Positions 1 through 64,000 of a stretch of 64,000 bases of DNA are shown here, piece by piece. The stretch lies in the NCBI RefSeq assembly GCF_035083965.1, contig NC_089727.1, forward strand, positions 18,789,269 to 18,853,268, given 5' to 3'. The stretch is from Branchiostoma lanceolatum (Eukaryota; Chordata; Leptocardii; Amphioxiformes; Branchiostomatidae). The position numbers and the translations under genes are program-made. How positions within the stretch are numbered: the stretch's first letter is position 1; each line of letters starts with the position of its first letter. The notes beneath the pieces were generated by a model. It was given only the letters and a program-made list of their open reading frames with translations, ran no database searches and was not told where the DNA came from.

Positions 1-3000
1 AACCTACATTCCAGGCACTGTCGACTGATGATGGGTCAGTGGAGCAGGATTCAAGGTAAGACACGTTCTATATCTATAGATTGAGCTGTATACCACCTTC
101 GGTCGTTTGAGCGTTCTCTGTTGTGTAGTATGGACAGATTTTCAAGATCCAAAATTCATGTCATAGACCTCTTCATCTTTGAGTCCATATATTTACCAGC
201 AACATAATATCTAGAATGTCATAATACACTCGTCCATGTAAATCTCGTCCAATGTATTTATGTTTATGGAAGAAATCTGCAGATAGTAAATCTCGTATGG
301 GGACATAAATTCAAATTCTGATGTATATGTATATGTATATTGCCAATAAAACGGTGAGCGACTACAGACTGGAGCAATTGGAACTTGAATGTAAGTATAC
401 TGACTCCATGTACTGTTTCCTTACCAGAATACCACCAGCGTTTCGCGGTGTTTGGATGACTGGCAGCTCGCAATCTCATCGAATAGGTAAATTTACTTAT
501 TAGAATGCATACCTTTTCTGCTAGTGAATGATGACGATGGTATTTGCCATGAAGTAAGCAGATTCTGCATGATGTTGACATTTTCAATTAGTCCACTGGT
601 GTATCGACGTGTAACGATGTTACTTTTAGTCCTTCCCTCCATGGATAATGATATGAAAAATCTGAATGTACAGAAAACTCAGGTGGTGACGGCCCAGTGA
701 TACTTCAGCCAACGAGAGACCCTAGCAGTATGCGGACGATCGGTCCCGTGTTAGACACTATGGAGCTGGGGAGAGGACTGTGGCTAGACCAGTGTGACCG
801 TACTAGGAGCCAGCTGACGCCAAAACAACGGGTCATGGAGATGGTGAGGCTAGTAGAAAATCGTTACATGCTGGGAGCCGCGGTGGAAATGTGCTGCCCA
901 GAGTTTGTGGATTGCTTCCTGAGGGAGAAACGAGGTACGTTGTTGTCGATACTTAAAGAGAATGCGATCAAATATTTTCAATTGAACTACATTTGCTGCA
1001 ACCGCTTTGAAAAAAAAAGAAAACCTATCAATCTTAGCTTAACACGAAATCAATAAATAAGGCTTCCTGACTTGATAGTACCGGTATTTCGGCTCATACC
1101 TTATTACAGGCTGTTACTTTTTGTGTGGATTTTTGATTGATGATCATGAGTTATTTATAACTCGATTGTCTTTTCCAGGAAAGGAGCTTGTCATTCTCCA
1201 CACGGACGACTACACTGCCGAGTTTGTCCTGCCTCTCCAAGTAGCCGCTAGAGAGTCAGGAGTGTCCTGTCACGAAGAGACCATCAAGTCTACTGACTCC
1301 ATCACAGAGAAAACAGTGGAGCTCCTGCTCAACACAAACACCAGGATGGTTGCCTTGATCATCAGCCCTCAGACGCTACATCGCAACCATTGGTCGAAAC
1401 TCTCCTACGAGTTCCTGGTTAGGAACGAGAAGCTCCTGCTGCCCATCCTGCTGTACCCACCGGGCTCCAGAGACAGCATGGTCAGGGTGCTCCAGCACTG
1501 GGCTTCTGTTCTTGGCAACCTGGCATGGGAGGAGATAGAGATGGAAGGGGGGGCAGTGCCACTGAAGAGGTTGCGCGACATCGTAGACAAGGTAGTTACA
1601 TGTTTTATTTGGAAAAGCCAATCATCGTTTGCACGTGTGAATATTTTTGATGGATTGAAGTTTTTATCCACAACTTATTGCTAAATTTCTATTTTCCAGG
1701 TCATGACAGACGAAGAAAAGGGTGAGTTTATGATATTGATACCACAATTAATAATTATAACTTTCATCAGCGTACAACATTAACATGACTCATTGCCTCA
1801 TCACACGGTAACTACAAGTATATTTGACTACGAAACAATCGTTGAAACATGCAAACCTTTATCATCCTTACAATGGGACAAAGATTTGCATGTTACAATG
1901 GTTGTTTCAAGTCATATGTTGATGTTATACGCTGATGAAAGTTATGTTCAGCCTCCGTCAGGAGGTTTTACTTTTTGTTGTGTGTTTGAGTGTTCGCAGC
2001 AGTAACTCAAGTTGATGGATTGGTTTGAATTCGCTACGCGGGCATGAAGTGATGCACGAAAAATGAACGGGCGATTTAGCCCTCCCCCAGCAGCTTTTTC
2101 AGGTACTGCAGCATAATAGTTTTACCCCCTAGATGGTTGTTGAGTGGTATAGTTGATTTGCTACCAGCTGCTTGCCCGGTGAGGTGTGTTTAATAACGAC
2201 CTCAATGTAGGTCAATCTGATAACAGTATAGCTGGCTGCTTGTATTCCCATTTTTTCTGTGACACGTAGGTCTTTGGGCAGGGAAAATTTGTCAAAATCA
2301 TGCAAATCAGGACTAGACCCGTACTGTTAATGATAAAATTTGATGTATCAATTGTGTTCTATAATAGGAACTTCAAACAAATGCATTATGATACGAAGAA
2401 AGAGACGGAGATTTGGTAACATGTCATAGAAGTTATACAAAGGAAGGCCTCATTTTTATCATAAATAAGAAAATAGTATGTTACACATATGATGGATAAT
2501 TTTGATGTGATAATCACTACATTTGCAAGTTAGGCCAGCGATGACAATCAGATAGAGATAAAACTGTTGAAATTTGAAAAAATTCCACAACAAATTTATA
2601 ATTTCATTTTTCAAACTACAATAATTGTCTAATTGAGATTTGGGGTCTTTGAACTCCTGCTCAGTCAGTCAGTAGGTTGGTTGATGTATCTGTTGTAAAT
2701 ATTGAGCAGCTAAATGTTTGTAGTATGATTGTATTTAGTGCTATTCAATGACCTAAAGCATAAAACATTCAAGTGGCATAACAGACCACAAATGTCATTG
2801 TGATCCTCACAGATTTTCAGCAGATGTTAGGAAGCATCTTCAGTCGGCTGGACGAGACAGATGTAAGGCTACTGCTCCGGGTTTGGTCAGCACGTGTTGG
2901 CGATCATGAACAGGAAAGTCGAGGGATCGTGACGCCACAAGACTTGATGAGAGCAATGGTGAAACATGGGTACATCACAACTGGTGAGTAAATAGCCTTG

Positions 3001-6000
3001 CCAAACCCATCGATATCGCTACGGCATTAGATCTAGAACTGCAGGTTTTGATGCCACAAAACAACCAAAAGTTTTCTACAACCTGCTGTCACCTTTACCA
3101 CACCAGCATAGTAACAAGATACGTCATGCCAGCGGAAATTCATACAGTATGATGAAAACAAAAACAAACGCTTAATAGATCAAAATCCATATCTACAATG
3201 TACATGGAACAGTTTGCCATATGGCATTCGATCTTCTAGTAAGTCAAAGTTTCGGCAGGTGCTTCTTGTGTATATAAATCAGTCAATTTGATTATATGTA
3301 GTCTATAGATACTAGCTGGAATAACTTTTATAAAGTCCATGTTTATGTCCAAAAAGATTAGCTACCTGCAAATTCATGTATGATGGCTAATGGAATTAAT
3401 AGTATCCAAATATCCAATATGCCACATGAAGTGTGGCTGGAAACACTTAGTCTCCAATGAGACTCATGTAGACTTGACTGCGTTTCGTGTCACGTTTTTG
3501 GTATCTGCGTGAAGATAATGCCTTTTTTTACACTGCACACAAAACGTAGTCGTTCATTAAGGATACATGATGCCTATTTTGCCATTTCAGGTGACCTTGG
3601 AATGCTGGAGAAGGACATGATGGCGGCTGGGATCAGCCTCCCTGCTGTTGTGCGAGACATTCCAGGTTGGTGTCAAATTACCCAACACGAATCAAATTCC
3701 TACAATACCATCGATCATTACGATGACAAACCAATTGATTTCAATTCTATTGTGAAATCAACTGCCCTCGGTCCCCGACATTTCAAACGTTGATTCTTAC
3801 TTGTGATATTAAGATATGCCACATATAAGGTGCCAAATTGGGTTTTTAAAAGCCAGACAAGTTTTAAGTCGTCATAAAAACGCCACTTTGGCACCTTATA
3901 TGTGGCATATCTTAATGTCAGGAACGTCTTCAAACGGTAACGGAAGTTACAAAATGTGTACATTTCAGTGAGAACTGACGTTTAGTCCGTTTACAGCGTT
4001 CTACAAGAGGATGGCAGCCAGATGATTTGCGTAAAACATATTCTAACAAAGGTTGTCTTTTGCACGTAACAAATTGTCTTTATTGTATTTTTTTTAGGAA
4101 TACCCAGCGAGCTGCATCACGCAAAGACAGCAAAGGCTTTTGTGGGACCAACGGGTGGTGAGATTGAAATTCCCGGTTTTGCCAAGCTAAGTGTGCCATC
4201 AGGCATCCTCCAGCGAGAAACGTCAGTTAGTGTCTCTATCGTAGACATCCCTGGTATTCTAAGGGGTCAGGGAGGCGTCAACTGGATCTCCGGCTACCCC
4301 TGGTCCCTGTGTGAAGACGTATGTCCACGTGAGCTACTGGATCAGGTGCTGTTCTCTCCGGCTATCGACGTCAACCTACACGGTGCACAGCTTGATGGAC
4401 CCATGGAGCTACAGACGTGGCGGCCTCCTGGTTCTGAAGGCATGAAATGTATTCTACTTAAGCATTTTGATGGAGAAGGCTGGGCAGATATCACAGCTTC
4501 AACCACACATCAGATACATTCTGACAAAGTGTCCATATTTCTGCACGCCTTCTGTCCCCTGTGTGTGTTGTGGACCAAGCTTGCTGATGTAGGACAGATG
4601 ATGACATACGTGCTGTCGTTAAGAACCTTAAATTGTCGATTTTCCGCGTACATCAAGCCACACGAAGAGGACGTGGATTTCCATGTTGTCTGTAGAGACA
4701 AGGGTGTTACGAAAGACGACTACCTCCCTGGCTTCACCATGTGTGGAAGCAACAAAGCAATGTTCGACCTTTATCATAGGAATGATATTGAAGTTGCTGT
4801 CCATGTTCAAAAAGGCCAGAAGGAATCCATGAAAATAGAACTACGTGCCAATCTCTGTTGTGAGGAAGACGGACAGAACGTTCAAATGTTTCTGGACAGA
4901 CCGAACAAGAAACATGTGAAGGGTGACGTCATCATAAAGTGTATCCATGAGCAACCACCTCGGACCGTTTGTGAGTTCAAGTTCCGGGAGGTAGGATCTT
5001 CTAAGGAGTGATATCACCGAACAATATGTATTTTGAAGCAGGAGTTGTTAGAATAACCGCTTAGGATCACAGCACACAGCTTATATAGCTTAGTGTTTAA
5101 TACCAAACACTACTTAATATGGAATTTAGTTCTGTCAAGAACATCCTTCTGCAATTGTACCCAACTATTTTTCTGGTTTCGCCATGTTTCTGATATAATA
5201 TTTTGTGTTTTCCCCGTTTTAGGAAGGTCGTGTTTCTAACAGTGAGTACATTATGCTCTTTTGTAAAAGTAATGTATTAAGATATCAAATTAGTACTGAT
5301 ATAACGGACAAGCCTAGGAATGGCAATGTGCTAATGTTTCATTTTTCTGTAATGACAATCTGTTAATAACTCAGTGTAATTATTTTACTGTAACTTTGTC
5401 AGTAGCTCGTTGAAGAGGTTCATCAGTCACGTATAATCACAGTTACAAGAATATTCTTCGAACAGCAACTTTGTAGCTGTGATTTTGTATAAATTGAAAT
5501 GTAAAAAAGTGATTAGCAATCTCGCGACTTAAGATAGACTGATAAACTGAATATTATCTATTACCTAAAAACCACGTTTAACTTAACGTTACAGGATACC
5601 TGCAAAGTCACTGATAGCAATGAAAGTCTATGGTGACTACTCACCACGTTTTTGGTTATAGTTTTGCTCATATACACCTAACATTATTATTTCTTTATCT
5701 GTCTTGATAATTCACCAGGATTAATGACTACGTTTGCGTTCGTGTTCCTGCATACTTGTTAGGTGATGGTAACAGGACTAATGACCACCATCCTGACACA
5801 TCCCAACCTCATGCTGGGTCTAGTGGCATGCCAACTGAATCTAGTGCCCAAGGTGAGAATCCAAATACATGTATACCCAGATTATGGCACCCTTAGATTT
5901 GCATTAAGGTCGTTCAGCTTTATACTAATTAAAGCAACTGATACAATATCAACTCTAATTTTCAACCATTAAACTTGCAGATGTACGTGAGACGGCTAGT

Positions 6001-7730
6001 GAAGGAGAGGACCCTCATCCAAACGGAGGTCCGACAGGGGCTGAAGCACCCACCTCTCCGAAAGAAGGTAAGGATTCAATGTTTGTCTTAGACAAGCTGT
6101 TATAACAGCAAGTTGTTTACCGAAATTGCTTAGTCGTCCCAAAGTATAGAGGGTTTGCACTGTACATCACACTGCAGCATTGTTTTAGCGAAATATTCCA
6201 ACTTTGATACAGAGGCTACTTTACGCATGTAGTAAAGAAGTGTGTAGATAAGATATGTCACATTTGGCTGATAAGTTTTAAGAGAACGAAAGGTCTTGTG
6301 AGTGAAGCTACTGGTGCTAAAGCCATTACCAGGTATTTACTAATAGATAAAATGCTGTACTTGTACTTGTACTAACAACAGGGCGAATAAGCTTCTTGGG
6401 AAGCTACGCGTGCATCGTAATAAAAAATAAACACCTCAAACTCAATCTTTTTCTATGGACCGAGGCTCAAAATTATTAAAAATCATAGTTTGCTACTTTT
6501 TATGATATTGATAATCTATCTGCAACATTTTTTTTCATTTCGCTACTTAAAGGGTACAAACCCGTGGTGTTGATGATCAACGACGAGTATGGAACATCGA
6601 ATGGGGGAACGTCCACTATTCATAGACAGATGGCGTGCTTAATGGCTTCCAAAGGTGCAAAGGTCTACAGCACAGTATTAGAGGCGAACCAGAAGGATGT
6701 GGATGATGCAGCTGCTGATGGGGTTCAGCTGATCTTCCCCAACACATTTGAGGGTGACGACAGAAAGCCTGACCTTAAATGGCTAACCTTTGACCACCAG
6801 AATCGGTATCCGAAGCTGCCACCACATGTAGACTTCGTCGTCGGACATGTAAACATCACAAGCCGCGCAGCAAGAGAGATCAAGGAGCAACGCCTTCCTG
6901 ACGCAAAACTCGTCCAAGTCACGCACGTTATCCCAGAAGACGTCGCACACTACAAGAGTGAAGAGAAGGAGTTGAGCATAGAGGAAGAGAGAGCCGCTAT
7001 CCTGGAAGACCTACAGCATGCTGATGTGATAGTCTCAGTGGGCCCACGCTTGTATGACTACTACAAAAATGAGACAAGAGAGGAAGAACGGCATCAAGAG
7101 TTTTTGCCTGAGCCGTCTGCCATCTTCAAGAACACGAAAGTGAAGTACATCGACACGGAAGTGAAAGCAGTTCTGTCCACTGGCGGGGTGGAGAGGGTGA
7201 AAGGCTACGATCTTGCAGCGAATAGCATGGGCAAGGTGATTGATGAGCTACCCAACACAAAGTGGCGAGGCCGTGGCATCAGGCGTGAAGATTTTTCAGA
7301 AAGTAAAGCAATCATCCAAGCCAACATGGACAAGGGTAAATTCAACTTCACTCCAATGAAATACGGTACCCAGGAAGAGCTGAGCAAAGACATGCAGCAG
7401 GCCCATGTCGTTCTGATGCCGTCACGTGCAGAGCCATTCGGACTGGTTGGTCTGGAGGCTATCGCTGCAGGGGTCCCAGTCCTGATCTCCCACAAGTCTG
7501 GTCTTGCGAGGTTCTTGGAGACACAGGATCCTGAGTTCGACCGAACGATCGTAGAGATCGAAGACAACGATGAAGAAGCCGCCCAAACCCTGGCTAAGAG
7601 AATCATCAAGGTTCTGAAGAATAGCGAAAGGGAGTTTAAAGCCGCACAAAGTTTGAAGGAAAAACTTTTGGCCTCACCGCACTACTGGGCTGCTTCACAC
7701 TCCAAGTTCCTGGAAATATTTGGCCTCTAG
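1..7730 (+). CDS. TIR-like / DED / ZU5 / UPA-like / GT4 glycosyltransferase fusion protein (5' partial)
   Basis: The gene enters from the left edge. Exons by splice signal and phase: 1-55, 428-486, 683-934, 1179-1591, 1700-1721, 2813-2983, 3591-3665, 4098-4990, 5223-5241, 5763-5852, 5981-6067, 6553-7730 (stop TAG). They give at least 1103 residues. Domains, counted from the first in-frame codon in the window: TIR-like fold ~122-260 (KELVILHTDD, VALIISPQTL, HWSKLSYEF, LLLPILLYP); DED ~267-348 (helices around DETDVRLLLRVW and TPQDLMRAMVKHGYI); ZU5 ~355-500 (VGPTGGEIEIPG, LSVPSGIL); UPA-like ~510-646; a Ser/Pro/Gly-rich linker 647-711; GT4-type GT-B glycosyltransferase 712-1103. The last has the Gly-rich N-terminal motif (GGTSTIHRQMA) and an intact EX7E motif (EPFGLVGLE, 7431-7457). 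The death-fold and ZU5 parts suggest assembly-driven cytoplasmic signalling; the GT part suggests sugar transfer. Substrate is unknown. Exons of 22 and 19 nt make internal skipping easy to miss. GT4, ZU5 and DED calls are firm; the TIR call is moderate. Confidence 0.85.
3808..3916. mobile_element. Short palindromic MITE in an intron of the TIR/DED/GT4 gene
   Basis: About 31 bp at the left end (attaagatatgccacatata...) is repeated inverted at the right end (...tatatgtggcatatcttaat), leaving a loop of roughly 45 bp. Both ends carry TTAA, which could be the target duplication. It lies between the exons ending at 3665 and starting at 4098. Confidence 0.7.
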
Positions 7731-9540
7731 GTCTGTTGCCTTCAGGCTGCCCAGAGTGCAGAATGTATTCAGCTAGTGGATTTCAGAGTGTTTCATTGCA
7801 ATTTAATATTAATAACTTTAATGCAAGTTCATGCCCGAAGGCTAATTGCAGACAAACAAGTACATGGGAATACATGGGAATCATGGGAATATTAGTCAAG
7901 AACATGGAACTCTTAAAAGATGGTGACTTTCTGTTTCTGACAATCATCATATGCTACGTGCTCTTTATGCTGAAACAGTTCAACATCGATATCATGTCTT
8001 CCTGTAGCTGTGTACCTTCCCTTGATATAGAGCTGATTAATTGTATAGTAACTTTACTCTCCCAGTTCAAGTTAATCATTTCATCTAATCCTAAGCTTGT
8101 TTGTTCAATTTCAGATGTTAAGGAACTTGCAGAATTGTGTAATAGGTATTCTTTTGTATGCTTTGTAAATATATATATCATATATTGTATATAATATATA
8201 TTTTATGTATGTATAGATGACTGAATGTATAGTCTTGTACATATTTCTTTATATATAAATATATGTGTGTAAATTGTTTTCTAGAACTTGTGGCAAAAAT
8301 GATGCTAAAGAATAAACATGTAAAGTCCAATAATCTTTGGCTCAGATCAGAAAGTAACACATGACAACTTAATCAAACCATTCATCTGTCTTTCATTTAT
8401 TCAATCCATATGCTATGATTACATTTCTAACAACCACCTGGTCATCCCACTATTTCCTTACTAACTACAAAATGCAAGAATGGAACTTTATCAGGCCTAA
8501 AACAACTACAACACTACTTTGGAAACTAACATGTGGAAAATATATAACTGCGAAAACAAAAATAGATTATGCCCCAAAACAGTACCTCCTTATGAATCTG
8601 TTTGTCATATATGACTATTGACTTTGAGAGGTCCAAGCAGAGGTTCGGCTCCGGCTCGTTTTAACGTTCTTTTTTACTAAGGGACACTCCATATTTTGTG
8701 AGAAAACAGACACAGATATACTCTGAGAAGTACGTTCATTTTTCATAGAGGTAACAATCCCATTTGTGCACATAACACAGTCGCATCAAGTTAATATAAT
8801 AGTTAAACGTTATTTTGGGATGCTCCATTTTTAACGGGTGATTTTTGAACAGTCGCTTTTACATTCTACACATATAAGTGATGCCACAAAACAAGGAATA
8901 CAGCCTTTACTTTAGATGGCATGTATTGTAGCCGTTTCTCTCTTTTCCTTAAACACCTGCTACAAAAAATAATAATCCTAATGATATCAACCTAATAAAA
9001 TTGATCCTAATGATAATAATCTATTAATAATAACCTAGCAAAAATAATCCTAATCCGAGTAATAATTAGCTAATGATTACAATAATGATTATAACAGCGA
9101 CGGTAATGATGTTGATTACGATGATGGTAAACATAATAATTTTTTGGCAAAATCATGCCCGAAGACAAATTGTAAACAAAACACTGTTTAAAAGGTGTTC
9201 ATACATGTACTTCACAGAGTAGAAAAATGAACTATATATAAAGGAATTCAAAGCAAAATGACATGTATTCTAAATATACATGTCTACTTATGATAAGCCA
9301 TTTGGAAGATTTTACTTCTTTTCTGCATACAGTGGAAGATAAATTGTCCACCATTTGGGTTCATAAACGACGTAAATATGTAAAAAGCATAGAGAATTTT
9401 TTTTTTTTTTTACATTTCAATGAATAGCTTGCTCTCCTTTAGAATTGTGATCATTGACAGATACGATGTAGTTCATCTTCCACTGCCTTCCCCGTACAGT
9501 ATTAACATGTTCTCTCGTCAATAGGCATTTTTTTTTCAAG
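7731..9540. other. 3' flank between two convergent genes; no gene seen
   Basis: AT-rich spacer between the stop of the glycosyltransferase fusion (+) and the stop of the P450 (-). A candidate polyadenylation hexamer AATAAA lies at 8311-8316, about 580 bp past the + strand stop, so 7731-8330 is probably 3' UTR. A TA-rich patch covers 8168-8265, a T run lies at 9400-9411, and 8960-9070 has many AATAAT-like steps. No coding exon was recognised. Confidence 0.6.
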
Positions 9541-12500
9541 CTATCCGCGTGGAACGGCGCACAGTTCAAAGGGGAAAGGCGCATTGATGGGTGCAATGGG
9601 CAGCCTGAGCGTTCCCAACATGGATGGCTCAGGTGCGCCCTCTGGCAGGTGGAAGGTGAAACGCTGCATCAGGGAGACGAACAGCATGAAGAGCTCCATC
9701 TTGGCCAGATGTTCACCAAGACATACTCGGTGGCCTGAAGAAATCGGGGTCAACAGAAAAATGGTCAATAGATCAGAATTGTAATGTGTCCACCCAAACA
9801 CGTCCAAAAAATGGTAAACTGGTCAGAATTGTGATGTGTCCATCCAATCACGTCCCAAAAATGGTAAAACAAGTCAGAATTGTGATTGTTCCATTCAACA
9901 GGTCAAAAATGGTAAACAGGTCAGTCATATTGCGATGTCTCCATCCAAACACGTCACAAAAATGGTAAACAGATTAGAATTGTGATGTCTCCATCCAAAC
10001 ACGTCACAAAAATGGTAAGCAGATCAGAATTGTGATGTGTCCATCCAATCACGTCACAAAAATTGTAAACAGATCAAAATCGTGATGTGTCCATCAAACA
10101 CGTCCCAAAAATGGTTAACAGATCAAAATTGTTATGTGTCCATCAAATCACGTCACAAAAATGGTAAACAGATCAGAATTGTGATGTGTCCATCCAATCA
10201 CGTCACAAAAATGGTAAACAGGTCAGAACTGCGATGTCTCCATCCAATCACGTCACAAAAATGGTAAACAGATCAGAATTGCGATGTCTCCATCCATTCA
10301 CGTCACAAAAATGGTAAACAGGTCAGAATTGTGATGTCTCCATCCAATCACGTCACAAAAAGTGTAAACAGATCAAAATTGTGATGTGTCCATCCAATCA
10401 CGTCACAAAAATGTTAGATGGATCAGAATTGTGATGTCTCCATCCAATCACGTCACAAAAATTGTAAACAGATCAAAATTGTGATGTGTCCATCAAACAC
10501 GTCCCAAAAATGGTTGATAGATCAAAATTGTTATGTGTCCATCCAATCACGTCACAAAAAGGTAAACAGATCAGAATTGTGATGTGTTCATCCAATCACG
10601 TCACAAAAATGGTTAATAGGTCAGAATTATGATGTGTCCATCCAACACGTCACAAAAATGGTTAACAGATCAAAACTGTGATGTGTCCATCAATCACGTC
10701 ACAAAAATGGTAAACAGACTAGAATTGCGATGTCTCCATCCAATCACGTCACAAAATGTTAAACAGATTAGAATCGCGATGTCTCCATCCAATCACGTCA
10801 CAAAAATGGTAAACAGGTCAGTATTGTGATGTCTCCATCCAATCACGTCACAAAAATGGTAAACAGATCAAGATTGTGATGTGTCCATCCAATCACGTCA
10901 CAAAAAATGCTCACAGATCAGAATTGTAATGTGTCCATCGAACAGATCACCAAAAAAATGGTAAACAGATGGACAGGCTATATCGATGGCTGACTAAGCA
11001 ATGGGAGAGACTGACTGACTGACTGACTGACTGACTGACTGACTGACTGACTGACTGACTGACTGACTGACTGACTGACTGACTGACTGACTGACTGACC
11101 TCGGTATAATGTTATAACTTCTATAAGTCCGCCGGGTCATTTGCTATAACCTACAACAACAATATTAATGGCAAATAAAATAAAAAAAACTGAGTGAGCG
11201 AAGCAAACTGGTAGATAGATACAACGAATGGCCTCAACGTGGGCTCATGGTAGATGTATACAGCTGACTCACCGGTACTAAACGGGATGATCGCCTCGTG
11301 TTTGACGAAGTTTCCGTCCAGATCCAGGAAACGTTCCGGTTGGAACTTGTTCGGCTCTGGGAACAGCTGAGGGTCCATGTGCACCGACCACAGGTTGACC
11401 TGTAACACATCACGTATTACATGGATGGGTGAACGATAAAATGGTCCACTGTATCTGTATGAATGGACCTCTGTATCTGTATCTATGTAACGTTAGCAGG
11501 TATGTCCCTGAAGCTCAATTGGTAGCGGCTTGAGCCTCCTGTTTCCAATCAGTTGGATCCGGGAGACCCCGGATCGAATCCCGGGAAGGGTATCCTTGTC
11601 GGAGCTGCACCGTCTTTCGGAAGAGCCGAAAAATGGGGGTCCCGTGTTCGAGGAGGTGCCTCGAGTGCGTTACAACAGCCTCATTACTCACATGGGTACC
11701 TACTGGCTGAAATACTACAACCTGGTGAACAACTGTTACACACCCGTTTCACAGGCACGCGGAGCGGCAGTAGCTGGTTTTAGTATTACACTGGACGACC
11801 TGTCTAACAAACACATCTACCATTCTAACTGCATACATGATATCGAATGAGGATGCCTCTACAGTACTCGACAGTAACGAGTTCCACTCAAGGATAGGGC
11901 CGATTATTAAATAAATGAATGACAGAGGGAAAAAAGGGACAGTAATAAACATGGATTTAAAGACAGGTGAATAAAATGAAAATGGTCGGATGGATTGATG
12001 AATAAAAAATTCCTGAAAGAATGGACTGGAAAGAATGTAAAGAAGTACGGACTGCCTGAAGGAGGGGTATATACGTCATTGGGTAGGTAGATTGGGTGCC
12101 AAACGGCTAATTCAGTTTGCTAAGGCCACACCAATTTATTCTTGGTTAATGGAATGAAAAAATAAGGGGGTCAGGTGCAAGTTTTCACCCCAGCCTTCTG
12201 TTTTCTGTACTTTTCATGATTTTTTTTGCTAAAATTAAAATTGAAAATCCGTTAACCAAGAAGTTAAATTGTTGTGGCCTAAAGGTTAAAACGAATACAG
12301 AAATAAATACTTGGATAGATGGATGGATCAATGTAATAGATAGAATTCTAAAAAAACACTAAAACAAACATTTTTCATACCATAATGGCCGCCTCCTGAG
12401 GGATGTTGTAGCCATTGAGGATAGTGTCCCTGGACATGCCATGAATAACGAGGGGCACGATGGGTTTCATTCGCAGGACTTCCGCTAGGGTCGCATTCGT

Positions 12501-15500
12501 GTAGGGCAGAAGGTTCCGTTGTGCGTAGGACGGCGGTGTCTGCCCCAGCACGGAGTCTATCTCCTGGTGAACCTGTGGTAATATGCATGATGAATTACTC
12601 CGAGAAGGAGGCTCATCTCCTGAAGGAGTATTGTAATTGGTGTTGTGCGCACGTTCGCAGCCAATCACGATCCCATTGCTGCATTGGTATGTTACTTGGC
12701 ATATCATCTGCTAGGTTGCGCATGATGATGCAAGTTGTCTTCTTTTTTTTACACCGTAACAGCTTTTATCGTTGTATGTTATATTTTAAAAGCACCCCTA
12801 TATTGACGAGCATGTGGAACAGGCCACTAATCTCGTACATGTTTTGTGGCTATGCGGTCGTAGGTTTTGTGCCAAGCAGATGTTGGGTGGTTTGGTGTGT
12901 CGTCCTTTGAATAGCTGCACCAGCCGTTGTCTGATGCCTGGTTTCAATTAAGGACTCAAATCAGATGTTAGGCTGCGGCTTCCTACATATTCGAAGTTTC
13001 GACAACGGCGCAAACGGCGCACAAAAAGCGCGTTCGAATCATTCCATGTAAGCTCTTGCAATACGACCTTTTATCCCGGCGGGCAATACCGTAACGTTAG
13101 AATGTAGGCCGGTCTGGAACACCCATATCAAACGTCTTTTTTGCGCCATCCTGCTTCTGACCTAAGCTGAGCCATACTAACAAACTGAAGTTTAAAAATG
13201 CGCTATTTACGATGTAATATTACTAAAAGTTAAGGGAAACTTGCCTTTTCCTTGATTTCCGGGTTTGTCATCATGTACAGCAGGGCCCAGCGTGTGGCGG
13301 TGGCGGTGGTCTCGGTACCGGCCACGAACAAGTCTAGCAGTACCTGGGATGTTAAACAAAATTCAGTCACGAACAAGAAGGGCCGACATTTGCTCCCGAG
13401 CAAATGCAGCATATTTCACTCCCCATGCAATGATGGACGTTTTGGGTGGGTGTTCCTGCAACATGACCTCAGGTAACCTAAATGGAATACGTGTTCGTTG
13501 GCCAACGGGAGATAATATATTTCACTCTACCTATATGGGGAGTGAAATATAATAGAAAATGTTTCCACATACATTCATTCGTTCCTTTGTTCGTTAATTT
13601 GTTCGTTCGTTCACTCACTAACTCATTCATCCATTCATTCACCTCTTGTAGGTCCTTGTCGGCGAAGTTTTCCCGAGCTTTTTCGTCCTCAGCCCGCTGC
13701 TGCTCAAGGAGGAAGGCGTCGATAAAGTCCCGTATGTCGTTTGGGTCGAAGGTCTGCCTGTGTTTCTCTATCTGTTCACCGCCGAACTCTTGGAGAGCCA
13801 GAATCGTTTCCACCATTTTCCCTTGCCTTGATACTTTGCTGAGGTGGAGGTGACGAAACACGGGGTGAAGCATTGAAAGAACATCACTGAATGTAGGCTT
13901 TGCCTCAACTGAGGCGTTCAAAAGGCCAACCAGTCGCAAAAAATCCGGGTCACCGTATTCAAATCGGTCCCCAAAGACAATCGAACAAATGACGTTGCAA
14001 ACAGCGTTTTGCATCATGACTTTTAAATCGAACGGTTGTCCGTTTTGCGACAGAAATTCCTGAACCAGCGCGTTGGCTTCTTCGTTGACCTTGCCCTCCA
14101 AACTCCGCTTGCCGACGCCGAAGTCCCGGAGAGTCATCAGTGCGAATTTGCGCTGTTGCTTCCAGCGTGGTCCATAGGCGGCCATTATGACACCTGGAAA
14201 TAGATAGCGTGTTTGTGACATGTGCGTCTGTCTCGTTGATTATGAAAATAAAGTTGTAATTAGTATAATTCATTTGAAATGATGGATCCACCAAAATTAC
14301 ACTTTCGGGCGTGGCCCCTACGTGGCCCCGTGGGACACCCTGTGGTTGCCAGGCTATTTTTGGACCCGGCCGGGACCCCGAATCATTTTAACTCGGACTT
14401 AAAATCAATAGGGCGTATTCACGTGACGTCATCACCCCTGCCCTCCGTGGGCGGCCATGTTGGTGCTCACCCTGCAGCGAAGTTTCTCGGTGTCCGACGG
14501 TCTCTAAATTTCCAAGGAATGCGAAGTCGTCTAATCGCTGTTTTATCATATGCAAAGAGTCCACAGCCTCACATCCTTTTCGCTACAAAAATCCAATTTC
14601 ACCTACTGGAAATAACCCATTATCGACGAGCGAGGAAATGTTTTCCCCAGCTCGCAGCCTACAAACATGGCCGCTAAACTGTTTACAGAGTACGCATAAA
14701 ATCAGTTCACAGCATACAAGTGTTCCAAGGCCTGCAACCACGTAGTACAGTGTCTTGAGTGTCGTGAAAAATTTTGTTGACAGGAAGTACGTTATGATCG
14801 GGAAAGTTCGACGTTGAAAGACCCCCCAGTTTACGAACGTATCTCAAGCAACGGCTACACGGTGCCGCCACTGTGTTTCACAACGGGCCTGTAATTTGCT
14901 TTTCGACCAGATACAAAGGTTTCCATACACTCACGTTGATTCTCAAACGTCAACTATTTAGATCCGCTGTTCGTATGTCAGAAATCCACCTTTGTATCAG
15001 TCGTTAGTCCCTTCGTATGTTCCCTTACCTACACGAGAAACGCCAAACCAATCTTACTGTTACCCGATCAGTGTGTGCTTTATCAGTCCCAATCAAACAT
15101 CTGACCACGAGGCAAAACACCATGATTGTGAGACAAAACGTTTCGAAGGGAAATTATGAATGGCGTAGAATACATCTGCTATTTATACGGAGAGTTCCAT
15201 AGGGCTCCACTATCAAGTGAGCACCAACATGGCCGCCAGTGCTCGTTGCTAGGGGGAGGGTCACGTGACTGAATACGCCCTATACTGGACCCGGTAACAA
15301 ATAGACGCCGTGAGCTAACCGTGCGAACGCCGGGAGGTACCCCAGTACCCGACAGTTATGCTGCAGTACCTTGGGAAGCCGATAGGGGGCCAAAATTTAA
15401 TCATTTCGTCACACCCTACCAACACACCAAATATAAAACCAATCCATACAGCGATTCTTGAGTTATCTTGTTTACAGACAGCCGGACAAACAACCGCTGC

Positions 15501-18500
15501 TGAAAATACAACCTCCATGACACATTTCATGTAGGTAATATAATAAGTGGCATGTAGTAAACAATATAAAATGTCTACGATATGGAAGGTGAAGTTACCT
15601 CTAACATTGTTTGCGTCATCACTGCGTACATCCACTATTCCTGGTGGGATTTTACGACAGGAGAAATCTTCAGCTCTCTTGACCAGGGCGTTCCGGATAG
15701 TCTCGTACCCAGTCAGGACGATGTTCGGAACCCCGCCGGTCCAGATGGTCATGACGTCACCGTACTGTTTGGACAGCTCGGTGAGAGTGGCGGGAAGAAA
15801 ATCGGACTGGAAATAAAATGATACAAAAACGTATTTATTTGCAAACACAATTAGTTTATATGTACAATTTGGAAAAAAAAGAGACAGCTATATTACTAAC
15901 CTCGCACACAAAATGTCTCAGTCAGTGATTTAAATATGTTGCACAAGATCAATTCCCAATAGATTCGTCATATATGCCTCATACTGAAAATAAGTATTTT
16001 GCTAGCAAAAAAATATAAGTGCAATCTATTTTGGGGAAAAATGTATACTAGTAAGTAACAGTTAGGTGACATGATTGGAAGTGTGAACATTGCATGTTTT
16101 GAGTACTTAAAATATTGTATTCATTTCATGTCAGTATTACTTTAAACTTCCGGTGGTAGGGAAGCGCCTACTTGTGACCCATAATGGTACAAGGGGTGAT
16201 CAATAAGTCCTTTGCTCTACCCAGAAATAAGGTGCACAACTCCAATTTTGGGTCATAATCATGTAGTATGACATCTTTTAGCAATATCCACCAAATGTCA
16301 AATCATTGTGGCCAATACTTTTTTGTCGACGTCCATTTGAAAACTATTAGGTAAGTGACGAGAAAAACAAGGGTACACTGTGGTCAGAGCTGTGTGGGTC
16401 GAGTTCTTCATGCCATGAATCAGCATAAAACCTTCGAAGATATTGTCAAAATGTGTCAAAAAGTATCTGACTTTCAGCAGAGCAAGCTGACCTGCACACC
16501 TCAAGTCACAGCGCAATTGTCCATGTTTTCATCCTTCTACCTCACCTAATGTAACTGAGTGTCGTCTGCAAGTGATGATCAGAATGTTCTGAAGTTTGGT
16601 AGATATTGCTAAACGATGTCATACTACATAATCATGCCCCAAAATTTGAGTTGTGCACCTTATTTCTGGGTGAGGCCTAGGACTTATTGATCACCCCTCG
16701 TACAGAAGTCTGGAATGGACGGACAGAAGATGTGCTGTAAATGGAGAAATGTCCGCAGTGGTTTTTTATGTTCGCGGTTTGACTGATCATGAAGTTCAAT
16801 GCCAATCCCATCATGACAGTTGTGGACATGTTCCCCCAAAAGTGACATTCCCCCAAAAGTGACACGTGTTCTTTTCTACTGCTGGTCTCTACCGCTACTG
16901 ATTGCGGTGTATTTCTTCACTCAAAGATTTCACAGTGGATTAACAAAAAGTATTGAGTTACTATAGTGTAACAATTGGGATCAACCTACATGTACACCTA
17001 CAACCTACACAACCTAACTGACCAGTCTAACGGGTCCGGAGCTTTTAGCCTAGTGGTTAGTGCGTTGAATTCCCAAGCCGTGCGGATCGGGAGTTCGAAT
17101 CCCGGGAGCGGCGTACTCGCCTCTGAGGCGTCGCCAAATTTTTACTATATTGTGTGCAGATTGCAAGAATTCTAGGAATTGTACAGGAATGTGAAAGTCC
17201 ATGGGACGATAACTCAAGAATGCCTGGATGTATTGTCTTCATATTTTGTAGGTGGGTAGATCTGTGGGAGACCTTGTAATGATTGGATTTTGGGCCCCCT
17301 AGCAACTTTCTATGGTACTGCAGGGGAACTTTCACTTTTCAAATCTCGTCTTCTGAACATGCTATAGTCATGATTTCTAAGTGGTGGATAGCTCTTTGTT
17401 AGGAAGATATGTCCTGTAGATTTGGACCCCCTAGCGGCTTTTTTTGGAACTGCAGGAGCTGGTTTTGACTCAAACTTTGAAAGAGAATAACGCATGAAGG
17501 GGATGACAGATCATCATAATTTTTGGTGTGTAGATAGCTTAAGTGATGATTTACATAATCATATGCCAATTATGCAAATCAATATCTGATTTGCATAATT
17601 AATGAGGACAGTTAATAAATCAGCTGGATTCTATTATAGGACTCTCAAACACATGACATATGTAACTGAGAAAGAGATAAATATCGATAGATATCAATTA
17701 TGCAAATTGATACTTAATTTGCATAATTAATGACAAAATACTATTAATCCATAGTGGTAAATGATGGGGATTTCATTTTTGCACCATTTGGAAGTTAAGT
17801 AAATCTGGCCACTATTAGACACAAATCTTGCATAGAGGGCCTCATTTACATAATTCATGAGGAAATGGTACGATATCTTTTTTTGTGAAAACAAGATTTT
17901 CATACATTGGACAACTTGTGTTATTTTGGTAGAGAAGGTGATCGACTGATATGATTATGCGAGGTCCTTATTTGCATGTGGGTTAAAAACGAAAACGTTT
18001 ACAGAGACCACCGTCGCCATGGCAACATCTTTTTATGTTGCCAATCTTGTTTACAATGGTTCCTACTCCGGCCCTGTGAGTAACGAAGACACGGGACGAG
18101 TCTTGAAAGTAAAGGGGGAGTAGTGTAACAGTGGGGATCAACATCCACTAACTGAACAGTCTTACTGGTCCTAGTGGTTAGCGCGTTGAATTCCCAACCG
18201 TGCAGGCGGATCGTAAGTTCGAATCCTGGGAGCGTCACCTCTTTGCCCGGTTTTTACAGAATCCCGAAAGCGGCGTACTCGCCTCTTTGGGTTTTTACAC
18301 TGCCCTACTGTTGACCCCCTCATGGGGCCTGGTTCTGAACAGTGACATGAGTGAGGGAAAGTTGTTAGCTGCCTAAGGTGGCCACATGCCCAAGGTGACT
18401 GTTTTTTCTCGGCCCTTTGATTGGTCGAGTACATTGGCATTGCTGCCACCACCACCCCCAACCTGCCATGTCATCAGCTGTTGCCTTTCCCTTTGTCCAC

Positions 18501-18964
18501 CCACAGCTTGACCCAGTTTCTCCTCGATCAAGGAAATTCCATAAGAGGCCAAACCCCCATGCATTGCCTTGAGGCCCAGTAAGGGTAGAATGTCCGCATG
18601 GTGTAGAGGTAGACACACTCTGCCTCTCACCGCATCTGGTTCAAATGACGTGGAGCCAGCGGCCTGAGTTCGCGCCCGTGCCTGGACACGACTGGAAAAG
18701 ATGCGCATCATCCTATCGGATGGGCCGCGAACCCTTTGTCTTATATCTATCCCACAGCTATAGGATCCTATGATAGCGACTCGTACTCACCTTAGCGAAC
18801 ATGGGGATGTTCCCAACAAGCGGCCAGCCCCTGGGTCCGGGTGGTAGGTTCCTGGGCCGCCGGAGATACAGATATGCCAGCAGACACACGCACGTAGCCA
18901 GCAGACATGTCGGGAGGTCGGCATAGTGACGAACAGCCGTCACGACTTGCTGCAAAATACTCAT
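9541..18964 (-). CDS. Cytochrome P450, CYP2 clan (complete, seven coding exons)
   Basis: Haem monooxygenase, predicted to be anchored in the ER membrane. Exons on the minus strand: 18964-18791, 15806-15599, 14193-13643, 13343-13245, 12572-12381, 11399-11273, 9734-9541; 514 residues, normal for the family. Seen in order: hydrophobic N-terminal anchor (~20-34), Pro-rich hinge PPGPRGWP, C-helix W138xxxR142 (WKQQR), I-helix AGTETT at 319-324, K-helix ExxR at E375/R378, PERF at 429-432, and haem loop FSTGHRVCLG with ligand Cys455. All diagnostic residues are present, so the gene should be functional. The intron after exon 4 uses a GC donor. Introns hold a large minisatellite and several mobile elements. 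The clan call rests on motif wording (AGTETTATATRWALLYM); subfamily and substrate cannot be given. Confidence 0.93.
9760..10970. repeat. ~50-bp minisatellite, about 24 copies, in the last P450 intron
   Basis: Direct head-to-tail copies of a ~50-bp unit containing aacagatcagaattgtgatg followed by tgtccatccaatcacgtcac. Spacing is 49-51 bp with scattered substitutions. There are no unique spacers, so this is a satellite. Short open frames across it are artefacts of the repeat. It lies between P450 exons 6 and 7. Confidence 0.95.
11009..11099. repeat. (GACT)n microsatellite
   Basis: About 22 uninterrupted copies of GACT, directly after the minisatellite in the same P450 intron. Confidence 0.97.
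11503..11745 (+). mobile_element. tRNA-derived SINE (shared-tail family)
   Basis: The head has a tRNA-like A box (caattggtagcggcttgag) and B box (ggatcgaatcc). The body follows with gggggtcccgtgttcgagga and ggtgcctcgagtgcgttaca. The same body occurs at 37187-37410 behind another tRNA-like head, and inverted at 19620-19720 behind a 5S-like head. Exact 3' end uncertain. Confidence 0.8.
12121..12282. mobile_element. ~160-bp inverted-repeat MITE in a P450 intron
   Basis: The left arm taaggccacaccaatttatt, then cttggttaa, is matched inverted at the right arm (ttaaccaag ... aattgttgtggccta). The element is non-coding and lies between P450 exons 6 and 5. Confidence 0.75.
12573..13244 (-). other. 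GC-AG intron of the P450 gene
   Basis: On the coding strand the exon ends aag and the intron opens gcaagt; the acceptor is ttaccacag followed by gttcacc. The splice joins NPEIKEK to VHQEIDS, the expected P450 sequence, in phase 0. No GT donor nearby keeps that join. AAG|GCAAGT is the usual strong context of GC donors. Confidence 0.85.
14279..15360. repeat. GC-rich interspersed repeat split by the 870-bp transposon
   Basis: The left part (14279-14408, ending ...actcggacttaaaatca) and right part (15283-15360, starting actggacccggtaacaaa) rejoin to match the unbroken relative near 20520-20590 (gttaaaatcaacgcgggccc then cggtaac). This identifies the host repeat and the insertion point. Confidence 0.7.
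14411..15280. mobile_element. 870-bp non-autonomous DNA transposon in a P450 intron
   Basis: The ends are inverted: gggcgtattcacgtga at left, and tcacgtgactgaatacgccc at right. Subterminal copies of ggcggccatgttggtgctca are also inverted (14451 and 15205 areas). TA flanks both ends (14409-14410, 15281-15282). No transposase frame is visible. It sits inside an older GC-rich repeat whose uninterrupted relative is at 20440-20700. Confidence 0.8.
16190..16700. mobile_element. Tc1/mariner-like non-autonomous element in P450 intron 1
   Basis: Long inverted ends of more than 90 bp: caaggggtgatcaataagtc at left, and gacttattgatcacccctcg at right, both extending through aaataaggtgcacaact. TA dinucleotides flank it at 16188-16189 and 16701-16702. 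The 511-bp length and lack of a convincing frame mark a deletion derivative. Confidence 0.82.
16965..17130 (+). mobile_element. tRNA-derived SINE, family 2
   Basis: A tRNA-like head (tagcctagtggttagtgcgt ... gggagttcgaatcccggga) is preceded by agtgtaacaattgggatcaa. A second copy with the same leader and head lies at 18118-18300. Confidence 0.72.
17150..17960. repeat. Interspersed repeat with TTTGCATAATTAATGA blocks
   Basis: The first part (17165-17500) belongs to a dispersed family with cataactcaagaatg-like text and two ccccctagcrgctt blocks; relatives are at 20090-20400, 20890-21270, 48650-48990 and 58730-58980. The second part (17530-17960) repeats tttgcataattaatga-like words several times; a related patch is near 37530. 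Non-coding, in P450 intron 1. Confidence 0.6.
18118..18300 (+). mobile_element. tRNA-derived SINE, family 2, second copy
   Basis: Begins agtgtaacagtggggatcaa and carries ctagtggttagcgcgttgaa and gtaagttcgaatcctggga. The same family copy is at 16965-17130. A further, more decayed tRNA-like stretch lies at 18590-18720. Confidence 0.72.
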
Positions 18965-19589
18965 CTCTGTACTACGACAGGCTTAAGCTGAGTAACGTTA
19001 CTGAAAAAAAGACGTGAAAATGTTAAATACAGTTTACAAAACAGTTGGTGTCTGCAGCCCTGCACTTTCCCACTCTCTCGGGTACCGCTGTATATGTAAC
19101 TGGTTACATGATACATGTACCTGAACCCAAAGAAGATAAGTAGGTTATACAATTGGAAGGTACCAATTGAAAGCACATCGGCAGGGGTGGCCTGAAACCG
19201 AATTGAGTATACAAATCAAAGTCATATTTTTTTCAGGAAAATAATATTCCTAGATTACTACAATATAGCACACTCATGCCGATGTAGAACGAAAAAGTAT
19301 CTTGATTATGAAATGGCGACTTCTAAAATATAAGGAGACCACAGACCCCTCCTCTTGATATGTGTGGGTACGCCACTGCCGGCCAAAACTTGTTTTCTGA
19401 CCATTAGCACGTTGAACCCTTGACGTCATATTGGGGTGACTGACCGTTCGGTCACGTATGCAGCTGCGCATACGCAACGACACGGTGGGGAGACGAGGTT
19501 AAATGCTTATACAGTTACACAGTTTATCGTTTTATCCAACTAGAAATTTGGGGCAAATATCAGTTTACGTCGACGTCACTACAGATTTA

Positions 19590-19875
19590 TAATAATAATA
19601 ATAATAATAATAATATCAGGTGTATTTGCAGCCAGTGCCACAGGCAGGTACCCAATGTGTAGGGTAATGAGGCTGTTTAACGTGTTCGAGGCACCTCCTC
19701 GAGCACGGGACCCCCGTTTTACGTCCCTCCCGGAAGACGATTTCGTGGAAAGCTTCGTGAGGCTACAGCAATCCGGACGTCCTTGGTTGGTCCCCCATCC
19801 AAGCACTGTCCGGACCGCGCGTTGCTTAACTTCCGAGATCGAGGGATCGGGTGTATCCAACGCGCCACGCGGCCG
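19590..19875 (-). mobile_element. 5S rRNA-derived SINE
   Basis: On the minus strand the head (19875-19786) reads like 5S rRNA: ...cgatctcggaagttaagcaa... and ...cttggatgggggaccaacca. The body (19720-19640) matches the central part of the tRNA-headed SINE at 11503 (gggggtcccgtgctcgagga, ggtgcctcga). The 3' end is an (ATT)n run at 19590-19615. This is a SINE3-type element; it is not a functional 5S gene because the rRNA part is incomplete and diverged. Confidence 0.8.
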
Positions 19876-19976
19876 TTTTCTGTCTCTCTGATCCTGTCTT
19901 TTGCAAAATGGTTTCAGGCTGGCTGATGGTTACGGGCTGGCTGCAAAAGGTGTATTATAAGCCCCCTGGCGTTTGT

Positions 19977-19978
<2 letters not shown>

Positions 19979-20057
<79 letters not shown>

Positions 20058-20089
20058 TTTGTGTGTGTGTGTGTGACGGTGTGTGTGAA
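19979..20089. repeat. (GT)n microsatellite
   Basis: About 38 clean GT copies, then an interrupted GT-rich tail. Confidence 0.95.
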
Positions 20090-20400
20090 GGGGGAAATGA
20101 CCAGCATAACTAAAGAAGATTTGGATGGATTGTCTTCATATTTGGTATGTGGGTAGGTCTTGATGAGACCAGGAAATGATTAGATCTTGGCCCCCCTAGC
20201 GGCTTGTTACGGTACTGCAGTGGGACTGCCTCTTTTGATATCTCTTGTTCTGGACATGCTTTGGAACTGGTTTTTGAGTGGTAGATTATAAGCTCGTTGG
20301 ACAGAGAGTAAGTGCTATAGGTTTGGGCCCACTAGTGGCTTTTTTTTAGAGACTTTGAAAGGGAATAACTCAAGAAGGGCTAGATGGATGGTCATGATTT
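20090..20400. repeat. Dispersed 'agcggc' repeat family copy
   Basis: Contains cataactaaagaagatttgg, ccccctagcggcttgtta and ggtactgcag, the diagnostic words of the family also at 17165, 20890, 48650 and 58730. Confidence 0.6.
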
Positions 20401-20439
20401 TTTTCCCTTTGCATTTCCAGGCTTGGGGCCAAAACGTAC

Positions 20440-20700
20440 GCCGCTTATTGACAGACCATGAGATCTGAGATCCCGGAAGTCCTGTCGCGGTGCTGTCCCG
20501 TGAAGCAGCAATTTTCTGGGCTCGGCCGGGGCCCTGGAGGTTTTTAACACGGAGTTAAAATCAACGCGGGCCCCGGTAACAAAAAATTGTGAGAACACCG
20601 AGAGGCACCCTTCTGGTGTCCGGCAGTCTACTGGGACCGAAATTTGTGTCTTCGGGGCTCGACCGGGACTACACCCCCTACGGGCAGAGGTGAAAGTGTG
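20440..20700. repeat. GC-rich repeat, uninterrupted copy
   Basis: Contains gctcggccggggccctggag, gttaaaatcaacgcgggccc and cggtaacaaa. It matches both flanks of the 870-bp transposon at 14411-15280 and so acts as its paralogous empty site. Confidence 0.7.
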
Positions 20701-20889
20701 ACCTAAGCATATAATCAGGCCACACTGACTTGATCATATGGGTTACATCCGCGCGTGCATCAATTTTTGTCAGGTGCAAAAATATTTGTGGCCATACTGT
20801 AAATTATACAAACAAGCTGCAAAGTTAGGTAATATTTGCTGTAGATTTGAAAAACAAATATCGGAAAATGGATACTTGTAAAACGTTAT

Positions 20890-21270
20890 GATTCCATCGT
20901 AAGCTTATTATCTCCATGAAAATGGAGGTATAGTTTTGGGTGTTTGTCTGTCTGTTTGTCTGTGTTTCCGGACTACTGCAGTCAGCATAACTCAAGAACC
21001 TCTTGATGGATTACGATGATATTTGGTACATGTATGTGGGCAGGTGTTGTGAAGCCGAAATTCAAGTTCGATTTGGGCCCCCTGGTATGTGACCTTGGTA
21101 CTGCAGGAGACATTCCATTTTTGTATCTCTTGACCTGGACGTGCTATGGTCTTGATTTTTTTGGTGGCAGATAGCTTGTTTAGACCTGTATTGCTCATGC
21201 AAAATGTTTTGGTGCAAGTCATTTTTACCATGTGCATCAGTACAAGCAAGCTGCAAAAATGTATTTCGAG
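20890..21270. repeat. Dispersed 'agcggc' repeat family copy with a 'ccatgaaaatggaggta' start
   Basis: Starts tctccatgaaaatggaggta and carries cataactcaagaacctcttg and ggtactgcagg. The nearest relative, with the same start, is at 48650-48990. Confidence 0.6.
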
Positions 21271-21959
21271 CACTGAGCGAAAAGTTGAAGAAGAAGATGT
21301 GAAAGAACAAAAATTAAGATAAAAGGTTTACTTAGTGTACCGTGTTCTGTGCGTTCAGACATTTCTTCAACTTGAATGACCACTTAGTTTTCAGATCGAA
21401 TGCAACGTTTCTCCACGTTTCACCATGAAAAATAACAAGTGTTATACATAACAAAATACTCTTTGTGGTTGTGTTACATAAATTTACGCTCTGATAGTGC
21501 ACTGTCATTCAAACAAACCTCGGCCTCTTTTGTCATGGCCAGTGGAGTATATTTGATATGTGCAACGAAGAGTGCATGTTGGACGAGTCAATCATTGAGG
21601 GGTGTCTTGCAAAAACTAGACGGTGTTACTTGTTTTTGTTTGCACCATGAGATGCGATGCGTGTACATTCCAAATTGCCTGAATTATATGAGGTCGACTG
21701 GGGATATCCTATGTAGATTTCAGCTTGAAAAGACCAGTTAAAAAAGATAGAGGCAGAGCCACCTCACAGCTGCAAGTAAAGGGCGCCCTCCCCTCTCCAC
21801 CTGACTGCCATGACGCGCCAAAACTTGCCCGACGGGTACTGAACCTTCACCTTAGGTGACACTGCGGGGACACTGACGTCTTAAGAAATTGCCAACTTCA
21901 GAACCCTCTGGACGTTTTCTTGCAACTATTGCGTCTTCTATATGTATTCTTCGGTCACG

Positions 21960-23174
21960 ATGTTTCTCCTGGTTCGTGCCTTGTGTCTGTCTCTCTCATT
22001 CGAATTCGGGCTCGTCTTGAGCGCTGCGCCGACATACCAAGGCGGCTGCGGCGGTGTTAATACGGGGGACAATGGGACCATCGAGTCCCCACGCTGGCCC
22101 CGTACTTACCCAAACCGACGCCGTTGTGTGTACGAGATCAGGGCACCGCCCGAGTCGACCATCGCCCTGCAGTTCCCCACTTTCCACCTGCAGCCCCGGC
22201 AGAGGAACCGTTGTTTGGACTGGCTGAAGCTTTACGACGGGGACAACCTGATTGGAGGCCCGTTCTGCGGAAAGGAAATCAGCCCTGACCGGATCTTAAC
22301 GTCTGAGACCAACAAAATTACGGTGGTTTTCAAGAGTAACCGCAGACGGGTCTTCCCTGGGTTCAGGGGAACCTACAGTACAGACGTACCGTCGCCCGGC
22401 AGTAAATGTGGACGCCCCGTTATCCCCAGGACGCCCTGGACAAGGGCGAGTACCGGGAGCAAGATCGTGGGTGGAAATGTTGCGGCACCTGGCAGCTACC
22501 CTTGGCAAGTTGCACTCAAGCATAAGGTAAATTATGCTCACTTCTGTGGCGGGGCTTTGTTGAACGAGAACTGGGTTGTCACCGCCGCGCAATGCGTTGA
22601 CGGTGACTCTCCAGCCGAGCAATTTGTAGTGACTGTTGGTGAGCACGATTTAAACAACAGTCCGGACTGGAACTATGTCGGCAGTATCTTTATCAATCCC
22701 ATCTATTCACCCGATACTGTTGAAAACAACATCGCTCTGCTGAAGCTATGGCCTCCTGTCTCTCAGAATGATCACGTCCAGCCGATCTGCCTCCCTAAAC
22801 AAGGTTTCGAGACTCCGCCAGGGACTATCGTTACCGTGACCGGGTGGGGCAGAACCTACTTTGATGGCCCCAGTTCACCCGTCCTACTACAAGCCGACAT
22901 GCCAGTAGTATCTGCCGAGAAATGCAAGAAAGTGTATCGCCATCTTGCACTGATCACTAGTAGCATGATGTGCACAGGATACGATGCAGGCGGGGTGGAC
23001 TCGTGCCAGGGAGACGGCGGCGGCCCCGTGGTGGTCTTCCCGTCCGAAGGGCCTGCTTACCTAGCCGGGCTGGTCAGTTTTGGTTATAAATGTGGTGAGG
23101 TGGGTATACCGAGTGTGAACACTCGGGTGTCCTCTTACGTGGACTGGATCCAGGAAACCATGGATAAATATTAA
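21960..23174 (+). CDS. CUB + trypsin-fold secreted protein 1, catalytic triad lost (pseudoprotease)
   Basis: Single-exon gene for 404 residues. The start at 21960 is chosen because it aligns with the only start of the sister copy; an in-frame ATG at 21942 has no counterpart there. Signal peptide (MFLLVRALCLSLS...), CUB domain ~25-140 (CGGVNTGDNGTIESP, LKLYDGDN, FPGFRGTYST), a linker, then a chymotrypsin-fold S1 domain from IVGG (I169, after K168). The disulphide cysteines and S1-pocket Asp347 are kept. All three catalytic positions are changed: His to Gln211 (TAAQC), Asp to Asn257 (ENNIALL), Ser to Gly353 (GDGGGP). Known S1 pseudoproteases act as binding or regulatory proteins; that role here is inference. 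The long open frame argues against a decaying pseudogene. Confidence 0.9.
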   Translation: MFLLVRALCLSLSFEFGLVLSAAPTYQGGCGGVNTGDNGTIESPRWPRTYPNRRRCVYEIRAPPESTIALQFPTFHLQPRQRNRCLDWLKLYDGDNLIGGPFCGKEISPDRILTSETNKITVVFKSNRRRVFPGFRGTYSTDVPSPGSKCGRPVIPRTPWTRASTGSKIVGGNVAAPGSYPWQVALKHKVNYAHFCGGALLNENWVVTAAQCVDGDSPAEQFVVTVGEHDLNNSPDWNYVGSIFINPIYSPDTVENNIALLKLWPPVSQNDHVQPICLPKQGFETPPGTIVTVTGWGRTYFDGPSSPVLLQADMPVVSAEKCKKVYRHLALITSSMMCTGYDAGGVDSCQGDGGGPVVVFPSEGPAYLAGLVSFGYKCGEVGIPSVNTRVSSYVDWIQETMDKY

Positions 23175-24749
23175 TAGAGTTGTTACAGCGACCAGGCGGC
23201 AAGAAGGTCATCATTCTGTCAGAGAAATATGCAAGATGGCAACAAGATACGATTGCCGCAAACTTATCTCTTCAGTTCTAATTTTGTTTGTAAACAGCTG
23301 AAAAGTTTCCAATCTGGCCTGTGTGAAGATATTTTATACAGCACTGCGGTACATGGTACGCCTTTGTGTAGCAATATATCTATATACATATATGGACACA
23401 GCTATACATATTACACTCAATTCTGCGTAGAATCTTATACATATATATATATTCATACATATATACTATATCACACAATATAATCTATCACGTATGTAGA
23501 GTTATCAACAATGCTATAGTACAAGCCAGAGGGTTTAGCATTGTCAACAACACTTAAGTTTATTTAGTTTAGCTCAAGACGTATTGATGGATGGACTACC
23601 ATATCTTGATTTGGTTATCCCCAGTACATTGTGTTGAAGTTCGATGAAGTTTAGATTGACATTCAGGCTATAACTATACACAGTACAAAAGTTTCTAAAG
23701 CAACTGGACAGATATGTAAACGGTCAAACGTTTCAGGTAGCATCTTTTTACTTTGGTCAGTGACTAAGAAAGGTCTGTAGTCTACAAGCTAATTTAAGGG
23801 TTAGGGAGGCAATGTATGAGAGAATGTACACTTCCCCCTTAACAGGAGAGAAGGACTACGTGTCGAACTTTCCATGACTTACTACCATACCACCCCACGA
23901 GACAACATTACCCCTTGTATAACCCTTGTACAACAGGGGGTTAGCTAAGCCATCAGTATCAACCTTGTATTGACTTTCGCTAGTTTGGTTTTGTATGTGT
24001 ATAGTACAGTTTAACCTAGTAGTACGTCAACATTTGTTAACTTAGCATTTAATCATAGTTTGAAATATTGTTATTGATGCATCTACCGACAGAAGTAAAT
24101 CTTCCTAGAGAATAGAGCAAAATAAATGCGGTGAAAGGTTATTTAAGTCTGTGTGCATGCGGCCGCTTATGTTTTTCCCCTTAATTGAACATGGCGAAAA
24201 CATAAAGAAGGTTAAATAAAGGTGATGCGGGTACCTGTCCTGCAGGTTTCACCATGAACACTAACAATACGGGTGTCAGACACAATACATGTGCACTCGT
24301 ACTCGTAGTTGTCATCAAATAGGGACTAAGGCAATACTGATTCGATTATACGGATGACATCCTCTGAGCACCCCAAAACTGATGCGAGAGTTCGAAAAGG
24401 AAACGTTGGGCAAAAAAAGGTTACATTCGTAGTGAAAGTGGTCAGGAATGTTGAAAAAAAGACCGAGCACACAAAATCTGATGAAAAAGGGATTCCACGA
24501 CATTTTTTTTCCAATATTGTTTTGTTTCGTATTTTGAGCCATGAGCGTAAAGTCAAAGAAGAAGATGTGAAAGAACAAAATTAAAGATAAAAGGTTTATC
24601 TATTCTACCATGTTCTGTGTCTTCAGACATTTCTTCAATTTGTCTGACCACTTAGTTTTCAGATCGGATGCAACTTTTTCTCCACGTTTCACCATGAAAA
24701 ATAACAAGTGTTATACATAACAAAAGACTCTTTGTGGTTGTGTTACATA

Positions 24750-25304
24750 TAGTCCATGGGCCAAGCAGCTTTTTGGTACCAAACAGAGGGACAAAGGGTG
24801 ACTTACTTTTTTGAAAAGGTTGATTCCTCTACTTTATAATTATGCATGATAATAATGTCAAAAGTCCAGCTTCTGGTGACGTCATCAAAATGGACTTCGA
24901 TTTTTGGGACTTAATTCAGAGGACTGGGACAAAATATCAAACATCGATAATTTTCGGTGAAAATCGGTTTGTAGGCAAAAGATACCACAGGAATCGCGAA
25001 ATAGTATGCTTTTGGTTGATAATTTGACTCTATAAGAAGCTATGAGCCTTTTAAGTCCATTTTTGGGGGTAATTTTGTGTAAAAAAATATTTTGTCCCAG
25101 TCCTCTGAATTAAGTCCCAAAAATCGAAGTCCATTTTGATGACGTCACCATATCACGTGATAATTCCTAAAAAGCTGGACTTTTGACATTATTATCATGC
25201 ATAATTATAAAGTAGAGGAATCAAACTTTTCAAAAAAGTAAGTCACCCTTTGTCCCTCTGTTTGGTACCAAATGGCTATTTTGAGGGACCTGGCCCATGG
25301 ACTA
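24750..25304. mobile_element. 555-bp foldback element, present only in duplication unit 2
   Basis: Nearly palindromic: arms 24750-24937 and 25092-25304 are inverted copies (tagtccatgggcc ... ggcccatggacta; acagagggacaaagggtgac; gacttcgatttttgggactt). Flanked by ATA at 24747-24749 and 25305-25307. Unit 1 has the uninterrupted sequence (gtgttacataaatttacgct at 21470-21490), so the insertion and its 3-bp duplication are directly visible. No coding frame. Confidence 0.9.
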
Positions 25305-25788
25305 ATAAGTTTACGCTCTGGTAGTGCACTGGCATTCAAACAAACTTCGGCCTCTTTTGTCATGGCCAGTGGAGTATATTTGATATGTGCAACGAAGAGT
25401 GCATGTTGGACGAGTCAATCATTGAGGGGTGTCTTGCAAAAAATAGACGACGTTAGGTGTTTTTGTTTGCAGCATGAGATACGACGCGTGTATTTTTCAA
25501 AATTGACTGAATTATATGAGGTCGACTGAGGATATCTTCAGTAACTTTCAGCTTGAAAAAGGCCATTAGAAGACACCAACAGCGTTCAAACCACCTGATA
25601 GCTGCAAGTCAAGGGCGCCCTCCCCTCTCCACCTGACTGCCAATGCCATGATGTCAAAACCTGTCCGACGCGTACCTTCACGTCGGGACTTCTGTGGGCG
25701 CTGACGTCTTCAGAAATTGTTCAACATCAGAACCTTCTGGACGTTTTCTTGTAACTCTAGCGTCTTCTTGACGTATTTTTCGGCCACA

Positions 25789-27057
25789 ATGTTTCTCCTG
25801 GTCCGTGTCTTGTGTCTGTCTCTGTCCTGTGGGCTCGTCTTGAGCGCTGCACCGACATTCAACTGCGGCGGTGTTTATACGGGAGACAATGGGACCATCG
25901 AGTCCCCTAGTTGGCCCCATACTTACCCAAACCGACGCCGTTGTGTGTACGAGATCAGGGCACCGCCCGAGTCGACCATCGTCCTGCAGTTCCCCACTTT
26001 CCACCTAGAGCCCCGGTGGAGGAACTGGAGGACCCGTCCCGGACGTTGTATGGACTGGATGAGGCTTTACGACGGGGACAACCTGATTGGAGGCCCGTTC
26101 TGTGGAAAGGAAATTAGCCCTGGCCTTGTCTTCACGTCTGAGACCCACAAAATTACGGTGGTTTTCAAAAGTAACTTCAGAAGGGTCTTCCCTGGGTTCA
26201 GGGGCACTTACAGTACAAACCTACAGTCAACTACGCTGCAGCCGACCGATGATGATGTTGACAGCATCACTCCGGCGTACACCGTTAACAAGTGCGGTCG
26301 CCCCGTTGTCCCAAGGACGCCTTGGACCCGACCAAGCACCGGGAACAAGATCGTGGGAGGAAACATTGCGGCACCAGGCAGCTACCCTTGGCAAGTCGCT
26401 CTCAAATTATCTTTTAGAGGTAACATCTTCTGTGGCGGTGCTTTGTTGAACGAGAACTGGGTTGTCACCACCGCGCAGCCCTGCGCTCTTGATTATAGTA
26501 CTACTAGAATTGTGGCGGTTGTTGGTGAGCACGATGTGAACAACAGTCCGGAATGGAAGGAGTCTGTAAAAGTCCAAAAGATCATTACACATCCCACCTT
26601 TTCATCCGGTAGAATGGGTGACAACATCGCCCTGCTGAAGCTAGTGTCTCCCGTGTCTCTGAATGATCACGTCATGCCGATCTGCCTCCCTAAACAAGGT
26701 TTCGAGACTCCGCCAGGGACTATCGTTACCGTGACCGGGTGGGGCAGGACCTATCATGGCCCCGGTTCACCCGTCCTACTACAAGCCGACATGCCAGTAC
26801 TATCTGCCGATAAATGCTGGACTAGTGTGTATGGTACTAGTAGCATGATATGCACAGGCTACGATGCAGGCGGGGTGGACTCGTGCCAGGGAGACAGCGG
26901 CGGTCCAGTGGTGGTCTTCCCGTCTGAAGGGCCTGCTTACCTAATCGGACTGGTCGGTCGGGGTTATAGCTGTGGTCATCCCGGTTATCCCGGTGTGAAC
27001 ACTCGGGTGTCCCAATTCGTGGACTGGATCAAGGAAACCATGGACAAAAATTCATAG
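25789..27057 (+). CDS. CUB + trypsin-fold secreted protein 2, His and Asp lost, Ser kept
   Basis: Single-exon tandem sister of the gene at 21960, 422 residues. Signal peptide MFLLVRVLCLSLSCGLVLSA, CUB domain ~25-150, a longer Thr/Asp-rich linker than the sister, then the S1 domain from I188 (IVGG after K187). Nucleophile Ser370 (GDSGGP) and pocket Asp364 are intact. The His position is Gln230 within TTAQPC, with one extra Pro before the Cys, and the Asp position is Asn279 (GDNIALL). Normal S1 proteolysis should therefore be absent. A further ATG-free open stretch extends upstream to 25717, but 25789 directly precedes the signal peptide. A role in the humoral or digestive fluid is inference only. 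Confidence 0.9.
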   Translation: MFLLVRVLCLSLSCGLVLSAAPTFNCGGVYTGDNGTIESPSWPHTYPNRRRCVYEIRAPPESTIVLQFPTFHLEPRWRNWRTRPGRCMDWMRLYDGDNLIGGPFCGKEISPGLVFTSETHKITVVFKSNFRRVFPGFRGTYSTNLQSTTLQPTDDDVDSITPAYTVNKCGRPVVPRTPWTRPSTGNKIVGGNIAAPGSYPWQVALKLSFRGNIFCGGALLNENWVVTTAQPCALDYSTTRIVAVVGEHDVNNSPEWKESVKVQKIITHPTFSSGRMGDNIALLKLVSPVSLNDHVMPICLPKQGFETPPGTIVTVTGWGRTYHGPGSPVLLQADMPVLSADKCWTSVYGTSSMICTGYDAGGVDSCQGDSGGPVVVFPSEGPAYLIGLVGRGYSCGHPGYPGVNTRVSQFVDWIKETMDKNS

Positions 27058-28701
27058 AGTTGTCAGAGCGACCAGGCGACTTGGCAAGAAGGCCATCATT
27101 ATGTCAGAAAATATGCAAGATGGCAACAAGATACGACTGTCCCAAACTTATCTCAGCCATTTAAATTTTGTTTGTAAAGACGTGAAAAGTTTTACAATTT
27201 GGCCTGTGTGAAGACATTTTTAACAGCACTACATGGTACGCCTTTGTGTAGCAATATATCTATATAGATATATGGACACAGCTATACATATTACACTCAA
27301 TGCTGCGTAGAATGGTATACATATATATATTTATACATATATACTATAGCACACAATATAATCTATGCCGTATGTAGAGTTATCAACAATGTTATAGTAC
27401 AAGCCAGCGGGTTTAGCATTGTCAACAACAACACTTAAGTTTATTTAGTTTAGCTCAAGAAGTATTGATGGATGGACCACCATTTCTTGATTTGGTTATC
27501 CCCAGTACATTGTGTTTGAAGTTCGACGAAGTTTAGATGGACATTCAGGCTATAACTATACACAATATAAATGTTTCTAAAGCAACTGGATAGATGTGTA
27601 AACGGTCAAACGTTTCAGGTAGCATCTTTTTACTTCGTCAGTGGCTAAGAAAGGTCTGTAGTCTACAAGCTAATTTAAGGGTTAGGGAGGCAATGTATGA
27701 GAGAATGTACACTTCCACAAACAGGAAAGGATGCCTACGTGTCGAACTTTCCCTGACTTATATTACTATCATACCACCCCCGCGAGACAACATTACCCCT
27801 TGTATAACACTTGTACAACAGGGGTTAACAAAGCCATCAGTATCAACCTTGTATTGACTTTCGCTAGGTTGGTTTAAATTTTGTATGTGTATAGTACAGT
27901 TTAACCTAGTAGTACGTCAACATTTGTTAACTTAGTATACAATCATAGTTTAAAATATTGTTATTGATGCATCTACCGACAGAAGTAAAACTTCCTAGAG
28001 AATAGAGCAAAATAAACGAGGTGAAAGGTTACTGAAGTTAGTGTGGCCGCCTGTTTGTTCCCCTCAATTGAACATGGCGAAAACATAAAAAAGGTTAGAT
28101 AAAGGTGATGCGGGTACCTGTCCTGCAGGTTTCACATTGAACACTAACAATACGGGTGTCAGACCCAATACAAGAGCACTCTCGTAGTTGTCATCATGTA
28201 GGGACTAAGGCAATACTGATTCGACTATATGGATGTCATCCTCTGGGCACCCCAAAACTGATGCGAGCGTGCGAAAAAAAGAAAGCTGGGCAAAAAAGAG
28301 TTGCATTCGTTATGAAATCTAAGTGGTCAGGAACGTTGAACAAACGACTGAACACACAGAACATGGCAACCAAACAATAGATTCTATATTCTATAGTCTT
28401 GTTCTTTCACATCTTTTTGGGAAAGACTTTGCTCAAACTCATTTTCAACTAAACTGTACAGATAGTGAGATACACATGGCAAAAACATGATGAAAAGGGC
28501 CTTCTACGATATTAGGCTAATATCTGTTTTCCGATATTGTTTGCAGCTGACGGCAAAGATATTTGTTCATTTTGCAGCTTTTATGTACGATTTATGGTAT
28601 AGTCGCAAACTTTGTCTCTTTTTTTGACACGGACAAAAATTGACGTGAGCGCGGATGTCACCCATATAGTGAAATCAGTGTGGCATAATAGTTAATTCTT
28701 T

Positions 28702-29055
28702 AAAGGAAACCCAAGCAATATTAAGGCCCGAAAATCGGATTTTGAAAGTCAATCTATTTACTCATTTCTATACATGGTAAGTTGAAACGACATGATCACG
28801 ATGTATAGCGACGTCCATCATGCAAAAATATGACGTCGTTGTGACGTGAGACCTCAATGAACATCGTCGCGTGTTTTTTTTTTTGTAGGCTCGTAAAACC
28901 AAGGGGATCATTGTACGGCACGTTTTCGCGCTTGAAGTATGAAGTTATTACGCAAAAGTGGCTAAATAGTGTTAGTAAATGTCACTAGTACCATAAAGAT
29001 TTCAGCATTTTTTTTATTTCCATATTTTGGGACCTAATATTGCTTTGGGTGCCTT
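28702..29055. mobile_element. ~354-bp MITE with AAAGG-start inverted ends
   Basis: Left end aaaggaaacccaagcaatat and right end atattgctttgggtgccttt are inverted copies. The ends resemble those of the TTAA-flanked elements at 39942 and 52322, so it is probably a relative. The flanking duplication is not clear. Confidence 0.72.
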
Positions 29056-29118
29056 TGATTTAAACAAACCTCGGGCTAAGTGGTCATCGCCAGGGGATAG
29101 TCGTCATAATTGGGCCTT

Positions 29119-29532
29119 CACTACCAAAAATATTCTTATTTTTTGTTTCTTCTTACACACAAAAAAGAATCATAAAAAGAAGTCTCTTTTGTCTACGAGT
29201 TAAGAATTTTTTTCATTAGTCCTTATTTTCGTAGAAAAATTGTCTTTAAGTAAGATTATTCAAGAAAGGAAATAACTCTAATATTTTATTAAAAATAGCA
29301 AGAAAAATAATCTTGAAGTCAATGAAAATAAGAAGTTTTCTAGAGGGTGAAAATCTTGTTGAGAAATAGTTTCTTAACTAAAAAGAATTAGGAAAGTGTT
29401 CCTTGTTGTGAGAATTTCCATCGAAAAGATCAGAGTAATTTTTTTAATTCTTTCTTGAAATTTTTGATATAAGAAAAATTGTTCGCGAGTTAAGAAAAAT
29501 GAGGAAAACTAGAAAAATTATTGTTGGTAGTG
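29119..29532. mobile_element. AT-rich element with CACTACCAA inverted ends
   Basis: Begins cactaccaaaaatattctta and ends attattgttggtagtg. The interior is about 80% A/T with many aagaaaaa-like words. Assignment rests on the short inverted ends only. Confidence 0.5.
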
Positions 29533-29659
29533 TTGAGTCTGACGCTTGAAGTTGAAGTACTTCTAAGTGTGAGCCAGTATTGTTCTATGAGAATCGCATC
29601 GTGATTTCTCACTTTCAATGGCTTACGAGTTTTCTTGTTACCGTCGGTAATACATCTTT

Positions 29660-29830
29660 ACTCATCGCACCTGTTCAGCTTCTGTTTCTTGTTGTTTGTT
29701 TGTTTGTTTGTTTGTTTGTATTGCATACCCGGCAAACCGCCTCATGGCGTAACACACCAGGTTTGTTCTGAACAGAACAAGCTGCATATCCGGATAGATT
29801 TATTTAATCCACTCACACCCCTACTCTACT
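29660..29830 (+). repeat. (GTTT)n-linked interspersed repeat
   Basis: A (gttt)6 run, then gtattgcatacccggcaaac and caggtttgttctgaacagaa. An inverted copy lies at 35155-35275 in a DHDH intron. Confidence 0.65.
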
Positions 29831-29869
29831 TCTCGATAAGTATTGTGGATTCTTTAGAGTGCTATAGGT

Positions 29870-30080
29870 GTGTCTTTTCTCAAAACACGGACCGGGACCT
29901 CCACGTAACGTTCAATCCGAGGGATGTCCGTAACCGAAGCTATATATAGCTAGGTACTCATTTCACCTGAGTTAGGAAATTCGTGTAAAATGCCTGTTCA
30001 AGGGCACAACGTCGGGGAATGCCAGGGTATTCGAAACCAGGGCACCCTGCGCCATGACGCCAAGCAACGCCACTACTTTG
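29870..30080 (-). mobile_element. SINE tail fragment (same family as 39880-40698)
   Basis: Shares aagggcacaacgtcgggg, gagctaggtactcattt-like text and the aacgttcaatccgagggatg segment with the SINE at 40440-40698, in the same orientation. Confidence 0.65.
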
Positions 30081-30088
30081 AACATTAA

Positions 30089-30643
30089 AGGAGTCCTAAA
30101 CTCCAGAAGGCGGTATTATTTGCCACTAGATTATGTATCAATGAATCAATAATCAGCCGACTTTTTACAGAATTTTGCTTCTGGTAAAGTACACAAGGTG
30201 TGTTTTTTTAAAACAATATGATACTCACTAAACGCTTGCAGACCCTACCCATGCATTCCCTATGTGTAAACATACATCTTAATGGTGAGTATTTTTGGCA
30301 TAAATGAGGGGGGTTAAGCACAATAAGAAGGCCAATTGTTGATAAGATATAAAAGAACACAAAGCAAGACGAGTTTTTCTTAACCACCCTGACATTCTTT
30401 TTGTAATCTAACTTTTGTCAGGCCTTGTCAGGCACATTGTTATAAGCCACAGGCTGAGGTTGTTTAATTCAATTAATCAGAAAATAGAGGGTCATGTCGG
30501 GAATTTGGTAGAATACTGAATGCTTTTTGATGCGCATTGGACTAGTGGGTACTTTATCGTATACTGTAAAAAGTATTCATTTTTACTTCCTAAAATTATC
30601 ATCTATTGGAAAATGACTCCCCCCTCTGGACTTTAGGACTCCT
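30089..30643. mobile_element. 555-bp MITE with TTAA target duplication
   Basis: Inverted ends aggagtcctaaactccag and ctggactttaggactcct, flanked on both sides by TTAA (30085-30088, 30644-30647). TTAA specificity is typical of piggyBac-type transposition. No coding frame. Confidence 0.85.
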
Positions 30644-31004
30644 TTAATCACCTACAGAGCGGTGAAACATATCGGCAACGCCGAGTACGAAAAGTACAGG
30701 ATAAAATGCAATTTTAAATTACATAACTAACAATACTTAAAATCTAAGATGCTAAGATTTGTAGCAAATTGAGTAGCAATATGAACTGAGTGGAAAGCAA
30801 TGAAATTAATAAAAATGATAATTAAAAAACAGTGAGATTTAGATGGAATAATAAACCATAATAACCATAACTAGCTGAACGGGAACCAATGAAATTGATA
30901 TAGGTAAAATGAATTATATAAAAAAAAAGAACAAACGAAATTGATGTAAGAAATAAGCTATAACTGCAGTAAGGAGTATGATAAAAAGTGGACTGGGTTA
31001 AAGT

Positions 31005-31290
31005 TAAAGTGACCCGGGCGTCCTGAAAAGACGCATAGGGGTGGCGCCCATCTCCATTTCTATAGCCCTTAGGCCACACACATTTGTGCAAGTCACTACA
31101 GCAGGGGGCTGATCCGCTGGTAGTGATGTGTGTGTTTAACTACCATACACTTTCCTAATGCTGAGTGCTAAGTAGAGAAAGCAGTATGTACCATCTTTAA
31201 AGTCTTTGGTATGACCCGGCCGGGGTTCGAACGCACGACCTACCGTGTACAAGGCGAACTCTCTACCAACTAGGCCATTGCACCGATTCG
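31005..31290 (-). mobile_element. tRNA-derived SINE, family 3
   Basis: On the minus strand a tRNA-like head (31290-31208: ggcctagttggtagagagtt ... cgtgcgttcgaaccccggc) is followed by a ~200-bp body ending in aactttaac-like text. The acceptor-stem halves do not pair well and no CCA-proximal discriminator is clear, so it is not called as a tRNA gene. Confidence 0.7.
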
Positions 31291-32655
31291 AGGTGAAAAT
31301 AAAATGAATGATTACAATGTAACCTTGACAATAATCTGGGTATGGAACAATAATGCAATGGGGGTTTACGTGGAACTGTAGAGGATATGGTGTTACACAG
31401 TGTGGTACAAATAACATAGAAAAAACAACAACAAGGAAATTAAACAATTATAAACCATAATTACAGTAGGGAGCATACCAAAAAGTGAACTGGGTGCACG
31501 TGACTACACGATTATAGTGTTCGCAGAGGTTAAGGGTCACGCTGGAACACACGAAGTCTGTAGTATCATGGTAGTATGTCCTTGGATGGGGTCAGAGGGT
31601 AAGGGACATGTGCGTGTGGTTAGACCGGTCCCTGTTACAGACAGCTAACTCACAGGTAAGTTATTTTGAAGTAATGTGTCTTTAGAAAGACGTATTCAAG
31701 CCAGAATTTTGGATCATTGTTACAAAGATAAACAATTACATGTATGTGTGTGTTACTCCAGGCCCATCGAAGACCACATGACATTATTGGCTTTCACCTC
31801 ATTCTGAGGCCCCAATAATTTCCACTGGTGACTATCAGGTGGTGTTACCCTTGATTTCATAAATGGAATATGATACAAGATTTAAAAGTGACACAAAACG
31901 TGATAGAATTTTTAGAAATCGTTCTTCATCTCGATCTGTGGAAAGCCTCTAGTGAAAATTGGGTTTAGAGCGCCTATGTTACTGGATTCACGGCACGTTG
32001 GCGACCTCGTTGCGACCAAGCAATGTGAGCGTGCACAACGAATTTCATCGATAAGATATGAACTCGCTTACGCTTTTGTGTTTTGTTGTCTTTTCGGTCA
32101 TATCTCTATGTTTTGCATGATATCCCCATTATAAAGTCAACAGATGTCTAATTTAATTTAGAACGCAGCGAGGGCGCCAACGTGCCGCGGGTCCAGTGAG
32201 ATAGGGGCTTACGCAAACTGTGATGTTTATCGACCTCACGTGTGGCCTTCCGTGTCAGGTAGAACCTTGGCATTTCAACAGCCTCACCCTGAATAGATAG
32301 ACAGGTTAGACGTCATTACAGAATCCGCGACAGATCAAATCTAGATCGGCAAGGTCCTAACGTTTTGTCACAAAGGTAGGAACATATCTGCTTGTACAAA
32401 TCATAGATATCTGAAGAAGCTTTAACTCCAATGTCTTCCCTAGACCTACCCACATAGCATATACACATGCAGCCGTTCTTAAGTTGTACTGGCCACAAAT
32501 ATAGGGAAATACAGACTCACTGACAGACACCCACTCAAATACAGGCCTGCGCGGCAATTTGAGCTTATCATGAACAAACATAGGTTAAAAAAAACAACAA
32601 CAAAAAACAACACACTAAAACAATACCTTCATTTTTATGTAGGTAACAACCCGCC

Positions 32656-33593
32656 ATGGCACCAACTCGTTGGGGGATCGTGAGCGCTGGAAAAATCAGC
32701 AACGACTTCAAAGTTGCTCTGGACACTCTGCCCGACGAAGAACACCAGGTGAGCGCTACGTCGTTATCTGAGTATTTGTATGAAGGTTTTTCTGTGCTGG
32801 TAATCGGTAAGAGTTTCACACTTTATTTCCGCACATAGTTTTGGGACAGATCATTTTTCGCATTCTGATTAGCTGTTTTGTATTTTTTACTACTACTACG
32901 ACTACTACTACTACTACTACTACTGCTGCTGCTACTACTACTACTACTACTACTACTGCTACTACTACTGCTACTTCTACTGCTGCTGCTGCTACTGCTG
33001 CTACTACTACTGCTACTACTACTGCTACTGCTACTACTACTACTACTACTACTACTGCTGCTGCTGCTACTACTACTGCTACTGCTACTGCTACTACTAC
33101 TGCTGCTGCTGCTGCTGCTACTGCTACTGCTACTACTACTACTGCTACTACTACTACTGCTGCTGCTGCTGCTACTGCTACTGCTACTACTACTACTGCT
33201 ACTACTACTACTGCTGCTGCTGCTGCTACTGCTACTGCTGCTTCTACTACTGCTACTACTACTACTACTTCTACTGCTACTACTACTACTGCTACTACTA
33301 CTACTACTACTGCTGCTACTGCTACTACTACTACTACTGCTGCTGCTGCTACTGCTACTTCTATTACTACTACTACTACTCTCGTTGTCAAGCTTGTCCA
33401 CAGTAAGGTTCATAGCAGATTTTAATCATTGTTATCCTTTAATGTTGGCAGGTGGTGGCTGTGGCAGCCAGAAGCCTGGAGAGAGCAGAGCAGTTTGCTA
33501 AAACTCACAACATCCCGTCAGCTTATGGATCGTATGCCGAGCTTGCAGCACAGGAGGTCATAGGTAGAGTAAGACACACAGACAGACACAGGT

Positions 33594-33659
<66 letters not shown>

Positions 33660-36522
33660 CAGACAGGCACAGGTCGAAAGAGAGAGAGAGAGATAAAGAG
33701 AGAGAGAGAGAGAGAGGCAGAAAGGAAGACAGAAAAAAAGAAAGGATGATATGATTGGGAAGACAGAAGTGCAAGAATGTTGCCTTTCGTGAAGTCATTT
33801 GATATCTCCAAATCTTTAACTGATTCCACTAATTTTCAGTGTCATGTTAGAACAGAAAGGCCTAATTGAATAGCAGGAATTTTATCATGTTTGTCATTTT
33901 ACCTTTAGATGTGGTGTACATTGGCGCCACCCATCCCCAGCATGCACCAGTGACTACCATGATGCTCCGAGCAGGGAAGCCTGTCCTGTGTGAAAAGCCG
34001 ATGTGTGTCAACTCCCGAGAGGCGCGGCAGGTGATCAGCCTCGCCAAGGAGAAGAACATCTTCTTCATGGAGGTAAAGATGGCGTATCTATATTGTGACA
34101 TAGGCTTATCATAGACTCACAACAGCCTGAGCCTCACTTTGGTGCATGACCCTGAGCTGACCCAGGGAATTCCAAAATGGCCGCCGTAATTGGCAAGAGG
34201 TCTATTCTTGAAAACTTGATTAAATAGATGAGGCGGCAATGAAATAAATCTTGCTAATAATTCATGAAATTCACACGAACACGAAGAAAAGCGCTTACCC
34301 AAGCTTTCGGACATGGAGGCCTCTGGTCCTTCTCAAGTTCAGCCTACGTCACCTGACCTGAGCGGAAGTGTGAGGTCAGCAACGGGTCAACGGTGCCCGG
34401 CAGTCGGTATCGGCCCCCGTCTCCGGTTGATCCCTGACATTTGTTTGCTACGCTTTGTCCAAATGGAGTTTCGGGACACTCTATCTTCACATCCTGATCT
34501 AGTAATCACATGTACAGTGTTCTGTACTTCTGTTGTTTGTGCTATTAAGGTATAGAAATGAGGATTGGTTCAGAGAATGTAAAATCAAGCTAAATATTTT
34601 GCACTTATTGTGGGTCCTCTTATTATGTCCTAATCACAAATCAGTACATTTGAAATTACAAGATTTGGTTTGAAGTACATAGCAAGCATGCAGTGTACAG
34701 CGAATTTACATGTAGACGATGATCGTTTTTCAAAGGCTATTTGGAGCCGTTTCTTTCCAGTTTATGAGAAAGTCCGCGAGATCCTCGACTCGGGAGAGCT
34801 CGGGGAGGTGAAAATGGTCACAGCGTCCTTCGGGATCAACTTTGATGGCGTCCCGAGGTTTAGAGACAGGTCAGAGGTCATGATTCTGCTTTAACCATCG
34901 TGACTATCTTGTATAAGACTCACATAATGATTGAAATATATAAATTGTTCTCCAACTGTAAGAATTGACTCACCGGAATGTTTTACCGAATCACTCGGTC
35001 TTCTTAAGCTATCTGACCCAACGGCTGGCGACACGTGCCTCTAACGCAGGTGTGACGTCAGCACCGGGTCAAAGTTTGTCGGAAGTCGGTATCGCCACCC
35101 GTCCCGGTTGAGAGAAGGTGGTGCTCCCGCAGCGTTTGGGTCAGATCGCTGAGAAAGACCGAGTGATTGGTATGCAGCTTGTACTGTTCAGTACAAACCT
35201 GATGTATTACGTCATGAGACGGTTTACCGGGCATGGAATACAAACAAACAAACAAACAAACAAACAAATAGATGAGTAATACAGATATAGCCAAACATTC
35301 GTACATCTGTGCTCCCCATAGATCTCTGGCAGGAGGATCACTGATTGAAATCGGGATCTACCCGATCCAGTTCACCACGATGGTGTTTGGAGGGGAGGAG
35401 CCTCAGGAAATCACTGCTACTGGACATCTCATAGACACGGGTGGGTTCTGAAACATTCATACCTTTTTGCTTGAATCTGTGACGTCACGTTATGCAGATA
35501 GGACACGTGACTCGGTGAGCAGTGGATCATAAATTGCAGAAGGTCTATAGCGCCCGCCGTCACTGTTGAGAGATGTTTGCAAAGCCCTGATGTAAAAGGC
35601 TAGCTTCTTTTGTTCCTCTTGCAAATTACAGTACAGTTTACTTTCAAGTAAACATGCAGTTATCCTTATGTTTCCAGTGATTTTGATATGGTGACGATGA
35701 TTAAGAATATCGGCGGCAAAGTTGCCGTCTCAGAGACATTCAAATGTGTGTCTACAGGTAGCTAAATATAATATTAACCCACAGGAGTGGACGAAGCTGC
35801 TAGCATTGTCCTGAAGTACAGCAACAATAGGATGGCTGTCCTGACATGCAGTATGTCTACAACACTGGCTCAAGAGGCTTATGTTTACGGGACCAAGGCC
35901 TCCATTAAGGTGGGCACAAAATGTATCCAACAATTTTCCTTTTTATTGTTGTTATTTTGACATATAACATCAGAAATTAAAGAATCGCAGCTTAGAAGTG
36001 GCTCACCTCTACATAGTTGTAGATGAATATTCAATATACAACATGCATAGTCCGTCACAAACCGGCGCGGAGCTTGTTTATGACATTTTGCAGATTCCAA
36101 ACTTCTGGTGTCCTACCAAAGTGATCGCCCAGGACGGGACCCATGAGTTTCCCCTCCCTCCTCCAGGAAAACCGCTCAACTATTTCCACAGTACAGGGCT
36201 GCGGTTCGAGGTTATGGAAGTCAGGAGGTGCCTGCAGGAAGGTCAGATTATGTTTCAGATCCTTTAATCACAACCTAAGCGGTGTTTATCTGGCCGAAGT
36301 TTTGATGATTGACATTTTTTTTCTTCTAACAAATCGATCAGTGTGAGGGTGGCAATTTTAGGAACTCTACTGCCGCTGTGTGCTTATAACCAGGTCTCCC
36401 GCTTCCTTGCAGGGTTGAAGGAGAGTCCGCTGATGACCCACGCCATGAGCCTACAGATAGCCGGGATACTGGACCGGGCACGGCAGGCCGTCGGTGTCGT
36501 GTACGATCAAGACAAGGAATAA
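32656..36522 (+). CDS. DHDH: Trans-1,2-dihydrobenzene-1,2-diol dehydrogenase (dimeric dihydrodiol dehydrogenase)
   Basis: Gfo/Idh/MocA-family NADP-dependent oxidoreductase that oxidises trans-dihydrodiols (and D-xylose in the mammalian enzyme). Exons 32656-32748, 33452-33563, 33909-34072, 34736-34869, 35322-35440, 35785-35909, 36094-36241, 36413-36522 join in phase to 334 residues, the length of the human enzyme. The start is in good Kozak context (gccATGg). Seen: Rossmann motif [10 protein letters not shown] at ~6-15, [12 protein letters not shown] strand-helix, the catalytic EKP (Lys98 in VLCEKPM), [25 protein letters not shown] with Tyr181 at the second catalytic position, and FWCPTKV / EFPLPPP near the end. 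All key residues are intact. An AATAAA hexamer overlaps the TAA stop (36518-36523). Introns hold long microsatellites. Confidence 0.95.
32889..33380. repeat. ~490-bp CTA/CTG trinucleotide tract in DHDH intron 1
   Basis: Continuous mixture of CTA and CTG triplets with a few CTT and ATT. It is open in several frames on both strands (poly-Leu, Thr/Ala, Ser, Val/Ala), purely because of composition. It ends about 70 bp before the exon 2 acceptor (33451). Confidence 0.97.
33595..33716. repeat. (GA)n microsatellite in DHDH intron 2
   Basis: GA runs at 33595-33656 and 33679-33716 are separated by agacagacaggcacaggtcg. The first starts only ~30 bp after the exon 2 donor. Confidence 0.95.
34300..35130. 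repeat. Two related repeat fragments in DHDH introns
   Basis: 34350-34440 (gaggtcagcaacgggtcaac ... cagtcggtatcggcccccgt) and 35050-35115 (gacgtcagcaccgggtcaaa ... gaagtcggtatcgccacccg) are diverged copies of one element, lying in successive introns. Confidence 0.6.
35155..35275 (-). repeat. (GTTT)n-linked interspersed repeat, inverted copy
   Basis: The reverse complement of the element at 29660-29830: gttcagtacaaacctgatgt, gacggtttaccgggcatgga, then (aaac)n. Confidence 0.65.
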
Positions 36523-36530
36523 AAGGATGC

Positions 36531-37410
36531 CCCTGTGTCTGAATTGGTAGCACATGCCCGTAGCCAGGGGGGGGGGGGGGGGGGTTCGGACGAACCCCCC
36601 CACAGGCTTGAAGGTCCACTTTCACAGGCTTGAAGGTCCATTTTTCAATGTTCAAGATTTTTTTTCAAGGCGGACTTATTTGTATTTGCATCAACAGCAA
36701 GGCCACGGAGGTTAGAATCCTAGAAAAAAACTGCTCACTTTGACTTTGTCTCTGATTTTTCCTCTCAAATTCTCTCAAAAACACAGGAAATGCCCTTTCA
36801 GAAGGTTCAATTCTTAGAATTTGAAACGCTCCAGGGTCCACTTTTTAACGTCCAAAGGTTGTTTTTTTTTCAAGGCGGACTTATTTGTATCACCAGCGGG
36901 GCTGGAATCCTAGAAAAACTGCTAATTTTAACCTCCTTGCTTTGTCCAAGGAGGTTAAAATATTTTAACCTCCTTGCTTTGTCTCTGATTTTTTCTTTGA
37001 AATCCTCTCAAAAACATGGGAAATGCCATATCAGAAGGTTCAATTTTTAAAATTTTCCGGGGGGGCATACCCCCGGACCCCCCTAGAAACCTCGCGCCTG
37101 CGGCGCTCGTCTCACGCCTGCGGCGCTCGATGGTCCCTCAAACATTAAAAAGAACCCTCCCATTCAAAATCCTGGCTACGGGCATGAGTGTAGCGGCTTC
37201 ACAGTTGAGCCTCCTAGTTCCAATTTGTTAACTGGGAGACCCGGGTTCGAATCCCGGAAGGGTATCATTGTTGGAGCTGCACCGTATTTCGGAAGAAACG
37301 TAAAATGGAGGTCCCATGTTCAAGGAGGTGCCTCGAGCATGTTACAACAGTCTAATTACTTAGATGATACCTATACTGGCTGTAATAATACAACATGGTG
37401 AATATTAAAT
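36531..37410 (+). mobile_element. tRNA-derived SINE interrupted by a hAT-like element
   Basis: The head begins gcccctgtgtctgaattggt (36527-36552) and resumes after the insert at 37187 with tagcggcttcacagttgagc, a B box (gggttcgaatcc) and the shared body ggaggtcccatgttcaagga. The intact relative is at 11503-11745. Confidence 0.78.
36553..37186. mobile_element. 634-bp hAT-like non-autonomous element
   Basis: Perfect 16-bp inverted ends catgcccgtagccagg / cctggctacgggcatg. The flanks ttggtagc and agtgtagc could be a decayed 8-bp duplication. The interior has an imperfect ~205-235-bp direct repeat (cggacttatttgtat at ~36672 and ~36877; gaaatgcc...cagaaggttcaatt at ~36787 and ~37020) and an 18-G run at 36567-36584. 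No transposase frame. Confidence 0.8.
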
Positions 37411-39134
37411 GATGGTGATGAGGACAATAGTTCCATTGCGCTAAACAACAGGAACTTTATACTTAATATATAACTTTGATAAACAACTTGCTTCAGATGA
37501 ACATTAATCGATATAGATAATACAAAGCATGACCTAATTTGCATAACTGATGAGAAAAGTTCATACCTTGGTGGGAAATGATGGTATATGCATACTTGTC
37601 ATGCATGTGATTTGTAATTAAAATATTATGCAAATTAGCTGATTTCAATAGTTGTTTTGCTAATGACATGACCTTTTCGACTGACGTATTACAATATCAC
37701 ATGTAGATAGCCAGAAGGGACTGACCAAGGAGCCTGCGTTTGATGTTAATTTTAGAGTATTATACCATTGGCCAATTAACCAACAACCATGGTTTATTGT
37801 GATAATATTAGGGCTGTGCCCAACGAAGTAACACGATGGATCCCTGAAAATTCAACTTTTTTTTTATCTTAAAAATGTGTAAATTATGGTATTTTGTGTA
37901 TGCAAATTTGTGTGTAGGAAGCAAACCTAGTGCCATTTCATTCCAGTGCTCTACATTTTTGGATGAAAGGGAAGGAAATATAAACTGCATAGACAGTAAC
38001 AGTTATATATCCAGTGAAAAAACCATGACTAGTCAAAAGTGTATTTCCGACTTTATTCACTCTCTACCCATAGTATTCTCCACGATGTAAACCATACAAA
38101 ATACAGTATTGGCGTCTTTTTTTGCAAAACAACACTTTCTTGGGCATTCATGACAAAATGCCCGCTAATAGTCTTGTGATGAAAACCTTTACTTCTATTG
38201 GCTGAATTGCTAATGTTGATTGACAGCCAGGAAGGGTCTATTTACTGCAGCTTCCAAATTTAAACACAGAAACAAAGTTCTACCATCTAATCTCCAAGCA
38301 GATGTTGGGAGGCAAAATTGTTACACTTTCCTAACTGCCCATTTTTGTTACAAACCACCCCCGTAGGGCTGTTAGGCAAGCGCAATAGTTTTGCCTTCCT
38401 TCATCTGCTTGGAAATCATCTACCACCATTTTGTGAACTTGGACTATTCTCTCATTTTTACTTCTCGATTACAATAAATAAGAACCCAACAGTGTCAGAA
38501 CTATTGGAATCTATAAAAGTTACTTAGTTCACTTAGAGCTTTCTTCTCAAGATTTTTTACTACTTTGAAGAACATACTTGTCTTTAAGTTGTACATGTAG
38601 CATCTTCATATTTCTGTTATAAATTTTACATTCAGAAGATGTTTGACTTAAATGTTTTTCCAACATTTCAATGTCTTCCTAAATACTGCATGTTGAAACT
38701 TTCGTGGTGGTTTTATGTTCACATTTTTCTTGCGGAAGCCCTTCATCGCAAAAATACTCATTCTATCTTTTGCCCCTCTACCCCCTTGTTTCAACTTTGA
38801 TTCTAAAACCGTTGAGAACACTCCATTTCATCCCTACCATGAAAATACACCCCTGTGAATTTAAAGGCTTTACAGCACCAAGTGACCAGTAAGTATGTTG
38901 TGTTACAAAGACATTTGAGTCTGTTTATAACAATGAACAACACAACACTGTCACAAAGAAGTTATCAACATGTCTGAACAATATCAATCAATAACAAAAT
39001 TATTTTCCCTTCATAACAATCATATACAATTTCATATGACACTTTCCAGTTACTATTGCAATGAAATCCAAGGCTTACAGCCCCCCCTCCTGTTCTATGT
39101 CCCGCTATATCTTGGTGTTGCCGGGCGTGTCCCT
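37411..39134. other. Spacer between DHDH and SPCS3; no gene seen
   Basis: AT-rich. 37520-37640 resembles the tttgcataa-rich repeat at 17530-17960; 38690-38890 resembles the 'gtggttttatgttcac' elements around 52000. Probably includes the SPCS3 3' UTR at its right end. No further coding exon recognised. Confidence 0.5.
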
Positions 39135-42100
39135 CTATATCCTGGCGTTGCCGGGCGTGTACTCCTCGGGAAACTGGAATGTCTTGGCCCCCACCCCGCT
39201 GATTCTGGGTAGGGTGCCGGCATTGGGGATGACGTTCCAGGAGAGGGTCAAGGTCACATTCTGGTTACCTCTGTGGGAAGATAAACCATACTTCCAAGTT
39301 CATGCTTAACTGACCTACTGTAAATCTTGAAATGTTTGCCATGTTTTTTTTTTGCATTTTTTTGGGTGATTTCTCCACACCACGAATATGTCTTTTCAAG
39401 TACAGTATTACTACTGTACTATAATTCCAAACTTCAAACACCACAAAAACCTTCTGCAACAAAATTAAGTCTCGCTAAAATAAATGAATTTGCAGTAATT
39501 AATTAGTTACACGTACTTACTATTCTAGGGATACAGTTTGTACATGTGTAAATATTGGATGCTCTAGCAATGTAAGTTGTAACCCTGCTGAAAGTTTCTC
39601 GATTACATTCAGAATAGCCACTACAACATATGCTCACAACAGTGGTAAACCATGTTCAAGCTACAAGTATTTATAAGTTACAAGTTGTTGGATGTGTATT
39701 TTGCTAGATTATGACAATTCTTTACGTAACATCTATAGAATTGTGTGAGTCTCCTGTCCAACTAATTCATTTATTTTCATTTATTTATTTATTTCGATTT
39801 ACCACATTTGTGGAAGGATTGACATAACAGGTGAACTATCACCTTTTCAAGATGTCATCTCATACCGGACTGTAAGGTTTGGACCATCGCACACCGGGGC
39901 ATGACCCTACTCTTTTTCGAAAGGTGTGGTGGGTTCTTTAAAGGCACCCACAGCATTTTATGAGGCTTGAAACTTGACTAAAAAAACTCAAATTTCTAGT
40001 CATTCCTACACATAGTAAGTTTCAATAACACTATACCATTACATATCAACATTAAAGGAGCAAAGGTACGATGTCGTTGTGGTGAGAACTGATATAAAAT
40101 CCAAGCGCTAATAGACTGATCCTGACTGTCCATCACAATTAGCGGTTCAACCAATGAGAGAGTGACTGCATGTCCGTCAAATATTAGCATTTTTATGTCT
40201 TAATTTTGCATTTCTACATTTTGACGGAGGTGGGCGGGGCAATGTTATCGGTCTATTTACACTAGGCGCGTGAAACTAAAAGATCACCATGTAGCTTTTT
40301 TTGTGCCGCTTTTGAGCACTTTTGATAAGAAATCCGCACGCAAATGTGGTAAACGGTGGCATTATATGTCAATTTCATAAAGATTACAGCAACTAGAATA
40401 TTTCCAGTTTTCAAGCTTTATAAAATGCTCTGGGTGCCTTTAACGTGCGCGGGGTGTGGCTCTCCCCAAACACGGGACATCCATTTAACGTCCTATCCGA
40501 GGGACGTCCCTAACCCTAGATGAGCTAGGTACTCATTTACACCTGAGTGAAGTGAGGAAAGTCGTGTTAAGTGCCTTTCCCAAGGGCACAACGTCGGGGC
40601 GCAAGTCCGGACATGTCTCTGGGCACACCGGGATACGAACCGGGGACCCATATTGTTTGACAGCCGAGTGATCTACCACTGCGCCACACGGACGCCACGT
40701 GTGGCGCGACGCCAATGTTGCATGTCCTGAGAAGGAAAAATCTAAAGCTGACTTGACGGAAGAGAGAATGATGGCTGAACCCACCTGAGTCCCTTCCCAT
40801 CATCGAAGAAGTAGTACTTGGAGTGGAGACTGCGGTAGTCCAGCCGGGCGTTCTCCCCTCTCCTGATGATCTTATCCCATAGAACAACCTGGTTCAGCTT
40901 CTACAGGTGGGCATTGAGAGAGATGAGAGAGAAGGACAATGTAAAAGTGTTGGATCAGGATTCTGACAGGTTTGTAACAGGTGTGAGGGAGGCAATCCAC
41001 GTCCGTAGACAACGTACATGTAGTACCAGGGTACCATAATTCAAACAGAGTCAGAGGACTTCACTAAGCCTGTATTTAACTGTCTCTTGTCACATGATTA
41101 TAGTAGGGCTGTGAACAAAAATTCAGGTACATGTCCAGTACAGGTACAGCGGTTTAGGTATATGTACCCTAACAAGTTTGGTTAATTATCTGTAAGTTAA
41201 ACATGGAGCTAACTGTCTTTTTTAGTGATAGATTGTCATCTTTGTATGAGGATTTATGTATTTGAATCTCAAAATAAATCTATTTGCAAGTTTTCTTCAT
41301 TTTCAACTGTGTCTGTATAACACAAACTCCAGCTGCCTGGGGCTGTAAATGGCAGGGGCTGACCGTTTACGATGGCTTCTATAAGTGCGATTAAATCTGG
41401 CTACTGTGAGGTTATAAAAACTCTGTCAATCGATTTACCTATCTTTAGTCTAAAAAATGGTGTCCGCTAGTGTTTCAGTTTGTTTAGGTAATGTACAGGT
41501 ACAGTAGATCTAGATGTTACAGGTACAGGTTTTAGGTACACAGCTCTACATGATAGTCAACATTATCAGTCAAGACAAGATCTGAGCTTTTGAGCAATGT
41601 TTGATTGTTAAAATAATGCAGGACGTATGCACCCAACATTTAAATGGGGACGGAGGCCATACTGTTCTGTGTAGAAGAGAGATTATTCTAGTAAACTGTA
41701 AAGATCTGCATTGCAAGGGGGAGCATTGCGAGGGAGCAGAGCAATGAACCGTGGGGATGGTGTGGAAGGGGAGGTTCCTTCCATGGTGTAAAGTTGTAGA
41801 GAATTTTCAGGTTAAAATGGGGCATTCTTTGGCTTCCTGAGGGGCAAAATTACTGTCAGACAGGTCACAGTTGAAGACTGTGGCCACATGTGACATAAAT
41901 GTAGAAGCATACCTGGTCAAACCCTAGAGTTTTAGGCCAGTCAAAGGATCCGCTCCCCAGGGTAAGGGGGGGGGGGGGTGCATGGTCAGGGTATGTGGGT
42001 GCAGCGCCCCTGTAACCCTCTTTAGACAAAGCCCTGCTAGTACTAGTGCTCAGTGTTCTCACCAGGATTTTTTCACAGCATAGGGGTCAGGTACCGAAGG

Positions 42101-44059
42101 CCAACTTTGCGAGGCGCAAGTCACTCGCGGAGTGCCAAAGACATGATAACGGTTGGGAGTCTGGCATCTTCCCGCACAAAATTTTGAAATTCATAACCAA
42201 ATAAGACACTATTTCCTGCATTTTTAGGGAGAAATTTTGTGCAGTTAAGTTTTTCCTCTGTCACATCCTCATTCTAAAGTCAAATATGAACTTTTTATAA
42301 GATTTATGAAGGTTCTTCCCAGAAAGAAACACCCCTATGCTCATTGAAACTCAGCATCAGGGTCCAGATCACAGCATTGGGGGTTCAGATCACAGCATCG
42401 GGGCCCGGGGTCCAGATCAAAGCATCGGGGGGCCCCCCTGAAAAGGCCTGGCGAGAACACTGGTGATATCTAATACATTGCCTTACATTGTTAGGAGTGG
42501 TGTACTCTGCTGTCAGGTACAGGAACAGCTGCTTCATGTTCCAGTTGAACAGGTGCTGGAGATGTGAACTTTTGGTCAAGGAAAAACACAGCTCAAACAT
42601 ACAGTAAAATTGTAAATAGAAACATCAACATGTAATCAATCTTTTTGGATGGGAAGTTAGGCTGTTCATCTTGTATTTTAGGACAGCAACACCTTGAAAG
42701 AAAAAAAAACTAAGAAAACAGTGAGAGTAAAAGAGTAGACAGAATGTGGCTTTAGACAAGTAGTGAAATTCAGACACAGATATGGTCTTTTTTTTCCACA
42801 AAAAAATGGTCTCCTACAATGACTGTCAAGTCTTGCAGTGACATCCTCACAATGAGTGTAATTGTGTACTAGTGTAACTAAGAGTTATCAACCAAGGATT
42901 GATGTGTTCAAAAATTTCCCGAGAACCATATAGTCAAATGGAACTCATTGTCATCAAATACTGTAGGAACATCTTCACTGAATAGCTTTAAAGAACGATT
43001 GCAGTCAGATGTGCAAAAGTTACGTGTGACAGGCCGTTCAGTGTAATATAACCAGCTGCTGCCGTGCCGCGTGCCTTCGAAGCTGGTGTGTTACGCTGAA
43101 GGGCAGTTATACCGGTTATACAGATACAGAATTGACTTTGATGACAAACAAACAACTGTCTGTCATGTGCTGGAAGGATATCTGCTTGAAGGTCAAATGT
43201 GATGAAGCCAAGGTCATTCTTGTCTCTGGTTGTGCTGAAGTCCTGGACATTTTTCCTGGAAAAAAAGATAAATCAATCAAAGATAAATTTCCCCCTTGTG
43301 TTCAAACCAATATGACATCTGTACATTGCGTGTACAATTTAGAATAACTTTGCTTGAATGTGTAAAAGTCAATGAGCATATCTTGAAAGTGCATTCAGCT
43401 TTACTAGTACTGTACAAGCAAGACTCTAACAACAACAATAACAACAACAACAGTAGCCTCGTGGTCCATATGGTTGGTACACGTCATATTTACACCTAAA
43501 TTATTGTTTAAAGTCGGGCAATATTTATGTTACAGAACATTGACTTAAAACTTTAAGCTTAATCACAAAACTCAGCATATTTATATGCTTACCATAGCGT
43601 AGAGAAAATCACTTCTAACGCGGGAGGACAACCATCAAAACAGAATAATACAGAAGTCACCATATTGTAAGACTTGCTTTTTTCATATGCATGTTTTAAG
43701 TTTGCACAATTATAAAAACATATGGAGACGAATATATCAACTTAATAATCTTTTTCGCTGTATAAATCTATCTTTAAATGGTATCCTTAATGCGTGTTTT
43801 TTTACATAGTCATTCTAATGGTCGGTAATATTCATAAATTTACAGGAACCTATGCGCTGCGGCCACGTACTACATGAAAAGGCGTGTTATCAAGGGGGAG
43901 GGGGGCGGCTACTCACACGATGATTTTGTTGACGTCTATCTTGATGGGGGATAGGTGGTCGTTCATGGCGGTCGTCAGGAAGCAGCAGAAGGTCAGAGCC
44001 GCCATCACGCTCAAGGTGAAGGCGAAAATCGTGTTCGCCCGGGATAAAACAGTGTTCAT
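39135..44059 (-). CDS. SPCS3: Signal peptidase complex subunit 3 (SPC22/23)
   Basis: Essential ER subunit of the complex that removes signal peptides. Exons on the minus strand: 44059-43917, 43255-43182, 42563-42487, 40900-40785, 39270-39135; 181 residues (human 180). Sequence reads as the orthologue throughout: [20 protein letters not shown], single N-terminal membrane anchor (~10-32), [73 protein letters not shown] with an Asn141-Val-Thr glycosylation site, ending [10 protein letters not shown]. The second intron (42564-43181) is a U12-type AT-AC intron. A 30-bp tandem repeat spans the stop. Divergent neighbour of furry, ATG to ATG about 1.1 kb. Confidence 0.96.
39880..40698 (-). mobile_element. 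tRNA-derived SINE, family 4, split by a TTAA element
   Basis: On the minus strand a tRNA-like head (40698-40622: gtggcgcagtggtagatcac ... ggttcgtatcccgg) leads into a body with aaggcacttaacacgacttt and gtgcgcacgtt-like tail. The tail continues beyond the insert at 39942-40439 into 39941-39880 (aagaacccaccacacctttc). Relatives are at 29870-30080 and 56110-56240. Confidence 0.8.
39942..40439. mobile_element. 498-bp TTAA-flanked MITE (copy 1)
   Basis: Inverted ends aggcacccacagcatttta / taaaatgctctgggtgcct, flanked by TTAA at 39938-39941 and 40440-40443. Inserted in the tail of the surrounding SINE. A same-family copy of nearly equal length is at 52322-52822 in the opposite orientation. Confidence 0.9.
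42564..43181 (-). other. U12-type AT-AC intron of SPCS3
   Basis: On the coding strand the intron opens ATATCCTTCC and closes ...TTTTCCTTGACC then aaaagttcAC. The branch-site block is ~12 nt from the acceptor. The join gives [14 protein letters not shown], the expected SPCS3 sequence; no GT-AG alternative does. These are the textbook minor-spliceosome 5' site (ATATCCTTY) and branch site (TTCCTTRAC). Confidence 0.95.
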
Positions 44060-45177
44060 CTTGACGATTTTCCCGGTTCACTGTGGAAAACGCTAAATTT
44101 CAGTAGGAGTAAAGCTAGCTACAGATCCGTGATCTGCTGATTCAGTAATGTAAAAGTAGCTGCACATCCTGTTCTACTGATTACCTCTTCCAAAAACATT
44201 TGCTACCTTACTACAAACCGTACAACCAAGGAGAAGTTTAATAGGAGAAGCTAAGCAAATGTGTGTTGTTAATGGCAGCAAAAAAAAATCCGAAAACGGA
44301 TGGATACTGTTGTCGTGTAATGCATTTTTGCCATGCGTATCAGCACAAAGAACAGCTCAAAAATGATTAAAATGTAACGTTATTTCGAATTTGCTGCAAT
44401 GTCTTTAAAAGTAAAGAAAGAATAAGACTATTTATTTATATTTATAAAATTCAGAATTCATTGTTTGATAAACAGCCAAACCAATTAATAAATAATGTTC
44501 TGAGTGATTTGTTAAAAATTCATTATCACTTTAATAAACAGATTTCATAATGAAGGCAACTTTATTTTGTTTAATATTTTTCCTGCACGCTCGCATAAGT
44601 TTTGTGATGTCTAGATGATGTCATTCATATAATAAATATGGCCTAAGATAAACATAGCCGCACATTCAATTGTCGCAGATTCGGCTGAGAGGTCAAAGGT
44701 TATCAGCGGAAGTTGGCGGAATCAGTGCGCAGGTTCGGGAAAGTGCACAAGAGGAGCCAACCCTTCCCTGTTGCACCTCCGCCTTGGGGCCAAAAATCAG
44801 CCTACGCTTCATCGAACGATTTATTCCAGCCGCTTTGTTGTCAACCTGTCCCGTATACCTACAGGTGCCGGGGCACCGCTGAGAGCAGGCGGCGGAGGTA
44901 GCGAGCTACCCCGAGGAAGGGAGGGCAGGCTTCGCGGTAAAACTGTGAAAGCCTTCAGATCTAATTTCGACTGCTGCTATCTTTGGTTGTTTGTGTGTTT
45001 AGAGTGCCTTTCGTGAGCTGTGAACCGTTTCCGTCCTTCTACCCACAGTGAGAGGTCATGTGCCAAGGCGCCTTTGTTGTGGGTTCCTGTCCTAAAGCTG
45101 TTGGTAACACCGTCTTGAGACTCCTGAGTCAACCTTAAGACGGTACTGGTGTCATATTAAGAAGAAAGAGAGACGGG
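44060..45177. promoter_or_regulatory. Divergent SPCS3 / furry promoter region
   Basis: Head-to-head spacer of ~1.1 kb. 44060-44600 is AT-rich; 44660-45060 is noticeably richer in G+C and CpG (gttggcggaatcagtgcgca, ctaccccgaggaaggg). The base-composition switch suggests a CpG-rich promoter next to the furry first exon. No TATA box is evident. Inference from layout and composition only. Confidence 0.45.

Positions 45178-64000
<18,823 letters not shown>

Follow-up and report, generated by a model that had tools for sequence, protein, structure and literature searches.

A lancelet gene predicted to join TIR-like, DED-like and ZU5-UPA-like modules to a C-terminal GT4-conflict glycosyltransferase domain

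GT4 glycosyltransferases were proposed by Kaur et al. (2021) to act as immune effectors in bacteria and some marine animals, cephalochordates included (PMC8195603). Bacterial STAND-GT4 proteins are among the GT4 fusions of that work, which also holds GT4-TRADD-N-LRR fusions from cephalochordates, TRADD-N adaptors joined to FIIND and to UPA-ZU5 and, in its section 15, GT4 expansions in Acropora with GT4 in coral immune-type proteins (PMC8195603). For autocleavage, the second Ser of the SF|S site is required in CARD8 and NLRP1, and CARD8 additionally needs the Phe (PMC3210808); the layout of UPA-CARD fragments is UPA, flexible linker and payload (PMC7794386). The locus described here, from the lancelet Branchiostoma lanceolatum, lies at the start of a 64,000-nucleotide stretch of DNA (the window, at its full length) and shares elements with each of these systems. 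The + strand carries a multi-exon gene whose reading frame stays open from the first base through to the stop codon at 7728-7730, with 12 candidate exons joined in one open frame and GT-AG at all borders visible in the window. The features are as follows (all + strand):

1-55, 428-486, 674-934, 1179-1591, 1700-1721 and 2813-2983, +: candidate exons 1-6
3591-3665, 4098-4990, 5223-5241, 5763-5852, 5981-6067 and 6553-7730, +: candidate exons 7-12
1-55, 428-486 (perhaps skipped) and 674-934, +: N-terminal exons in one open frame, no recognised domain
1179-1591, +: TIR-like domain exon (single-sequence AlphaFold2 model, Foldseek TIR matches)
1700-1721, +: linker exon of 22 nt, GT-AG, keeps frame
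2813-3665, +: death effector-like domain on exons 2813-2983 and 3591-3665 (PF01335 below cut-off)
4098-4567, +: ZU5-like half of exon 4098-4990, boundary approximate (two motif blocks)
4550-4555, +: Phe-Cys at the NLRP1/CARD8 F|S autocleavage position (local alignment with rat NLRP1)
4568-4990, +: UPA-like half of exon 4098-4990, boundary approximate (short motifs)
5223-6067, +: polar linker on exons 5223-5241, 5763-5852 and 5981-6067; the chain keeps frame
6553-7730, +: GT4-conflict glycosyltransferase exon including stop (PF20706 E 1.1e-78; alignment with 25 relatives)
7185-7187, +: Gly codon; Arg in 25/25 aligned bacterial relatives
7431-7457, +: EX7E motif EPFGLVGLE, intact
8311-8316, +: AATAAA, possible poly(A) signal 3' of the stop

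With slightly better than even confidence, we read this locus as one animal gene for a predicted intracellular immune-type fusion, in which TIR/DED assembly, a ZU5-UPA switch and a GT4 output would be combined. Base 1 is already exonic, so the gene is incomplete within 1-7730 and continues upstream of the window; the frame is also open without exon 428-486, which leaves the first exons uncertain. The phase-consistent splicing of the preliminary description holds across the 12 exons, with that reservation at the 5' end. All 11 donors scored above the 95th percentile of GT sites and 3 of the 11 acceptors fell below the 95th percentile; the acceptor of exon 674 was weak (42nd percentile of AG sites). 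A Pfam search of the N-terminal exons (1-934) gave nothing convincing. No further copy of the gene was found within the window, apart from two short matches at chance level.

The last exon is certainly a full-length member of the GT4-conflict family (PF20706: E 1.1e-78, 265 bits against a cut-off of 26, covering profile positions 1-382 of 385). Judging by the family name, PF20706 and the GT4 of PMC8195603 would be the same set. The EX7E motif (E293/E301) and the GG loop (G17/G18) are kept, as are two family His; motif and loop were present in 25/25 aligned bacterial relatives (a set partly recruited by EX7E) and in 4/4 plasmid relatives recruited without that motif. The GR...K pair, which we take to be the donor site of GT4, retains its Lys but has Gly for Arg, so that the full GT4 domain with intact EX7E claimed earlier was recovered with one donor-site residue altered. 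This replacement of an Arg found in all 25 aligned bacterial relatives is the argument for a pseudoenzyme, in which GT4 would do the sensing, by binding a glycan or sugar nucleotide, and the output would come from TIR/DED. We regard that reading as doubtful: EX7E (kept even in the plasmid relatives chosen independently of it), the GG loop, both His and the site Lys are all retained, Arg 214, three residues further, might substitute for the missing Arg, and, of the 24 columns in which the 25 bacteria never vary, five differ here, the Gly being one of them, which indicates a domain that is divergent in general.

When eight bacterial relatives were scanned with Pfam, PF20706 was found in all of them. 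An NTPase of STAND/AAA type (AAA_16, NB-ARC, nSTAND5) scored above cut-off in three and an NTPase below cut-off in two more; one of the remaining three carried Zeta_toxin and NUDIX, and in two PF20706 was the sole kind of domain. An immune-type protein whose output is a glycosyltransferase fits these data, since GT4 belongs to a conflict-named Pfam family and 3/8 bacterial relatives carry such an NTPase above cut-off; the domain order fits as well, glycosylation and the immune role being the parts of that claim that stay predictions. None of three plasmid GT4 relatives had an NTPase domain (E 0.01), a peptide-pattern scan of viral contigs gave no GT4, ZU5-UPA or TIR relative, and a first genome scan found nothing. 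No TRADD family was matched by the joined 1068-aa protein (exon 674 onward; Pfam, E 10, default filters).

Profile searches and structure prediction, which had been proposed as checks, bore out GT4 outright; the DED signal was sub-threshold, and TIR, ZU5 and UPA reached no Pfam threshold. The ZU5 motifs and the DED are supported, and the TIR fold tentatively so. PF01335 (DED) matched the 83-aa piece at E 0.0011 and the joined protein at 0.067; at 19.6 bits against a cut-off of 35.9, the DED call stays below cut-off. A single-sequence AlphaFold2 model of the TIR-like exon (pLDDT 57.8, pTM 0.57) has a TIR-like order of strands and helices. In TIR NADases the catalytic Glu comes after a conserved Trp; inspected by eye, the exon has Ser at Trp+4 and Glu at Trp+6. 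Pfam gave no family for a 145-aa piece (E 10, default filters) and only Aminotran_5 (E 0.17) for a 97-aa piece, PADLOC had no TIR match, and nothing was found for the N-terminal half among PDB sequences. The missing Pfam TIR match would suit some other Rossmann-type domain, as would the Foldseek search of the PDB with this low-confidence model, in which lumazine synthase and a designed Rossmann fold outranked TIR by E-value among the matches listed. That the exon is not a TIR domain is nonetheless improbable, given that TIR domains account for 13 of the 50 matches listed (of 1824, E 10) and that the highest target-normalised TM-score among these belongs to a TIR domain (4lzp_D, 0.60).

In exon 4098-4990, the two ZU5 blocks GGEIEIPGFAKLSVPSG and SPAIDVNLHGAQLDGPMEL occur in order, which was seen in 0/20,000 shuffles for a pattern (GG...VPxG then SP-x7-G-x5-P-x2-L) defined after the exon had been seen. 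PF00791 (ZU5) gave no match with whole or cut pieces (E 10, Pfam default filters). In the UPA half, YIKPHEEDVDFHV matched CARD8 YYHPHPEDIKFHL locally, and the exon-CARD8 score was equalled in 3/500 shuffles; Pfam UPA was not matched by whole or cut pieces, and the only Pfam signal was a weak one below cut-off to PTEN_C2 (E 1e-4). The UPA call keeps its short matches to NLRP1/CARD8 but gains no Pfam match. Pairwise, shuffles scored as well as the exon in 48/1000 cases for UNC5B, 40/1000 for ZO-1, 24/500 for rat NLRP1 and 37/500 for human NLRP1, the last in another register. A profile of NLRP1/CARD8 alone ranked the exon first of 501 with shuffles, at E 1.4, and fifth among 802 window ORFs. With a UNC5B/ZO-1 profile the exon scored -0.1 bits and did not rank among the leading hits of the 802 ORFs; with a five-sequence profile it was second of 501 and 11th among ORFs, which was not significant, and the alignment was out of register. 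The AlphaFold2 model of ZU5-UPA was unusable (pLDDT 38.6), and the 50 matches listed for it included no ZU5 protein. RGS1, a PDB sequence match at E 0.25, was rejected as a chance match.

ZU5-UPA may be autoproteolytic. In an NLRP1/PIDD-like switch, ZU5 would cleave its own chain at Phe|Cys, and UPA-linker-GT4 would be set free once the N-terminal fragment is lost: in the alignment with rat NLRP1, AFCPLCVL falls on the SFSPMGVLL site, the Phe needed by CARD8 is kept, and UPA followed by flexible linker and payload is the layout of UPA-CARD fragments (PMC7794386). The nucleophile Ser of the FIIND F|S site is, however, Cys here, and CARD8 and NLRP1 need the second Ser of SF|S (PMC3210808). The best human NLRP1 alignment also falls in a different register. 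UNC5B has ZU5-UPA but is not known to be cleaved. We therefore consider the self-cutting switch unlikely, and a complete PIDD/NLRP1-style receptor that releases UPA-GT4 in this way less likely still; if it existed, an animal inflammasome-like assembly would have glycosylation, not protease activation, as its output, using a GT4 of the kind carried by bacterial immune-type proteins.

The join between ZU5-UPA and GT4 hangs on the 19-nt exon 5223-5241, and all of the exons that make this link are short. Direct ZU5-to-GT4 splicing was rejected (broken frame). Two transcripts or genes would instead give a TIR-DED-ZU5-UPA protein ending at TGA 5009-5011, to which the ZU5-UPA exon can read through, plus a GT4 protein of its own, whose start would be an in-frame Met of exon 5763-5852. 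Poly(A)-like signals at 5928-6475 agree with such a split, as does the ease of finding some legal splice chain in the interval (21/100 shuffles; the real interval also permits one one-exon and two two-exon chains). A legal three-exon chain was, on the other hand, obtained in just 1/100 shuffles, the exons stay in one frame, and the early stop is followed by about 900 bases free of poly(A)-like signals (no AATAAA or ATTAAA from the stop ending at 5011 up to 5928). Also in favour of one gene, the earliest Met in frame within the GT4 exon falls inside the domain's first predicted strand, which means that GT4 depends on an exon further upstream. Two transcripts seem a poor bet.

Under the preferred reading of a single fusion protein, the N-terminal TIR-like and DED-like domains would serve as homotypic assembly surfaces, the ZU5-UPA-like module, as in PIDD1, NLRP1, CARD8 and UNC5, as the central restraining switch, and the GT4-conflict domain, carried on the flexible linker, as the C-terminal output. 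Clustering of TIR/DED, or loss of the N-terminal part, may free UPA, which would oligomerise and bring GT4 domains together so that a sugar is placed on a target; oligomerisation of UPA, release, glycosylation and the immune role are inferred. Such a protein would set a glycosyltransferase output behind a ZU5-UPA switch like the one governing PIDD1 and NLRP1/CARD8 signalling, and would provide a defined construct with which the published idea that GT4 domains serve animals and bacteria as immune effectors could be tested.

The pairing of domains was called unusual in the preliminary description, and the exact combination TIR/DED/ZU5-UPA/GT4 was not found in print; it is less isolated than that suggests, as fusions of GT4 and of UPA-ZU5 are published (PMC8195603). 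The architecture is new, but the class of fusion is already published. Like the GT4 conflict proteins, the lancelet protein joins a full-length GT4 match to death-fold-like and immune-type modules, a likeness that extends to cephalochordates, where GT4-TRADD-N is known (PMC8195603); here, GT4 is C-terminal and accompanied by TIR-like, DED-like and ZU5-UPA-like parts, there is no TRADD match, and the donor-site Arg is Gly. The Acropora GT4 expansions, some with NACHT, have GT4 in common with this gene, which has no NACHT but TIR-like and DED-like parts. A NACHT-glycosyltransferase protein in Acropora was reportedly described by Hamada in 2013. Both ZU5 motif blocks are common to PIDD1, UNC5 and ankyrins (ZU5-UPA-death domain), and the spacing of the second block is that of UNC5B and ZO-1; compared with PIDD1, UNC5 and ankyrins, the first block is one residue shorter, the stretch between blocks is longer, and the death-fold-like part is N-terminal in place of a C-terminal death domain. 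With NLRP1 and CARD8 (FIIND, i.e., ZU5-UPA, then CARD), the lancelet protein shares a ZU5-like then UPA-like order, a flexible linker, a C-terminal payload and the Phe at the cleavage site, whereas its payload is GT4 rather than CARD, the Ser nucleophile is Cys, and no NACHT or LRR was seen.

Joined together, twelve candidate exons on the + strand stay open in a single frame up to the stop codon at 7728-7730, with GT-AG at all in-window borders; base 1, where reading begins, is already coding, so the fusion gene starts upstream of the window. The frame also remained open when exon 428-486 was skipped. The parts discussed here are as follows:

1179-1591, + strand, TIR-like exon
2813-2983 and 3591-3665, + strand, DED-like part
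4098-4990, + strand, ZU5-UPA-like exon
5009-5011, + strand, alternative stop (TGA), reached if the ZU5-UPA exon reads on
6553-7730, + strand, GT4 exon

Splice sites were scored with an approximate weight matrix against all GT or AG sites in the window. The 95th percentile was exceeded by 11/11 donors and 8/11 acceptors (the others being 674, 42nd; 5981, 77th; and 6553, 94th). Direct splicing of the ZU5-UPA exon to the GT4 exon was rejected as out of frame; the junction is bridged by a 19-nt exon (5223-5241) and two frame-neutral exons. When the observed minima served as thresholds, four legal chains fitted the real interval between these exons: two with two exons, and one each with a single exon and with three. 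In 100 dinucleotide shuffles of that interval, a three-internal-exon chain arose once, a two-exon chain twice and any legal chain 21 times. The link from ZU5-UPA to GT4 therefore beats chance, yet this is no proof. The phase-consistent splicing claimed in the preliminary description stands as one open frame with GT-AG borders. An AATAAA lies at 8311, past the GT4 stop, and none occurs between the alternative stop and 5928. By eye, the introns contain imperfect inverted repeats (~1750-1950 and 3811-3915), possibly MITE-like insertions.

The GT4 exon matched PF20706 (Pfam "GT4-conflict") over its whole length (265 bits). Relatives were carried by 11 of 72,556 plasmid records, and a genome-contig scan with a five-sequence alignment found 124 relatives, of which 80 were kept. 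Alignment with 25 long-match relatives (23 from the 80, with plasmid loci L001 and L002 added; these include close kin and are not 25 independent cases) gave 24 columns invariant in bacteria, from which the window sequence departs at five (Y12, S103, S188, G211 and P294). It retains the GG loop, two His, GP, Lys 216 and EX7E; EX7E conservation is partly built in for the genome loci, which were recruited by it, but not for four plasmid relatives. In GT4 enzymes the Arg and Lys of GR...K hold the donor phosphates. G211 occupies that Arg position, with another Arg three residues further on, so that transferase activity is putative; the GT4 domain described earlier as full keeps its EX7E but lacks this Arg.

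Open frames of the 25 relatives span 490-2182 codons; in L021 and L029 they reach the locus end and are possibly cut. Among eight bacterial relatives scanned with Pfam, all had PF20706; an NTPase domain scored above cut-off in L008, L011 and L022 and below it in L007 and L013, and L009 and L012 had no other domain kind. Three plasmid relatives had no NTPase domain at E 0.01; in one, a Rhizobium protein (L003, 5197-9138), B12-binding and radical SAM domains come after an N-terminal GT4-conflict domain. A Nocardiopsis protein (L017, 1227-5765), also among the eight, has Zeta_toxin, GT4-conflict and NUDIX domains (Pfam); L018 and L039 look similar in their GT4 parts in the alignment. In L002, two genes (7572-10594) past the Sinorhizobium GT4 fusion resemble SIR2 and a HerA-type ATPase by eye.

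The TIR and DED calls held in part. Neither Pfam nor PADLOC found a TIR family in exon 1179-1591, but 13 of the 50 PDB matches listed for its low-confidence single-sequence model (pLDDT 57.8, pTM 0.57; order b-a-b-a-b-a-a-b-a) were TIR domains, including the best target-normalised TM-score of all 50 (0.60); ranked by E-value, a lumazine synthase and a designed Rossmann fold headed the list. By eye, Ser occupies the position usual for the catalytic Glu, which would favour a scaffold TIR over an NADase. The DED-like part matched PF01335 over 62 profile positions, under the curated cut-off, at E 0.0011 as an 83-aa piece but only 0.067 within the joined protein.

For the ZU5-UPA exon, the Pfam search gave no ZU5 or UPA match and the AlphaFold model was unusable (pLDDT 38.6); the exon carries two ZU5-like motif blocks, GG-x-I...VPxG followed by SP-x7-G-x5-P-x2-L. 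The second has the spacing of UNC5B and ZO-1 (PDB chains); the first is shorter than theirs by one residue, and a longer stretch separates the two. The joint pattern, defined after the exon had been seen, was absent from 20,000 shuffles, from the rest of the 802 window ORFs and from 25 control proteins. Local alignment to rat NLRP1 paired AFCPLCVL with SFSPMGVLL and then, collinearly, HEEDVDFHV with YLEDITFHL, a score attained by 24/500 shuffles; human NLRP1 aligned best in another register (37/500 as good), and for CARD8 only the UPA motif aligned (3/500). An NLRP1/CARD8 profile ranked the exon 1st of 501 against shuffles, though its E-value was 1.4 and four window ORFs scored higher; other ZU5/UPA profiles did not help in recognising it.

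Downstream, in opposite orientation (- strand), lie cytochrome P450 gene pieces (9541-15887) with a minisatellite (9757-10970; 50-base unit, 24.3 copies) followed by a GACT run (11009-11099). Two similar CUB-trypsin ORFs on the + strand (21885-23171 and 25705-27054), each apparently one large exon, are perhaps tandem duplicates. Together with the introns, these P450 and CUB-trypsin neighbours mark the DNA as animal. A long low-complexity stretch (32811-33498) produces artefactual ORFs in several frames.

No paper naming TIR-DED-ZU5-UPA-GT4 turned up in the literature covered, which included few subscription papers, so such a paper may exist. In Kaur et al. (2021, PMC8195603), GT4 is put forward as an effector of animal and bacterial conflict systems; the authors report >500 GT4 paralogues in Acropora, describe GT4-TRADD-N from cnidarians as well as from hemichordates and cephalochordates, and report TRADD-N proteins with FIIND and UPA-ZU5 fusions and predicted autoproteolysis. 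For amphioxus TIR, Zhang et al. (2008, PMC2575513) list 28 domain combinations, 20 of them amphioxus-specific. In NLRP1 and CARD8, UPA promotes oligomerisation of the C-terminal fragments and is joined to these flexibly (PMC7794386). By analogy, we infer that if the N-terminal part were displaced or lost, the UPA-linker-GT4 part might cluster GT4 through UPA. CARD8 is cleaved between Phe-296 and Ser-297, with Phe-296 matching Leu-677 of UNC5b (PMC3210808); the corresponding pair, Phe-Ser in CARD8, is Phe-Cys in the window (4550-4555).
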